Shown: piece after piece, positions 1-63,631 of the stretch
How the letters are laid out: each line of letters begins with the position of its first letter
Numbering within the stretch: position 1 is the first letter of the stretch
Notes under the pieces: model-generated
Database searches by the model: none
What the model was told of the DNA's origin: nothing
The model's input: only the letters and a program-made list of their open reading frames with translations
Position numbers and translations under genes: made by a program
DNA from: Pigmentiphaga humi
GTDB taxonomy: Bacteria > Pseudomonadota > Gammaproteobacteria > Burkholderiales > Burkholderiaceae_B
Length of the DNA stretch: 63,631 bases
Assembly: GCF_900606115.1 (NCBI RefSeq)
Contig: NZ_UWPJ01000013.1
Coordinates: forward strand, 1 to 63,631
Direction of reading: 5' to 3'

Positions 1-18
1 CTTTAGGGGTGGGTTTCC

Positions 19-207
19 CTATCTCCTGTACCAGCCCATCCAGTACGAGAACAGGACGAACAGGAACAGCAGGACGGACAGGCTGATGCGCAGGGTCAGG
101 GCGCGGACCATGCGTTTGCTGTTGCCGGTGTCCCGCATCAGGAAGACCAGTGCCGAACCCAGACTGTAGAGTATGCCGATGAAGGCAATGGCGACGATGA
201 AGCGCAT
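19..207 (-). CDS. Twin transmembrane protein, DUF2909 family
   Basis: A 62-residue protein that is mostly two hydrophobic helices (about residues 1-25 and 37-58) joined by a short polar loop (RDTGNSKRMVRALT), as in the small DUF2909 inner-membrane proteins found beside cytochrome oxidase assembly genes. The reading frame runs further upstream, but the ATG at 207 is preceded by GGAGGA, while the extra N-terminal part is Pro/Arg/His-rich and looks non-coding. It is divergent from the SURF1 gene, with only about 40 bp between them. Its position suggests a role linked to cytochrome oxidase assembly, but its biochemical function is unknown. Confidence 0.8.
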   Translation of the reverse strand: MRFIVAIAFIGILYSLGSALVFLMRDTGNSKRMVRALTLRISLSVLLFLFVLFSYWMGWYRR

Positions 208-249
208 CAGGTATTTCCTCCTCCAAGATGGAATTATGGCAGGGGGCGG

Positions 250-1032
250 GTGCGGGCGGTGGCTGGGGTGAACCCGCCTGCCGCAGGTCCGCATCGGTCG
301 GGCCGGGTCTGGGTGGCGCTGGCGCTGCTGGCAGCGACCGTGGGCGTGACGGGGATGCTGGGCCGCTGGCAGTTGCACCGGGCGCAGGAAAAGCTGGCGA
401 CACTGGCCGAACTCGAAGCGGGCAGGGCGTTGCCGCCGCTGGTCCTGGATGCGGCCACGCCGCCGGCCGAGTTGAGGCCCTGGCGCCCGGCGATGGTGCG
501 CGGGCGATGGCTGGCCGATCGGACGGTGCTATTGGAGAACCGCATGTCGGCGGGCCGCCCGGGGTTCTGGGTGGTGACGCCGCTGGCGGTCGAGCAAGGC
601 GCTGCCGTAGCCGTGCTGCGAGGCTGGCTGCCCCGGCCGGTGCCGGACGGCCCGGTGCGGGTGCAGACGCCGCCGGGGCCGGTGGAAGTGAGCGGGGTGC
701 TGCTGGCCCGCGTTCCGCGCCTGCTGGACCTGGGCGCGCTGAGCGGCAGGCCGCAGGCGTGGCCCGAGCCGTGGCCGCAAGCGGACGGGGCGCCGCCGCG
801 GATGCAGAATCTCGATACCGGTGCCTACGGGCAGGCGGCAGGGTTGGCGCTGTTGCCCGCGGTGCTGGAGCAGACCGGCGCCCAGGCGGATGGCTTGCTG
901 CGGGAGTGGGCCGGTCCGCCGGTCAATGTGGATACGCATCGCGGCTACGCGTTGCAGTGGTTTTCGTTCGCGGCGATTGCCGCCATCGCTTTTGGAGTGC
1001 TTCTTGTCCGACATTTCCGCTCGACCCGTTGA
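250..1032 (+). CDS. SURF1-family cytochrome c oxidase assembly protein
   Basis: A 260-residue SURF1-like protein, needed in other bacteria for haem a insertion into aa3-type oxidase. It shows the SURF1 layout: an N-terminal membrane helix (about 19-37) followed by GRWQLHRAQEK, a periplasmic domain with the family stretch LLENRMSAGRPGFWVVTPL, and a C-terminal membrane helix (about 236-255) after GYALQWFSFA. The start is a GTG at 250; other in-frame GTGs lie a few codons downstream, so the start is uncertain by up to five residues. The end overlaps the next gene, consistent with one assembly operon continuing to ctaA, ctaB and SCO. Confidence 0.9.
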   Translation: MRAVAGVNPPAAGPHRSGRVWVALALLAATVGVTGMLGRWQLHRAQEKLATLAELEAGRALPPLVLDAATPPAELRPWRPAMVRGRWLADRTVLLENRMSAGRPGFWVVTPLAVEQGAAVAVLRGWLPRPVPDGPVRVQTPPGPVEVSGVLLARVPRLLDLGALSGRPQAWPEPWPQADGAPPRMQNLDTGAYGQAAGLALLPAVLEQTGAQADGLLREWAGPPVNVDTHRGYALQWFSFAAIAAIAFGVLLVRHFRSTR

Positions 1033-1651
1033 TGCCCGCCGGCCCGCGCCGCGCCGGCGCTCCCTGTTCGCGCTCTATGCCGTACTGCTGGTATGCGCCG
1101 CGCCGCTGGTGGCGGCGGCGCTGGTCTATTTCCTCGATTGGCGTCCCGACGGCGCAGGAACCAATTACGGCAGCCTGGTCGATCCGCAGCGGCCGGTGCC
1201 GCCGGCGGAACAATTGCAGCTGACCGACCTGGACGGCAGCGCCTTCGACCTGCGCAGCCTGACCGGCAAATGGGTGATGGTGAGCGCCGACAGCGGCGAC
1301 TGCGGCGACGAGTGCGCCAAGAAACTGTTCATCATGCGCCAGACGCACGCCAGCACCGGCAAGAACGTCGGCCGCATCGAGCGCGTATGGCTGATCCTGG
1401 ACGATGAACCGGTGCCGACCATCGTGATCCGGGCCTACGAAGGCGCGCACATGGTGCGGGCCAATGCCGAGCAGGTGGCGCGCTTCCTGGCGTTGCCGGA
1501 CGGCACGCGGCCTTCGGCGCAGGCGCTCAAGCAGCACATCTGGCTGATCGATCCGCGCAACAACCAGATGCTGCGCTTTCCCGAAAATCCGGATCCCCTG
1601 CGGCTGCGCGACGACATCGGCAAGCTGCTGCACGCGTCGCGCATCGGGTAG
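1004..1651 (+). CDS. Membrane-anchored SCO-like/thioredoxin-fold protein of the cytochrome oxidase cluster
   Basis: A 215-residue protein with one N-terminal membrane helix (about residues 22-43) and a periplasmic domain of thioredoxin/SCO-like pattern: a DLRSLTGKW strand-turn, then DCGDECAKKL, whose CxxxC pair (Cys-Gly-Asp-Glu-Cys) is where SCO proteins carry their copper or thiol pair, and late WLIDPRNNQMLRF. I chose the TTG at 1004 because GGAG lies six bases upstream and it overlaps the SURF1 end by 29 bases; another TTG lies at 992. The protein is usually annotated as hypothetical. A role in copper delivery or CuA-site thiol reduction is inferred from position and the CxxxC motif. Confidence 0.7.
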   Translation: MSDISARPVDARRPAPRRRSLFALYAVLLVCAAPLVAAALVYFLDWRPDGAGTNYGSLVDPQRPVPPAEQLQLTDLDGSAFDLRSLTGKWVMVSADSGDCGDECAKKLFIMRQTHASTGKNVGRIERVWLILDDEPVPTIVIRAYEGAHMVRANAEQVARFLALPDGTRPSAQALKQHIWLIDPRNNQMLRFPENPDPLRLRDDIGKLLHASRIG

Positions 1652-1656
1652 CGGAC

Positions 1657-2709
1657 ATGGCAACCCTGCAGACGCCCGGGGCGCGGGCCAGCCGCATCCG
1701 GGCACGTTACGCCAGGCTGGTGGCCGTAACGATGTTCCTGACTTTCGATCTGATCATGTTCGGCGCCTTCGTCCGCCTGACCGATTCTGGCCTGGGCTGT
1801 CCCGACTGGCCGGGCTGCTACGGCAACGCCTCGCCCATCGGCGCGCGGCACGACATCCACGCCGCCGCCACGGCCTTGCCGGACGGGCCGGTTACCCTGT
1901 CCAAGGCCTGGATAGAGATGATCCACCGCTATGCCGGCACCGTTCTGGGCATGCTGATCATCGCCATCGTCGTGATGGCGTGGCGGCATCGCAAGACGCT
2001 GGCGCAGTCGCCGCTCCTGGCCACCGTCATCCTGCCGGCGGTCTGCCTGCAAGGGGCGTTCGGCGCCTGGACGGTCACGCACCAGCTCATGCCTGTGGTC
2101 GTCACGGTCCACCTGCTGGGGGGCGTCAGCCTGCTGGCGCTGCTGACCTGGCTATCGGCTAGACAGACGACCCTCCCGCAAATCCCGCCGTCGGCCCGCA
2201 AATGGCGCGGCTATGCGGCGCTGGGCCTGGTGCTGCTCTACGCCCAACTGGCGCTCGGTGGGTGGGTGAGCACTAACTACGCTGCCTTGGCCTGCCTGGA
2301 CTTCCCCACTTGCCACGGGGAGTGGGTGCCGGACATGGATTTCCACGGCGGCTTTTCCATCCTGCGGGCGCTGGGCGAGCTGCCATCGGGCGAGATCATT
2401 TCGCAGAGCGCGTTGACGGCGATCCATTGGGTCCACCGCAATTTCGCGTTCGTCGTACTGATCTACCTGGGCTGGCTGGCGCTCAAGCTGCGCCGCTACG
2501 AGGGGCTGGCGGGTCCGTCGCGCGCGCTGCTGGCGATGCTCGGGGTGCAGCTCCTGACGGGGCTGACGAATATTTTCCTGCATTGGCCTATAGTGGTCGC
2601 CGTGCTGCATAACGGCGGGGCCGCCGTGCTGACCCTGCTTTGCGTTACGCTGATGGTCCGGCTCGGCCGTGCGCGCGCTGGGTCCGCGGACGGCATGCGC
2701 ACGATTTGA
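1657..2709 (+). CDS. ctaA: Haem A synthase (COX15/CtaA)
   Basis: A 350-residue polytopic membrane protein of the COX15/CtaA family, which oxidises the C8 methyl of haem O to make haem A. Diagnostic segments are [21 protein letters not shown] with the conserved Cys pair, EMIHRYAG with the first haem-ligand His, the second-half repeat [19 protein letters not shown], and [11 protein letters not shown] and VLHNGGAA with further haem-binding His residues. About eight hydrophobic helices are visible. It begins five bases after the SCO-like gene and its stop shares a base with the next start (TGATG), implying translational coupling with ctaB. Confidence 0.95.
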
Positions 2710-3623
2710 TGGGTTTTGGGTTTTTCATGGAAAGCATTAGTGTGTCCAACGTCGGTCTGCGGCTTCGCCAGTATTGGGTACTGACCAAGCCGCGCGTCAG
2801 CCAGCTCGCGGTGTTCTGCGCCGTGATCGGCATGTTCCTCGCCACGCCGGGCGTTCCGCCCTGGGGTACGGTGGTGGCCGCAACCGTGGGCATCTGGCTG
2901 CTGGCGGCGGCCGCTTTCGCGATCAACTGCCTGATCGAAGAGCAGATCGACGCCCGCATGGCCCGCACCGCCCACCGCCCATCGGCGCGCGGCGACATCG
3001 GCGCGCTGCAGATCATCGGCATGTCGGGCGTGGTCGGCGGCCTGGGCATGGCGATCCTCTATACCCTCGTGAACCCGCTCACGATGTGGCTGACCTTCGC
3101 CACCTTCGTCGGCTATGCGGTGATCTATACCATCATCCTCAAGCCTCGCACGCCGCAGAACATCGTGATCGGCGGTCTGTCCGGCGCGATGCCGCCGGCA
3201 TTGGGCTGGGCCGCCGTGGCCGACAGCGTGCCGGCCGAGGCCTGGTTGCTGGTGATGATCATCTTCGTCTGGACGCCGCCGCATTTCTGGGCGCTGGCCC
3301 TGTATCGCACGCGCGACTACGAGAAAGCCGGCCTGCCCATGCTGCCCATCACCCACGGCGCACAGGTCACCCGCCTGCACATCCTGCTGTATTCGGTGGC
3401 GCTGCTGGCGACCACCGTGCTGCCCTACGTGATCCGGATGAGCGGGATGTTCTACCTGGTATGCGCCGTGGCGCTGGGAGCGGTGTTCATCGGCTATGCC
3501 TGGAAACTTTATCGCCATTACAGCGACGAACTCTCACGCAAGCTGTTCCGTTATTCCATCCTGTACCTGGCGCTGCTGTTCGCCGCATTGCTGCTCGACC
3601 ATTGGCTGCCGGCCTGGACCTGA
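2709..3623 (+). CDS. ctaB: Protohaem IX farnesyltransferase (haem O synthase, COX10/CtaB)
   Basis: An integral membrane UbiA-superfamily prenyltransferase that adds a farnesyl group to haem B to make haem O, the substrate of the preceding haem A synthase. Seen motifs are [15 protein letters not shown] at the N-terminus, the first Asp-rich site [19 protein letters not shown], the conserved GALQIIG and [20 protein letters not shown], and [11 protein letters not shown] followed by the second polar loop with [10 protein letters not shown]. Nine or so hydrophobic helices are present. The ATG at 2709 overlaps the ctaA stop; an internal ATG at 2727 (protein starting MESISVSN) is an equally possible start, since neither has a strong ribosome binding site. 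Confidence 0.95.
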
Positions 3624-3672
3624 GCGCAGGCGACGCCAGCGCCGTTTTTCCTGGTTGCCACGAGGTTCCCGC

Positions 3673-4275
3673 ATGAGCGCAGATTTGTCCGTCTCCCGCC
3701 GTTTCGTCCTGCGCGCAGGCGCCGCCGCCGTTGCCGCCGCCATGCTGGCCGCGTGCCAGAAGCAGCCGTCGTTCAAAAGCACCGACGTCAGCGGCTCGGA
3801 CCTGGGCACCGATCTCTCCCTGGACGACTTCAACGGCAAGCCACGCAGCCTGCAGGATTTCAAAGGCAAGGCGCTGGTCGTGTTCTTCGGTTTCGCCCAG
3901 TGCCCGGACGTCTGCCCGACCGCCCTGGCCGACCTGGCCCAGGTCCGGGAACTGCTGGGTCCGGATCGCGACCGCCTGCAGGTCGTTTTCGTGACTGTCG
4001 ATCCCGAGCGCGATACGCCCGAGGTCCTGCGCCAATACGTCACCCAGTTCGATCCCGGCTTCCTCGCCCTGCGCGGCGACGACGTCGCCACCGCCCGCGT
4101 GGCCAAGTCCTTCAAGGTCTATTACGCCAAGGTTCCCGGCAAGGAGCCCGGCTCGTACACCATGGACCACACCGCCGGCCTCTACATCTACGATCCCCAA
4201 GGCCACCTGCGCCTGTTCGCCCGCCACACCGCCGGCCCCGAAGCGCTGGCCAGCGACATCCGCCAACTGCTGTAG
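3673..4275 (+). CDS. SCO1/SenC-family copper chaperone, lipoprotein
   Basis: A 200-residue SCO1/SenC/PrrC-family protein that matures the CuA centre of cytochrome c oxidase. The N-terminus carries a twin-arginine-like signal (SRRFVLRAG) ending in a lipobox (LAAC, Cys28), so it is probably a membrane-anchored lipoprotein. The copper-binding CxxxC is at about residues 77-81 in FGFAQCPDVCPTAL and the distal ligand His is in MDHTAGLYIYD. The ATG at 3673 has GAGG eight bases upstream; the longer upstream reading frame is an overlap with ctaB. It closes the oxidase assembly operon and is convergent with the MarR gene. Confidence 0.92.
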   Translation: MSADLSVSRRFVLRAGAAAVAAAMLAACQKQPSFKSTDVSGSDLGTDLSLDDFNGKPRSLQDFKGKALVVFFGFAQCPDVCPTALADLAQVRELLGPDRDRLQVVFVTVDPERDTPEVLRQYVTQFDPGFLALRGDDVATARVAKSFKVYYAKVPGKEPGSYTMDHTAGLYIYDPQGHLRLFARHTAGPEALASDIRQLL

Positions 4276-4300
4276 CCGCCATCTTTCCGGAAAGGGCGGC
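4275..4300. terminator. Candidate bidirectional hairpin between convergent genes
   Basis: A 6-bp GCCGCC/GGCGGC stem encloses a second CTTT/AAAG stem with a CCGG loop. It begins at the last base of the SCO stop codon and lies before the stop of the convergent MarR gene. There is no clear U-run on either strand, so it is a plausible but weak terminator. Confidence 0.4.
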
Positions 4301-4309
4301 GCGGCGGAT

Positions 4310-4903
4310 CTACTTCTTGCCGCGCGGGCCCGGCGCGGGTGGCGGCGGCGCGATCTCCATCATGTCGCCCCACTTCACTTCGGCCAGCACGCGCTCGGAA
4401 TTGAGCACCAGCGTCTTCATCGCGCGGGTGACGACGGTCAGCTCTTCGGCGGTGATGCCTTGGAACAGATGGTCGTTCACCTTGCGCACCAGCGGCGATA
4501 TGCGGGCGACCTCGGCCTCGCCGTTGGGCGAGAGCGAGACCAGCACGCTGCGGCCGTCGGCGTGGTTGGGGCGCTTGACCAGCAGCTTCTTGCGGATGAG
4601 CCGCCCGACCTCGGTCGTGACATGGGGCGCGGCCAGCCGCACATGCTCGGCGAGCTCGCGGATGGTGACGCCTTCCGCGCCCTGTTTGTAGGCCGTGCCC
4701 ATCAGCACCGCGAACTGGCTGCCGGTGAGCGTCATCGCCTTGCTGAACACTTCGCGGCAGGACATCAGGGCATCGAGCGCACGCACGATGCCGTAGATGC
4801 TTTCGCGAAAGACCTGGTCGGAACCGTTGTCGATGAACTCCCGCCGCGAGGTGGTGGCGGGGGGTTGGTAGGAAGCCGGTTTGGGACTGCGGGAAGTGCT
4901 CAT
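4310..4903 (-). CDS. MarR-family transcriptional regulator
   Basis: A 197-residue winged-helix regulator. The DNA-binding region is recognisable at about residues 70-140: ALTGSQFAVLMG-like first helix (seen as TLTGSQFAVLMG), VTIRELAEHVRLAAPHVTTEVGRLIRKKLLVKRPN as recognition helix and turn, and DGRSVLVSLSPNGEAE as the wing. The C-terminus is Pro-rich and basic (PPPPAPGPRGKK). It is divergent from the HpaB-like monooxygenase, and the roughly 450-bp space between them holds a perfect palindrome over a strong promoter, so it most likely represses that gene and responds to an aromatic acid. The ligand is unknown. Confidence 0.9.
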   Translation of the reverse strand: MSTSRSPKPASYQPPATTSRREFIDNGSDQVFRESIYGIVRALDALMSCREVFSKAMTLTGSQFAVLMGTAYKQGAEGVTIRELAEHVRLAAPHVTTEVGRLIRKKLLVKRPNHADGRSVLVSLSPNGEAEVARISPLVRKVNDHLFQGITAEELTVVTRAMKTLVLNSERVLAEVKWGDMMEIAPPPPAPGPRGKK

Positions 4904-5242
4904 TCGAGACTGGGCGTCAACATTCGAAAAGGGGCTGCCGGACCGGCCGGCGCTCGCGCGCGGCCGGTCCGGCGCGCCGAAGCATGTTTATACCAGCTAT
5001 GCCTTTTCAGGTGGCGCGGGTCCCGGGCGGCTTCGTATCCGATCGTCGCCCCGGTCCTGGGGAACGCCTCGACGCCGGGACGCAGCCTCCCGGGCTGGTC
5101 ATGCAGGAGGCAATGCCGGCAAAGACTCCCGCCGTGACGCTTGATTAGTTACATTTTGTATATAAAACATGAATATAATTGGGCGGCTGCACGCCTTGGA
5201 GAAGCCATGTCGAAGAATGCGTGGCAACTTGGGCGAAACCGG

Positions 5243-5290
5243 TTGACACCCGCCAATTTAATTACATAATATACATACATTATGTATGTA
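5243..5290 (+). promoter_or_regulatory. Sigma-70-like promoter overlapped by a perfect MarR-type operator
   Basis: TTGACA at 5243-5248 and TAATAT at 5267-5272, spaced 18 bp, form a near-consensus promoter for the HpaB-like gene 69 bp downstream. The last base of the -10 box starts a perfect inverted repeat TACATACAT-T-ATGTATGTA (5272-5290), exactly where a repressor would block open complex formation. The AT-rich character stands out sharply from the flanking GC-rich DNA. The remaining 4904-5358 spacer also holds an imperfect palindrome at about 5151-5170 (ACATTTTGTATATAAAACAT), which may serve the divergent MarR promoter; I see no gene in it. Confidence 0.75.
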
Positions 5291-5358
5291 AATCGCTGGC
5301 GGATTCAGTGGCTTGCATATCTTCCGATGCTTACCGAGTGACCTGTGGAGACCTCTCA

Positions 5359-6879
5359 ATGAATGCCCAATCCAAGCGCGAGATGACCAATCTGGAGCCG
5401 CGTCCGTCCAGCAGCCAGGCCGGCGGGTTGCGCCCCGGCGATGAATATCTGCGTTCGTTGAACGACGGCCGCGCGGTCTACATGGACGGCCAGCTGGTCA
5501 AGGACGTGACCCGCCATCCGGCCTTCGCGGCTTCTGCCCGGTCCGCGGCCCGCCTGTTCGATACCGCCGCCGATCCGTCGCTGCGCGAACGCATGACTTT
5601 CGTGTCTCCGAGCAGCGGCAACCCGGTGCTGCGCGCCTACCAGATTCCCCGGACCCATGCCGACCTGAAAGCCAAGCGCCTGGCGTCGGAGACCTGGTCC
5701 GAAGGCAGCTTCGGCATGATCGGCCGCACGCCGGATCACGTGGCGGGCTTCTTCACGGGCTATGCCGCCGTGCCGGAAGTATTCGCCGCGGGCGGCCAGC
5801 AGTTCGCCGACAACGTGGTCGGCTTCTACGAACACCTGCGCGAGAACCATCTGTGGGCCACCTACGCCATCGTGCCGCCGCAGATCGACCGCAGCAAGCC
5901 GGCGCACAAGCAGACCGATCCCACGCTGTATGCGGGCGTGGTCAAAGAGCGCGACGACGGCATCGTGATCTCGGGTGCGCAGCAGCTGGCCACCGCGGGC
6001 GTGCTGTCCGATTATCTCTACCTGAGCTGCATTCATCCCCTGCAGCCGGGCGACGAGAACTATGCCATCGGCGTGGCCCTGCCCATGAACGCTCCCGGCA
6101 TGAAGCTGTATCCGCGGCGTTCGTTCGCGCTGCAGGCCGCCAACTCGTTCGACTACCCGCTCAGCAGCCGCTTCGACGAAACGGATTGCTTCGTGGTGTT
6201 CAAGGATGTGTTCGTGCCCTGGGAGCACGTTTTCATCTACCGCAACACCCAGGTCTGCCGCGACCAGTGGTGGAGAACGCCGTCGCATGCGTATGGCAAC
6301 CTGCAGGCGCAGGCCCGCTACGCCACCAAGCTGCGCTTCATGATGGGCCTGGCCAAGCGCATGAACGAGATGACCGGCAACGACGCCCACCCCCAAGTAC
6401 AGGTGCAGATGGGCGAGATGGCCGCCCAGGTGCAGCTGGTCGAGTCCATGCTCGAGGCGCAGGAAACCCGCGCCACGATCGACGCCAAGGGCGTGGTATG
6501 GCCGTGCGCCAAGTCGCTCTACGCGATCATGGCGCTGCAATCCGAGATGAATCCGCGCATGATCGACATGATCCGCGAACTGACCGGCGCCGCCATGATC
6601 TCGCTGCCGTCGTCGCTGCAGGACCTGGAAAGCCCCGAGACTGCCGGGGACATCGAGCGCTACATGCGTTCGGCCAACTCGGATGCCCGCTCGCGCATCG
6701 CGCTCATGCGCATGGCCTGGGACTTCATCGGCACCGAGTTCGGCAACCGCAGCCAGCAGTACGAGAAGTTCTACGGCGGCGCGTCGTTCCTGGTGAAGCA
6801 GAACATGTACCGCTCCTACGACTTCGCGCGCGGCACCGCCATGGTGGACGCCGCCTTGAATCTGCCGCCGGAACTGTAA
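5359..6879 (+). CDS. HpaB-family flavin-dependent monooxygenase, large component
   Basis: A 506-residue protein of the 4-hydroxyphenylacetate 3-hydroxylase (HpaB/PvcC) family, the oxygenase of two-component systems that ortho-hydroxylate phenolic substrates using reduced FAD supplied by a separate reductase. Seen are the acyl-CoA-dehydrogenase-like N-terminal helical domain, the flavin-binding middle domain (WATYAIVPPQIDRSKPA, GVVKERDDGIVISGAQQLATAG), the FKDVFVPWEHVFIYRN turn, and the C-terminal helical bundle ending in YEKFYGGASFLVKQNMYRSYDF. The ATG at 5359 has GTGGAG eight bases upstream; the extra upstream frame overlaps promoter DNA. It is followed by a flavin reductase gene. The true substrate cannot be read from sequence. 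Confidence 0.92.
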   Translation: MNAQSKREMTNLEPRPSSSQAGGLRPGDEYLRSLNDGRAVYMDGQLVKDVTRHPAFAASARSAARLFDTAADPSLRERMTFVSPSSGNPVLRAYQIPRTHADLKAKRLASETWSEGSFGMIGRTPDHVAGFFTGYAAVPEVFAAGGQQFADNVVGFYEHLRENHLWATYAIVPPQIDRSKPAHKQTDPTLYAGVVKERDDGIVISGAQQLATAGVLSDYLYLSCIHPLQPGDENYAIGVALPMNAPGMKLYPRRSFALQAANSFDYPLSSRFDETDCFVVFKDVFVPWEHVFIYRNTQVCRDQWWRTPSHAYGNLQAQARYATKLRFMMGLAKRMNEMTGNDAHPQVQVQMGEMAAQVQLVESMLEAQETRATIDAKGVVWPCAKSLYAIMALQSEMNPRMIDMIRELTGAAMISLPSSLQDLESPETAGDIERYMRSANSDARSRIALMRMAWDFIGTEFGNRSQQYEKFYGGASFLVKQNMYRSYDFARGTAMVDAALNLPPEL

Positions 6880-6926
6880 TCGCCACGGGCCCCGCCGGCG
6901 CGGCGGGGCCCCGACTGGAAGAGCCC

Positions 6927-7487
6927 ATGAATACGCCCGACGGTTTCAATTCGACGTTCGACAGCCGGCAATTCCGCAACGCCCTGGGCATGTTCGCCAC
7001 CGGCGTGGCGGTGGTGGCCTGCGTGGCCGATGACGGCACTCCGCTGGCCAGCACGGTGAGTTCGTTCAATTCGGTGTCGCTGGATCCGCCGCTGGTGCTC
7101 TTCAGCCTGGCCAACTCGGCGCTGTCGCTGAAGTCATGGCTGAACACGCCGCACTATACGGTCAGCCTGTTGCACACCGACCAGGCCGACTTGTCGAATC
7201 GCTTCGCCAAGGCGGGGTCCGACAAGTGGCAGGGCGTGCGGCCGGTTCGCGGTCCGTCGACCGGCTTGCCGCTATTGCCCAACGCGCTGGCCTGGTTCGA
7301 GTGCGCGGCCTACGGGCAGCACGACGGCGGCGACCACACCATCATGGTGGGCCGCGTGCTGTCTTTCCGCACGCGCCAGCTGTCCGACGACCAGCCGCTG
7401 GTGTTCTACAAGGGCCGCTACCGGAGGCTTGCGCAAGAGGCGGAGCCGGTCGCGGCCGACGACGGGCTCTACCTGCACGCCTGGTAG
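6927..7487 (+). CDS. Flavin reductase (HpaC-like) component of the monooxygenase
   Basis: A 186-residue flavin reductase-like (FMN-binding split-barrel) protein that uses NAD(P)H to reduce free flavin for the preceding oxygenase. Typical segments are FRNALGMFATGVAVVACV, LASTVSSFNSVSLDPPLVLFSLANS with the flavin-binding Ser/Asn, FECAAYGQHDGGDHTIMVGRVL with the conserved GDH, and PLVFYKGRYRRL at the C-terminus. The ATG at 6927 has GGAAGAG upstream. It lies 47 bp after the oxygenase gene and is closed by a strong hairpin, so the two form a bicistronic unit. Confidence 0.92.
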   Translation: MNTPDGFNSTFDSRQFRNALGMFATGVAVVACVADDGTPLASTVSSFNSVSLDPPLVLFSLANSALSLKSWLNTPHYTVSLLHTDQADLSNRFAKAGSDKWQGVRPVRGPSTGLPLLPNALAWFECAAYGQHDGGDHTIMVGRVLSFRTRQLSDDQPLVFYKGRYRRLAQEAEPVAADDGLYLHAW

Positions 7488-7507
7488 GCCGGATCGCCGG
7501 GTGAACG

Positions 7508-7543
7508 CAGAAAGGCCGGCTCTTCGCGGAGCCGGCCTTTCTG
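7508..7543. terminator. Strong bidirectional terminator hairpin
   Basis: Perfect 15-bp inverted repeat (7508-7522 and 7529-7543) with a 6-base loop, arm sequence CAGAAAGGCCGGCTC. It lies between the flavin reductase (+) and the UbiD-family gene (-). The A-rich and T-rich ends of the stem provide short U-tracts for both directions. Confidence 0.85.
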
Positions 7544-7555
7544 CCGTGCGCGCCC

Positions 7556-8977
7556 TCAGCCGCGCAGCAGGTCCAGCCACTTGTCCTCGACCGCGCGGCG
7601 CTCCTGGACGTCCAGGGCCGAAGGGATCGGGAACTGCTCGCGCCAGACGTAGGGCCGGGTGGCATCGAGGATGAGCTTCGAGTTGGAGCTCACCCCCAGC
7701 TCCTTCAGCGCCGGCGGTATGCGCGGATCGAGCGCGGAGCTCCAGCCATTGCGCAGGATGTCCACCGATTCGCTCGGTTCGCAGCGCGTGGCGACGGCCC
7801 ACATCACCTCGTTCAGGTTGGACGGGTCGATGTCCTCGTCCACCACCACGACCAGGCGGCCCATGTAGGCGTTGCCGGCCGCCACCATGGCGGCGCGGCG
7901 CGCGTGGCCGTCGTAGCGCTGCTTGAGCGCCACCACCGTCATCAGCGAGGACATGTGCTGCCAGATACCGGTGATGTCGCTCACGCCGGCGGCCGTCAGG
8001 CTGGCCCACATGCCGCCCACCCGCATCGGCACGCCGACGTGGAAGTGGGGCGGCTTGAGCGGCGGCGAACCGAGCAGGATGGGATCGTCTCGATAGTGCA
8101 GGCCGAGCACCTCCATGACCGGCGCCGGCCGTTTGTCGTCGGCGTAATAGCCGGTGAATTCGGCGAACGGCCCTTCTTCCAGGGCGTCCGTGCTCATCGG
8201 CAACAGTTCGCCTTCCAGCACGATCTCGGCATCGGCGGGGATCGGCAGGCCGGTGACGGGCCCCGGACACACCGCCAGGGGCTCGCCCCGGATCGCGCCG
8301 GCGAACTCCAGTTCGCTCGCGCCCAGCGGCAGAGATTCGAAACCCGCCATGAACAAGGCCGGATCGCCGCCGTTGACCACGGCCAGCGGGCACGGCCGGC
8401 CACGGTCCCAATACTTCCTGGCGATCACCGCCCCGTGCCGCCCCATGTGGTCGAACTGCACGGTCACGCGGCGCGGGCCGTGCACCTGCACCCGGTAGAT
8501 CGAGGCATTGATCCAGCCGGTATCGGGATCGCGCATGACGACGATGCTGCCCGCGCCGATGTAGGGGCCGCCGTCCTGCCGATGCCAGACCGGCGCGGGA
8601 ATGGCGGTGACGTCGACCGCGTCGCCGGTCAGGCTGTGCTCGAAGCAGCGGCCGTCCGCCGTTTCCGCCGGCGCCAGCATGCGCAGCGCCTGGCGCTTCT
8701 TCAGCCACGCCTCGAGTATTTCCAGCGGCCGCTGGCGCGGATCCAGGCGCAATGCCAGGGCCGAGCGCTGCGGCGTCATCAGCGGGTTGCTGAACACGCG
8801 GAAGCCGGGCTCATGCCCGGGGATGTGGTCGAACAGCAGCGCGGGCGGCACCGGCATCCCCGCCGCCACTTCGGTCACGGCGCCGATCTCGCCGTTCTTG
8901 TCGGCTTCGCGAACGTGCCGCAGCTGCCCCAGCTTGTCCACTTCGGCGATGAAGCCGCGCAGATCCGTAAACGTCAT
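7556..8977 (-). CDS. UbiD-family prenylated-FMN-dependent decarboxylase
   Basis: A 473-residue UbiD-family protein, a class that reversibly decarboxylates aromatic or alpha,beta-unsaturated acids using prenylated FMN made by UbiX. Family features are the N-terminal DLRGFIAEVDKLGQL, RCFEHSLTGDAVDVTAIPAP, the cofactor/metal region INASIYRVQVHGPRRVTVQF, ALEEGPFAEFTGYYADD carrying the catalytic Glu region, and VVVDEDIDPSNLNEVMWAV. The ATG at 8977 has AAGGA five bases upstream and lies 14 bp after the Bug gene, so the two are cotranscribed. No UbiX partner is in the window. With the convergent HpaB/HpaC-like pair it suggests catabolism of a phenolic acid; the substrate is not determinable here. 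Confidence 0.88.
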   Translation of the reverse strand: MTFTDLRGFIAEVDKLGQLRHVREADKNGEIGAVTEVAAGMPVPPALLFDHIPGHEPGFRVFSNPLMTPQRSALALRLDPRQRPLEILEAWLKKRQALRMLAPAETADGRCFEHSLTGDAVDVTAIPAPVWHRQDGGPYIGAGSIVVMRDPDTGWINASIYRVQVHGPRRVTVQFDHMGRHGAVIARKYWDRGRPCPLAVVNGGDPALFMAGFESLPLGASELEFAGAIRGEPLAVCPGPVTGLPIPADAEIVLEGELLPMSTDALEEGPFAEFTGYYADDKRPAPVMEVLGLHYRDDPILLGSPPLKPPHFHVGVPMRVGGMWASLTAAGVSDITGIWQHMSSLMTVVALKQRYDGHARRAAMVAAGNAYMGRLVVVVDEDIDPSNLNEVMWAVATRCEPSESVDILRNGWSSALDPRIPPALKELGVSSNSKLILDATRPYVWREQFPIPSALDVQERRAVEDKWLDLLRG

Positions 8978-8991
8978 GACGGTCCTTCCGT

Positions 8992-9981
8992 TCATTCGGG
9001 CTTGATGCCGACGTCGGCGATCAGCTTCGACCAGCGCCGGGCCTCGCCTTCCACGTACTCGGCGGATTTTTCCACGGACTGGTAGGAAATCGTGTCGCCC
9101 GCCTTGGAGATCGATGCCCGGGTCTCCTCGTCGGCCAGCACCTTGCCCAGCAGCCGGTTGAGCTTCTCGACGACCGGTGCGGGCGTGCCGGCGGGCGCCA
9201 TCAGCGCGGTCCAGAAATAGGAATTGAAGCCGGGCACCGTTTCCGCCACCGTGGGCAGGTCGGGGAATTCGCTGCTGCGCTCGGCGCCGGTGGTGGCGAT
9301 GGCGCGCATCATATTCTGCTGGATATAGGACTTGGACGCCGAGATCGCCGACATCGTGAACTGGACCTGGCCGGCGACCAGGTTGGTCACCGCCGGGCTG
9401 GCCCCCTTGAACGGCACGTGCAGCACATCGACGCCGCTGAGCGACTTCAGCAGTTCGCCCGATACGTGCGGCATGGAGCCCACGCCCGGGGTGGAATAGC
9501 TCAGGGTGCCCGGCTTCGCCTTGGCCAGGGCCAGCAGTTGCGGCAGGTTTTCGGCCGGCAGCGTGGGGTGGGTGGACATCACCAGGGGCGAGCGCGTGAC
9601 GGTGGAAACGGCGACGAAGTCGCGCTTGATGTCGTAGCCCACGTTGGGCATGAGGCCGGTATTGATCGCAAAGCTGGGATCGGCCAGCAGCAGCGTATAG
9701 CCGTCCGGCGCGGCGCGCCTGACGAAGCCGGCGCCGATCGTGCCTCCCGCGCCGGGCTTGTTCTCGATCACCACCGACAGGTTCAGTTCTTTCGTCAGTT
9801 GCCGCGCCACGATGCGAGCCACGTTGTCCGTGCCGCCGCCGGGCGCGAATGCCACCACCACGGTAATGGGCCGTTCGGGAAACTCGGCGCGGGCCGCGCC
9901 CGGTGCGGACAGGCCGGCACCGAACAGGCATGCCACGAGGGTGAGGACGGTCTGAGGCAGGCAGGATAGTGGTTTAAGCAT
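8992..9981 (-). CDS. Bug/TctC-family tripartite tricarboxylate transporter solute-binding protein
   Basis: A 329-residue periplasmic binding protein with a signal peptide (cleavage probably near AARA, about residue 32) and the Bug-family signatures: [72 protein letters not shown] and FPDLPTVAETVPGF. GAGGAG lies eight bases before the ATG at 9981. No TctA/TctB membrane genes are nearby, which is usual for Bug proteins. Upstream of the UbiD-family gene in the same operon, it probably captures that pathway's aromatic or dicarboxylic acid substrate. Confidence 0.9.
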   Translation of the reverse strand: MLKPLSCLPQTVLTLVACLFGAGLSAPGAARAEFPERPITVVVAFAPGGGTDNVARIVARQLTKELNLSVVIENKPGAGGTIGAGFVRRAAPDGYTLLLADPSFAINTGLMPNVGYDIKRDFVAVSTVTRSPLVMSTHPTLPAENLPQLLALAKAKPGTLSYSTPGVGSMPHVSGELLKSLSGVDVLHVPFKGASPAVTNLVAGQVQFTMSAISASKSYIQQNMMRAIATTGAERSSEFPDLPTVAETVPGFNSYFWTALMAPAGTPAPVVEKLNRLLGKVLADEETRASISKAGDTISYQSVEKSAEYVEGEARRWSKLIADVGIKPE

Positions 9982-10043
9982 CGCAGGACTCCTCTTTCAG
10001 TGAGAGTGGAAGCCAAACGATATCCAATTTATGACGATTTATC

Positions 10044-10070
10044 TACATAATTAAGTATATTTTTTATGTA
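10044..10070 (-). promoter_or_regulatory. Promoter region and operator-like palindromes of the Bug-UbiD operon
   Basis: On the minus strand TATACT (10054-10059) is a good -10 box. It is overlapped by an imperfect 14-bp palindrome TACTTAATTATGTA (10044-10057, two mismatched positions). TACATAA at 10044-10050 and TTATGTA at 10064-10070 form a further inverted pair. The half-site TTATGTA is also the right half of the perfect operator before the HpaB-like gene, so the same MarR protein may act here. No convincing -35 box was found. Confidence 0.45.
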
Positions 10071-10192
10071 TATGCCGTATGGAGTTCAGGTTTTCCATTC
10101 AGGACACGATGGATAGGCGGTCTGGATGCAGCCGGAGCGGAAGGGCGCGCGGATGAAAAACGGATTGGTCGGGAAGGGGGGAAGCGCGGAGA

Positions 10193-10222
10193 AAAAAAGA
10201 ACGGGACACCGAGGGTGTCCCG
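10193..10222 (-). terminator. Intrinsic terminator, minus strand, of an unassigned transcript
   Basis: Read on the minus strand: a 9-bp perfect stem CGGGACACC/GGTGTCCCG with a 3-base loop, followed by TTCTTTTTTTCT. It fits a rho-independent terminator well, yet no protein gene on the minus strand ends here; the nearest upstream gene on either strand is the plus-strand Bug gene at 10756. Confidence 0.7.
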
Positions 10223-10391
10223 CCAAATATCCGCCTCAAGTGGGGGGGAGGGAGGAGAAAGCAGAGGCGGATGTATTGGCTGGTACCGGCACACTGCGCC
10301 GGAAGGAATGCCGAAGCGGGGGGAAGCCCGGCATCCCGACACATGGGCGTTGCACCCAAAGCGTGTCCCAACTAAGAGGTTAGGTGCGCCT

Positions 10392-10415
10392 TTGCCGGAT
10401 AAGTTCATCCGGCAA
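10392..10415. other. Perfect stem-loop in intergenic DNA
   Basis: TTGCCGGAT and ATCCGGCAA (9 bp each) with loop AAGTTC. A further copy of ATCCGGCA follows at about 10435-10442. It lies about 170 bp before the minus-strand terminator and could be part of the same transcript. Function unknown. Confidence 0.5.
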
Positions 10416-10515
10416 CTCGTGGTTTCACGTAAGTATCCGGCAGAAATGTAACGTCTTATGACGACGCCCGGCGTGCCCCGTGGCGCGCCGATGCTGGCGG
10501 CCGGACAGCCAGAGC

Positions 10516-10530
10516 ATGCACCACGTGCAT
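10516..10530. promoter_or_regulatory. LysR-type T-N11-A palindrome
   Basis: ATGCAC-CAC-GTGCAT is a perfect interrupted palindrome with the T-N11-A geometry used by LysR-type regulators. It lies 226 bp before the start of the plus-strand Bug gene. The LysR gene at 11768-12724 is a candidate binder, which is inference only. Confidence 0.4.
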
Positions 10531-10755
10531 ACCGTACATGGCCGATATCCCTGGCCGGCTCCGCTTCTTCCAATGAAATCAAGGCTTCGCGGCGCGCCGT
10601 CGGGGCGTCTCGCCTGCTCATGGGGGCTGCCCGCAGTTGACGCGGCAGGGCCAGCCGGTAGGCTGTGATCCTGAGAACAAGGCGTCCAGCCCGCATCGCT
10701 GCGGAAGAGACCGCCGCGCCACTGATCCGATTCAATCCAGGAGAGGCGAGGAGAC

Positions 10756-11739
10756 ATGCGTTACACCACATCATGCAAGGTGCTGCTCGCGGCGTCGATG
10801 GCTGCGGGCTCCGCCGTCCAGGCAGCGGATTCCCAGGCCGACGACTATCCGCGGCATACCGTCACGCTTTACGTATCGACATCGCCGGGCGGCGGCCCGG
10901 ACATCCTCGCGCGCGCCCTGGCCGAGAAGCTGCGCGAGAAATGGGGCCAGCCGGTGGTGGTCGAGAACCGTCCCGGCGGCGGGCAGAACGTGGGCGCGGA
11001 AGCGGCGTCGCGAGCCACGCCCGACGGCTATACCTTGCTGGTGAGCCCCCAGGGCGCACTGGTCGCCAACAAGAGCCTGTACCGCAAGCTCGCCTACGAT
11101 CCCGACGCGCTGGAACCGGTGTCCATCCTGGCCAAGGTGCCGGTGGTGCTGGTGGTGAATCCGAAGGTGCCGGCCCGCTCCGTACCCGAACTCATCGAAT
11201 ACGCCAAGGCGAACCCCGACCGGTTGAACTACGCCTCCTCGGGCAGCGGCTCCACGCCGCACCTCACCGCCGAGCTCTTCAAGACCAAGGCCGGGGTACA
11301 GCTCATCCACGTGCCCTACAAGAGCAATCCGCTCGCCGTGACCGATCTGATCGGCGGCCAGGTGGACATGATGTTCCTGGACCTGGGTGCGGTGCTGCAG
11401 CACATCCGCGGCGGCAAGCTGCGCGCCCTCGCGGTGGCCACCGACGCCCGCAGCCGCGATCTGCCCGACGTGCCGACCATGAACGAGCTGATTCCCGGCG
11501 TATCGGTCGCTCCCTGGTGGGGCCTGGTGGCGCCGCCCAAGACTCCGCCGGCCATTGTCGCCAAGGTGTCGGCGGCGGTGGACGCCGCGCTCAAAGAGCC
11601 GGAAATCGTCAAACGCCTGGCCGACATGGGCCAGCTGGAGGGGGTGGGAGGCACGCCGGAGCAGGCGGCGAGCTTCATGACGCAGGAGCGCAAGCTATGG
11701 GGAGACCTGATCCGTTCCGCGGGCATCACGGTGGACTGA
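10756..11739 (+). CDS. Bug/TctC-family solute-binding protein
   Basis: A 327-residue periplasmic Bug protein with a signal peptide ending near AVQA (about residue 23). Family segments are TVTLYVSTSPGGGPDILARALAE, VVVENRPGGGQNVGAEA, TPDGYTLLVSPQG, HVPYKSNPLAVTDLIGGQVDMMF and [29 protein letters not shown] precedes the ATG at 10756. It stands alone on this strand, convergent with a LysR gene that ends the neighbouring 2-oxoacid dehydrogenase operon, so it may bring in the acid that feeds that complex. The ligand is unknown. Confidence 0.9.
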   Translation: MRYTTSCKVLLAASMAAGSAVQAADSQADDYPRHTVTLYVSTSPGGGPDILARALAEKLREKWGQPVVVENRPGGGQNVGAEAASRATPDGYTLLVSPQGALVANKSLYRKLAYDPDALEPVSILAKVPVVLVVNPKVPARSVPELIEYAKANPDRLNYASSGSGSTPHLTAELFKTKAGVQLIHVPYKSNPLAVTDLIGGQVDMMFLDLGAVLQHIRGGKLRALAVATDARSRDLPDVPTMNELIPGVSVAPWWGLVAPPKTPPAIVAKVSAAVDAALKEPEIVKRLADMGQLEGVGGTPEQAASFMTQERKLWGDLIRSAGITVD

Positions 11740-11767
11740 GCCGCTTCTCCTGGCGGCGTGCGGCGTC

Positions 11768-12724
11768 CTATCCGGGCGGGACCGGCGACGCCGGCGCCCG
11801 CCGGGGAAAGAGGTCGGCCAATGTGCTGCGCAGCCACTGGCATCCGGCGTCGTCATGCAGGGCACGATGCCAGAATATGCGCACCGAGGCAGGCGGAACC
11901 TTGAACGGCAGCGGCACCGCGACCAATCCGGCCGTTTCTGCAAATATCTCGGCGATCGCCAGGGGCAGTACCGCGATGATGTCGGTCCCGCTCAGCACGA
12001 AGGGCGCGACCAGGTAATTGGGCGCGGTGGTGACGACCTTGCGGCGATGCGCGTTGGCGCCCAGCGCGCGGCGCACCATCGAGTCGCCAATGGCGGGAAG
12101 GTCCACGGCGAGGTGCCGGGCGCCCAGATAGTTCTCCAGCGTCAGGTCGTCCCGCAGGGGGTTGTCCTTGCTCATCATGCACACCTGCGGGTCTTCGAAC
12201 AGCAGGCGCTGGACGAAGTCGCGATGCGTTTCCGGCAGCACCGCGACGGCCAGGTCCGCCTGGCCGGCTTCGAGCGCGTCGCGGTAAGTGCGCAGCGGCT
12301 GGTGGGTGCGCAGCGGGTGGCGGTTCGAGGCGACCTTGACCGCATAGCCGTTCTGGTGGATGAAGCGCAGCAGGCGCGGCATCACCAGGAATTCCACGAT
12401 GTCGGGCATCAGCAGGCGGAACTCGCGCGTGGAGGTCGCCGGATCGAACGGCTGGGCGCGATCCAGTACGGCCTGCAGCTCATCGAGTGCGCGGGTGGCG
12501 GGACCCAGCAGCATCGCGGCCAGCGGCGTCGGCCGCATGCCGTGCGTGGTCCGGACGAACAGCGGGTTGTCGAGGCTGGTGCGCAGCCGGGCCAGCGCAT
12601 GGCTGATGGAGGATTGCGCCAGGCCGAGGCGTTCGCCGGCGCCGGTGACGCTGCCTTCCTGCATCAAGGCAACGAAGACCTTGAGCAGGTTCAGATCCAG
12701 CTTGCTGACGTCGATTTTGCTCAT
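11768..12724 (-). CDS. LysR-family transcriptional regulator
   Basis: A 318-residue LysR-type regulator. The N-terminal helix-turn-helix is clear at about residues 8-66: LDLNLLKVFVALMQEGSVTGAGERLGLAQSSISHALARLR, followed by the linker and a periplasmic-binding-like effector domain (REFRLLMPDIVEFLVMPRLL, APNYLVAPFVLSGTDIIAVLP). The ATG at 12724 is chosen because the motif begins there; no clear Shine-Dalgarno is visible. It starts 22 bp after the E2 stop on the same strand, so it appears to be the last gene of the 2-oxoacid dehydrogenase operon, which is less common than the usual divergent placement. Confidence 0.9.
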   Translation of the reverse strand: MSKIDVSKLDLNLLKVFVALMQEGSVTGAGERLGLAQSSISHALARLRTSLDNPLFVRTTHGMRPTPLAAMLLGPATRALDELQAVLDRAQPFDPATSTREFRLLMPDIVEFLVMPRLLRFIHQNGYAVKVASNRHPLRTHQPLRTYRDALEAGQADLAVAVLPETHRDFVQRLLFEDPQVCMMSKDNPLRDDLTLENYLGARHLAVDLPAIGDSMVRRALGANAHRRKVVTTAPNYLVAPFVLSGTDIIAVLPLAIAEIFAETAGLVAVPLPFKVPPASVRIFWHRALHDDAGCQWLRSTLADLFPRRAPASPVPPG

Positions 12725-12746
12725 GTGCAAGCGCCGAGGCGTTTTT

Positions 12747-13862
12747 TCACAGCAGCATTGTAAGGATGCGCTCCAGCGATTGCTTGATATCGGCGAGGAA
12801 CGCGGCCGCCGCCGCGACATCGACGAGGCCTGGGTCGACGGTCAGCGTGCAGCTCATGACCGTGGCCACGGCCACGCCGTCGCCACGAGCGACGGGGCGG
12901 CGCTCGGCCGCGCCCAGGCTCAGCGTGCAGGCCCGCGCCGCCTGAACGGGGGCCGAACATGTGCGCACGCCCCAGCGGCCGGCGTCCAGCACCGCGAACG
13001 TGCCGCCCCGGCTCTGCTCCGGCACGAGCGCGCCCTGGCGCGCGGATTCCTCCAGCGCGCGCATTTCCTCCGACAATTGCACGATGCCCTTGTCCTGCGC
13101 ACGCAAGAGCACCGGCATCGCCAGGCCATCGGGCGTGGGGACGGCGACGGCGATGTTCGCGTCGGCGTGCCGGACCGTCGAGCCGTTCTCCCGGGTGGCG
13201 TTGACCTGGGGGAAGCGGTTCAATGCCCTGACGCAGGCGGCGACGACGAAGTGTTCCAGCGCGAGCCGCAGGCCTTCGCCGTTCAGTTCGCTCATCCACT
13301 GCGCCAGGTCGTCCACCTCGCAATCCACGGTCAGCCGCACGCAGGCATCGCCGGAAGGCGCATCGGCGGGGGCATGTGCCCGCCGGGATTCCGCCGCATT
13401 CATCACGTCGGCCTTGAGCACGCGGCCGCCCGGGCCGCTGCCGGCAAGGCGGCTGGCGTCCACGCCGAGTTCGGCCGCCAGCCTGCGCGCGATCGGCGTC
13501 ACCGCCTTTCTGGCCTGCGGCGGATCTGCGCGCGCGCCGGTCTGAGGAATTGCCGCGGAGGGCGTCGCCGCGGGCGGCTCGCGTTCGGGCGCGCGGGGCG
13601 GGGCGGGCGCGCGCGCCTCGCCGCCGTCGCCCAGCATCGCGATGGCGGTCCCCACGGCAACCGGCGCGCCGTCCGCCGGCACCAGAATGCGTTCGAGCAC
13701 GCCGTCGGCGGCTGCCTCGACTTCCATCACGGCCTTGTCGGTCTCGATCTCGACCAGGATGTCGCCCGCGCGTATGTCTTCCCCTTCTTTCTTGCGCCAG
13801 CCGACGATGCCGCCCTCGGTCATCGTCGGCGACAGCGCCGGCATCAGCAAGGGAGTGCTCAT
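12747..13862 (-). CDS. 2-oxoacid dehydrogenase E2-like acyltransferase with an altered active site
   Basis: A 371-residue E2 protein. In order: a lipoyl domain (about 1-80) with the lipoyl-Lys motif EIETDKAVMEVE (Lys43), an Ala/Pro linker, a peripheral-subunit-binding domain (about 121-155, VTPIARRLAAELGVDASRLAG), and a shortened catalytic domain. In active E2 proteins the C-terminus carries DHRxxDG; here it reads DPGLVDV at about 343-349 (12816-12836), so the catalytic His is replaced by Pro and the Gly by Val. The ATG overlaps the E1 beta stop by four bases. It may be an assembly and lipoyl-carrier subunit, or use a different chemistry. No E3 gene is adjacent. Confidence 0.88.
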   Translation of the reverse strand: MSTPLLMPALSPTMTEGGIVGWRKKEGEDIRAGDILVEIETDKAVMEVEAAADGVLERILVPADGAPVAVGTAIAMLGDGGEARAPAPPRAPEREPPAATPSAAIPQTGARADPPQARKAVTPIARRLAAELGVDASRLAGSGPGGRVLKADVMNAAESRRAHAPADAPSGDACVRLTVDCEVDDLAQWMSELNGEGLRLALEHFVVAACVRALNRFPQVNATRENGSTVRHADANIAVAVPTPDGLAMPVLLRAQDKGIVQLSEEMRALEESARQGALVPEQSRGGTFAVLDAGRWGVRTCSAPVQAARACTLSLGAAERRPVARGDGVAVATVMSCTLTVDPGLVDVAAAAAFLADIKQSLERILTMLL

Positions 13863-14863
13863 CGCCGCTCGCTTCCGTCGCGGCCGACGAGGGCGCGCAC
13901 GGCCGCGACGATCCGGTCCGCGTCCGGCTGCACCAGCGGCTCGAGCGTGCGGCTCATCGGAATGGGGATGTCCTCCGCGCCCAGCCTGCAAACGGGCGCG
14001 TCGAGCCAGTCGAAGCCTTCTTCCGACAGCATCGCCGCTATCTCGCCGCTGACGCCGTAGCTGCGCGGCGCGCCGTCCACCACCAGGGCGCGGTTGGTCT
14101 TGCGCAGCGAGGCCAGCAGGGTGTCTTTGTCGAGCGGCACGAGCGTGCGCGGATCGATCACCTCGGCCGAGATGCCCTGGCCGGCCAGCTTGTCCGCCGC
14201 CGCCAGCGCATGGGAGCGCATCCTGCCCAGCGCGATGATGCTGACGTCGCTGCCGGGGCGGGCGATCTCGGCCTGGCCCAGCGGGACGACGTAGTCGCCT
14301 TCAGGCACGGTGTCTTTCATGCCGTACAGCAGGCGATCTTCGAATACGAGCACCGGATTGTCGTCGCGGATCGCCGCGGCGAACAGGCCCTTGGCATCGG
14401 CCGGCGTCGCCGGCAGCACGACCTTCAGTCCCGGTACATGCGCTGCCCATGCGTACAGGCTTTGCGAATGCTGCGGCCCGAGGTTGGCGCCGGTGCCCAT
14501 GGTGGTGCGCAGCACCAGCGGCACCCGGAAGGCGCCGTTCGACATGTAGTGGACCTTGGCCGCCTGGTTCACCAGCTGATCCATGACCAGCGTGATGAAG
14601 TCGCCGAACATGACCTCGAACACCGGTCGCATGCCGGCCATCGCCGCGCCGACGGCGATGCCGAACGCGCCGGGTTCGGAAATGGGCGTGTCGATGACGC
14701 GGCCGGCGCCGAATTCGTCGAACAGCCCTTCGGTCTGGAGGAACACGCCGCCGGCGGCGCCGACGTCCTCGCCGATGACGACGACGTTGGAATCGGCGCG
14801 CATTTCGCGTTGCAGCGCCTCGATGACCGCGGCGCGGTAGGTGATGGCGCGCTGCTCAGGCAT
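13859..14863 (-). CDS. 2-oxoacid dehydrogenase E1 component, beta subunit
   Basis: A 334-residue transketolase-like beta subunit of a thiamine-diphosphate-dependent dehydrogenase (acetoin, branched-chain or pyruvate type). Seen are VVVIGEDVGAAGGVF, the cofactor-activating Glu in DTPISEPGAFGIAVGAAMAG, MDQLVNQAAKVHYMSNG and the catalytic His in GPQHSQSLYAW, then PATPADAKGLF and the C-terminal DPRTLVPLDKDTLLAS. It overlaps the alpha gene by eight bases upstream and the E2 gene by four downstream, so the three are translationally coupled. The substrate cannot be fixed from sequence. Confidence 0.92.
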   Translation of the reverse strand: MPEQRAITYRAAVIEALQREMRADSNVVVIGEDVGAAGGVFLQTEGLFDEFGAGRVIDTPISEPGAFGIAVGAAMAGMRPVFEVMFGDFITLVMDQLVNQAAKVHYMSNGAFRVPLVLRTTMGTGANLGPQHSQSLYAWAAHVPGLKVVLPATPADAKGLFAAAIRDDNPVLVFEDRLLYGMKDTVPEGDYVVPLGQAEIARPGSDVSIIALGRMRSHALAAADKLAGQGISAEVIDPRTLVPLDKDTLLASLRKTNRALVVDGAPRSYGVSGEIAAMLSEEGFDWLDAPVCRLGAEDIPIPMSRTLEPLVQPDADRIVAAVRALVGRDGSERR

Positions 14864-15833
14864 AGACGAACCTGCTCAACTGGTTCGCGTCCGGCTCGGG
14901 GCTGGCCTTGGCGAAGTCGGCGGCTTCGCGCACCCGGCGCGATGCCTCCTGCCGCAGGGCATCCAGTTCTTCTTCCGTGGCGGCCTGCTGCTCGAGCAGC
15001 AGGCGCTGCAGTTTAAGGATGGGGTCGCGGGCCTGCCATTGCTTCACTTCGTCATCGTCCTTGTAGGCCTGCTTGTCGCCGACGTGGTGGCCGCCGTAGC
15101 GGTAGGTATTGAAGATCAGGAAGGAGGGGCCGTCGCCGCGGCGCGCGCGGGCGATGGCCCGGTGCGCGGCGTCCAGCACCGTCAGCACGTCCATGCCGTC
15201 GAGAATGTCCGAGGGAATGTCGAAGACTTCGCCGCGGGCGGGGAGGCTCTTGCCCGCGGTCACGTCTTCCAGCGCGGTGTACTCGCCATAGCCGTTGTTC
15301 TCGCACACGAAGATCACGGGCAGCTTCCAGATGGATGCCATGTTCATGACTTCGAAGGCGATGCCCTGGTTCAGCGCGCCGTCGCCGAAGAAGCACATGG
15401 CGACCCGGTTTCCGCCCGCGTGCCTGGCTGCCAGCGCCGCGCCGGCGGCCAGCGAAATGCCGCCGCCGACGATGCCGTTGGTGCCCAGGTTGCCGGTGGA
15501 CGGATCGCTGACGTGCATCGAACCGCTGCGGCCGCCGCAGTAGCCGTCGCGCTTGCCGAGGATCTCCGCCAGCAGGCGGTCGGGGCGCATGCCTTTGGCC
15601 AGGCAGTGCCCATGCCCGCGGTGGCTGCTGGCGATGTAGTCGTCGTCGTTCAGGAAGTAGCAGGCGCCGACCGCGGTGGCCTCCTGCCCGGCGCACAGGT
15701 GGGCCAGCCCGGGAACGGTGCCCGAGGTCGCCAGACGCCTGACCTGCTCCTCGAATTCCCGTATCAGGACCATGCGCGAATAAACGTCCCGCAACTGCTC
15801 TGGCGTCAGAGCCGGCGCCGGTGTGCTGCTCAT
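14856..15833 (-). CDS. 2-oxoacid dehydrogenase E1 component, alpha subunit
   Basis: A 325-residue ThDP-binding alpha subunit. Features are LTPEQLRDVYSRMVLIREFEEQV at the N-terminus, LAHLCAGQEATAVGA, IASSHRGHGHCLAKG with active-site His residues, the GSMHVSDPSTGNLGTNGIVGGG loop, and the ThDP motif starting GDGALNQG and ending in ENN (about 150-180). The pattern resembles acetoin dehydrogenase AcoA and related alpha subunits. The ATG at 15833 overlaps the stop of the upstream second beta gene (ATGA). Confidence 0.92.
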   Translation of the reverse strand: MSSTPAPALTPEQLRDVYSRMVLIREFEEQVRRLATSGTVPGLAHLCAGQEATAVGACYFLNDDDYIASSHRGHGHCLAKGMRPDRLLAEILGKRDGYCGGRSGSMHVSDPSTGNLGTNGIVGGGISLAAGAALAARHAGGNRVAMCFFGDGALNQGIAFEVMNMASIWKLPVIFVCENNGYGEYTALEDVTAGKSLPARGEVFDIPSDILDGMDVLTVLDAAHRAIARARRGDGPSFLIFNTYRYGGHHVGDKQAYKDDDEVKQWQARDPILKLQRLLLEQQAATEEELDALRQEASRRVREAADFAKASPEPDANQLSRFVYA

Positions 15834-16810
15834 GCGCGAGCCTGCATCATGGCATGCGCCAATTGCGCGATCTTGGCGGCATCGGGCGTGATCGCCGCTT
15901 CCAGGCCGGGACTGCAGGCGACGGGCGCGTCGGCCCGCGCCAGCCGGCGTGGCGGCTGCTTCAGATAGGACATGCCATGTTCGGCCACCGAGGCGACGAC
16001 TTCCGAGGCGACGCCGCAGCGCAGCGGGCATTCGTCCACCACGAGCAGCCGCCCGGTCTTCGCCACCGATTCCAGCACGGCCGCCTGGTCGAACGGCACC
16101 AGGGTGCGCAGATCCACCACTTCCGCGTCGATGCCGTCGCCGGCCAGCACGTCGGCGGCCTTAAGCGCCTCCTGCACCATGTACGAGGTGGCGACCACCG
16201 TCACGTCCCGGCCCGTCCGCTTGACGTCGGCGCGGCCGAACTCGATCTCGTAGTCGCCGGCGGGCACTTCGCCCTGCATGGCCATCAGCTTGGCATGGTT
16301 GAGTATCACCGTGGGATTGTCCGATTTCAACGCGCGGCGCACCAGGCCCTTGACGTCGCGGGGGCTGGCCGGCAGCACGATCTGCAGGCCCGGGCAGTTC
16401 CACAGCATGGATTGCGGACTGCTGCTGTGTTGCGCCGCTCCGCCGCCGCGCACGCCGTGCAGCATGTGGTACACGACCGGGGCCTTGATCTGCCCGCCCG
16501 ACATCAGATGCGCCACCGCCGCTTCGTTGGTGATCTGCGACCAGGCCAGCAGCGAGAAACTGGCGGTGCCCAGGTCGACGAAAGGCCGCGAGCCGGCCAT
16601 TGCGGCGCCCGCGGCGAGGCCGGCGATCGCGGCCTCGGCGATGGGGCCGTCGACCAGGCGGTCCGGGAATTCTTGCGTGATCCGGTCGACGAGGCGCCGT
16701 GCCGGTCCGATGCCCAGCAGCGCGCTTCCGATCATGGTGACCGCCTCGTCATGCTGCAGCGCCTCGCACAGCCCGTCGATGAGGGCCTCGGCGAAAGTCA
16801 TGGTTGGCAT
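15830..16810 (-). CDS. Second, divergent 2-oxoacid dehydrogenase E1 beta subunit
   Basis: A 326-residue beta subunit belonging to the second E1 pair in the operon. It keeps the activating Glu (DGPIAEAAIAGLAAGAAMAG) and catalytic His (AAQHSSSPQSM), but the region after them differs: the usual NQAAKVHY is NEAAVAHL, and the EDVG segment is GSALLGIG. AGGAGGG lies just before the ATG at 16810; a second ATG lies three codons on. It follows its alpha partner by 10 bp and couples to the next alpha gene. Either it forms a separate enzyme with the second alpha subunit or the two pairs assemble on one E2. Confidence 0.9.
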   Translation of the reverse strand: MPTMTFAEALIDGLCEALQHDEAVTMIGSALLGIGPARRLVDRITQEFPDRLVDGPIAEAAIAGLAAGAAMAGSRPFVDLGTASFSLLAWSQITNEAAVAHLMSGGQIKAPVVYHMLHGVRGGGAAQHSSSPQSMLWNCPGLQIVLPASPRDVKGLVRRALKSDNPTVILNHAKLMAMQGEVPAGDYEIEFGRADVKRTGRDVTVVATSYMVQEALKAADVLAGDGIDAEVVDLRTLVPFDQAAVLESVAKTGRLLVVDECPLRCGVASEVVASVAEHGMSYLKQPPRRLARADAPVACSPGLEAAITPDAAKIAQLAHAMMQARA

Positions 16811-16820
16811 GCGCCCTCCT

Positions 16821-17846
16821 TCAGGCGAAAAGATAGTCGGTGGCCGTGGCCGGGTCGGGCAGCGGGCTGGCGAGCGCGAAGTCGACGGCGCGGTCCATTT
16901 TCTGCCGGATCGTGCCGTCGAGCGCCTTGAGCGTATCGATGCCCACGCCTTCGGCGAGCAGTTCGCGGGCGATGCGCAGCACGGGGTCGTGGTCGGCGAT
17001 CCAGCCGGCGTGCTCCCCGGAGGGCGCCTCGGTGCCGTAGGCGACCTCGAGCCGGGTGATGCCGGTGGCCAGCACCGGCCAGAGCGGCTGGCTGCCGGGC
17101 CAGCGGGTGGTGACCGCCTCGATGAAGGTGGGGCCTTCGCCGTTGCGGGCCCGCTGCAAGGCCTCGACCGCGTCGAGGTAGATCCCGTCGATGTCGTTCC
17201 CGTCCAGGTGGACGCGGGTTTCGATGCCGTACACCTTGGGAATGGTGGTGAACTGGGTGGTGGCGTTGACCGAGCTGTTGTAGCCGCCGCCCTCTCGGCC
17301 GATCGCCCCGACGCTGTTGTTCTCGCAGACGTAGACGATGGGCAGTTTCCACAGCGCCGCGATGTTGAACGATTCGAACACGCAGCCTTCCTCCAGCGCG
17401 CCGTCGCCGAAGAATGCAATGACGGCATCCTGCCGGCGCTGCCGCTGGAGCGAGTAGGCCGCGCCGGTGGCCAGCGGCGCGATGCCGCCGACCACGGCCG
17501 AGGTCTGCAGAAAGCCCAGCGAGCGGTCGGTGCCGTGCAGCGTGCCGCCACGCCCCCGGTTCAAGCCGTCGGCCCGCCCCAGGAATTCAGCCAGCATCCG
17601 GCCGGGATCGGCGCCCCGTCCGACCAGGTGTCCGTGATTGCGGTGGGTCGAGAGCAGCAATTCCCCCGGCCCCGCCGCCTGCAGCATCGCAGCACCGGCC
17701 GACTCCTGGCCGATATAGACGTGGAAGTGCCCGACCATGATGCCGCGGGCGGCGAGATCGAACACCGTTTCCTCCAGCCGGCGCATGGTCAGCATGCGTT
17801 CGAAAATGCGGAGCCTGGTGTCCGCGTCCAGCTTCGCTCGTGTCAT
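16821..17846 (-). CDS. Second 2-oxoacid dehydrogenase E1 alpha subunit, first gene of the operon
   Basis: A 341-residue alpha subunit with RLRIFERMLTMRRLEETVFDLAARG, VYIGQESAGAA, LLSTHRNHGHLVGRG with active-site His residues, and the ThDP motif beginning GDGALEEG and ending ENN. It is more like acetoin/TPP-dependent dehydrogenase alpha subunits with variant loops than a pyruvate dehydrogenase. The ATG at 17846 has GGAG seven bases upstream; the longer upstream frame runs through leader DNA. The operon order is alpha2-beta2-alpha1-beta1-E2-LysR. Confidence 0.9.
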   Translation of the reverse strand: MTRAKLDADTRLRIFERMLTMRRLEETVFDLAARGIMVGHFHVYIGQESAGAAMLQAAGPGELLLSTHRNHGHLVGRGADPGRMLAEFLGRADGLNRGRGGTLHGTDRSLGFLQTSAVVGGIAPLATGAAYSLQRQRRQDAVIAFFGDGALEEGCVFESFNIAALWKLPIVYVCENNSVGAIGREGGGYNSSVNATTQFTTIPKVYGIETRVHLDGNDIDGIYLDAVEALQRARNGEGPTFIEAVTTRWPGSQPLWPVLATGITRLEVAYGTEAPSGEHAGWIADHDPVLRIARELLAEGVGIDTLKALDGTIRQKMDRAVDFALASPLPDPATATDYLFA

Positions 17847-18071
17847 CGGTTGTCTCCATCCTGTCTGTCGCACTCGGGGCTTGCGAAGTGGAAAAATGGT
17901 ATGCCCGTTGCCGCAGGAAGAGCAATCAATGCCCTGCATGTCACGCATGTACGAAATCGATATTGCGCAACCGCGCGGACTTGGGGGCACCGCAAAAGAG
18001 ACCTCATGCCGCGCCTGCGGCCACGCTGTCCCTCCAGCGGCGCTTTTTGCGTTGGGGCACAGCCCGGCGGC

Positions 18072-18099
18072 AAAAAAACGGCCCGGGAATGCCGGGCCG
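18072..18099 (-). terminator. Intrinsic terminator of rpoH
   Basis: On the minus strand: 8-bp stem CGGCCCGG/CCGGGCCG with a 5-base loop followed by seven U residues, 27 bp after the rpoH stop. A textbook rho-independent terminator that separates rpoH from the dehydrogenase operon downstream on the same strand. Confidence 0.9.
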
Positions 18100-18125
18100 C
18101 GTGGCTGGATGCTGGCGGATGCGCG

Positions 18126-19037
<912 letters not shown>

Positions 19038-19061
19038 ACGGGTTACCTCCATGCAAGAAGG

Positions 19062-19088
19062 TTAGCACTCTCGTCAAAAGAGTGCTAA
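19062..19088 (-). promoter_or_regulatory. CIRCE element (HrcA operator) in the rpoH leader
   Basis: TTAGCACTC, nine bases, GAGTGCTAA: an exact match to the CIRCE consensus bound by the heat-shock repressor HrcA. It lies between the rpoH ribosome binding site and the upstream promoter region, so it can act on both DNA and leader RNA. hrcA itself is not in the window. Confidence 0.95.
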
Positions 19089-19227
19089 TGGGTCTTTTCG
19101 ATGGCTGCGATAGGGGAGTTCGATGACTCCCGGCAGGGTCACGGCCGCCTCGGGCCGTGCCACGCCGCGAGCGGATCGGCGACGGTTCAGCAGGGCTTCG
19201 GACCAGATAGTCCGCGAAGCGGGCATG

Positions 19228-19260
19228 CCGGGGCTATCGCCGTAGTTGGCGATACCCGGC
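19228..19260. other. Long hairpin upstream of rpoH
   Basis: GCCGGG and CCCGGC flank a perfect TATCGCC/GGCGATA pair with loop GTAGTT and a small bulge. The 361-bp gap 19089-19449 holds no gene that I can see. This hairpin and two GC-rich hairpins nearer the ABC operon are its only structure. Confidence 0.45.
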
Positions 19261-19377
19261 AGCGGCTGCCTGGATGCGGTTTATGAATCACATTGGGGCG
19301 GGCACCTGCCGAGCCTGGCTATCCTATTGCCATTCGACTGTTTGCTGCACTGCAAGTTCCGGTCCCGGCCCCTTCGC

Positions 19378-19430
19378 GACGGCCTCCCTCGCGAGGGCCG
19401 TCCGCCTGGCTCGAGCGGGCAAGCCAGGCG
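19378..19430 (-). terminator. Pair of hairpins after the sulfonate-type ABC operon
   Basis: On the minus strand, directly after the solute-binding protein stop at 19450: CGCCTGGCT/AGCCAGGCG (19403-19430) and then GACGGCC/GGCCGTC around a CCTCGCGAGG core (19378-19402). No U-run follows, so they may terminate poorly or protect the 3' end. Confidence 0.4.
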
Positions 19431-19449
19431 TGGCGCGCCCTGCTGCCTG

Positions 19450-20439
19450 CTAACGGTACGCGGCTTCCACGTAGCGGGTATCCACCCATGTGTCGAAGTC
19501 GATTTCACCGTTGAGAAGCTTGGCTTCCTTCATGAATTTTTCTTCGGACTTCAGGGTGTCGAGCACCTGCGGCGTGATGCGCGGCGCCTCGCTGAACCGC
19601 TGTCGGGGATATTCCAGCCTGACCGCCTCGACGGAGGTGTTGCGCGCTTTGGCATAGATTGCCGCTGCCTGGTCGAAGTTCTGGTCCGCCCATTCGGCGA
19701 CCTTTCTGTCCGCCTGGAGGAGTTTCTTGAGCGTGTCGGGGTATTTCTTGGCGAAATCGCCGTTGACGGTGATCAGCAGCGGGACTTCCCATTCGGGATG
19801 CCGGGAATTGTCGAACAGCACCCGGGCGACCCCCTTCTGGACCAGCGGCGCCACGGTAATGTCGCTTTCCGCGACGGCGTCCACGTCGCCGCGCGCCAAA
19901 GCGGGCGCGGACGCTTCGAAGGGCATGTTCAGCGAGTCGATGTCTTTGGTGGTCAGCCCGATCGATTGCAGGGATTTGACCAGCACGGAGTGGCGAATGG
20001 TGCCCGACAGGTAGGCCACCTTCTTGCCGCGCAGGTCTTCCAGCTTGCGCAGCGGGGAGTTGGCAGGGACCACGATGGAGATCGAACCCACCTCGGGGAC
20101 GGAAGAGAGCCCCACGAACTTTACGTTGGCCTTCCTGGCGGCCAGCCGCAGCGCCGGGCTGGCGCCGGTGTAGGCGACATCGATGGCGCCGCTGGCCAGC
20201 GCGGTCTGCACTTCCGCGCCGCCTCCGGTGAACGGGAGGTACTCGACTTTCGTGCCCTGGGAGGCGAGCGCTTGGTCGAAGAATTTTTGATCCTGGCTGA
20301 GCAGGAATTTCAGGTGGCCGGGAGCGGTGGTGCCGATCCGTACGACGCCCGGGACGGCCTGCGCATAGGCGGGAATCTGCCAGGCCAGCGCCGAGGCGGC
20401 CAGGATCTTGAGGAGGGAGCGGCGGTAGTCGAAGTCCAT
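19450..20439 (-). CDS. ABC transporter substrate-binding protein, sulfonate/nitrate/taurine type
   Basis: A 329-residue periplasmic protein of the SsuA/TauA/NrtA-like group. It has an export signal with a twin-Arg-like start (DYRRSLLKILAASALAW) ending near AYAQA, then VVRIGTTAPGHLKFLLSQ, YLPFTGGGAEVQTALASGAIDVAYTGASPAL and LEDLRGKKVAYLSGTIRHSVLVKSL, the hinge pattern typical of sulfonate binders. It is the last gene of an operon with its permease and ATPase, 70 bp after the permease. The ligand is probably a sulfonate or similar oxyanion, inferred from family and from the AprA-like neighbour. Confidence 0.88.
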   Translation of the reverse strand: MDFDYRRSLLKILAASALAWQIPAYAQAVPGVVRIGTTAPGHLKFLLSQDQKFFDQALASQGTKVEYLPFTGGGAEVQTALASGAIDVAYTGASPALRLAARKANVKFVGLSSVPEVGSISIVVPANSPLRKLEDLRGKKVAYLSGTIRHSVLVKSLQSIGLTTKDIDSLNMPFEASAPALARGDVDAVAESDITVAPLVQKGVARVLFDNSRHPEWEVPLLITVNGDFAKKYPDTLKKLLQADRKVAEWADQNFDQAAAIYAKARNTSVEAVRLEYPRQRFSEAPRITPQVLDTLKSEEKFMKEAKLLNGEIDFDTWVDTRYVEAAYR

Positions 20440-20509
20440 GGGAAAGGCTCGCAGAGAAAAGCGGAATGGATGAACGGGAGGGTCGATGCGGGGAACGGCC
20501 GGGCGCGGG

Positions 20510-21370
20510 TCAGCGGGTCACCACCTCGGAGGCGGCTTTCCAGCTGGTCGCCCTGCGTTCGAACCAGACCAGCGCGTAATTGGTGGCCAGGCCGATGGCG
20601 GTAATGGTGACGATGCCCGCGTACATCGTGGGCATTTCCATCATTAGCTGGGAGTGCTGGACCAGGTAGCCCAGCCCGGACTTGGCGGCCAGCATTTCCG
20701 CGCCGATGACCGATACGATCGCGGCTTTTACGCCCAGGCGCGCGCCTGACACGATGGACGGGATGCTGGCCGGCAACAGCACCTGGCTGAAAATCGCGGC
20801 GTCGCTGGCGCCCATGGCGCGCGCCGCCTTGATCAGCAGCGGGTCCACGCTTTTGACCCCGCTGATCGTATTGATCAAGATGAACCAGATGGCCGAGTAG
20901 AACGTGATGGCGATTTTCGATGCCTCGCCTATGCCCATCAGGATGATGAACAGCGGCAGCAGGGCGAATTGCGGGGTATTGCGCAGCGACTGGACCAGCA
21001 GGTCGGTCAGCCGTTCGAAGCCTTCGTAGCGTCCCATCAGAAATCCCAGCGGGATCGCCACCGCCACTGCCAGGCAGAAACCGATGGCGCTGCGCGCCAG
21101 GCTGGCCTGGATGTGCGTGAACAGCTCGCCGGTGAGCAGCAGATCCCACCAGGCGCGTGCCACGTCGCTGAGCGGCGGGATGAAGATCGCGTCGACCATG
21201 CCCCACCTGGGCAGCAGTTCCCATAGCAGCAGCAATACGGCGATCAGCGGTATCCCCTGGACGACGGTGTTCTTTTTCCAGGCCTGCACGTAGCCGCCCT
21301 TGCGAGACAGGCTGGCGGCTTCGGCGAGCGAGGCTTGCCGGGGAGTGATGTCGAGGTTGGCGGAAGTCAT
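20510..21370 (-). CDS. ABC transporter permease, SsuC/TauC type
   Basis: A 286-residue inner-membrane permease with about six helices. The binding-protein-dependent transport motif is seen as IKAARAMGASDAAIFSQVLLPASIPSIVSGARLG, which docks on the ATPase. The N-terminal 40 residues are cytosolic, then VVQGIPLIAVLLLLWELLP begins the membrane part. Its ATG overlaps the ATPase stop (ATGA), so synthesis of the two is coupled. Confidence 0.92.
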   Translation of the reverse strand: MTSANLDITPRQASLAEAASLSRKGGYVQAWKKNTVVQGIPLIAVLLLLWELLPRWGMVDAIFIPPLSDVARAWWDLLLTGELFTHIQASLARSAIGFCLAVAVAIPLGFLMGRYEGFERLTDLLVQSLRNTPQFALLPLFIILMGIGEASKIAITFYSAIWFILINTISGVKSVDPLLIKAARAMGASDAAIFSQVLLPASIPSIVSGARLGVKAAIVSVIGAEMLAAKSGLGYLVQHSQLMMEMPTMYAGIVTITAIGLATNYALVWFERRATSWKAASEVVTR

Positions 21371-22218
21371 GCGGCGATCTTTGACGAAGAGGAGACGGGC
21401 GTGGCGGGCGCCTGGCCCGGCGAGGGGTCGATGACCTCGTCGCGCAGGACCTCCCAGACACGCTGGCGGTACAGGTTGAACGTGTTGCTGGCGCGCAGGT
21501 CCGCGTCGCGCGGGCGCGGCAGGTCGATGTCCAGGATGCGCTTGATGCGGCCGGGCCGGGCCGCCATCACGGCGACCCGGTCTCCCAGGAACACCGCCTC
21601 GTCCAGGCCGTGGGTGATGAAGATCACGGTGGTCTTCAAGGCATTCCAGATGCGCAGCAGCTCGATCTGCAGCGCTTCCCGGGTCTGCGCGTCGAGCGCG
21701 GCGAACGGCTCGTCCATCAGCAGCACCTTGGGACGCGGCACCAGCGCCCGGGCGATGGCCACGCGCTGCTGCATGCCGCCCGACAACTGGCTCGGGTAGC
21801 GGTGGGCGAAGTCCTTGAGGCCGAACAGTTCCAGCAGCTCCCAGGCGCGCGCTGAACGCTCGCGCCCCGGCACGCCGCGAATCTGCAGCGGATATTCGAT
21901 GTTCTGCAGAGCGGTCTTCCAGGGAAAGAGGGCGTATTGCTGGAACACGTAGCTGACATCGCGCGAGGGTTTGGCGATGAGTTCCCCGCCGACGCGGACG
22001 CTGCCCGAGGATGCCGAAGCCAGGCCGCTGATGATGTCCAGCAACACCGATTTGCCGCTGCCGCTGGGGCCGACCACGGTCAGGAATTCGCCTTCGCGGA
22101 CCGCCAGGTCGATGCCTGCGAGGACTTCCAGTTCGCTGTGGGAGGGCTGGCCATCGGCGTGATTCTTGATCAGGAACGTCTTTCTGACGTTGTCGATGTG
22201 GATATGGTCAATGTGCAT
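21367..22218 (-). CDS. ABC transporter ATP-binding protein, SsuB/TauB type
   Basis: A 283-residue ATPase. Walker A is GPSGSGKSV (about 49-57), the Q-loop is in VFQQYALFPWKTALQNI, the signature is QLSGGMQQRVAIARAL, Walker B is KVLLMDEPFAALD, and the switch His is in VIFITHGLDEAV. The C-terminal PRPRDADLRASNTFNLYRQRVWEVL is common in the nitrate/sulfonate/taurine subfamily. It overlaps the flavoprotein gene by 11 bp, tying the importer to that enzyme. Confidence 0.94.
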   Translation of the reverse strand: MHIDHIHIDNVRKTFLIKNHADGQPSHSELEVLAGIDLAVREGEFLTVVGPSGSGKSVLLDIISGLASASSGSVRVGGELIAKPSRDVSYVFQQYALFPWKTALQNIEYPLQIRGVPGRERSARAWELLELFGLKDFAHRYPSQLSGGMQQRVAIARALVPRPKVLLMDEPFAALDAQTREALQIELLRIWNALKTTVIFITHGLDEAVFLGDRVAVMAARPGRIKRILDIDLPRPRDADLRASNTFNLYRQRVWEVLRDEVIDPSPGQAPATPVSSSSKIAA

Positions 22219-23926
22219 GGGATGCGGTCAAGGAGGTGTCCTGCGGCTGCCGGGGGGTGTCTCCGGCGGCGCGCGGCCCGGCAAGGGGTGGGGGTGCGTC
22301 CTGCGCCCAGGCGAGCGGTTCGCGCCACAGCCGTGGGTGATCAAGGCCGCTGATGCGCTGCGTGTACAGTAGGCCGCCGGCGTTCTGGGCGGGAAAGTCG
22401 TGCCGGCGGTGCAGGCCCCGGGTTTCCTGGCGGTGCAGCGCGCAGGTCTGCAGCCAGCGCGCGCTCGCCGCCAGCGCCGCGGCCTCGCGCGCCGCCAGGG
22501 CGTGGTCCGGGCCCTCCGGCGCGAGATGGTCCCGCGCTTGGTGCCAGAGGGCGTCGAGCTTGTCCAGCGAAGTCCCGAGCGTGGCGGCCGAGCGGAAATA
22601 ATGCTTTTGCAGCGGCAGGATCTCTTCGCGCGTGCCGTCGCGCACCGTATCGGCCAGGTCGTGGCGGGGCTGCCGGCGCGGCCGCAGGCCAGCCGTGCCC
22701 AATCCCTGCAGGGCGCCCCGGCTGGCCGGCCGGCTCAGGGCATGCGCGGCGGCCGCTTCGCCAGCCCATTGGCCGGAGGCGAAGCACCAGGCGACCGCCG
22801 GCCCGCCGCCGCTCATGCCCGCGCCCACCAGCCGCAACCGGTCGGTCAGGTCGCCCGCGGCATAGAGGCCGGGCACGCCGGTGGCGCACCGCGCGTCGAT
22901 CACCAGGCCGCCCACGCCGCGGGTATGCCCCTCCAACAGCATCTGCAGGGGCCAGAGATCCTTGAAGGGATTGATTCCCAGCCGGTCGAAATACAGGAAG
23001 CTGACGGCATGGTTCAACCGCGCCCAGCGCTCGAAACCTTCGGGCGCCTTGTCCAGCACCGCGTAGGCGCCGCCGGTCTCGAGGATGGCGCGAGCCAGCG
23101 CCTCGGTGGCTTTCCGGCCGGAGCCGGCGTCCAGCGGACGGCGGTTGCCGTCGTAGAAGGTCGCCGAGTCGTACATGAAGCCCTTGGTGCTGGGAGACCC
23201 GAGCGGGGCGAAGCCGTAGAGCGCGCTGAATTCGAGATTGGCCAGGGTGGCGCCTGCCTCGGCGGCCATGAGGTGGCCGTCGCAGGTAAGCCCGCGCGTG
23301 CCCATGGCGCCGGACAGGAACGAGCCTCCGCCGGTGGCGGCCACCACCGCGCCGGCGCGCACCGTCCAGGGCTTGCGCTGTTGCCGGGCGATGCCGGCGG
23401 CTCCGGCGATCCCACCGTCGCCGTCGCGCAGCAGTTCCAGCGCCGGGCAGTGGTCGAGGATCTTCACGCCGGCCTTCTTGAGCGCCTGGCGGAGAAAGTG
23501 CAGGGTATAGCCGCCGATGAAGCGGCCCATCTGCGACAGGCCGTTGGGACGGCTGTGGAACTGGAAGCCGAGCGCCTCTAGTTCGCTGTATGCATGAAAG
23601 CTTTGGACGTAGACCTTGCGCACGTGCGCAAGGTCATCCATGTCGCAGGCGCTGGCATGCCGGGCGTGGACCGCCTTGTGGGCCTGTTCCGGGTCGGACG
23701 GGTTGGCGTAGTAGCCGCCGACGTTGGCGGGCGCGGCGGCCCCGGCCGTGCCGACGTATCCCTTTTCGGCGAGCACCACGCGGGCCCCGCTCCGGCGGGC
23801 CGACAGCGCGGCCCATGCGCCCGCCAGGCTGCCGCCGATGACCAGTACGTCGGTTTCCAGGGCCAGCGCGTCGTCCCGGCCCGCTGGCGGATAGCGGTCG
23901 CTGGATGCGTGAAGGCGCTCAGGCAT
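22208..23926 (-). CDS. AprA-like FAD-dependent oxidoreductase (fumarate reductase/adenylylsulfate reductase superfamily)
   Basis: A 572-residue flavoprotein of the succinate dehydrogenase/fumarate reductase/AprA superfamily. The FAD-binding start is VLVIGGSLAGAWAALSARRSG (about 27-47) and EKGYVGTAGAAAPANVGGYY follows. Further matches are VVAATGGGSFLSG, LTCDGHLMAAEAGATLANLEFSALYGF, VGGLVIDARCATGVPGLYAAGDL near the second FAD site, and a helical C-terminal domain with LPLQKHYFRSAATL. It overlaps a two-cluster ferredoxin gene upstream and the ABC ATPase downstream. The pairing resembles AprAB, but the real substrate is unknown; the Ala/Arg-rich tail carries no known motif. Confidence 0.85.
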   Translation of the reverse strand: MPERLHASSDRYPPAGRDDALALETDVLVIGGSLAGAWAALSARRSGARVVLAEKGYVGTAGAAAPANVGGYYANPSDPEQAHKAVHARHASACDMDDLAHVRKVYVQSFHAYSELEALGFQFHSRPNGLSQMGRFIGGYTLHFLRQALKKAGVKILDHCPALELLRDGDGGIAGAAGIARQQRKPWTVRAGAVVAATGGGSFLSGAMGTRGLTCDGHLMAAEAGATLANLEFSALYGFAPLGSPSTKGFMYDSATFYDGNRRPLDAGSGRKATEALARAILETGGAYAVLDKAPEGFERWARLNHAVSFLYFDRLGINPFKDLWPLQMLLEGHTRGVGGLVIDARCATGVPGLYAAGDLTDRLRLVGAGMSGGGPAVAWCFASGQWAGEAAAAHALSRPASRGALQGLGTAGLRPRRQPRHDLADTVRDGTREEILPLQKHYFRSAATLGTSLDKLDALWHQARDHLAPEGPDHALAAREAAALAASARWLQTCALHRQETRGLHRRHDFPAQNAGGLLYTQRISGLDHPRLWREPLAWAQDAPPPLAGPRAAGDTPRQPQDTSLTASHAH

Positions 23927-24221
23927 GCCGTGCCTCGGCCTTGGCCAGTTGCGGCCGCCCCTTTGTCCAGCCGCTTGCCCGCGCGTAGCTGCCCCACTGG
24001 ATGACGTGCGTTTCCTCCGGGCGCGGCGTCGCGGGGTCGTGCGGCGCCACGTAAATGGCATCGACCGGGCAATAGAGCTCGCACAAGAAGCAGGTATGGC
24101 AGTCGGCCGGCCGGGCAATGGCGGGAGCCTGGTCCGGCCGCGCGGCGAACACGTCATTGGGACAGGCACGCACGCATACGTTGCAACCTGTGCAGCGGTC
24201 CTGGGATATCAATTCGATCAT
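23919..24221 (-). CDS. 2x[4Fe-4S] ferredoxin, AprB-like
   Basis: A 100-residue ferredoxin with two Cys clusters in the classical order: CTGCNVCVRACP (about 10-21) and CHTCFLCELYCPVDA (about 41-55). After the clusters comes a roughly 40-residue tail (VIQWGSYARASGWTKGRPQLAK), as in the AprB subunit of adenylylsulfate reductase, where the tail wraps the flavoprotein. Its stop overlaps the flavoprotein start by eight bases. It most likely passes electrons to or from that FAD subunit. Confidence 0.9.
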   Translation of the reverse strand: MIELISQDRCTGCNVCVRACPNDVFAARPDQAPAIARPADCHTCFLCELYCPVDAIYVAPHDPATPRPEETHVIQWGSYARASGWTKGRPQLAKAEARHA

Positions 24222-24375
24222 TGCGGCGCCGGAGCGGGTTTATCGAGAAAAGCCCGATCAATTTATCAGCCGAGGGCAATCTCTCTAAATTCAAAAATGA
24301 ATGATGAATATGTCATTTCCCGTCATAGGAAAAAGATGAATATTCATATGTGGAAAACCGCATGCCCCGGCGCGC

Positions 24376-24422
24376 CGGTATCGAATATATAGGAACGAAT
24401 TCATCCGATATATTCGATACCG
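24376..24422. repeat. Perfect 15-bp inverted repeat upstream of the ferredoxin operon
   Basis: Arms CGGTATCGAATATAT (24376-24390) and its exact complement (24408-24422) flank a 17-base spacer centred on GAATTC. It lies about 155 bp before the ferredoxin start, in AT-rich DNA that also holds a perfect ATGAATATTCAT (24336-24347). It could be a regulator site or a cruciform. The rest of 24222-24870 holds no gene I trust. Confidence 0.7.
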
Positions 24423-24824
24423 CCCTGGCGATCGCAGGTGAAACCGTCCAGGAGAATGGTTCCACGCCGCCAGCGCCATCCAATCCCGCTGTGGCGGGCT
24501 GACGCGCCGCCGATTTCACACTGCTCGATCCGGGTTTCCGGAAAAAGGTCAGCCATTCCGATTTCAATGGCGGCAAGGCGGTGCAGGGGCATTCATTTCG
24601 AATATCTGTCCGTTCGTCGAATCGATCGAGTACAAACTGGTCCGCTTCGCGCGGGAATATGAGGCAAAAGGCTGCGCGTGGGGGCGGATGCCGTCCGTTT
24701 TGCGCTGCACCAAACCACTCATCCTGGCAACACCCGCGGCGCAGACTGCGCCGTCTCCCTTCCGGCGGGTCGCATTCGCTGCGATCGACCGCTGCGTGGG
24801 AAGGGAAAACGGCGTATCTTTCGT

Positions 24825-24857
24825 TCGAAACCAGTAAATTTTCGAGTACTGGTTCGA
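24825..24857. repeat. Inverted repeat directly before the RAYT-like gene
   Basis: TCGAAACCAGTA (24825-24836) faces TACTGGTTCGA (24847-24857): 7 bp perfect (ACCAGTA/TACTGGT), then a one-base bulge, then TCGA/TCGA, with a 10-base loop. It ends 13 bp before the ATG of the RAYT-like gene and may be a REP-like recognition hairpin or an operator. Confidence 0.55.
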
Positions 24858-24870
24858 TGCGTCCCCCAAT

Positions 24871-25560
24871 ATGGCCCGCCTGCCTCGTCTCTACGCTCCC
24901 GACTTGCCCAACCTCGCCCAGGCGCGGTTCACCGTTCCGCTTTCGCTCGGGGGAGAGGGACAGGTCATGCTCGACCAAGTGGCCGCATGGCTGGCCGAGG
25001 ACAGCAAGCAGCACGGCGTCGCCGTGCACGGATGGACGCTGACGTTCGACCAATTGCTGCTGCTGGCCACGCCGGCCGGGCCGGCGGGATTGTCGGGGCT
25101 GGTCCAGTCGCTGGGCCGCCGCCTGGCCGCGCGCTTGCAGATCGGCCGGGTGTTCGCGGGCCGGTTCCGCTCTACCTTGGTAGAGCCGGGCGCGTGGGTA
25201 CTGCCCAGCCTGATCTGGCTCGAGACCGTGCCGCTGCGCCAGGGGCTGGCGGCCGATCCAGAATTGTGGCGCTGGTCTTCCGCCGCGCTGCACGTGGGCG
25301 CCGCGGCCGGTGGTGCGGTGCATGATCACGCCGACTACTGGGCGTGCGGCAACACGCCGTTCGACCGCCAGGCCAATTACCGGTCCATGCTGCTGGAAGG
25401 CCTGCCCGGCGCCTCCAGCACCCGCATCGAACGCTCGCTGCAAGGCCAATGGGCGCTGGGCGGGCCGGTTTTCCTCCAAGGGCTGGAAGGAAGCTGCAGC
25501 AGGCGCGCGGTGGCGGCCAAACGTGGACGCCCGCGCAAGGCGGCGCCCGCCTCGGAATAG
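24871..25560 (+). CDS. RAYT/TnpA-REP-like protein lacking HUH and Tyr catalytic residues, with AT-hook-like tail
   Basis: A 229-residue protein related to REP-associated tyrosine transposases, as recalled for betaproteobacterial genes beside gltB that are usually annotated transposase. The fold pattern is kept: MARLPRLY start, AVHGWTLTF before the catalytic strand, [24 protein letters not shown] and [16 protein letters not shown]. Where active RAYTs have HVHLL this protein has DQLLLL (about 60-65), and the catalytic Tyr of YIxxNPVRAG is Trp119 ([13 protein letters not shown]). The tail has KRGRPRK, an AT-hook-like motif. It is likely a domesticated DNA-binding protein; its target, possibly gltBD, is inferred. 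Confidence 0.8.
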
Positions 25561-25618
25561 TGCATCGGCGCACGCATTCGGTGCGTCCCCAATTTTAAAA
25601 GCCGGATTTGTAGCCTGG

Positions 25619-25650
25619 AAAATAAATGGGGACGTTCCCCTATTTATTTT
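25619..25650 (+). terminator. Hairpin with U-tract after the RAYT-like gene
   Basis: AAAATAAAT plus GGGGA pairs with TCCCC plus ATTTATTTT around a CGT loop, with one bulged T, and runs into further T residues. It is a 14-bp stem that fits a terminator for the RAYT-like gene and can also be read as a REP-like palindrome (core GGGGACGTTCCCC). Confidence 0.7.
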
Positions 25651-25813
25651 TGTTGCGACGCTTGACGCAGCGCAGTATCTTGACTTTCCGCAGGCCGTCC
25701 ATCCGGCAGCCGCGGCCAGAAATGCCGGCCGGCGCGCAGGGTCTCCCCGCCGGCCCCATCCTCGAAGTCACAGTACCGATCCGCCCGTCCGGCGGATCCC
25801 AGCGGAGCGCAGC

Positions 25814-28800
25814 ATGCCCCACACCAGCCAGGAAAACCTCTCGGCCCCGACGCCGCAGACTGCCGTCATCGACGCGTCCCGCATCGGCCTGCCCGCGCGC
25901 ACGGCGCCCCAGGCGCAGGGCCTGTACGACCCGTCCAACGAGCACGACGCCTGTGGCGTCGGCTTCGTCGCCCACATCAAGGGCGCCAAGAGCCACTCGA
26001 TCATCCAGCAGGGCCTGAAGATCCTCGAGAACATCGACCATCGCGGCGCGGTGGGGGCCGATCCGCTGATGGGCGACGGCGCCGGCATCCTGATCCAGAT
26101 CCCCGACGCGCTGTACCGTGAAGAAATGGCGGCCCAGGGCGTGCACCTGCCGGCTCCCGGCGAGTACGGCGTCGCCATGGTGTTCCTGCCGCAGGAAATC
26201 GCCTCGCGCCTGGCCTGTGAGCAGGAACTCGAGCGCGCGGTGCGCGCCGAGGGCCAGGTCGTGCTGGGCTGGCGCGACGTGCCGATCGACAAGGACATGC
26301 CGATGTCGCCCAACGTCAAGGGGCTGGAGCCGGTCATCCGCCAGCTCTTCATCGGCCGCGGCGGCGACATCATGGTGCCCGACGCCCTCGAGCGCAAGCT
26401 GTACGTGATCCGCAAGATGGCCTCGCACGCCATCCAGAAGATGCGGCTCAAGCACGGCAAGGAATATTTCGTGCCGTCGATCTCCAGCCGCACCGTGGTC
26501 TACAAGGGCCTGCTGCTGGCCGACCAGGTGGGCCGCTACTACCGCGACCTGGCCGATTCCCGCGCCGTGACCGCGCTGGCCCTGGTCCACCAGCGTTTCT
26601 CGACCAACACCTTCCCGGCCTGGCCGCTGGCCCACCCCTATCGCCTGATCGCCCACAACGGCGAGATCAACACCGTCAAGGGCAACTTCAACTGGCTGCG
26701 CGCGCGCGAAGGCGTGATGCAGTCGCCGGTGCTGGGCGAGGACCTCAAGAAGCTGTATCCCATCGTCTATGAAGGCCAGTCCGATACGGCCACCTTCGAC
26801 AACTGCCTGGAACTGCTGGTGATGTCCGGCTATTCCATTGCGCACGCGATGATGATGATGATTCCCGAGGCCTGGGAACAGCACGCCGAAATGGATGAGG
26901 CCCGCCGCGCCTTCTACGAATACCACGCCGCGATGATGGAGCCGTGGGACGGCCCCGCCGCGATCGCCTTCACCGACGGCCGCCAGATCGGCGCCACGCT
27001 GGACCGCAACGGCCTGCGCCCGGCGCGCTACATCATTACCGACGACGACCTGGTCATCATGGCCTCGGAGTCGGGCGTGCTGCCGGTGCCGCAGAGCAAG
27101 ATCGTCAAGAAGTGGCGCCTGCAGCCGGGCAAGATGTTCCTGATCGACCTGGAGCAGGGCCGCATCATCGACGACAAGGAACTCAAGGACCAGCTCGCCA
27201 ACAGCAAGCCCTACCGCCAGTGGATCGAGCGCATCCGCATCAAGCTGGACACGCTGCCCGAGCCGGTCCGGGAAGAGATCGAGGAAGGCCGGTCGGCCGT
27301 GCCCATGCTCGACCGCCAGCAGTCTTTCGGCTGGACCCAGGAAGACTACAAGTTCATCCTGCGCCCCATGGCCGTGCTGGGCGAGGAATCCACCGGCTCG
27401 ATGGGCAACGACGCCCCGCTGGCGGTCCTGTCGGGCAAGAACAAGAGCCTCTACAACTATTTCCGCCAGTTGTTCGCCCAGGTGACCAACCCGCCGATCG
27501 ACCCGATCCGCGAGAACATGGTGATGTCGCTGGTGTCCTTCATCGGGCCCAAGCCCAACGTGCTGGATATCAACAACGTCAACCCGCCGCTGCGCCTGGA
27601 AGTGGCCCAGCCGGTGCTGGACTTCGCCGACATGGCGCAGATCCGGCACATCGCCCGCGTCACCAACGGCAAGTTCAAGAGCTTCGAACTCGACATCACC
27701 TATCCGGCGGCGTGGGGCAAGGAAGGCATCCAGGCCCGCGTGGCGGCGCTGTGCGCGCAGGCCGTCGATGCGGTCCAGAGCGGCTACAACATCCTGATCG
27801 TGTCCGACCGCCTGGTCGATGCCACGCGCGCGCCCATTCCTGCGCTGCTGGCGACCTCCGCCGTGCACCAGCACCTGATCCGCGCCGGGCTGCGCACCAG
27901 CACCGGTCTGGTGGTGGAGACCGGCTCGGCCCGCGAAGTGCATCACTTCGCACTGCTGGGCGGCTATGGCGCCGAGGCCGTGCATCCCTACCTGGCGATG
28001 GAAGCGCTGGTGCACGAGCATGCCGAGGACGGCAAGGTCACGCCGGCCAAGGCGATCTACAACTACACCAAGGCGGTCGGCAAGGGCCTGCAGAAGGTCA
28101 TGTCCAAGATGGGCATCTCGACCTATATGTCCTACACCGGCGCGCAGATCTTCGAGGCCGTGGGGCTGAACCGTTCGCTGGTCGAGCAGTATTTCCCCGG
28201 CACCGCCAGCAACATCGAAGGCATCGGCATCTTCGAGGTGGCCGACGAAGCCATCCGCATGCACAAGGCGGCGTTCGGCAGCGATCCGCTGCTGGACAAC
28301 GCGCTGGACGAAGGCGGCGAGTACGCCTTCCGCATCCGCGGCGAAGAGCATATGTGGACCCCCGACGCCATCGCCAAGCTGCAGCATTCCACCCGCGCGG
28401 ACAACTATCGCACCTACAAGGAATACGCGCAGATCATCAATGACCAGAGCAAGCGCCACATGACGCTGCGCGGCCTGTTCGAGTTCAAGTTCGATCCGGC
28501 CCATGCGATCCCGCTGGACGAAGTCGAGCCGGCCAAGGAAATCGTCAAGCGCTTCGCCACCGGTGCCATGTCGCTGGGTTCGATCTCGACCGAGGCGCAC
28601 TCGGTGCTGGCGATCGCGATGAACCGCATCGGCGGCAAGTCCAATACCGGCGAAGGCGGCGAAGACGAATTGCGCTACCGCACCGAACTGCAGACCGGCA
28701 AGGCCGGCATCAAGGACGGCGATACGCTGGCCTCGGTGCTGGGCACCGAACGCATCGTGGCCGACGTGCCGCTCAAGGCGGGCGATTCGCTGCGCTCGAA

Positions 28801-30595
28801 GATCAAGCAGGTGGCCTCGGGCCGCTTCGGGGTTTCGGCCGAATACCTGGCCAGCGCCGACCAGATCCAGATCAAGATGGCGCAGGGCGCCAAGCCCGGC
28901 GAGGGCGGCCAGCTGCCCGGCCACAAGGTATCGGAATACATCGCCAAGCTGCGCTTCTCGGTGCCGGGCGTGGGCCTGATTTCGCCTCCGCCGCACCACG
29001 ACATCTATTCCATCGAAGATCTGGCCCAGCTCATCCACGACCTGAAGAACGCCAATCCGCTGGCGTCGATCTCGGTCAAGCTGGTGTCCGAAGTCGGCGT
29101 GGGCACGGTGGCGGCGGGCGTGGCCAAGGCCAAGTCCGACCACGTGGTGATCGCCGGCCATGACGGCGGCACCGGCGCTTCGCCCGTGTCGTCGATCAAG
29201 CACGCCGGCACGCCCTGGGAGCTCGGCCTGGCCGAGACCCAGCAGACGCTGGTGCTGAACCATCTGCGCGGCCGCATTCGCGTGCAGGCCGACGGCCAGA
29301 TGAAGACCGGCCGCGACGTCGTCATCGGCGCGCTGCTGGGCGCCGACGAGTTCGGCTTCGCCACCGCGCCGCTGGTGGTCGAGGGCTGCATCATGATGCG
29401 CAAATGCCACCTGAACACCTGCCCGGTGGGCGTGGCCACCCAGGATCCGGTGCTGCGCGCCAAGTTCCAGGGCAAGCCCGAGCACGTCGTGAACTTCTTC
29501 TTCTTCATTGCCGAGGAAGTGCGCGAACTGATGGCGCAGCTGGGCATCCGCAGGTTCGACGAGCTGATCGGCCGTTCCGACCTGCTCGACATGCGCGCCG
29601 GCATCGAGCACTGGAAGGCCCGCGGACTGGATTTCAGCCGCGTGTTCTTCCAGCCCGAAGTGGCCCGGGAAGTGGCTCGCCGCCACGTGGACGAGCAGGA
29701 CCACGGCCTGGTCAAGGCGCTGGACCTGCAACTGATCGAGCGTGCCAGGCCGGCCATCGAGCGCGGCGAAAAGGTGTCTTTCATCACCACCGTGCGCAAC
29801 GTCAACCGCACCATCGGCACCATGCTGTCGGGCCAGGTCGCGCGCAAGTACGGCTACGCGGGCCTGCCTGACGACACCATCCACATCCAGTGCAACGGCA
29901 CGGCGGGCCAGAGCTTCGGCGCCTTCCTGGCGCACGGCATCACGCTGGACCTGGTCGGCGAGGGCAACGATTACGTCGGCAAGGGCTTGTCCGGAGGCCG
30001 CATCATCGTGCGGTCGCCCAACGACTTCCGCGGCCATGGCCCGGAGCACATCATCATCGGCAACACGGTGCTGTACGGCGCGCTGTCGGGCGAGGCCTAT
30101 TTCAACGGCGTGGCGGGCGAGCGCTTCGGCGTGCGCAACTCCGGCGCCGCCGCGGTGGTCGAGGGCGTGGGCGACCACGGCTGCGAATACATGACGGGCG
30201 GCACGGTGGTGGTGCTGGGCGCGACCGGCCGCAACTTCGCCGCCGGCATGTCGGGCGGCGTGGCCTACGTCTACGACCCGGACGGCTCGTTCCGCGTCCG
30301 CGCCAACCTGGCCATGGTCGAGCTCGAGCCGGTGGTGCCCAGCGCGGTGCAGGAGAAAGAGGCGTCGCGGCGTCTGTGGCACAGCATGGCGCGCGGCGAG
30401 CGCGAGACCGACGAAGCCATCCTGCGCTGGCTGGTCGAGAACCACTTCCGCTACACGGGCAGCTTCCGCGCGCGCGACCTGCTCGACAGCTGGGAGGTTT
30501 CGCGTTCCAAGTTCGTCAAGGTCATGCCGACCGAGTACCGGCGCGCCTTGGGCGAAATGTGGGATGCCCAGAATCCGCAGAAGCTGGCCGCGTAG
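25814..30595 (+). CDS. gltB: Glutamate synthase (NADPH), large alpha subunit
   Basis: A 1593-residue glutamate synthase large subunit: glutamine is hydrolysed at the N-terminus, ammonia is channelled about 30 angstroms in known structures, and 2-oxoglutarate is aminated at an FMN site. The start at 25814 has GGAG six bases upstream and gives a 46-residue propeptide before the nucleophile Cys47 ([14 protein letters not shown]). The synthase domain has [50 protein letters not shown], and the 3Fe-4S Cys pattern [19 protein letters not shown]. The C-terminal beta-helix has [16 protein letters not shown]. It pairs with gltD 133 bp downstream. Confidence 0.98.
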
Positions 30596-30728
30596 GCAGA
30601 CCGCGCGCCGCGCAGCCGCCGACGGCGGCGTGCGCCGCGGCTGCCGGAGCCGTCCGTAACAAACCAGGCCGGAGGGCGCGAGGCTTCGATGCCGCGCCCG
30701 CCGCCAACAGCATAGTCAGGAAAGCACC

Positions 30729-32198
30729 ATGGGTAAGGTCACCGGATTTCTGGAATACCAGCGTCTGCAGGAAGCTGCCGAGGCGCCAGAGGCACGCGTC
30801 AAGCACTGGAAGGAATTCGTCCTTCATCTGAACAACGAGGAAGCCCGGCAGCAGGGCGCGCGCTGCATGGATTGCGGCGTGCCGTTCTGCACCAGCGGCT
30901 GTCCGGTCAACAACATCATTCCCGACTGGAATGACCTGGTCTACCGCCAGAACTGGAAGCAGGCGCTGGCCGTGCTGCATTCCACCAACAACTTCCCCGA
31001 GTTCACCGGCCGCATCTGTCCGGCGCCGTGCGAGGCCGCATGCACGCTGAACATCAATAACGACCCCGTCGGCATCAAGTCGATCGAACACGCGATCATC
31101 GACCGCGGCTGGGAGCAGGGCTGGGTGCTGCCCGCGCCGCCCAAGGCAAAGACCGGCAAGAAGGTCGCCGTGGTCGGCTCCGGCCCCGCAGGCCTGGCTT
31201 GCGCCCAGCAACTGGCGCGCGCCGGCCACGACGTGACGGTGTTCGAGAAGAGCGACCGCGTCGGCGGCCTGCTGCGCTACGGCATTCCCGACTTCAAGCT
31301 GGAGAAGTGGCAGATCGACCGCCGCATGGCGCAGATGGAGCAGGAGGGCGTGGCCTTCCGGCCTTCGACCTTCGTCGGCCGCGCCGAGGACGCCAAGGCG
31401 CTGGGCATCTCCGCCACCGTCAAGACGCCCGAGGAACTGCAGGCCGAGTTCGACGCCATCGTCATTTCCGGCGGCTCCGAAACCCCGCGCGACCTGCCGG
31501 TGCCGGGCCGCGAGCTGCAGGGCGTGCATTTCGCCATGGATTTCCTGCGCCAGCAGAACAAGGTCGTGGCCGGCGACAAGCTCAAGGACCAGATCATGGC
31601 CACCGGCAAGCACGTCGTCGTGATCGGCGGCGGCGATACCGGCTCGGACTGCGTGGGCACCAGCAACCGCCACGGCGCCGCGTCCGTCACCCAGTTCGAG
31701 GTGATGCCGCAGCCGCCCGCCTCCGAGGACAAGCCCATGGTCTGGCCGTACTGGCCGCTCAAGCTGCGCACCTCGTCGTCGCACGAAGAGGGCGTGGAGC
31801 GCGACTGGGCCGTTTCGACCAAGTCCTTCAAGGGCAAGAACGGCAAGCTCGCCGCGCTGGTCGGCTGCAAGGTCGAGTGGGCAAAGGGCGAGAACGGCCA
31901 GATGAAAATGGTCGAGGTCGAAGGGTCGGAGTTCGAGATCCCGGCCGACCTGGTGCTGTTCGCGATGGGTTTTGTTTCGCCGGTGAAGCAGGTGCTGGAA
32001 GCCTTCGGCGTCGATCGCGACCCGCGCGGCAACGCTCGCGCCAACACCGAGGACTACCGCACCAATGTCGACAAGGTCTTCGCCGCCGGCGACGTGCGCC
32101 GCGGCCAGTCCCTGGTCGTCTGGGCGATACGCGAAGGCCGCCAGTGCGCTGCCTCGGTCGACAGCTTCCTGATGGGGGCGACCGAACTGCCTCGATGA
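30729..32198 (+). CDS. gltD: Glutamate synthase (NADPH), small beta subunit
   Basis: A 489-residue flavoprotein that takes electrons from NADPH and passes them to GltB. The N-terminal domain binds two 4Fe-4S clusters ([22 protein letters not shown] and [13 protein letters not shown]). FAD binding is at [21 protein letters not shown] (about 147-167) and NADPH binding at [15 protein letters not shown] (about 297-311); the second FAD segment is [30 protein letters not shown] precedes the ATG. The stop is immediately followed by the first copy of a palindromic repeat. Confidence 0.98.
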
Positions 32199-32360
32199 CC
32201 CCCCTACGCGCTCACGCGCGCCCAGCATGGTGGGGCCCCAGCCGCTGCGCGGCAGCCCCCCGAGGGGGCCTGGGCCCGCCTTGGGGCGGCCCGGCGCCGG
32301 GCCCATGGGGCGGAACGAACGGACCGGCGGAGCCGGATCCGCGGCTTCCTGGGTCAAAAA
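32199..32360 (+). repeat. Palindromic 3'-end repeat, copy 1 (with ~90-bp insertion)
   Basis: Begins directly after the gltD stop with CCCCCCTACGCGCT and ACGCGCGCCC. About 90 bp of GC-rich hairpin sequence then interrupts it, and the other half resumes as GACCGGCGGAGCCGGATCCGCGG before CCTGGGTCAAAA. Three shorter copies follow mlaC, the ABC permease and hisA. The rest of the 400-bp gap before mlaF is promoter-like leader with no gene. Confidence 0.75.
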
Positions 32361-32598
32361 CCCAACACGCTTTGTTGAGCGAAGGCCGAGCGGTGGATTG
32401 CTGACGCCCCCGTAGACCGTTGTAAATCCGTGAACCCGGATGCGTGGTTGTGTTCAATAATGGCGGGTGCGTTTTGCCGACTCTGGGCAAGTGGCCGGCT
32501 TTGCTGCGTGCAACTGTTAGAATTCTTTTGCTGGTTTCCCCTAGGCAACGACGAATTCCGCCCGCAACGCACACTTTTTCAACTTTTCTCGCGCCGAC

Positions 32599-33444
32599 AT
32601 GCCCGATCCGGCAAGACCTTCATTGACTCCCTCCACGGACATCGCCCTCGCTTTCGACCAGTTGGCCGTCGGCTATGGCGAGCGCACGATCCTGCGGGAC
32701 ATCGACATGCAGGTGCGGCGCGGCCAGGTGGTGGCGGTCATGGGCGGCTCGGGCTCGGGCAAGACCACCTTGCTGCGCGCGGCCACGGGCCAGTTGCCTC
32801 CCCAGGCGGGACGGGTCGTGGTGCTGGGCGAGGATTTGTCCCGGCTGTCCGCCGACGGACTGTTCGCGTTGCGCAAGCGCATGGGCGTGCTGTTCCAGCA
32901 GGGCGCGCTGTTCACCGACCTGGACGTGTTCGAGAACGTGGCCTTCCCGCTGCGCGAGCACACGTCCATGAGCGAGGCCGAGATCCTCGAGCGGGTGCTG
33001 GCCAAGCTGGATGCGGTCGGGCTCAAGGCTGCGGCGTTCCTGCGCACCTCGGAAATCTCCGGCGGCATGGCGCGGCGCGTGGCGCTGGCCCGGGCGGTGG
33101 TGATGGAACCCGAGCTGATCCTGTACGACGAGCCGTTCGCCGGCCTGGACCCGATCTCCATGGGCGTGACGGCGCAACTGATCCGCGACACGAGCGACCG
33201 CTTGGGGTGCGCATCGGTGCTGATCACGCACGATGTGCAGGAATCCTTTTCGATCGCCGACCGGGTCTACCTGCTCGGCCGCGGCACGATCGTCGCCGGC
33301 GGTACGCCGGCCGAGCTTTCGGCTTCCGAGGATCCGTTCGTGCATCAGTTCCTGAAGGGCGAGCCCGACGGCCCCGTCGCTTTCCACTATCCCGAGACGC
33401 CGGCCTACCAGGCCTGGCTGGCGCGGCAGCGGGGGGCGCGCTGA
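32599..33444 (+). CDS. mlaF: MlaF, ATPase of the MCE phospholipid transporter
   Basis: A 281-residue ABC ATPase powering lipid movement between inner and outer membranes. Walker A is GGSGSGKTT (about 50-58), the Q-loop is in [26 protein letters not shown], the MCE-type signature is [13 protein letters not shown], Walker B is [14 protein letters not shown], and the switch His is in [12 protein letters not shown]-terminal extension ([16 protein letters not shown]) is present. The stop overlaps the mlaE start. Gene order F-E-D-A-C is typical of betaproteobacteria. Confidence 0.95.
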
Positions 33445-34232
33445 TGGCCATGTTCATACGTTTCCTGACCGGCCTGGGCGCCGGCGTGCGCGGCAACCTC
33501 GCCGGCCTGGGCCGATTCGCGGGCTTTTTCGTGGAGGTGGTGCTCAAGAGCGGCACCGCACTGCGGCGGCCGCGCCTGATCGTGCAGCAAATACACTTCA
33601 TCGGCAATTATTCGCTGGTCATCATCGCCGTATCGGGCCTGTTCGTCGGTTTCGTGCTCGGCCTGCAAGGCTATTACACGCTCAACCGCTATGGTTCCGA
33701 GCAGGCGCTCGGCTTGCTGGTCGCGCTGGGCCTCGTGCGGGAACTCGGGCCGGTGGTGACGGCGCTGCTGTTCGCCGGCCGGGCCGGTACCTCCCTGACC
33801 GCAGAGATCGGCCTGATGAAGGCGGGCGAGCAATTGTCCGCGATGGAAGTCATGGCGGTGGATCCGGTGCGCCGGGTGCTGGCCCCGCGTTTCTGGGGCG
33901 GCGTGATCGCCATGCCTTTGCTGGCCGCGGTGTTTTCGGCGGTCGGTGTGCTGGGCGGCTGGGGCGTCGGGGTGCAGCTCATCGGCGTGGACGAGGGCGC
34001 GTTCTGGGCGCAGATGCAGAACGGCGTGGACGTCTGGCAGGACGTGGGCAACGGCGTGCTCAAGAGCGTGGTGTTCGGCGTGGCGGTAACGCTGATCGCG
34101 CTCTACCAGGGCTATCACGCCAAGGCCACGCCGGAAGGCGTCTCGCGCGCCACCACCCGGACAGTCGTGGCGGGGTCGCTGGCCGTGCTGGGCCTGGATT
34201 TCCTGTTGACGGCCTGGATGTTCGGCAACTGA
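33444..34232 (+). CDS. mlaE: MlaE, permease of the MCE phospholipid transporter
   Basis: A 262-residue inner-membrane permease of the MlaE/YrbE family. Diagnostic segments are [74 protein letters not shown] (the conserved coupling region) and [23 protein letters not shown]. Five or so hydrophobic helices are visible. The ATG at 33444 shares a base with the mlaF stop (TGATG). It forms the membrane core beneath the MlaD ring. Confidence 0.95.
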
Positions 34233-34322
34233 ACTCGTGCGTGGCGGCCGCGGGATGGCGGCTTCCACACTGAAGAAATGGCAGGGCGCGCCGCATGGGG
34301 CGGGGCGCCGGAGGAACTGGAT

Positions 34323-34820
34323 ATGTCGCGCGACAAAGTCGATCTGTGGGTGGGAGTCTTCGTGCTCATCGGGGCGCTGGCCCTCGTATTCCTGGCGCTC
34401 AAGGCAGGCAACCTGCTGAGCACGCTGTCCATCGGGCAAACCTATTCGGTGACGGCGAATTTCGACAACATCGGCGGCCTCAAGCCGCGTGCGCCGGTCA
34501 AGAGCGCCGGCGTGGTCGTCGGCCGCGTCTCCGGCATCTCGTTCGACGACAAGATGTACCAGGGCGTGGTGACGCTGGATCTGGACTCGCGCTACGTTTT
34601 CCCTACGGACTCGTCGGCCAAGATCCTCACTTCCGGCCTTCTGGGGGAGCAGTACATCGGGCTCGAGCCCGGCGGCGACGACAAGAACTTTGCGGCGGGC
34701 GACAAGATCCGCTACACGCAAAGCGCAGTCGTGCTGGAGAACCTGATCAGCCAGTTCCTCTACAGCAAGGCGGCCGAAGGCGGCAGCAACGGCGGCTCGG
34801 GCGAGCCCGCCGCCAAATAA
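34323..34820 (+). CDS. mlaD: MlaD, MCE-domain substrate-binding protein
   Basis: A 165-residue protein with one N-terminal membrane anchor (VDLWVGVFVLIGALALVFLALKAGN) and one MCE domain (about 38-120): YSVTANFDNIGGLKPRAPVKSAGVVVGRV, then ILTSGLLGEQYIGLEPGGDD. In known systems it forms a periplasmic hexamer that binds phospholipid above MlaE. GGAGGA lies before the ATG at 34323. The C-terminus is Gly/Ser-rich and probably disordered. Confidence 0.95.
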   Translation: MSRDKVDLWVGVFVLIGALALVFLALKAGNLLSTLSIGQTYSVTANFDNIGGLKPRAPVKSAGVVVGRVSGISFDDKMYQGVVTLDLDSRYVFPTDSSAKILTSGLLGEQYIGLEPGGDDKNFAAGDKIRYTQSAVVLENLISQFLYSKAAEGGSNGGSGEPAAK

Positions 34821-34840
34821 GAAGAAACAGGCGTACGATC

Positions 34841-35623
34841 ATGAACAAGAAATTTCTGACCCTGGCCCTGGCGGCCGCTTCCCTGGCGGGCTGTGCGTCC
34901 GTCCCGGAAGGCAGGCAGACCGATGCGCGCGACCCGTTCGAGGGCTTCAACCGCAACGTCTACCAATTCAACGACACCGTGGACCGCGCCGTGCTCAAGC
35001 CGGTGGCCCAGGGCTACGTGGACGTCGTGCCTTCGCCTGTGCGCAGCTGCGTGCGCAATATGTTCAACAACGTCGGCGATGTCTGGTCGGCGATCAACAG
35101 CGTCCTGCAGAACCGGGCGCCCGACGGCATCAACTCCGGTTTCCGCTTCCTGTTCAACAGCACCGTGGGCGTGCTGGGTTGTTTCGACGTGGCGAGCGCG
35201 AACGGCCTGCCGCGCAACAAGGCGGATTTCGGCCAGACGATGGGCGTCTGGGGCGTCGGGCCCGGGCCCTACGTGGTGCTGCCTTTCCTCGGGCCGAGCA
35301 CCGTGCGCGATACCGGCGGCACCGTGGTCGATCTGGTCGGCGACCCGATGGCGATCGGCAACATCGACAACGTGCCGCTGCGCAACTCGACCTACGGTTT
35401 GAAGGTCGTGAACATCCGCGCCAACCTCCTGGAAGCGGGCAACCTGCTCAACGACATCGCGCTCGATCCCTACACGTTCACGCGCGATGCCTACCTGCAG
35501 CGCCGGGCCAGCCTGATCCGCGGGGTCAAGGCGGGAGATGGCGACGATACTCTGCCCGACTATTCGCTGCCGGATTACGAAGACGAGGACGACGAGCCCG
35601 CTTCCGGCAAAGCCAAACAATAA
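34841..35623 (+). CDS. mlaA: MlaA (VacJ), outer-membrane lipoprotein
   Basis: A 260-residue MlaA/VacJ lipoprotein with signal and lipobox LAGC (Cys18), then DPFEGFNRNVYQFNDTVDRAVLKPVAQGYVDVVP, NNVGDVWSAINSVLQ, KADFGQTMGVWGVGPGPYVVLPFLGPSTVRDTGG and PLRNSTYGLKVVNIRANLL. In known systems it sits in a porin-bound ring and removes phospholipid from the outer leaflet. The C-terminus is strongly acidic (DYEDEDDEPAS). It lies in the mla operon here, whereas in E. coli it is elsewhere. Confidence 0.95.
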   Translation: MNKKFLTLALAAASLAGCASVPEGRQTDARDPFEGFNRNVYQFNDTVDRAVLKPVAQGYVDVVPSPVRSCVRNMFNNVGDVWSAINSVLQNRAPDGINSGFRFLFNSTVGVLGCFDVASANGLPRNKADFGQTMGVWGVGPGPYVVLPFLGPSTVRDTGGTVVDLVGDPMAIGNIDNVPLRNSTYGLKVVNIRANLLEAGNLLNDIALDPYTFTRDAYLQRRASLIRGVKAGDGDDTLPDYSLPDYEDEDDEPASGKAKQ

Positions 35624-35635
35624 GGACAACGAACC

Positions 35636-36304
35636 ATGGCAATTTCCCGATATTCCCGCGCCTTCGCGGCGCCGATGCAATCGTTCCGCCGGGCCTGGCT
35701 GGCCGCGCTCTTCGTCGGCCTGGTGCTCGCCGTAGCGGCCACGCAGGCGCGCGCGCAGGCTGGCGGCGCGCCCGAAGCGCTGGTGCAGAAAGTGACGGGC
35801 GAAGTGCTGTCCGCGATCAAGGCCGATGCCTCGGTACAGTCCGGCGACCCCAGGCGCCTGTTGCAACTGGTGGACGAAAAGATCCTGCCCTACGTCGATT
35901 TCCAGAAAACCACCCGCCTGGCGGCCGGCCGTTTCTGGCGCCAGGCCACGCCCGAGCAGCAAGGGGCCCTGGTCAAGGAGTTCCGGACCACGCTGGTGCG
36001 TACCTATAGCGGCGCCGTCTCGGCGGTCAAGCAGCAGACCGAGGTCGAACTGCGTCCCTCGCATTACGCCGCCGACGCCACCGACGTGGTCGTGCGCACC
36101 AACATCAAGCAGCCCGCCGGCGATCCGATCCCGGTGGACTACCGGATGGAAAAGGAAGGCGGCGGCTGGAAGATCTACGACGTCAACGTGATGGGCGTCT
36201 GGCTGATCGAGAACTACCGCAACCAGTTCTCGCAGCAGATTTCGCAGAACGGCATTGACGGCCTGATCAAGTCACTGGCCGAGCGCAACAGTCAATTCAA
36301 GTAG
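35636..36304 (+). CDS. mlaC: MlaC, periplasmic phospholipid shuttle
   Basis: A 222-residue periplasmic protein of the MlaC/Ttg2D family with an N-terminal signal peptide (cleavage near AQARAQA, about residue 41), then VTGEVLSAIKADA, ILPYVDFQKTTRLAAGRFWRQATPEQQGALVKEFRTTLVRTYSGAV and YDVNVMGVWLIENYRNQFSQQI. It carries phospholipid between MlaA and MlaD. It is the last mla gene here; a palindromic repeat stands where mlaB would be expected. Confidence 0.95.
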   Translation: MAISRYSRAFAAPMQSFRRAWLAALFVGLVLAVAATQARAQAGGAPEALVQKVTGEVLSAIKADASVQSGDPRRLLQLVDEKILPYVDFQKTTRLAAGRFWRQATPEQQGALVKEFRTTLVRTYSGAVSAVKQQTEVELRPSHYAADATDVVVRTNIKQPAGDPIPVDYRMEKEGGGWKIYDVNVMGVWLIENYRNQFSQQISQNGIDGLIKSLAERNSQFK

Positions 36305-36318
36305 ATCAACATAGGGGT

Positions 36319-36398
36319 CCCCCCCCTACGCGCTTACGCGCGCCCCCCAGGGGGCGGCACTGGCGGACTGGCAAAGCCAGATCCGCTGTGCCCTGGGT
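36319..36398 (+). repeat. Palindromic 3'-end repeat, copy 2
   Basis: Starts 14 bp after the mlaC stop. It reads CCCCCCCTACGCGCTTACGC, then CCCCCCAGGGGGCGG, then GGACTGGCAAAGCCAGATCCG and ends CCTGGGTC. Each third can fold on itself (CGCG/CGCG, C-run/G-run, CTGGC/GCCAG nested inside GGCAC...GTGCC), with compensatory changes against the other copies. Confidence 0.85.
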
Positions 36399-36512
36399 CA
36401 AAACATTCGAATGGCCGCATTTTCGTTCTAAACGGCACGAGAACGCACCGACTCAGTTCAAGCGTCCTTTCCTGGCCCGGGAAGCGGGTAGGGGGCGGGC
36501 TTCCCATAAGCT

Positions 36513-36518
36513 TATAAT
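36513..36518 (+). promoter_or_regulatory. TATAAT -10 box before the ABC exporter genes
   Basis: A consensus TATAAT stands 60 bp before the start of the ABC ATPase gene, in a short AT-rich island (CATAAGCTTATAATGG). No convincing -35 hexamer is seen at 17 bp. Confidence 0.4.
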
Positions 36519-36578
36519 GGCCGATTGGCCCGGGCGAGCCGGGTTTGGGCGCTGCGCGTCATTTGTCTGGTTCCAAAT

Positions 36579-37565
36579 ATGTCATCCGCCGTTCGCATCG
36601 AGCATGTTTCCAAGGTGTATCCGAGGCCCGTCAGCCTGTGGCGGCGTGTGGCCGGGGGGCAGGCGGAGGACGGTTTACAGGCGTTGAACGATGTGAGCCT
36701 GGAGATCGCGCAGGGCGAGTTCTTCGGGCTGCTCGGCCCGAACGGCGCGGGCAAGACCTCGCTGATCGCCATCCTGGCGGGGCTGTCGAAGGCGACGGCG
36801 GGACGGGTGTCGGTCTGTGGCTACGATGTGCAGGCCCAGTTTCGCGAGGCGCGCCGTTCGCTCGGCGTGGTGCCGCAGGAGCTGGTGTTCGACCCCTTCT
36901 TCACCGTGCGCGAGACGCTGCGGCTCCAGTCCGGCTATTTCGGGCTGCGCAACAACGACGGCTGGATCGACGAGATCCTCGAGAACCTGGGTCTGGCCTC
37001 CAAGGCCGACGACAACATGCGCGCGCTGTCGGGCGGCATGAAGCGGCGCGTGCTGGTCGCCCAGGCGCTGGTGCACCGGCCGCCGGTGATCGTGCTGGAC
37101 GAGCCCACCGCAGGGGTGGACGTCGACCTGCGCCGCACGCTGTGGCAGTTCATTTCGCGCCTGAACCGGATGGGCCACACCATCCTGCTCACTACCCACT
37201 ACCTCGAAGAAGCCGAGGAGCTCTGTCACCGCATCGCCATGCTCAAGAGCGGGCGCATCGTCGCGCTCGACACCACGCGGGCGCTGCTGGCCAAGGTCGG
37301 TGGCACCCGTCTGGTGCTGGAGATGGGCGCCTCGGGATGGCCCGAGGGCAGGAGCCGGCTGCTGGACGAGCGCGTGGTGCAACGCCAGGGGCGGCGGGTC
37401 GTGCTGCGCATGGATGCCAGCACCGAAATCGAAGCGCTGCTGGCGCAGGTCCGCGGTGCGGGTGGGACCATCGAGGCCGTGGAAGTTCTGCGCGCCGACC
37501 TGGAGGACGCTTTCCTGGACATCATGCACGGCACGGCCGGTTCTTCGCTGGAGCAGGCTGCATGA
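36579..37565 (+). CDS. ABC exporter ATP-binding protein, YadG type
   Basis: A 328-residue ABC-2-type ATPase. Walker A is GPNGAGKTS (about 53-61), Q-loop in VVPQELVFDPFFTVRETLRLQ, signature LSGGMKRRVLVAQAL, Walker B PVIVLDEPTAGVD, switch His in ILLTTHYLEEAEEL, and a C-terminal domain with a final DLEDAFLDIMHG, as in YadG/CcmA-like exporters. In many proteobacteria this pair lies between mla and ibaG/murA, as here. The cargo is unknown. The start at 36579 has no strong Shine-Dalgarno. Confidence 0.9.
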   Translation: MSSAVRIEHVSKVYPRPVSLWRRVAGGQAEDGLQALNDVSLEIAQGEFFGLLGPNGAGKTSLIAILAGLSKATAGRVSVCGYDVQAQFREARRSLGVVPQELVFDPFFTVRETLRLQSGYFGLRNNDGWIDEILENLGLASKADDNMRALSGGMKRRVLVAQALVHRPPVIVLDEPTAGVDVDLRRTLWQFISRLNRMGHTILLTTHYLEEAEELCHRIAMLKSGRIVALDTTRALLAKVGGTRLVLEMGASGWPEGRSRLLDERVVQRQGRRVVLRMDASTEIEALLAQVRGAGGTIEAVEVLRADLEDAFLDIMHGTAGSSLEQAA

Positions 37566-37648
37566 CGGCCGTTGTCCGGCCGCCGGAAGGCGGCGCTGCC
37601 TCCCCGCGGGAGGGTGCAGCGCAGCGGCATGAAAGTACAGGAGCGAGT

Positions 37649-38491
37649 GTGACGCAATCCATCGAATCGACGAACGTGCCGGCAGGTGCCGGCAAGCCGG
37701 GCGGCTTCGTCGGCCTTCAGCCCAACCTGAATGCGGGTTCCGGGTTTTTGACGCTGTTTCACAAGGAATTGCTGCGGTTCTGGAAGGTGGGTTTCCAGAC
37801 CGTCGCCGCGCCGGTCGTGACCGCGGTGCTGTACTTGCTGATCTTCGTGCACGTGCTGGAAGGCCGCGTCACCGTGTACGAGACGGTGCCCTATACCGCC
37901 TTCCTGATCCCCGGGCTCATGATGATGAGCATGCTGCAGAACGCGTTCGCGAACGCCTCGTCGTCGCTGATGCAGAGCCGCGTGACGGGCAACCTGGTGT
38001 TCATGCTGCTGCCGCCGTTGACGCATTGGGAATTCTTCTGCGCCTACGTACTGGCCGCCATCGTGCGCGCGCTGTTCGTCGGCCTGGGTATTTTCCTGGT
38101 TTCGATGTTCTTCGTGACGCCGCACGTGGCTCAGCCGGTATGGCTGCTGGTGTTCGCGCTGCTGGGCGCGGGCATCATGGGCGTGCTGGGGCTGGTGGCG
38201 GGTATCTGGGCCGAGAAGTTCGACCAGATGGCGGCTTTCCAGAATTTCCTGATCATGCCGGCCACTTTCCTGTCCGGGGTATTCTATTCCGTGCATTCGC
38301 TGCCGCCGTTCTGGCAGGCCGTGTCGCACTGGAATCCCATTTTCTACACCATAGACGGCTTCCGCTATGGGTTTTTCGGCATTTCCGACGTCACGCCCTG
38401 GCACAGCCTGGCCGTGGTCGCAGGGACCTTCCTGGTCGTGGCGGCATTCGTGCTGAGACTCCTCGCCACCGGCTATAAACTAAGGTATTAG
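37649..38491 (+). CDS. ABC-2-type exporter permease, YadH type
   Basis: A 280-residue ABC-2 membrane protein with six helices after a cytosolic N-terminus: FLTLFHKELLRFWKVGFQTVAAPVVTAVLYLLIF, PGLMMMSMLQNAFANASSSLMQSRVTG, then GIWAEKFDQMAAFQNFLIMPATFLSGVFYSV and WNPIFYTIDGFRYGF, the ABC-2 signature area. I prefer the GTG at 37649 because AGGAG lies five bases upstream. The ATG at 37562 overlaps the ATPase stop (ATGA) and would add 29 Pro/Gly-rich residues. The stop is followed at once by repeat copy 3. Confidence 0.88.
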   Translation: MTQSIESTNVPAGAGKPGGFVGLQPNLNAGSGFLTLFHKELLRFWKVGFQTVAAPVVTAVLYLLIFVHVLEGRVTVYETVPYTAFLIPGLMMMSMLQNAFANASSSLMQSRVTGNLVFMLLPPLTHWEFFCAYVLAAIVRALFVGLGIFLVSMFFVTPHVAQPVWLLVFALLGAGIMGVLGLVAGIWAEKFDQMAAFQNFLIMPATFLSGVFYSVHSLPPFWQAVSHWNPIFYTIDGFRYGFFGISDVTPWHSLAVVAGTFLVVAAFVLRLLATGYKLRY

Positions 38492-38566
38492 GCCCCCTCT
38501 ACGCGCTTGCGCGCGCCCCCAGGGGCGGCACTGGCGGACCGGCGGAGCCGGATCCGCTGTGCCCGT
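38492..38566 (+). repeat. Palindromic 3'-end repeat, copy 3
   Basis: Directly follows the permease stop codon. It reads CCCCCTCTACGCGCTTGCGC, then CCCCCAGGGGCGG, then GGACCGGCGGAGCCGGATCC and GCTGTGCCC. The run lengths of C and G vary together compared with the other copies, keeping the pairing. Confidence 0.85.
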
Positions 38567-38591
38567 CGCGAGAGCTGTGGAATATGACGAT

Positions 38592-38843
38592 ATGAATATG
38601 ACTCTTCCTACTTCTGAGCAGGTTCGGCAGTACATTGCGGACGGGCTGGACTGCGAGCGTGTCGAGGTGCAGGGCGATGGCCAGCATTTCGAGGCGTTGA
38701 TCGTCTGTGCGGCGTTCGCCGGCAAGCGGCCGGTGGCGCGCCACCAGATGGTGTATGCCGCGCTGGGCGACCGCATGCGGGCGGAGATCCATGCGCTGTC
38801 GATGCGCACGCTGACCCCCCAGGAATTCGAGGCGGGCAATTGA
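38592..38843 (+). CDS. ibaG: BolA-family protein IbaG
   Basis: An 83-residue BolA-like protein. Residues recognised are [70 protein letters not shown], with the RHQxVY helix and the [10 protein letters not shown] ending typical of IbaG/YrbA. These proteins bind 2Fe-2S clusters with monothiol glutaredoxins and are tied to acid stress. Its stop overlaps the murA start, the same order as in E. coli. A second ATG lies two codons on and the start is uncertain by that amount. Confidence 0.9.
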
Positions 38844-40129
38844 TGGACAAGCTCCAGATCACCGGCGGCCGGCCGCTGCGCGGCGAGGTCGAGGTGTCGG
38901 GCGCCAAGAACGCGGCGCTGCCCTGCCTGTGCGCCGCGCTGCTCAGCGCGGATGCGGTCACCCTGGAAAACGTGCCGCAGCTCAACGATATCGGCACGAC
39001 GCTGCGCCTGCTGCGCCAATTGGGCGTCAAGGCCGAGCGCAGCCAGGCCGGCGGCGAGCCGGGCGCCGTGGTGATGCTGGATGCCGGCAAGGTCGAGTCG
39101 CTCGAAGCGCCGTACGAGCTGGTCAAGACCATGCGCGCGTCGATCCTGGTGCTGGGCCCGCTGCTGGCCCGCTTCGGCGAGGCGCGCGTCAGCCTGCCCG
39201 GCGGCTGCGCCATCGGCCAGCGGCCCATCGACCAGCACATCAAGGGGCTGGCGGCCATGGGAGCCGAGATCAGCATCGAGCACGGTTTCGTCGTGGCCCG
39301 GGCCAAGCGCCTGAAGGGCGCCACCATACGCACCGACATGGTTACCGTCACCGGCACCGAGAACCTGCTGATGGCGGCGGTGCTGGCCGACGGGCTGACG
39401 GTGCTGGAAAACGCCGCGCGCGAGCCCGAGATCGTCGACCTGGCCGAAATGCTGATCAAGATGGGCGCCCGCATCAGCGGCCACGGCACCGACCGCATCG
39501 TGGTCGAGGGCGTGTCCCGGCTGCACGGCGCCACGCATCGCGTCATGCCCGACCGCATCGAGGCCGGCACCTTTCTGTGCGCGGTCGGCGCGGCCGGCGG
39601 CGAGATCGTGCTGCGCAATGCGGATCCGGCCAGCATGGGCGCCACCCTGGACAAACTGGCCGAGGCCGGGGTGTCCATCGAGTGCGGCCCCGACTGGATC
39701 CAGGCGGGCATGGCCGGGCGGCCGCGCGCCGTGGGCTTCCGCACGCTCGAATATCCGGGCTTCGCCACCGACATGCAGGCGCAATTGATGGCGCTGAACG
39801 CCATTGCCGAAGGCACCTCGGTCATCACCGAGACCATCTTCGAGAACCGCTACATGCACGTCCAGGAACTGCGCCGGCTCGGCGCGGACATCGAAATCGA
39901 CGGGCATACCGCCGTGGTCAAGGGCGTGGCGCGGCTGTCCGGCGCCACCGTCATGGCGACCGACCTGCGCGCCTCGGCCAGCCTGGTGATCGCCGGGCTG
40001 GTGGCCGACGGCCAGACCCTCATCGACCGTATCTATCACCTGGACCGCGGCTACGAGCGCATGGAACACAAACTGATGCAGCTGGGCGCCGACATCCGGC
40101 GGCTGAGCGGCAAAGGGAGTCCGGAATGA
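38843..40129 (+). CDS. murA: UDP-N-acetylglucosamine 1-carboxyvinyltransferase
   Basis: A 428-residue MurA, catalysing the first committed step of peptidoglycan synthesis (enolpyruvyl transfer from PEP to UDP-GlcNAc); it is the fosfomycin target. Seen are [16 protein letters not shown] near the N-terminus, [18 protein letters not shown], the catalytic loop [19 protein letters not shown] with active-site Cys (about 122), [15 protein letters not shown] and [15 protein letters not shown]. The ATG at 38843 overlaps the ibaG stop; an in-frame TTG lies one codon earlier. The stop overlaps hisG. Confidence 0.97.
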
Positions 40130-40815
40130 GCGCATTCGCCCCCGCCGATCCCAGCGCGCCGGTCACCCTGGCCCTGTCCAAGGGCCGGATCTTCGAGGAA
40201 ACCATGCCGCTGCTGGCCGAGGCCGGCATCACCGCGACCGAGGATCCCGAGAAATCGCGCAAGCTCATCCTGCCCACCAGCGATCCGGGCGTGCGCATCA
40301 TCATTGTGCGGGCGTCGGACGTCCCCACCTATGTCCAGTACGGCGCCGCCGATCTGGGGGTGGCCGGCAAGGACGTGCTGCTCGAGCATGCTGCCCAGCA
40401 TCCGGGCGGCTTGTATCAGCCCGTCGATCTGCGCATCGGCAAGTGCCGGCTGTGCGTGGCGGTGCCCCAGGGCTTCGACTACGCCAGCGCGGTGCGCCAG
40501 GGGGCCCGCCTGCGGGTGGCCACCAAATACGTCCAGGCGGCGCGCGAGCATTTTGCCGCCAAGGGCGTGCACGTCGACCTGATCAAGCTGTACGGCTCGA
40601 TGGAACTGGCGCCGCTGATCGGGCTGGCCGACGTCATCGTCGACCTGGTCTCGACGGGCGGCACCTTGCGGGCCAACAACCTGGTCGCGGTCGAAGATAT
40701 CATGGACATATCGTCGCGTCTGGTGGTCAACCAGGCGGCCCTGAAAACCCGGCGACACCGGCTGCAGCCTCTGATCGACGCCTTCGCGCGCGCGAGCCTG
40801 GCCATGCCGGCCTGA
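40126..40815 (+). CDS. hisG: ATP phosphoribosyltransferase, short form
   Basis: A 229-residue HisG, first enzyme of histidine synthesis. [16 protein letters not shown] begins the catalytic fold, [27 protein letters not shown] follows, and the PRPP-binding loop is [21 protein letters not shown]. It lacks the C-terminal regulatory domain, so it is the short form, which in other bacteria works with HisZ; no hisZ is in the window. The ATG overlaps the murA stop by four bases, coupling his expression to the cell-wall gene. Confidence 0.96.
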
Positions 40816-40948
40816 GGCTCGCCGCGCCAGGCATCGTGGCGCGGCAAGCCCGCCGCGCCGCCCAGAGGCTGCGTTGTCCAACGCCCTTCGCGCTCAGCCG
40901 GCGCAGGGCCGGGCTGCCTTCCGGAAACCGACTTTGCAGAGCCAATGT

Positions 40949-42283
40949 ATGTCCCTGATCAATCGACTCGACACCCGTAGCGGCGACTTCCGCTCCCGCC
41001 TGCAGACCCTGCTGGCCTTCGAAGCGTCGGAAGACGCCTCCATCGAACGCGTCGTGGCCGACATCCTGCTGGACGTCCGCACCCGCGGCGACGGCGCGGT
41101 GCTGGAATACACCCGCCGCTTCGACCGCGTGCAGGCGGGCTCCGTCGCCGAACTGGACATCCCGCGCGCCGACTGGGTCGCGGCCCTCGACGCGCTGCCG
41201 CGCGACCAGCGCGCGGCGCTGGAGGCGGCGGCCGAACGCATCCGCCTCTATCACGAGCGCCAGCGCAGCGAGACCTGGACCTACACCGAGGCCGACGGCA
41301 CGGTGCTGGGCCAGAAGATCACGCCGCTGGACCGCGTGGGCCTGTACGTGCCCGGCGGCAAGGCGGCCTATCCGTCGTCGCTGCTGATGAACGCCATTCC
41401 CGCCAAGGTCGCGGGCGTGCCGGAAGTGGTGATGGTCACGCCCACGCCCGATGGCGTGCGCAATCCCATGGTGCTGGCCGCCGCCGCCATCGCCGGCGTG
41501 GACCGCGCCATCGCCATCGGCGGAGCCCAGGCCGTGGGCGCGCTGGCCTACGGCACGCCGTCGATCGCGCCGGTCGACAAGATCGTCGGCCCCGGCAACG
41601 CCTATGTGGCGGCCGCCAAGCGCCGCGTGTTCGGCGTGGTGGGCATAGACATGATCGCCGGCCCCAGCGAGATCCTGGTCATCTGCGACGGCAGGACGCC
41701 GGCCGACTGGATCGCCATGGACCTGTTCTCGCAGGCCGAGCACGACGAACTGGCCCAGGCCATCCTGCTGTGTCCGGATGCCGCCTACCTGGACGCCGTC
41801 GAGGCCGCCATGGCGCGCCTGCTGCCCACCATGCCGCGCGAGGCCATCCTGCGCACCAGTCTGGCCAACCGCGGCGCGCTGATCCTGGTGCGCGACCTGA
41901 CCGAAGCCTGCGCCATCGCCAACGACATCGCCCCCGAGCACCTGGAAATCTCCACCGAGGATCCGGAGCGCTGGGCCGACCAGATCCGCCATGCCGGCGC
42001 GATCTTCATGGGACGGCACAGTTCGGAATCCATCGGCGATTATTGCGCCGGCCCCAACCACGTGCTGCCGACCTCGCGCACGGCCCGTTTTTCGTCGCCG
42101 CTGGGCGTCTACGATTTCCAGAAGCGTTCCAGCCTGATCAAGGTGTCGGGCGCGGGCGCGCAGACGCTCGGCCGCATCGCCGCCACGCTGGCCTACGGCG
42201 AAGGCCTGCAGGCCCACGCGCGCAGCGCGGAATACCGCCTGGAGGCCGATCCGGCCGCCCAGGGCAAGCCGGCTGGCGCCTGA
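40949..42283 (+). CDS. hisD: Histidinol dehydrogenase
   Basis: A 444-residue zinc-dependent NAD oxidoreductase for the last two oxidations of histidine synthesis. Recognised parts are [82 protein letters not shown] with Zn-ligand His, IAPEHLEI and [30 protein letters not shown]. The ATG at 40949 matches the usual family start; an upstream extension of 25 codons lacks family sequence. Confidence 0.97.
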
Positions 42284-42319
42284 GCGCCGCCTTTCAACGA
42301 GATCACCCCGGAAACGACC

Positions 42320-42907
42320 ATGCGTACCGCCGAGATCACCCGCAATACCAACGAGACGCGCATCCGCGCGACCGTCAACCTCGACGGCACCGGCAAGCAG
42401 AACCTGCAGACCGGCGTGCCTTTCCTGGACCACATGCTCGACCAGATCGTGCGCCACGGCCTGATCGACATCGACGTCGTCGCCGACGGCGACTTGCACA
42501 TCGACGCCCACCACACGGTGGAGGACGTCGGCATCACGCTCGGCCAGGCGGTGGCCAAGGCGGTCGGCAACAAGGCCGGCATCCGCCGCTACGGCCACGC
42601 CTACGTGCCGCTGGACGAGGCGCTGTCGCGCGTGGTGGTGGACTTCTCCGGCCGTCCCGGGCTGGAGTTCCACGTGCCGTTCACCCGCGCGATGATCGGC
42701 CAGTTCGACGTCGACCTGACGCGCGAGTTCTTCCAGGGCTTCGTCAACCACGCGCTGGTGACCCTGCACATCGACAACCTGCGCGGCGCCAACGCCCACC
42801 ACCAGTGCGAAACGGTATTCAAGGCCTTCGGCCGCGCCCTGCGCATGGCGCTGGAAATCGATCCGCGCGCCGGCGGCGCCGTGCCGTCGACCAAGGGCGT
42901 GCTATGA
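42320..42907 (+). CDS. hisB: Imidazoleglycerol-phosphate dehydratase
   Basis: A 195-residue monofunctional IGPD. The two metal-binding motifs are seen as [16 protein letters not shown] (about 62-77) and [17 protein letters not shown] (about 159-175), with [15 protein letters not shown] near the N-terminus. The phosphatase domain found in the E. coli bifunctional HisB is absent. It follows hisD by 36 bp; no hisC lies between them. Its stop overlaps the hisH start. Confidence 0.97.
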
Positions 42908-43536
42908 CCCGCATCGCCATTGTCGACTACGGCATGGGCAACCTGCGCTCGGTGGCGCGTGCGCTCGAGCACGTCGCGCCCGAGGCCGACGTGCGGATCT
43001 GCAGCGATGCGGCCGGCGTGCGCGCGGCCGACCGGGTGGTCTTCCCCGGCCAGGGCGCGATGCCCGATTGCATGCGCTACCTGGAAGAAACCGGCCTGCG
43101 CGAAGCGGTCATGGAAGCCTCGCGCACCAAGCCGCTGCTGGGCGTGTGCGTAGGCGAGCAGATGCTGTTCGAGCGCAGCGAGGAAGGCCCGGCCGACGGC
43201 CTGGGCATTTTCCGCGGAGAGGTCGTGCGCTTTGCCGGCCCGGCCTTCGAGGGCGAAGCCCGCCTGAAGGTGCCGCACATGGGCTGGAACCGCGTGCGCC
43301 AGACCCTGGCCCATCCGTTGTGGGCCGGCGTGCCCGACGACACCTATTTCTACTTCGTTCACAGCTACTATGTCTCCCCTGCCGATCTAGGGGTAATTGC
43401 CGGGCAATCCGATTACGGCCTCGCCTTTACCTGCGCGGTAGCCAGAGATAACATCTTCGCAACTCAGTTCCATCCAGAGAAAAGCGCCGGCGCCGGCTTG
43501 CGCGTGTACCAGAATTTCGTGGGATGGAACCCCTGA
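42904..43536 (+). CDS. hisH: Imidazole glycerol phosphate synthase, glutaminase subunit
   Basis: A 210-residue class-I glutamine amidotransferase that supplies ammonia to HisF. The triad is visible: nucleophile Cys in [15 protein letters not shown], and His/Glu in [31 protein letters not shown] begins the protein, and the conserved VPHMGWNRV loop and YFVHSYYV follow. Its synthase partner HisF is not downstream in this window. It overlaps hisB by four bases. Confidence 0.97.
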
Positions 43537-43616
43537 ACCCCGCCCGCCGCAGTCTGGCCGGTTTTTTCCATGCTGCCCCGTCAGCGCTCCTGAATCGAAC
43601 GACACCCTGATTCGCC

Positions 43617-44357
43617 ATGCTTCTTATTCCCGCGATTGATCTCAAAGACGGTCGTTGTGTCCGCCTGCGCCAGGGCGATCTCGACGATGCCACCGTGTTC
43701 TCCGAAGAACCCGCCGCCATGGCCACCCACTGGTTCGAACTCGGCGCACGCCGACTGCATCTGGTGGACCTGAACGGCGCGGTGGCCGGCAAGCCCAAGA
43801 ACGGCGCCTCGATCAAGGCCATCGTCGACGCCGTCGGCGACGATATCCCCATCCAGATCGGCGGCGGCATCCGCGACCTCGACACCATCGAGAACTATCT
43901 CGACAACGGCATCTCCTACGTGATCATCGGCACTGCCGCGGTCAAGAATCCCGGCTTCCTGCACGATGCATGCGGCGCCTTCCCGGGCCAGATCATCGTC
44001 GGCCTGGACGCCAAGGACGGCAAGGTCGCCACCGACGGCTGGAGCAAGCTGACCGGCCACGACGTCACCGACCTCGCCAAGAAGTTCGAGGACTACGGCT
44101 GCTCGTCCATCATCTACACCGACATCGGCCGCGACGGCATGTTGTCCGGCGTCAACATCGAAGCCACCGTCAAGCTGGCCCAGCACGTGCGCATCCCGGT
44201 CATCGCCTCGGGCGGCATCGCCAACCTGACCGACATCGAGAAACTCTGCGCCGTCGAAGACGAAGGCATCGAAGGCGCCATCCTGGGCCGCAGCATCTAC
44301 GAAGGCACCCTAGACTTCCGCGCCGCACAAGAATATGTAACCCCCCCTACGCGCTGA
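43617..44357 (+). CDS. hisA: ProFAR isomerase HisA with C-terminus replaced by repeat sequence
   Basis: A 246-residue (beta/alpha)8 isomerase that opens the ribose of Pro[21 protein letters not shown] carries the first catalytic Asp, [20 protein letters not shown] the first phosphate site, [16 protein letters not shown] the second Asp, and [14 protein letters not shown] with [15 protein letters not shown] the last phosphate site. The final residues (VTPPTR) and the stop are encoded by the palindromic repeat that starts at about 44341, so the natural last helix appears cut. Length is still close to the family norm, so activity is plausible. hisF, which usually follows, is absent. Confidence 0.94.
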
Positions 44358-44420
44358 CGCGCGCCCCCCCAGGGGGGCGGCACTGGCGGACCGGCAAAGC
44401 CGGATCCGCGGTGCCCTGGA
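44341..44420 (+). repeat. Palindromic 3'-end repeat, copy 4, fused to the end of hisA
   Basis: Reads CCCCCCCTACGCGCTGACGC, then CCCCCCCAGGGGGGCGG, then GGACCGGCAAAGCCGGATCC and GCGGTGCCCTGG. The TGA inside CGCTGACGC is the hisA stop codon. It sits between hisA and the convergent argS, about 60 bp from the argS stop. Confidence 0.88.
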
Positions 44421-44482
44421 TCGAGAGAGAGCAGAGTTCGCTGAGGGAGTGCTCCTGGTGTTCGGGGTGGACGCCATGGACC

Positions 44483-46168
44483 TTACATCCGGGAAGGGGC
44501 GGATACGCCCAGCAGGGCGAGGCCGTTGGCCAGGACCTGGCGGGTGGCGGCGAGCAGGGCCAGGCGGGCCAGCTTGAGCGCCTCGTCGTCGACCAGCACG
44601 CGTTCGGCGTTGTAGTAGGCGTGGAAGTCGGCGGCGCAATCCTTGAGCCAGAAAGCGACATGGTGAGGCGAGAGATCGGCTGCCGCCATACCCACCATGG
44701 ACGGGAACTCGGCCAGCCGCTGCAGCAGCAGGAACTCCCGTTCGGCCGCCAGCAGCGACGTGTCGGCGCGGGCCAGGTCGCCCGGTTCGCCGCCCCACGA
44801 GGCCAGGATGGAACAGATGCGGGCGTGCGCGTACTGGATGTAGTAGACCGGGTTCTCGTCGGTCTGCTTGAGCGCGAGGTCCACGTCGAACACGAATTCC
44901 GTATCGGCCCGGCGCTGGATCAGGAAGTAGCGCACCGCGTCGCGGCCGACCCAGTCGATCAGGTCGCGCATGGTCACGTAGCTGCCGGCGCGCTTGGAGA
45001 TCTTGACCTCCTCGCCGCCGCGCACGACCTTGACCATCTTGTGCAGCACGTAGTCCGGGTAGCCCTTGGGAATACCCACGTCCAGCGCCTGCAGGCCAGA
45101 ACGCACGCGCGCCACGGTGCCGTGGTGGTCGGAGCCCTGGATGTTGATGGCCTTGGCGTAGCCGCGCTCCCACTTGGTGACGTGATAGGCGACGTCGGGC
45201 ACGAAATAGGTATAGCCGCCCTCGGACTTGCGCATCACGCGGTCCTTGTCGTCGCCTTCGCCCAGTTCGGTCGTGCGCAGCCACAGCGCGCCGTCGTGCT
45301 CGTAGGTGTGGCCGCTGGCCACCAGGCGCTGCACGGTCTGCTCAACGCGGCCCGAAGTGTAGAGCGAGCTTTCCAGGTAATAGTTGTCGAACTTCAGGTC
45401 GAAGGCCTGCAGGTCGAGATCCTGCTCGCGGCGCAGGTAGGCGACGGCGAACTTGCGCACGTCGTCCAGGTTCTCGGCATCGCCCGAGGCCGTCACCGGC
45501 TCGGCGTCGGCCGCCTGCACCGTCTTGCGGGCCAGGAAATCGGCGGCGATGTCGGCAATGTATTCGCCGCGATAGCCGTCGGCCGGGAAATCCGGATGCT
45601 CGGGACCGTAGCCGCGCGCGCGCGCCTGCACGCTGATCGCCAGGTTGGCGATCTGGTTGCCGGCATCGTTGTAGTAGAACTCGCGCGTGACGTGCCAGCC
45701 GCTGGCGTCGAACAGCCGGCATATGGCGTCGCCCAGCGCGGCCTGGCGGGCGTGGCCGACGTGCAGCGGCCCGGTCGGATTGGCGGACACGAATTCGACC
45801 AGGACCTTGCGGCCACTGGACGGGGCGCGGCCGAACTCGGCGCCGCGCACGCGGATCGCGTCGATCACGGCCCGCTTGGCGGCCGGCGCGATGCGCAGGT
45901 TGATGAAGCCCGGGCCCGCGACTTCGGCGCCCTGGACCAGGCCGGCCACGCCGGGCTGCGCCATCAGCGCATCGACGATGGCCTGCGCCAGTTCGCGCGG
46001 GTTGCGCTTCATGGGCTTGGCGATCTGCATGGCCACGTTGGTGGCGGCATCGCCATGGGAGGCCACCTTGGGCCGCTCCAGCAGCAAGGTGGGTGTGGCG
46101 TCGGGGGCGACCGCCTTGACGGCGGCGCCGATCAGGCCGAGGAGGTGTTCCTGTTGCTCGGGGAGCAT
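44483..46168 (-). CDS. argS: Arginyl-tRNA synthetase
   Basis: A 561-residue class-I synthetase. The N-terminal tRNA-binding Add-1 domain is followed by the HIGH-type motif [14 protein letters not shown] (about 129-142), [26 protein letters not shown] and the KMSKS-type motif [14 protein letters not shown]. The C-terminal helical DALR anticodon domain has [14 protein letters not shown] and [19 protein letters not shown]. It is convergent with the his operon; repeat copy 4 lies between them. Confidence 0.97.
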
Positions 46169-46297
46169 GGGTGGGCTATCACGGAAAAAGAGAAACCAAG
46201 AGCGGAATCTTAACAGCCGCCCGGCCCGGCGCCGGAAAAACCCGGATCCGATTGTCCATCGCCGCGGGCCGCCGCCGGCGAACGGCCCGGTTTCCGT

Positions 46298-47020
46298 CTA
46301 GTCCACGTCTCGCGTGGCCAGCGCGATCAGCCCGCGGGAGCGGTCGCCCGGCAGCATGCCGATCTCCAGGATGCCATCGTCATAGACCATCACGCCCGCC
46401 ACGGCCTGCGCGCGCAGCGGGCAGGCGGCGCTGTCGTCGAAGATCAGCGCGAGGTCGAAGTAGTACCTGGCCGCTTGCGGAACGACCATGCCGCCGAAGC
46501 GGCAACTGCCGGCCTCGCCGCGCGAGACGCCCCAGACGCGGCCATTGGCGTCGATGCGGAAGCGGCCGCTGCTGCCGGTATTGTCGGTGAACAGCCAGGA
46601 TTTGCCGGCCAGCAGGCCGAAAGGCGCGGGCTGCTCGTAGAGCGCGCTGTAGCCGGCGGCGAAGCGCATGCCGCCGACCTGGCCCGCCATGGTCGCTCCC
46701 GACAAAGTGGCGGTCGCCTCGCCGTCGGCGACCGCGCCGCCCGGCCGGTAATCCCTGCCGGCCGCCCGGAACGTCGCTCCCTGGACCGTGCTGGCGGCGT
46801 GCACCATGCCGAACTGGTAGATGCTGACGGCATCGTCCGGCCAATAAAATCCCCAGACCTGGCCGTCCGGGGCCACCATCATCGCGAACTGCGTCCGGGC
46901 GTCGGCGATCTCGCCGCGCCAGAAGCCTTGCGCGCCGGCTGGCCCGGGCCGGCCAGGCACCGCCGCACATCCCGCGACCAGCGCCATGCCCACGCACAGC
47001 GTGCCCAGCCTAAATCCCAT
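46298..47020 (-). CDS. Putative lipoprotein of unknown function
   Basis: A 240-residue protein with a short signal and lipobox (VGMALVAGCAAV, Cys about 18), so probably an outer-membrane lipoprotein. After a Gly/Pro/Ala linker it has a repeated beta-type pattern: FWRGEIADARTQFAMMVAPDGQVWGFYW, GATFRAAGRDYRPGGAVADGEATATLSGATMAGQV, and later SSGRFRIDANGRVWGVSRGEAGSCRFGG, suggesting two related beta-barrel-like lobes. I do not recognise the family. The ATG at 47020 is chosen for the signal peptide; a longer upstream frame is Arg/Ala-rich. It is not obviously linked to its neighbours. Confidence 0.7.
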   Translation of the reverse strand: MGFRLGTLCVGMALVAGCAAVPGRPGPAGAQGFWRGEIADARTQFAMMVAPDGQVWGFYWPDDAVSIYQFGMVHAASTVQGATFRAAGRDYRPGGAVADGEATATLSGATMAGQVGGMRFAAGYSALYEQPAPFGLLAGKSWLFTDNTGSSGRFRIDANGRVWGVSRGEAGSCRFGGMVVPQAARYYFDLALIFDDSAACPLRAQAVAGVMVYDDGILEIGMLPGDRSRGLIALATRDVD

Positions 47021-47221
47021 GCTGTCCCATCCGTTCCTGGCGGCCTGATGCGGCCGGGCCACCCTTGCCCGCACCGCCGCGTCCTGCGCGTGACCAAACG
47101 TATCCAACCCGTTCCGCGCTGTCAACGCCGCAGCCTGTTGCAACCGGAGCCTCGGGGCGCGCCGCCGCGCGCGGCGCTTCGGCCATAATGAATCCCTGTG
47201 CAACAACCATAGCGCAAAGCC

Positions 47222-47545
47222 ATGATCGTCACATTCAGGTCCAAGGCCGCCGGGGCGGTCATCATGCTGGGGGAACACGCCAAGCCGCTGCTCGAACTGG
47301 CAGGCAAACCGTCGGACATCGCCGGCGGCACGCGCGGGGTGTTCACCCCGGAGCAGCTGGGCGAAGCCATACGCCGCATCGAAGCCGCGCTGGGCAACGA
47401 GCGGGATCCGCAGTTCGACGAAACGGACCCCGTCGAGAAAGAAAAGGCCGCCCGCTACGTCGGGCTCAAACAACGCGCCTTTCCGCTGCTCGACATGCTG
47501 CGCAAGGCGCACGAGCAACAGGTCAACGTCACCTGGGAAAGCTGA
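47222..47545 (+). CDS. DUF1840-family protein
   Basis: A 107-residue small cytosolic protein of the DUF1840 group, common in betaproteobacteria. MIVTFRSKAAGAVIMLGEHAKPLLELAGK begins it, GGTRGVFTPEQLGEAIRRIEAAL forms a helix, and KQRAFPLLDMLRKAHEQQVNVTWE ends it. No catalytic motif is evident and the function is unknown. It is eight bp before the DUF924 gene and probably cotranscribed. Confidence 0.85.
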   Translation: MIVTFRSKAAGAVIMLGEHAKPLLELAGKPSDIAGGTRGVFTPEQLGEAIRRIEAALGNERDPQFDETDPVEKEKAARYVGLKQRAFPLLDMLRKAHEQQVNVTWES

Positions 47546-47553
47546 GGCCAACC

Positions 47554-48138
47554 ATGCAACGACCCGCTTGGCAGGACGTCCTGGACTTCTGGTTCCTGCC
47601 GCCCGACGATCCGGGCCACCTCAAGCCGCGCCCGGCCTGGTTCCAGAAGAATGCCGGCTTCGATGCCGAGATCCGCGCGCGCTTCCAGACCCTGGTGGAG
47701 CAGGCGCTTGCCGGCCGCCTGGCCGAATGGCGGCGCGAACTCGACGGCGCGCTCGCGCGCATCCTGCTGCTCGACCAATTCCCCCGCAACGTCTGGCGCG
47801 ACACCCCGCGCGCCTTTGCGGGCGATGCCCAGGCACAGGCCGATGCGCTGGCCTTGATCGACAGCGGCCGCTACCTGCAATTGCCGCCGGTCAAGCGCGA
47901 GTTCGTCTACCTGCCGCTGATGCATAGCGAGAACCTGGGCATGCAGGAGCGCTGCGTGGCCTTGTACACCACGCTGACGCACGAACACCCCGCTTCGCAG
48001 AACTCGCTGGACTACGCCGTCCGCCACCGCGACATCATCGCGCGCTTCGGCCGCTTCCCCCACCGCAACGCCGCGCTGGGGCGGGCGAGTACGGCAGAAG
48101 AACTGGAGTTCCTGAAACAGCCGGGGTCATCGTTCTAG
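47554..48138 (+). CDS. DUF924-family protein
   Basis: A 194-residue all-helical protein of the DUF924 family. Seen are VLDFWFLPPDD, WFQKNAGFDAEIRARFQTLVEQALAG, ALARILLLDQFPRNVWRDTPRAFAGDAQAQADAL (the family core LDQFPRN), REFVYLPLMHSENLGMQERC and HRDIIARFGRFPHRNAALGR. TPR-like packing has been proposed for the family; the function is unknown. The ATG at 47554 follows DUF1840 closely. Confidence 0.9.
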   Translation: MQRPAWQDVLDFWFLPPDDPGHLKPRPAWFQKNAGFDAEIRARFQTLVEQALAGRLAEWRRELDGALARILLLDQFPRNVWRDTPRAFAGDAQAQADALALIDSGRYLQLPPVKREFVYLPLMHSENLGMQERCVALYTTLTHEHPASQNSLDYAVRHRDIIARFGRFPHRNAALGRASTAEELEFLKQPGSSF

Positions 48139-48139
48139 A

Positions 48140-48166
48140 CCCGCCGAGGCCCTTGGCCTCGGCGGG
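48140..48166. terminator. Bidirectional terminator-like hairpin between DUF924 and leuA
   Basis: Perfect 12-bp stem CCCGCCGAGGCC/GGCCTCGGCGGG with a 3-base loop, between two convergent stops. U-runs are poor on both sides, but the stem is very stable. Confidence 0.65.
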
Positions 48167-48181
48167 CGCTTCCGGCCGGGC

Positions 48182-49882
48182 TCAGACGCTCAATTCGGCC
48201 AGCTTCGAGCCTGCGGCCTCGGCCGGCTGGCCGTGGATGCCGACGTGGCGGTTGACGGCGCTCAACACGGCCTTGAACGACGCCGTCACGATGTCGCTGT
48301 CCACGCCCACGCCGAAGCCGGTAGGCGCATCGCCCATGCGCAGTTCGACATAGCAGGCGGCGGTCGCGTCGGCGCCCACGCCGATCGAGTGCTCGTGGTA
48401 ATCCATCATCCGCATCGGCATGCCCAAGGCCTGCACGAAAGCGTCGATGGGGCCGTTGCCCTTGCCCACGAGGGTCCGGGCCTCGCCGTCGGCGTGCACG
48501 TCCACTTCCACGCGCACGCCGCCCTCGATGCTGGCCATGCGATGCCGCACGAAACGGTAGGGCTCGTGCTGCTCCAGGTATTCCTCGCGGAAGATGGCGT
48601 AGACGTCGCCCGACGTCACTTCGCGGCCGGTCTCGTCGGTCACGCGCTGGATGGCGCGGCTGAACTCGATCTGCAGGCGGCGCGGCAAATCGAGGCCGTA
48701 TTCCTGCTGCAACAGGTAGGACACGCCGCCCTTGCCCGATTGGCTGTTCACGCGGATCACCGCGTCATAGCTGCGGCCGAGGTCGGCCGGGTCGATGGGC
48801 AGATAGGGAACGTCCCAGACCGTGTCGGGCTGGCGCTGCGCGAGGCCCTTCTTGATCGCGTCCTGGTGCGAGCCGGAGAACGCCGTGAAGACCAGGTCGC
48901 CCGCATACGGATGGCGCGGGTGCACCGGCAGCTGCGTGCAGTACTCGACGCAGCGGCGCACTTCGTCGATGTCCGAGAAATCCAGCCCCGGCGAAACGCC
49001 CTGGCTGTAGAGGTTGAGCGCGAGCGTGACCAGGTCGACGTTGCCGGTGCGCTCGCCGTGGCCGAACAGGCAGCCTTCGATGCGATCGGCGCCGGCCAGC
49101 ACGGCCAGCTCGGCGGCGGCCACCGCGGTGCCGCGGTCATTATGAGGATGCACGCTCAGGACGATGCTGTCGCGGTTGGCCAAATTGCGGTGCATCCACT
49201 CGATCTGGTCGGCATACACATTGGGCATCGCGCATTCGACCGTGGCCGGCAAATTCAGGATGATCTTGCGGTTGGGCGTCGCGCCCCAGGCCTCGACCAC
49301 CGCATCGCACACTTCCTTGGCGAAATCGAGTTCGGACGAGCTGAACACTTCCGGCGAATACTGGTAGACCCACTCGGTATCCGGCCGCGCGTCGGTCAAC
49401 TCCTTGATGAGACGCGTGCCCGACAAGGCGATCTGCTTGATCTCTTCGCGCGACATGCCGAACACGATGCGCCGGAACGCCGGCGCAATGGCGTTGTACA
49501 TGTGCACGATCACGCGGCGGCCGCCCTCGACGGACTCGATGGTGCGGCGGATCAGATCCTCGCGCGACTGGGTCAGGACTTCGATGGTGACGTCGTCCGG
49601 CACCTGGCCCTGGTCGATCAGGCCGCGGATGAAATCGAAATCCGTCTGCGAGGCCGCGGGAAAGCCGGCCTCGATTTCCTTGAAGCCGATCTCGACCAGC
49701 TTGTTGAACAGGCGCGTCTTGCGCTCGCCGTTCATGGGCTCGATCAAGGCCTGGTTGCCGTCGCGCAGATCGGTGCTCATCCAGATCGGCGGCTTGGTCA
49801 TGCGGCGGTTGGGCCAGGTACGCTCGGAAAAGTCGTAGGCGGGGAACGGACGATACTTCGTCTCGGGATTCTTCAACATCAT
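48182..49882 (-). CDS. leuA: 2-isopropylmalate synthase, type 2
   Basis: A 566-residue LeuA of the long type-2 group, committing carbon to leucine by joining acetyl-CoA and 2-oxoisovalerate. The catalytic HMGL-like barrel has [54 protein letters not shown] and [19 protein letters not shown] with metal-binding His residues, then [17 protein letters not shown]-terminal regulatory domain (about 430-560) ends in [20 protein letters not shown], the leucine-binding fold. AGGAG lies seven bases before the ATG at 49882. A roughly 210-nt leader encodes a small peptide with Ile and Leu runs. Confidence 0.97.
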
Positions 49883-49970
49883 GGAAACACTCCTGCTACT
49901 GCGGACTCAGACTATGCGGATAAACCGCGCGAGTGGCCGTGTGGAGGGCTGCCGAACTGCCACGAGGACG

Positions 49971-50096
49971 CTAGGTCCGGCAACCGATCGGTAGTAGTAG
50001 CGAGGAAATGATGATGGCGGCGATCGCGCGCACGTCTGCACGCAGCGCAATGGAGCGCTGGGCGGCGATGGTGCGGATAACGGCGGGGGATGCCAT
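49971..50096 (-). CDS. leu leader peptide (candidate attenuator)
   Basis: A 41-codon frame upstream of leuA encodes MASPAVIRTIAAQ..., then III (ATC ATC ATT, codons 28-30), SS and LLL (CTA CTA CTA, codons 33-35), ending PIGCRT. CTA is expected to be a rare Leu codon in such GC-rich DNA, so three in a row is hard to explain by chance. Ribosome stalling under Leu (or Ile) shortage is the natural reading. Downstream GGAC/GTCC and GTGGC/GCCAC pairings exist, but there is no clear U-run, so the switch could be other than a classical terminator. The start codon has no strong Shine-Dalgarno. Confidence 0.75.
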   Translation of the reverse strand: MASPAVIRTIAAQRSIALRADVRAIAAIIISSLLLPIGCRT

Positions 50097-50269
50097 AACT
50101 TGCGATCGTGCTTCGGGAGAAAAGGAAAAACCGTTAGGTTTGGGCTATTAGGAAAACACAAATCCCGGGTTTTGGCAAGTCAGCGCCGTTTCTCTGGCGA
50201 GACAGAATCGGGAGTTTTGAGGACGTATGCGCGGGGCATGAAGTCGTCGGGAACGGGATGCTCAACAAT

Positions 50270-50429
50270 GCCGGCCCGCCTCGGCGGGAACCGGTGAACC
50301 CCACAGCCTTGATGGCCGGATGGGCCACAAGCGCTTCACCAATAGCATTGTCGCCGTCCCGCACCATGGAGAACACGCCCTCGGGCAGGCCCCGCTCGCG
50401 TTCCACCTGCTGGATCGCCCGACCGCGCC
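50270..50429 (-). pseudogene. Fragment of an aldehyde dehydrogenase gene
   Basis: The minus-strand frame directly after the Bug stop encodes [19 protein letters not shown], then [24 protein letters not shown], a close match to the middle of NADP-dependent 2,5-dioxopentanoate (ketoglutarate semialdehyde) dehydrogenases, including the glycine-rich GFTGS cofactor loop. Everything before and after, including the catalytic Cys and Glu domains, is missing, and similarity stops near 50275. It is a remnant at the end of the catabolic operon. The rest of 50097-50269 is leuA upstream DNA with nothing further recognised. Confidence 0.75.
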
Positions 50430-51449
50430 TTAGTCCAGCTTGACGCCCAGAGGCTTGATGACGACGTCCCAGCGCTCATGCTCCGTGGTCAGGAAGTTGC
50501 CGAATTCCGCTCCGGTCATCCCGGACACGACCAGCCCCGCATCGCTGAGCTGCTTGCGCACCTCTGGCTTTTGAATCACGGTTTCCAGAGCTGACTTAAG
50601 CTTGTTGGCGATCTCGGGCGGCATGCCTTTGGGCCCCGCGATACCGAACCAGGTTTCTCCTACGACGCCAGGCACGAACTCATTCATCGTCGGAACATCG
50701 GGAAATTCAGGCAACCGCTTCGTGCCGCTGACAGCGAGCACACGCGCATTACCTGCCTTGACCTGCGCGAAGGCCACACCCAGGTTGTTGAACAGCACGT
50801 CGATCTGCCCACCGATCAGATCCGTCATCGCCGGACCGGTGCCTTTGTAAGGCACATGGGTCATCTCGATATGTGCCTTCTGTTTCAGCATTTCTCCGGT
50901 AAGAAAGCCGATGGAGCCTACCCCCGCGGAACCATAGTTCAAACGCCCGCCGGAAGCACGGGCAAGCTCCAGGAACTGCTTGAAGTCCTTGGCGGGGCTG
51001 TCTTTGCGGACAATGAAGCCGTTGGGCATCGTTCCCAGCAGCATGATGTGCGTGAAGTCCGACAACGGGTCGTAACTGATCCGTTGCCCCAGCAGCGGGC
51101 CGGTAGTGATCGCGGCGCCATTGCTCATCAAGAGGGTATATCCATCGGGCGCGGCCTTGGCCACAACGCCGGTCCCCAGAGTCGAGCCAACGCCGCCGCG
51201 GTTCTCCACCACCACCGGCTTGCCCAGGACCTGGCCGAGATGCTGGGCGACCACGCGCGCCATGAGATCAGTGGATCCCCCGGCGTTGTACGGCACGAGC
51301 AATGTCACAGGCCGCGCAGGATAGGGGGCTTGCGCGTGAACGGCAGGGGGGGCTGCGCCCAGCATGACGCACGCGACGCCGAGCAAGACTCGCCGATTGA
51401 ATGCGCGAGCGATCTTGGCATGCACCGATTGTCGGGCAGATGTTTTCAT
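50430..51449 (-). CDS. Bug/TctC-family solute-binding protein of the catabolic operon
   Basis: A 339-residue Bug protein with a long signal region (cleavage near AVHAQA, about residue 40). It has [85 protein letters not shown] and [14 protein letters not shown]. It lies 74 bp after the FAD monooxygenase at the 3' end of the IclR-controlled operon, so it most likely captures the pathway's substrate, expected to be an acid. Confidence 0.9.
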
Positions 51450-51523
51450 GAATCAGGTCCTCGAAAAGGAGAAGAAAGCTGCATTCGTATCGGCGGCGGG
51501 CAATCCGCCCGGCGCCAGGCTCG

Positions 51524-52735
51524 TCAGACGATGGAGGCGGATTCCCGCAGGCCTGCGATCATCGATGTTTCCAGCAGGTAGGCATAAGCCTTCTCAGGGT
51601 TCTCCGCCTTGAGTTTGAGATCACGCAGGATCTGCTGCCGCTTCTCCTTATCCCCCTCCTGCATCCGCGCCCGATTGCGTCCCGACTGCTCGAGCACATG
51701 TTTGATTGCGATCGGCCTGCGTTGCCGGTCATACAACTCCAACAGCGCCATGCTTTCGCCCGCGTAGATGCGCCGCAGCTTGTCGCTCAAGTTGAATGCG
51801 TCGTGTATGCCCCCGTTCATACCCATACCGCCGCTCGGGCTGTTGATGTGCGCCGCGTCGCCCGCCAGGGCAATTCTCCCGTGCACGTAGTTGTTCACCA
51901 CCCGCTGATGGATCCGGTACGGGCGGATCTCCATGACCCGGTAGGGCTGGTTCTGGGGCGCGATGAGCTGCAACTTGGCTTCGATGGACTGAGGTTCGAG
52001 TGCCTCTTCGAGCGACTCGCCCTCCCATGGATACAGACTGACGCGCCAGCGGTTCACCAGCTTCAACAAGCTGAAGGTCCCTTGTTCCGACCAGCAATAG
52101 TTGACGTTGGAAAGGTCCGGGATATGGCGCTTGAAATCCGTATCGGTCAGTACAAGAATGGTCGCTTCGGGGAAGGTCAATCCTTCGAAGGGAAGATCCA
52201 GGAGTTGGCGTATGGCACTCCGAGCGCCATCGGCGGCGACGACGAAACTGCCTGACAAGATCTTCCGCTCCCCATCTGCCAACTCGACAGTTACCGAGGC
52301 CTCATCTGGGGTCTGGTCGACAGCCACGCACTTGTGGCCCATCAAAACCTCCACTCCCGGCAGCCTGGTCTTGATGTGATCGAGCATCAATTCCACCAAC
52401 CGCCACTGCTCGACCTGCAGGCGATACGGATGGGAAGTATCGTTGCGCAACGCAGACAGATCGAACTGCGCAAACTCTCCTGTTGCATGCATCCTGACCT
52501 GCCAGGTTGAACCCTTGAGGCCGGCATCGAGCAATTTCGACGTGATGCCGAACTCATCAAGCATGTCGAGCGTCGGCGGATGAAACGTCGACGCCTTCAA
52601 TGCGTGCGAGAGCGTGAGATCCGCCTCGACGACAGTGACGTCGATTCCCGCATGCCCCAACCGCGCCGCCGTCACCAATCCGACCGGACCCGCCCCGACG
52701 ACGATTACCCTTTTCTTCTCTGAAAGCAGACTCAC
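51524..52735 (-). CDS. Group-A FAD-dependent monooxygenase
   Basis: A 403-residue single-component flavin hydroxylase (PHBH/UbiH type). FAD binding starts at VIVVGAGPVGLVTAARLGHAGIDVTVVEAD, the DG motif is SGSFVVAADGARSAIRQLLDL, and the GD motif is GRIALAGDAAHINSPSGGMGMNGGIHDAFNLSDKL. I chose the GTG at 52735 because GAGG lies six bases before it; a GTG at 52747 is possible. Such enzymes hydroxylate phenols or hydroxypyridines, e.g. NicC on 6-hydroxynicotinate. In this operon it is the best candidate for the ring-activating step; the substrate is inferred only. Confidence 0.9.
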   Translation of the reverse strand: MSLLSEKKRVIVVGAGPVGLVTAARLGHAGIDVTVVEADLTLSHALKASTFHPPTLDMLDEFGITSKLLDAGLKGSTWQVRMHATGEFAQFDLSALRNDTSHPYRLQVEQWRLVELMLDHIKTRLPGVEVLMGHKCVAVDQTPDEASVTVELADGERKILSGSFVVAADGARSAIRQLLDLPFEGLTFPEATILVLTDTDFKRHIPDLSNVNYCWSEQGTFSLLKLVNRWRVSLYPWEGESLEEALEPQSIEAKLQLIAPQNQPYRVMEIRPYRIHQRVVNNYVHGRIALAGDAAHINSPSGGMGMNGGIHDAFNLSDKLRRIYAGESMALLELYDRQRRPIAIKHVLEQSGRNRARMQEGDKEKRQQILRDLKLKAENPEKAYAYLLETSMIAGLRESASIV

Positions 52736-52787
52736 CACACACCTCACTCTTATCGAATAATCCCTGTCCCGCCCATCTCTGTCCGGC

Positions 52788-53675
52788 TCAGGACGTCTCC
52801 ACGCTGGCAGCCTTAACGCCGCGAATGTTCACGAACCTCACCCCCGGCATGGCCGCCCAGCGACGCAAGCCGCGCTCGAACTCGCGGAACCGGTGCGGAA
52901 CGCCTACGATCCACGGGTGGACCGGCAGCGTCAGCAGTCGCGGCCCTTTGTTCAAGGCCTCGACACCCAGCCAGCGTATGGACTGCTCGATGTCATCGAC
53001 GTACTGCCCGGTGGACTGTCTGCATACCTGCAAACAATGCAAGTCGCTGGCGAAGTGCTGCCATGGCACACACAGCAGGCTGCCGCTGGCGCAGCGGATG
53101 CGAAAAGGCAGCTCGTCGTTGTTCAGGTCCAGGAGCGTGTCCAGACCGGCCCGGGCAAGGATGTCCAGCGTGTCGGGCGAGTGCGCGCCAGAGGGCGGAT
53201 GCCAGCCTTCCACTGCCAAACCCTGCTCCTCGACGATCTGCGCCAGCGCCTGGCGGACCATCTCTGCTTCCGCCGCGGGATCGCCGTATCCCGCGTGAAT
53301 CGACCCGGCATCCAGCCCTGAGGCAACCGCGCTGAAACCAGGGCGCCGCAGCCGCGTCAGTAGCGGTCCGATGTTTCGGCAGGATTGGGCATCGACCGAC
53401 CAGGTTGCGGCAGTGCCAGTAAGGTCGAGAAAATCGAGCAACCTCTCCAGGCCCTCCCGCTCGCCAACCTTGCGCTGTGACCAGTTCGCCAGGTCTGGAT
53501 AGGGTCGATCCAATCCGCCAGGCACTGGAAATGGCGGTTTGAATGACAGAGGAAACGATTGCAGCGTCACAATCAGGTGGATCGCCACTTGCACCGGCTC
53601 ACCCCATTGCAATGCTGGCGTCGACCTACTGTCCCGGTAATCGAACCAGGCGTGGTCCGCGTAGCCGTGAGTCAT
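52788..53675 (-). CDS. CE4/polysaccharide-deacetylase-like protein, degenerate metal site
   Basis: A 295-residue protein related to the PuuE-like branch of the polysaccharide deacetylase fold, which in catabolic operons acts on amides or ureides rather than sugars. It shares ANWSQRKVGEREGLERLLDFLDLTGTAATWSVDAQSC with its neighbour and has LTLPVHPWIVGVPHRFREFERGL near the end. The expected first metal motif (N-x-E/D-x) is LIVTLQS, and the mid-protein HG motif is SGLDAGSIHAGYGD, so the usual ligands are not all present. Start at 53675 overlaps the second CE4 gene (ATGA). It may be an inactive partner or have a changed site. Confidence 0.8.
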   Translation of the reverse strand: MTHGYADHAWFDYRDSRSTPALQWGEPVQVAIHLIVTLQSFPLSFKPPFPVPGGLDRPYPDLANWSQRKVGEREGLERLLDFLDLTGTAATWSVDAQSCRNIGPLLTRLRRPGFSAVASGLDAGSIHAGYGDPAAEAEMVRQALAQIVEEQGLAVEGWHPPSGAHSPDTLDILARAGLDTLLDLNNDELPFRIRCASGSLLCVPWQHFASDLHCLQVCRQSTGQYVDDIEQSIRWLGVEALNKGPRLLTLPVHPWIVGVPHRFREFERGLRRWAAMPGVRFVNIRGVKAASVETS

Positions 53676-54598
53676 GTGGACACTCCCGGCGCCGAGAGCG
53701 CATGAGCACCCGACGCATCCAGTTTCTGGTCGTAGTAATCCGCGATGGCGCGGGCCTGAGTAATCCAGACCATGTCCCGGCACGACTTCACATGCAGCAG
53801 GATCTGGTCGAGCGCCCAGATGTACTGGGGCATGCCGATCAGGTACGGATGCAGCGGCAGACCGACCACCTTGGGCTGGACCTCGCTATCCTTGAGCAGT
53901 TGATCGAACTGGGCCTTGAAACGCTCGACGTAGGCATGCGCGGACAAGCCGCCCACGACCACCGCGAAGAAGTCGTTCAATTCCGACGAATAGGGAATGG
54001 AGAGCAAGCGCGAATCTCCGACTGCGAGCGGCAGGACGGAATCCGCCGCTCCCAGGTCGAAGACATAATCCAGGCCGCATGCCACTGCGCCTTCCAGCGT
54101 CGAAACGTTATAGGTCAACGCAGGCGAAAGCAGGCCGCGCACCTTCGCACCCGAGAAGGCTGCAATCTCATTGCACGCTGCCTGCAGATGCTCACGCTCT
54201 TGGTCCGGCGTTTCGCCAAAGACATAGCGCGTGTTGTATTGGCCGTGGCAGAACAGCTCCCAACCACGATCCACGAAGGGCTGAACCACTTGAGGCAGAT
54301 GCTGGCACATGGCCGAGTTGAGCGAGACCGAGCCGCTCATGCCATGCTTATCGAAAAGCTCCAGGCAACGCCACACGCCGACGCGATTGCCGTAGTCCCG
54401 CCAGGACCAGTTCTGCATGTCGGGAAATGGACGCGGCCAGGGCGCGCGCGTTGCGTTCGGCTTGGGGTCGACCTCGTAATATTCGATATTCGGCGCCAGC
54501 CAGAATGCCAGCCGCTTTCCATCGGGCCATGCAAAATCGGGCGGCCGATGCGTTGCGGGCTGATGCGGCGCGAACAGCTTGCCATAGTCGATGCTCAT
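53672..54598 (-). CDS. CE4/PuuE-like hydrolase
   Basis: A 308-residue polysaccharide-deacetylase-family protein of the catabolic, PuuE-like type. It keeps the motifs its neighbour lacks: FWLAPNIEYYEVDP for the first metal/acid site, GWELFCHGQYNTRYVFGETP for the His motif, GLLSPALTYN, and VGLPLHPYLIGMPQYIWALDQIL for the last His. NWSWRDYGNRVGVWRCLELFDKHG is a family hallmark. Overlaps of four bases with both neighbours show coupling. Related enzymes hydrolyse allantoin, imides or similar cyclic amides; here it may open a ring or remove an amide. Confidence 0.85.
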   Translation of the reverse strand: MSIDYGKLFAPHQPATHRPPDFAWPDGKRLAFWLAPNIEYYEVDPKPNATRAPWPRPFPDMQNWSWRDYGNRVGVWRCLELFDKHGMSGSVSLNSAMCQHLPQVVQPFVDRGWELFCHGQYNTRYVFGETPDQEREHLQAACNEIAAFSGAKVRGLLSPALTYNVSTLEGAVACGLDYVFDLGAADSVLPLAVGDSRLLSIPYSSELNDFFAVVVGGLSAHAYVERFKAQFDQLLKDSEVQPKVVGLPLHPYLIGMPQYIWALDQILLHVKSCRDMVWITQARAIADYYDQKLDASGAHALSAPGVST

Positions 54599-55260
54599 GG
54601 CGCCCCCTTCAACCACGTCAATATCTCGGCAACCGGCAGCACGTCGGCATACTTGGCCTGCATGTCATAAAGACTGGCGAAGTGCGGCGACTCGTGTACG
54701 TCGGCGACGCACTCCTCCGCTACCAGCGTCAGAAAGCCGTTGGACAGGCTGTCGACGACCGTCGCGCGCACGCAGCCGGACGTCGACCCTCCGGTCACGA
54801 TGACGGTGTCGATGCGCTGGGCGACCAGGTAAGGCAGCAGATGCGTGCCATGAAATGCGGACGGCATCTTTTTGATTATTTGCAGGTCTCTCTCCGAATC
54901 GACCACGACACGCTCGTCCAGCAAGGCCCGGTCGGATCCGAATTTGATGTTCTGCAGGCTATCCGGCGTGTCGCTGCGCAGACCCCAGACGCCGCAATCG
55001 CTGCCGTCCGCCATATAGGCGAGCGAAGTCCAGACGACGGGCCAGCGCATGCGGCGCAGTTCAGCGGCCAGACGATTGATCTTCTGGATTTGGTCCGGGT
55101 CGCCGGCATAGGCAGTCGCGTAGCGATCGGTGCGCGTATAGGCGTTCTGCAGGTCGACGTTGAGCAGCGCCGCCCTGCTGCCGAAGCCGAATGGCTTGCG
55201 GCGCGGATTGCGCTTGAGGTCGGCATACATCTCGCGCGCAGTCATTTGAGAAGTTTGCAT
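54595..55260 (-). CDS. Isochorismatase-family amidohydrolase
   Basis: A 221-residue cysteine hydrolase of the isochorismatase superfamily, which includes N-carbamoylsarcosine amidase and maleamate amidohydrolase (NicF). The catalytic triad is visible: Asp in ALLNVDLQNAYT (about 36), Lys in IIKKMPSAFHGTHL (about 130) and Cys in VTGGSTSGCVRATVVDSLSNGF (about 162). It probably releases ammonia from an amide such as a maleamate derivative, feeding the maleate-isomerase-like enzyme next to it. This assignment is by analogy to the nicotinate pathway. Confidence 0.88.
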   Translation of the reverse strand: MQTSQMTAREMYADLKRNPRRKPFGFGSRAALLNVDLQNAYTRTDRYATAYAGDPDQIQKINRLAAELRRMRWPVVWTSLAYMADGSDCGVWGLRSDTPDSLQNIKFGSDRALLDERVVVDSERDLQIIKKMPSAFHGTHLLPYLVAQRIDTVIVTGGSTSGCVRATVVDSLSNGFLTLVAEECVADVHESPHFASLYDMQAKYADVLPVAEILTWLKGAP

Positions 55261-55305
55261 GCGATGTCTTGGTGAAAAAAGAAAAAGTTGATGTGGCAGC
55301 GATGG

Positions 55306-56109
55306 CTAGCGAATCGCGCCAGCGGGCGTCGAATGCAGCCATCCCGCATCGCGCGTGAACCAGTCCGCAGGAGAGACCGCTTGCGCACCGCCCGCCGCGA
55401 GCAAAGACCGGGCCAGGCAGAGCGTGGAGGACAGAATGGGCGGGCTGGCCAGCCGGCTTGAAGTGAGGATCCGTTGGATGACAGGCAGCGACGACAGGCC
55501 CGTACCGGTGATCAGGATCGGGGAGGTGGCGCGGCTCGCCACTTCGGCAAGCGTGTCCTCGACGTCCGACGGCGTAAGGGTGTAGATGGAATGAAAGCCA
55601 GGGTTGGGATTCTGGAGCTGGCAAACACCGGTCACCCTGAAGCCCATTTGCTGCCAATACTCCACGCAACGCTCGGTGATCGCCGCCGGGTAGGGAGATA
55701 CCAACTCCACACTGCGCGTCCCCAGCGCATCAAGTCCCGACTTCATCGCCTCGGCAGCCCGGATGAATTGCGTGCCGTAGCGCTCGCCAAGCCCGGAGAA
55801 TATGCGTGCCTCGTTCTCGCTACCTATGAAATAGGACGTGGACGAACATGCGACGCCAATGGCGTTCAGCGGCGTAGAACCGAAACTTTCGACCGCCTTT
55901 GCCAGCCGCTCGGGATGAAAATAGTCGCTGAGACGTTGCTGGATATCTCCGCCGTTGTCGGTTAGCCTCGTCGTGATAAAAAACGAAGGCTTGGACATCA
56001 GTACGGACAATTCCCACTCGGTGGCGAAATTGCCATAGGGAACCATGAGGCCATACAGACCATCCGGCGCATAAGGATGAGAAAATCGGGCAGTGTTTCC
56101 GTGAGTCAT
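55306..56109 (-). CDS. Asp/Glu racemase superfamily protein, maleate-isomerase-like
   Basis: A 267-residue protein of the Asp/Glu/hydantoin racemase fold, in the branch with maleate cis-trans isomerase (NicE) and arylmalonate decarboxylase. The two halves each bring a Cys: IGVACSSTSYFIG (about residue 88) and PILSSTLCLARSL (about 230). GDIQQRLSDYFHPERLAKAVESFG lies between strand and first Cys. With the amidase upstream it is expected to isomerise a maleate-type product to a fumarate or mesaconate type, which is inference from operon content. Confidence 0.82.
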   Translation of the reverse strand: MTHGNTARFSHPYAPDGLYGLMVPYGNFATEWELSVLMSKPSFFITTRLTDNGGDIQQRLSDYFHPERLAKAVESFGSTPLNAIGVACSSTSYFIGSENEARIFSGLGERYGTQFIRAAEAMKSGLDALGTRSVELVSPYPAAITERCVEYWQQMGFRVTGVCQLQNPNPGFHSIYTLTPSDVEDTLAEVASRATSPILITGTGLSSLPVIQRILTSSRLASPPILSSTLCLARSLLAAGGAQAVSPADWFTRDAGWLHSTPAGAIR

Positions 56110-56127
56110 CGTCTTTCTCGTGCGAAA

Positions 56128-57330
56128 TCAGTTCGTTTCCGGGCTCGAGGCCACGATCGAGCGGCGTGCCAGATCCTCGACCTGCTCAGGCGTATAGCCA
56201 AGCGAAGCCAGAATGGACGCGGTGTGCTCGCCACGCCGGGGGGGATGAAGGCGCAATCCGGGACGCTCGCCATCGAGCGCGATGGGCAGCAACGGAACCC
56301 GACCGGAGCCAGCCTCGCCATCGAGCCGGATATCGGCCAGGCCGCCCGAGCCGTTCAGATGCGGGTCATCCAGCAATTCGTGCGGCCGGGCAATGGGCGC
56401 GAATGGCAAGCCATGGCGCTCAAAGACTTCCGCGATGGCACCCGCGCTCATGGCGGCCAGGCGGTGGCGCAACTCTGGCAGCAGCGTGTCGCGGGCCTCT
56501 ACGCGCTGGTTGTTGGTTTCATAGCGCGCCTCGGCCTTGAGGTCATCGAATCCGAACGCATCGCAGAATATGCCCCACTGGGTGTCGCTGACGACTGCCA
56601 AAAAGATCTGCTCGCCACCTCGCACACTGAACACGTCGTAGATGCCCCATGCCGAGATACGGCTCGGCATCGGCGCAGCGGGTTTGCCCGTCACTTCGTA
56701 CTGCAGCATGTGCTGGGCAACCAGGAAGATATTGTTTTCGAACAGCGCGCTCTGAATATGCTGGCCCCGCCCGCTCCGGTCGCGTTCTCTAAGCGCAGCA
56801 ATGGCTCCCAACGCGCCGAACATTCCGCCCATGATGTCGTTGACGCTGCTGCCGGCACGCAATGGCCGGCCTTCCGGGCCGGTCATATAGGCGAGCCCGC
56901 CCATCATCTGCACAACCTCGTCCAGCGCGGTCCGCTTTTCGTAGGGCCCCGGCAGGAATCCCTTGTGGCTGACGTAGATCAGGCGCGGATGACGAGACGA
57001 CAGACTGGCATAGTCCAGTCCAAGCCGTTGCATGGTCGACGCCTTGAAGTTCTCGCTGACGATGTCCGCACTCTCGACCAGCCGCAGCGCGATGGCCATG
57101 CCATCCGGATGATGCAGATCCAGCGCGATGCTTTGCTTGTTCCGGTTGAAGGCGGGAAAGAACCCGGCGCCCGAACCCTTCAGATTGCGGGTGTTGTCTC
57201 CCTTCAGAGGCTCCACCTTGATGACATCGGCGCCCAGGTCGCCGAGTATCAGGCCGCAGGTCGGCCCCATGACCATATGGGTGAACTCTACGACCTTCAC
57301 ACCTGCCAGAGGCAGCACAGAGTCAGACAT
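56128..57330 (-). CDS. Class-III (CaiB/BaiF, formyl-CoA-transferase family) CoA transferase
   Basis: A 400-residue family-III CoA transferase. LAGVKVVEFTHMVMGPTCGLILGDLGADVIKVE is the hallmark N-terminus; FFPAFNRNKQSIALDLHHPDG and ENFKASTMQRLGLDY follow, with LDEVVQMMGGLAYMTGPEGRPLRAG in the nucleotide region. The usual catalytic Asp is expected shortly after residue 160, in SSVNDIMGGMFGALG. It overlaps the lyase gene by eight bases. Partners of this kind activate citramalate, itaconate or related acids, which the lyase then cleaves. Confidence 0.9.
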   Translation of the reverse strand: MSDSVLPLAGVKVVEFTHMVMGPTCGLILGDLGADVIKVEPLKGDNTRNLKGSGAGFFPAFNRNKQSIALDLHHPDGMAIALRLVESADIVSENFKASTMQRLGLDYASLSSRHPRLIYVSHKGFLPGPYEKRTALDEVVQMMGGLAYMTGPEGRPLRAGSSVNDIMGGMFGALGAIAALRERDRSGRGQHIQSALFENNIFLVAQHMLQYEVTGKPAAPMPSRISAWGIYDVFSVRGGEQIFLAVVSDTQWGIFCDAFGFDDLKAEARYETNNQRVEARDTLLPELRHRLAAMSAGAIAEVFERHGLPFAPIARPHELLDDPHLNGSGGLADIRLDGEAGSGRVPLLPIALDGERPGLRLHPPRRGEHTASILASLGYTPEQVEDLARRSIVASSPETN

Positions 57331-58249
57331 GGCTGCGCTCCTCGAATCCCAGCGGCAGCCCCGCTTCGGGCAACATTCCATATAGCGGAGTGTCTGGCAG
57401 GCTCGCGGACAGGACTTGTCGCGCCTCGAGCAACTTGTCGATATCGACGCCGGTACGAAGACCCATGGCCTCGAACATATAAACCAGGTCTTCGGTAACC
57501 ACGTTTCCCGAGGCGCCGGGCGCATAAGGACAACCGCCCAGCCCACCCAGGGAGCCGTCGAACGTCCGTACCCCGGCCTCAAGCGCCGCCAGGCAATTCG
57601 CCAAGCCCAGCCCACGCGTGTTGTGCATGTGGGCCGCGCCCGCCCGCGGACCGATGGCGGACCGCAACGAGCGGAACAAGTCCGATACCTGGCGGGGATT
57701 GGCATAACCAGCGGTGTCGGAAAGCCCGCAGCTCTGCGCACCGGCCCGGACCAGTTGCTCCGCCAGGCGCAAGACTTCGGCGGATGACACATTGCCTTGA
57801 AGCGTGCAGCCAAATGCGGTCGAGATGCCAACCTCGACTTCCATGTCCGGCGCCAGTTCGTCACGCAGTGCAACGATAGCCCTGACCTCCTCAACCATCT
57901 CGGCACGGCTCTTGCGCACATTCGCCAACGAATGGGCCTCGCTGGCCGATACCGGAACAGTCAACTTGTCGACACCGGCCTCGATGGCGGCGCGGGCGCC
58001 TCGGAGATTGGGCACCAATGCCGCCACCTCCAGCTCGGGAAGAGATTTGGCAAAGACCACCACTTCAGCCGTGTCCGCCAACTGCGGAAGCAGGTCGCGC
58101 CGCACGAACGACCCGACCTCGATCTCTCGAAGTCCCGCTGCCGCCAACGCAGCGATCCACTGCTTCTTGTTCGCCGTGGCCATCGACACAGAAAGCGATT
58201 GCAGGCCGTCTCTTGGCCCGACTTCGCTGATGACGACATCCGGTTTCAT
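57323..58249 (-). CDS. HMG-CoA-lyase-family aldol lyase
   Basis: A 308-residue member of the hydroxymethylglutaryl-CoA lyase family, a metal-dependent TIM barrel. EVGPRDGLQSL begins the barrel, AAGLREIEVGSFVRRDLLPQLADTAEV follows, and the metal site is in GAAHMHNTRGLGLANCLAAL. The HMGL signature is SLGGLGGCPYAPGASGNVVTEDL with the active-site Cys. It heads the operon, divergent from iclR. After the CoA transferase its product could be a citramalyl-CoA-like thioester split to acetyl-CoA and a keto acid; the exact substrate is not known. Confidence 0.9.
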   Translation of the reverse strand: MKPDVVISEVGPRDGLQSLSVSMATANKKQWIAALAAAGLREIEVGSFVRRDLLPQLADTAEVVVFAKSLPELEVAALVPNLRGARAAIEAGVDKLTVPVSASEAHSLANVRKSRAEMVEEVRAIVALRDELAPDMEVEVGISTAFGCTLQGNVSSAEVLRLAEQLVRAGAQSCGLSDTAGYANPRQVSDLFRSLRSAIGPRAGAAHMHNTRGLGLANCLAALEAGVRTFDGSLGGLGGCPYAPGASGNVVTEDLVYMFEAMGLRTGVDIDKLLEARQVLSASLPDTPLYGMLPEAGLPLGFEERSHV

Positions 58250-58251
58250 AT

Positions 58252-58289
58252 TTTCTATCTTATAGAAATCAATTTTCTAAGTTAGAAAA
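58252..58289. promoter_or_regulatory. Tandem IclR-type operators between lyase operon and iclR
   Basis: Two perfect palindromes: TTTCTAT-CTT-ATAGAAA (58252-58268) and TTTTCTAA-G-TTAGAAAA (58273-58289). Both contain TTTCTA...TAGAAA, and their centres are 21 bp apart, two helical turns. They lie just upstream of the lyase start (58249), well placed to repress that operon, with iclR divergent 75 bp away. Confidence 0.8.
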
Positions 58290-58363
58290 ATGGTAGCACA
58301 AGTGATGATCGTTAACATAGGGGTTGGTACTAAAATCGACAGTTACCGTCAGAACCTGCCCTC

Positions 58364-59095
58364 ATGCCCCGCAAAGCCCGTATCGATTCAATCGCCGATG
58401 AACAATCCAGCCCGCATGGAGTCGCCGCGGTCGACCGGGCTCTGACCCTTCTAGCCGCCTATCGGCAGGGGGATTGCGCACTTTCATTGAGCGAATTGGC
58501 GGCGCGCACGCGCCTGTACCCAAGTACCGTTTCGCGTCTGCTCTCGTCTCTGATGCACGCACGGCTGATCGAGCGCCTGGAAGACGGGCGCTACGGACTG
58601 GGGCTGGAAGTCATGCGCCTGTACTCGGTATTCAGCGCGTCGTTCTCGATGGGCCGGGTTGTCATGCCGGCGCTTACCTTACTGGTGGAGCAAAGTGGCG
58701 AAAGCGCTGCCTTTCATGTCGCCCACGGGGATCATCGGCTTTGTCTCTATCGTGTGGACTCACCTCACCCAGTGCGCGACCACACGCGTGCTGGCGAACT
58801 GCTGCCGCTGCACCAGGGATCGGGCGGCCGGGTCCTGACTGCCTACGCGGAGACAATGCCCGCGGATACCAGCGCCGAAGACCAGGCTTTGTACGAACAG
58901 ATACGCCAACGCGGATACTTCGGCGCAATCAACGACAGACTCAACGGCGTCGCGGGCATCTCGGCCCCGGTCTTCAAAAGCGACGGCTCGCTGGCAGGGG
59001 CGGTCACGCTGACCATGCCTAGCGACCGCTACGATGATCGATACATACCGATGGTCAGAGCAGCCGCCGAGGGCTTGAGCAAGCAGATCCCGTAG
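58364..59095 (+). CDS. IclR-family transcriptional regulator
   Basis: A 243-residue IclR regulator. Helix-turn-helix at about 20-75: AVDRALTLLAAYRQGDCALSLSELAARTRLYPSTVSRLLSSLMHARLIER. The effector-binding domain has GESAAFHVAHGDHRLCLYRVDSPHPVRD, GELLPLHQGSGGRVLTAYA and RGYFGAINDRLNGVAGISAPVF. Divergent from the catabolic operon, with two palindromes in the gap, it most likely senses a pathway intermediate. Confidence 0.93.
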   Translation: MPRKARIDSIADEQSSPHGVAAVDRALTLLAAYRQGDCALSLSELAARTRLYPSTVSRLLSSLMHARLIERLEDGRYGLGLEVMRLYSVFSASFSMGRVVMPALTLLVEQSGESAAFHVAHGDHRLCLYRVDSPHPVRDHTRAGELLPLHQGSGGRVLTAYAETMPADTSAEDQALYEQIRQRGYFGAINDRLNGVAGISAPVFKSDGSLAGAVTLTMPSDRYDDRYIPMVRAAAEGLSKQIP

Positions 59096-59207
59096 GATCC
59101 AAACGGCAGAAGCGCCGTGCCCATTCCCCCTCCCGGGTAAATCCGGGATATCTGCGCCGCCACGGCGGGTCCACCATCGTCGTGTATAAACGACGAGTGA
59201 GACAGCC

Positions 59208-59515
59208 GTGTCGAGCTACCGCGCCCTTTATACGCGTTCTATCGACGACCCGGCATCGTTCTGGACCGAGCAGGCCGCCCTGGTGGACTGGTAGACTCCC
59301 CCCGCCCAGGTGCCTGGACGACTCCCGCCTGCCCTTCGCCCACGGATTCTGGGGTGGGCGCACCAATCTCTGCCATAACGCGGTGGACCGGCACCTGGCG
59401 GCGCGTGCCGACCAGCCGACGCTGGTGCATGTCTCCACAGAAACCGGCAGCGAGCGCACCTATACCTACGCGCAGCTACACGACGAGGTCAGCCGCATGG
59501 CCGCCGCCATGCCAC
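59208..59515 (+). pseudogene. 5' remnant of propionyl-CoA synthetase (prpE-like)
   Basis: From the GTG at 59208 the frame encodes [20 protein letters not shown] then QAALVDW, the start of PrpE, and stops at TAG 59292. In another frame the protein resumes as [34 protein letters not shown] then [24 protein letters not shown], again PrpE-like, before similarity ends at about 59515 where the YnfA gene begins. The [12 protein letters not shown]-like core is recognisable. The ATP/CoA domains are absent. A perfect hairpin, TCGTCGT/ACGACGA (59177-59196), lies just upstream. The gap 59096-59524 holds nothing else that I can support. Confidence 0.8.
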
Positions 59516-59524
59516 AATCTCTCC

Positions 59525-59842
59525 ATGCGCACCGTCCTGCTCTACCTCGCTACCGCCTTCGCCGAAATCGCCGGCTGCTACCTGCCCTACCTCTGGTTGC
59601 GCGAAGGCCGCTCCGCCTGGCTGCTCGTGCCCGCGGCGGCCTGCCTCGCGCTGTTCGCCTGGTTGCTCACCCTGCACCCCACCGCCGCAGGCCGCGTCTA
59701 TGCCGCCTATGGCGGCGTCTACATAGGCGCGGCCATCCTGTGGCTATGGGCTGTCGACGGCATACGGCCCACGAGTTGGGACGCGGTCGGCGCGCTGGTG
59801 GCACTGGCTGGCATGGGAATCATCATTTTCCAGCCGAAGTAG
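59525..59842 (+). CDS. YnfA/UPF0060-family membrane protein
   Basis: A 105-residue four-helix membrane protein of the YnfA (UPF0060) family, relatives of small multidrug resistance transporters. Matches are [73 protein letters not shown], with the family [15 protein letters not shown] and [17 protein letters not shown]. The ATG at 59525 follows the prpE remnant at once. Its substrate is unknown; an SMR-like drug efflux role is only suggested. Confidence 0.92.
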
Positions 59843-59870
59843 GCGACGCCGGCGCACCGGCTGGCCCTCT

Positions 59871-63631
<3,761 letters not shown>

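Follow-up and report, generated by a model that had tools for sequence, protein, structure and literature searches.

For bacterial breakdown of N-heterocycles, the known routes rely mostly on ring-cleaving dioxygenases and a few hydrolases. The bacterial nic maleamate pathway combines a group A FAD monooxygenase, a dioxygenase, an alpha/beta-hydrolase deformylase, an isochorismatase-family amidase and a maleate isomerase. A hydrolytic alternative is described in passages of PMC9304392, where HxnM, a cyclic imidase of fungal nicotinate breakdown, is related to PgdA/PuuE and has the CE4-type protein HpPgdA (3qbu) as its nearest structural relative.

The locus considered here lies in a 63,631-nucleotide stretch of Pigmentiphaga humi DNA (hereafter, the window) and comprises eight ORFs at positions 50,430-58,249, all on the minus strand (window ORF list, refined starts; Table 1). 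Judged from sequence, there is about an even chance that it would represent a horizontally acquired, probably IclR-controlled operon for catabolism of an N-heterocyclic acid or a cyclic imide. The compact, IclR-flanked arrangement of eight genes outlined in a preliminary description was recovered in full, including the overlaps of 4-8 bp (three, of 8, 4 and 4 bp); in transcription order from HMGL to Bug, the intergenic distances are -8, 18, 45, -4, -4, 40 and 74 bp. Pfam matches across the operon and its regulator cover TctC, FAD_binding_3, Polysacc_deac_1, Isochorismatase, Amdase, CoA_transf_3, HMGL-like and IclR. Since the nine genes (eight operon genes and IclR) have GC3 values of 0.71-0.79 and homologues were found elsewhere for each operon gene, these are not chance ORFs. 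The largest gap, 74 bp, leaves no room for an additional enzyme gene such as a dioxygenase; thus, the earlier remark that this catabolic-looking gene set lacks a dioxygenase holds for the operon, in which neither an ORF nor a fitting gap for a 2,5-dihydroxypyridine dioxygenase (NicX) was found. Neither promoter-like sites (1, against 2.4 in shuffled sequence) nor terminator-like sites (2, against 6.9) exceeded chance.

Table 1. Window positions of the operon genes and associated features.
Feature	Position	Strand	Evidence
Block of ~9.0 kb: operon, IclR and aldehyde dehydrogenase remnant	50123..59130		Flank alignment, GC
Aldehyde dehydrogenase (ALDH) remnant, downstream of Bug	50263..50415	-	51 residues match ALDH models including HpaE (best E 7e-9)
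Bug/TctC solute-binding protein	50430..51449	-	PF03401, 228.8 bits
FMO, group A FAD monooxygenase	51524..52747	-	PF01494, 201 bits; PDB; tree
CE4b, degenerate PuuE-like partner	52788..53675	-	Alignment of 45 CE4 rows; Foldseek
CE4a, PuuE-like hydrolase with family motif residues	53672..54598	-	NCBIfam PuuE, 92.9 bits; PDB; motifs
ISO, isochorismatase-family amidase, near N-carbamoylsarcosine amidohydrolase	54595..55260	-	PF00857, 95 bits
RAC, arylmalonate-decarboxylase/maleate-isomerase superfamily, first cysteine position only	55306..56109	-	PF17645, 34.7 bits; cysteine positions
Class III (CaiB) CoA transferase	56128..57330	-	PF02515, 354 bits
HMGL, HMG-CoA-lyase family lyase, first gene	57323..58249	-	NCBIfam PRK05692; PDB 6nds
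Two perfect palindromes, TTTCTATCTTATAGAAA and TTTCTAAGTTAGAAA	58250..58291		22 bp apart; adjoin HMGL start codon
IclR-family regulator, divergent from operon	58364..59095	+	PF01614, PF09339

CE4 enzymes are N-deacylases. Both of the proteins initially described as CE4/PuuE-like hydrolases proved to be related to this group, but the motif residues are kept by CE4a alone: in the alignment of 45 CE4 rows it retains NIE, DYGNR and CHG, whereas none of the three survives in CE4b (E to Q, H to S, DYGNR to KVGER). CE4a matches PF01522 (Polysacc_deac_1) and the structures 3s6o (E 4e-21), PuuE 3cl6 (E 2e-18) and 3qbu. For CE4b there is no Pfam match and a weak one to the NCBIfam PuuE model (31 bits, E 1.3e-7), and its predicted structure, of moderate confidence (mean pLDDT 64), has PuuE/CE4 structures (3s6o, 3rxz, 3cl6) as best Foldseek matches; a genome-contig search with CE4b, the most divergent protein, as query yielded a single distant locus. 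Neither protein reaches the curated PuuE score (92.9 and 31.0 against a cut-off of 424.6 bits). CE4a does combine the CE4 fold and conserved motif residues of an HxnM-type cyclic imidase, as judged from Pfam, PDB and motif comparisons, while CE4b is probably a non-catalytic partner; the intact and degenerate proteins may form a functional unit. The CE4-type hydrolytic ring opening suggested earlier is plausible in view of the fungal HxnM precedent (in the passages of PMC9304392 concerned), but for one of the two proteins only. The adjoining ISO belongs to the isochorismatase family, as does maleamate amidase. By PDB match it is nearer to N-carbamoylsarcosine amidohydrolase (26st, E 3e-34) than to 3ot4/3uao (E 1.3e-23), of which 3uao is presumably the Bordetella maleamate amidase.

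The description of RAC as maleate-isomerase-like needs qualification. Maleate cis-trans isomerase has two catalytic cysteines, one acting as nucleophile and one in proton transfer (per the relevant part of PMC12576825); in RAC rows of the window type, Cys is missing from the second position in 7/7 and present at the first in 6/7, both cysteines being present in three other RAC rows (L024, L117, L121b). An ordinary maleate isomerase was thus rejected for want of the second cysteine. The layout resembles that of engineered arylmalonate decarboxylases (AMDases), and, on the strength of these positions, RAC may work like engineered single-cysteine AMDase variants with one cysteine on the other face. 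It scores 30.1 of the 225 bits required by the curated AMDase family, with G at the C188 position. A RAC structure predicted without alignment (mean pLDDT 40) was excluded from conclusions.

By sequence, the nearest solved structure to FMO is the hydroxypyridine hydroxylase HspB (7da9, E 1.5e-53), the product of which we take to be 2,5-dihydroxypyridine. PnpA (6ain, E 6e-53), presumably a nitrophenol hydroxylase, is almost equally close, which counts against the N-heterocycle or imide reading. In the FMO tree the window protein falls in a seven-row clade (support 100/100), six rows of which have the same RAC type nearby, and FMO with window-type RAC forms a second recurring pair. No RAC gene was found at 16 of 27 FMO loci. 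A second FMO-linked RAC type, which shows no significant clustering on the tree (56/500 shuffles as low), lacks both cysteines in its eight rows, and a cysteine-based mechanism for FMO partners in general is thereby weakened.

HMGL is assigned by sequence to the HMG-CoA lyase family (family membership, substrate aside): it exceeds the curated PRK05692 subfamily cut-off (283.3 vs. 246 bits), carries the conserved GGCP loop (GGCPYAPGASGN) and matches the HMG-CoA lyase 6nds at E 1.2e-64. The CoA transferase stays below the cut-offs of its best NCBIfam model, succinate--glutarate CoA-transferase (230.9 vs. 750 bits), and of the mesaconate CoA-transferase model (184.8 of 700 bits). The closest relatives detected for HMGL and the CoA transferase (69-70%) lie at locus L124 beside IclR, Bug and an amidohydrolase, where the annotation shows neither ISO nor CE4 in the vicinity; the module may thus be generic. 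Regarding the mesaconate/citramalate-like endgame proposed previously, a branched dicarboxylate fits the relatives that carry LeuCD and an isocitrate-lyase-family lyase in place of HMGL, or LeuCD alongside it, but the operon contains no hydratase, and conversion of mesaconate to citramalyl-CoA could therefore not be completed by its genes alone.

The exact eight-gene order, which the preliminary description had proposed to seek in other genomes, occurred in none of the loci examined. An ISO-CE4a-CE4b core was found repeatedly across Pseudomonadota, with a patchy distribution and in many cases accompanied by a LeuCD-like hydratase and a lyase of the isocitrate lyase family. Comparison of 38 CE4 loci (window excluded; some contigs short) revealed ISO in 34, two or more CE4 genes in 35, LeuC in 21, LeuD in 20, the lyase in 20 and a FAD reductase in 15; CoA transferase was present in nine, HMGL relatives (54-59% identity) in six, five of them also with LeuCD, and FMO and RAC, which accordingly lie outside the core, in five and three. 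LeuC, the lyase, HMGL and a second CE4 were all missing from seven control CE4-paralog loci annotated by the same method; ISO was present at three of these loci, one (L026) also with FMO and RAC, which makes ISO-CE4 pairing by itself unspecific. At locus L126, FMO, RAC, ISO, CE4a, CE4b and a lyase occur together. The lyase of another locus (L048) best matches carboxyvinyl-carboxyphosphonate phosphorylmutase, followed by structures of methylisocitrate lyase, petal death protein and 2,3-dimethylmalate lyase. Since the substrates of LeuCD enzymes are cis-vicinal dicarboxylates, the amidase product at LeuCD loci is probably such a compound.

The operon apparently was horizontally acquired. Together with IclR and the ALDH remnant it forms a block bordered by leuA and a prpE remnant. 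The flanks of this block align with the leuA-prpE region in three genomes of the same genus, which set its approximate ends (left 50111-50122, right 59120-59135), and the operon and IclR are absent from that region in 3/3. Block GC is 0.614 vs. 0.671 for the remaining window (range 0.659-0.687 over 82 overlapping windows of 9 kb on its left side). A search for target-site duplication at the block ends gave matches of 7-8 bp only, no tRNA was found in the window, and near-identical DNA in the plasmid collection was limited to one record, which matches over the CoA transferase and covers 11% of the query. Relatives also exist within the genome: Bug is 62% identical to the Bug of a second FMO cluster, the ALDH of which the remnant resembles (50% over 36 residues). 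The divergent IclR probably controls the operon, and the palindromes are a possible operator pair: two such sites occur in the window (0.00 expected), the 5.1-Mb genome has no others (0 for the reversed control), and no match was found across the 161 loci compared. This unique pair, a divergent regulator and clear modules make the system testable, and its inducer would point to the substrate.

On a bolder reading, held with low confidence, a substituted N-heterocycle or imide would be converted without a dioxygenase to a branched dicarboxylate for CoA-dependent cleavage; the enzymes would be a flavin hydroxylase, an active CE4 imidase with its pseudoenzyme, an amidase and a single-cysteine decarboxylase that needs no cofactor. 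In the reading given even odds above, Bug would bind a carboxylated substrate for uptake; FMO would hydroxylate the ring to a tautomer whose lactam or imide bond can be hydrolysed; CE4a, partnered by the non-catalytic CE4b, would open the ring at C-N; and ISO would hydrolyse the resulting amide, freeing ammonia and leaving a substituted cis-dicarboxylate for decarboxylation (or isomerisation) by RAC. The CoA transferase would then load CoA, and HMGL would cleave a beta-hydroxyacyl-CoA to acetyl-CoA and an oxo acid, the preceding hydratase being supplied from outside the operon, possibly by LeuCD of the second FMO cluster. The order of the FMO, CE4 and ISO steps is a guess, and the substrate may be a pyridine, or methylated.

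The same modules can be read differently. An imide route without a pyridine, in which CE4a and ISO would turn a substituted maleimide or succinimide into a substituted maleate to be cleaved as a branched malate, with FMO acting beforehand on a precursor of pyrrole-like or phenolic type, accounts for the frequency of LeuC and the isocitrate-lyase-family lyase, for the L048 lyase matches and for 33/38 CE4 loci (some on short contigs) showing no FMO; it is nevertheless rather unlikely, as the clusters contain no recognised imide or pyrrole enzyme with established specificity and LeuCD is absent from the window operon. As the furthest extension of the bolder dioxygenase-free reading, alkyl-substituted maleimides from haem or chlorophyll breakdown would be the wider core's natural substrates, which appears highly improbable.

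ISO, nearest to an N-carbamoyl amidase, could also indicate a ureide ring. On this account, a hydantoin- or pyrimidine-like ring would be processed by an allantoinase-like (PuuE) CE4a, ISO as N-carbamoyl amidohydrolase and FMO as a purine- or pyrimidine-type hydroxylase before the skeleton enters the CoA steps, in keeping with the 26st match, the PuuE-type relatives of CE4a and a Microbacterium plasmid pairing CE4 with a gene annotated as N-carbamoylsarcosine amidohydrolase. We consider it unlikely, given the CE4a score far under the PuuE cut-off, an HpxO model score of 84 bits (vs. 182 for the best FMO model), LeuCD and lyase partners that would better fit N-free dicarboxylates, and no aminotransferase recognised among recurring neighbour families. 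A further alternative is a nic-like maleamate pathway, with CE4 replacing the deformylase, ISO as maleamate amidase, RAC as maleate isomerase and the ring cleaved by FMO or an unlinked dioxygenase. The 3ot4/3uao match, the proximity of FMO to HspB and the N-deacylase activity of CE4 enzymes (specificities presumed as above) speak for it, but with no second RAC cysteine, no dioxygenase gene in the operon and fumarate needing neither CoA transferase nor lyase, it is very unlikely. The riboflavin/lumichrome pathway was rejected, the terms deacetylase, isochorismatase and CoA having no occurrences in the main text of PMC12746152.

No described cluster with this gene set was found in open-licence PMC literature. 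Plasmid clusters of Burkholderia plantarii (L108), Acidiphilium multivorum JZ-6 (L110) and Sphingomonas sp. JE1 (L112) share the ISO-CE4a-CE4b order, and the latter two, like the window operon, have HMGL (56-59%) and CoA transferase (52-56%); clusters of this type carry LeuCD with FAD reductase and/or lyase, no window-type FMO or RAC was found in them, and their genes bear generic family names only. Where they are named, members of the scattered, sometimes plasmid-borne core appear only as isochorismatase and polysaccharide deacetylase family proteins, which suggests that enzymes opening rings or imides by hydrolysis are being misnamed as a class. With the nic pathway the operon shares a group A FAD monooxygenase, an isochorismatase-family amidase and a maleate isomerase superfamily member, but it lacks the dioxygenase and alpha/beta-hydrolase deformylase, its RAC is without the isomerase cysteine pair, and it adds two CE4 proteins, a CoA transferase and HMGL. 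CE4a shares fold and motif residues with PuuE allantoinase (3cl6), at a score far below the curated family. RAC shares the Pfam Amdase domain with Bordetella bronchiseptica AMDase; the native enzyme relies on C188, a residue absent from RAC, whose cysteine layout is that of engineered variants such as G74C/C188S and G74C/C188G (in the part of PMC12576825 describing them). As for the Aspergillus nidulans hxn pathway, the passages of PMC9304392 that treat it name no CE4b, CoA transferase or HMGL, and there, unlike in the operon, HxnN is an unrelated FAAH-like amidase and reductive steps precede ring opening; the two are alike in ring hydroxylations, hydrolytic C-N opening (by HxnM) and a subsequent amidase.

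The operon is real, and its families suggest a catabolic operon built of known enzyme types on a recurring core. The eight minus-strand genes listed in a preliminary description were borne out at their positions, with successive gaps of -8, 18, 45, -4, -4, 40 and 74 bp, and Pfam and NCBIfam searches upheld the families: an HMG-CoA-lyase family lyase (HMGL), a CoA transferase, a protein of the arylmalonate decarboxylase/maleate isomerase superfamily (RAC), an isochorismatase-family amidase (ISO), two CE4/PuuE-like proteins (CE4a and CE4b, the latter being the sole operon protein without a Pfam match), a group A FAD monooxygenase (FMO) and a TctC solute-binding protein (Bug). Since no gap exceeds 74 bp, there is no room for another enzyme gene, for instance that of a dioxygenase, whose absence had been noted correctly. 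Adjoining the HMGL start codon are two putative regulatory palindromes, TTTCTATCTTATAGAAA and TTTCTAAGTTAGAAA, 20-nt copies 22 bp apart and the only matches to their pattern in the 5.1-Mb genome (0.00 expected by chance in the window vs. 2 found). Such a tandem pair, with a spacing of two helical turns, would suit a candidate IclR-type operator.

Features of the operon region in the window
Feature	Position	Remark
Block interrupting homology to relatives	near 50122 to near 59131	GC 0.614
Operon, HMGL to Bug	50430-58249	minus strand
Putative regulatory palindromes	58250-58291	
IclR	58364-59095	divergent from operon
prpE (propionate-CoA ligase) 5' remnant	59356-59511	52 residues match PrpE

The operon was apparently acquired. 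A same-place comparison with three of the 10 other genomes in the genus sample (L164-L166), where leuA is followed in turn by a complete prpE, other genes, ynfA and metH, revealed that homology to the relatives' leuA upstream region ends at the left edge of the block and returns at its right edge, at the prpE start. The ynfA region directly follows the window's prpE remnant, whereas other genes lie between the two in L164-L166. GC content of the block is below that of the sequence on its left side, where 82 overlapping windows of 9 kb gave values of 0.659-0.687. No target-site repeats were found at the block, and no tRNA hinting at its arrival route was found in the window. An aldehyde dehydrogenase remnant lies directly downstream of Bug, and thus one more gene may have been lost.

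The preliminary description counted two CE4/PuuE-like hydrolases; both genes are there, but they are not equivalent. An alignment of 45 rows (43 from fetched loci and two of the window) was divided by eye into 21 CE4b rows and the remaining 24. All 24, including window CE4a, keep the N-x-E motif, DYGNR and His-Gly, residues that we infer from family membership to be catalytic. Among the 21 CE4b rows, Glu is replaced by Gln in 14 and retained in seven, and His is retained in most. Window CE4b has Gln for Glu, Ser for His and KVGER for DYGNR, a triple loss seen in no other of the 45 rows (the cut row L055 leaves the His position uncovered). Yet a model of moderate confidence, built on an alignment of three sequences (mean pLDDT 64), retains the PuuE/CE4 fold. 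Motif losses and fold together make window CE4b a probable partner rather than a second hydrolase.

With the own genome counted in every sample, CE4a matches (E <= 1e-58) were found in 15/268 genomes of the family, 10/399 sampled from the order and 9/398 sampled from the phylum, and in none of the 10 other genomes of the genus in the family sample. Thirty-eight CE4 loci, the window left out, were annotated against an in-house set of named proteins, including weak matches down to 70 bits; with two weaker relatives (L111, L118) and some short contigs among them, they contain ISO (34/38), at least two CE4 genes (35/38), LeuC (21/38), LeuD (20/38), an isocitrate-lyase-family lyase (20/38), an FAD reductase (15/38), PrpD-like proteins (9/38), HMGL (6/38), FMO (5/38) and RAC (3/38). 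A CoA transferase occurs in nine, reaching at least 52% identity to the window protein only in L023, L048, L110 and L112; HMGL neighbours are 54-59% identical to window HMGL, and another HMGL of L110 38%. Seven identically annotated CE4-paralog loci contain no LeuC, LeuD, lyase, HMGL or second CE4, but ISO is present in 3/7, FMO together with RAC in one, a PrpD-like gene in one and a tautomerase-like gene in one. Thus, the core is marked by the CE4 pair with its hydratase-lyase partners, ISO beside a CE4 being more general. Named organisms whose plasmids carry the core are, among others, Burkholderia plantarii, Comamonas endophytica, Acidiphilium multivorum JZ-6 and Sphingomonas sp. JE1.

The paralog locus with FMO and RAC, L026 (G000:C22:420000-438000, own genome), encodes GntR, RAC, Bug, a longer FMO, an isochorismatase and a single CE4. 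Tautomerase-like proteins lie beside the ISO-CE4a-CE4b clusters of L055, L056, L057 and L160, the second half of the L055 protein also matching DUF4440. By eye, two related amidohydrolase-2-looking genes adjoin the L049 cluster, with an N-carbamoyl-amino-acid hydrolase-looking gene further along. Among the relatives found, those nearest to the HMGL and CoA transferase of the operon (69-70%) are encoded on a Comamonadaceae plasmid (L124, CP099604.1), together with IclR, an amidohydrolase and Bug, with no ISO or CE4 annotated nearby.

Window FMO belongs to a seven-member clade (support 100/100, tree of 36 FMOs), with the window's RAC type nearby for six members and ISO-CE4a-CE4b in four loci (window, L126, L070, L021). 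L126, with FMO, RAC, ISO, CE4a, CE4b and a lyase but without HMGL, is the nearest anatomical relative among loci seen. The own genome has an FMO paralog (67%) in cluster L113 (G000:C27:77000-96500), alongside a lyase, LeuD, LeuC, GntR, Bug (62% to window Bug), RAC and aldehyde dehydrogenase. A Roseomonas and a Thioclava plasmid combine FMO and RAC-type genes with isochorismatase-family and metallo-beta-lactamase-fold or amidohydrolase genes, suggesting that different hydrolases may fill the CE4 place.

RAC-type genes accompany 11 of 27 annotated FMO loci. Pfam, NCBIfam and sequence matches place RAC in the arylmalonate decarboxylase/maleate isomerase superfamily. As stated in PMC12576825, one Cys attacks and a second transfers a proton in maleate isomerase, native arylmalonate decarboxylase relies on C188, and decarboxylation persists in engineered variants with C74 and without C188. 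Across seven rows of the window type, the first position is Cys in six and the second in none, so a reading of the "maleate-isomerase-like" protein as an isomerase fails on the two defining cysteines. The C188 position aligns to Gly. RAC may be a decarboxylase, but its arylmalonate decarboxylase family score is 30.1 bits, far under the 225-bit cut-off. A second FMO-linked type (L114, L118, L121, L127, L128, L129, L141, L144) has neither cysteine, is annotated arylmalonate decarboxylase in L121, and is scattered on the FMO tree without significant clustering (56/500 shuffles as low); three further RAC rows have both.

The evidence best supports a pathway that would open an N-ring or imide by hydrolysis and end in branched-dicarboxylate cleavage. 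Its CoA end, supported by family membership only, would need a hydratase that is missing from the operon, though LeuCD are found in L113. Alternatively, the pathway may be a ureide one, ISO being nearest to N-carbamoylsarcosine amidohydrolase, or an imide one without pyridine. The composition of the operon is probably undescribed: core members were found under generic names only, and no account of this gene set was found in open-licence literature, though it may be described elsewhere. Among the chemical precedents found for the hydrolytic N-ring or imide reading, the fungal hxn pathway comes closest: according to PMC9304392, its ring is opened by HxnM, a cyclic imidase with PgdA and PuuE as relatives, before an amidase acts. 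Three families are common to the operon and the nic pathway, whereas the operon has neither the nic dioxygenase nor the isomerase signature.
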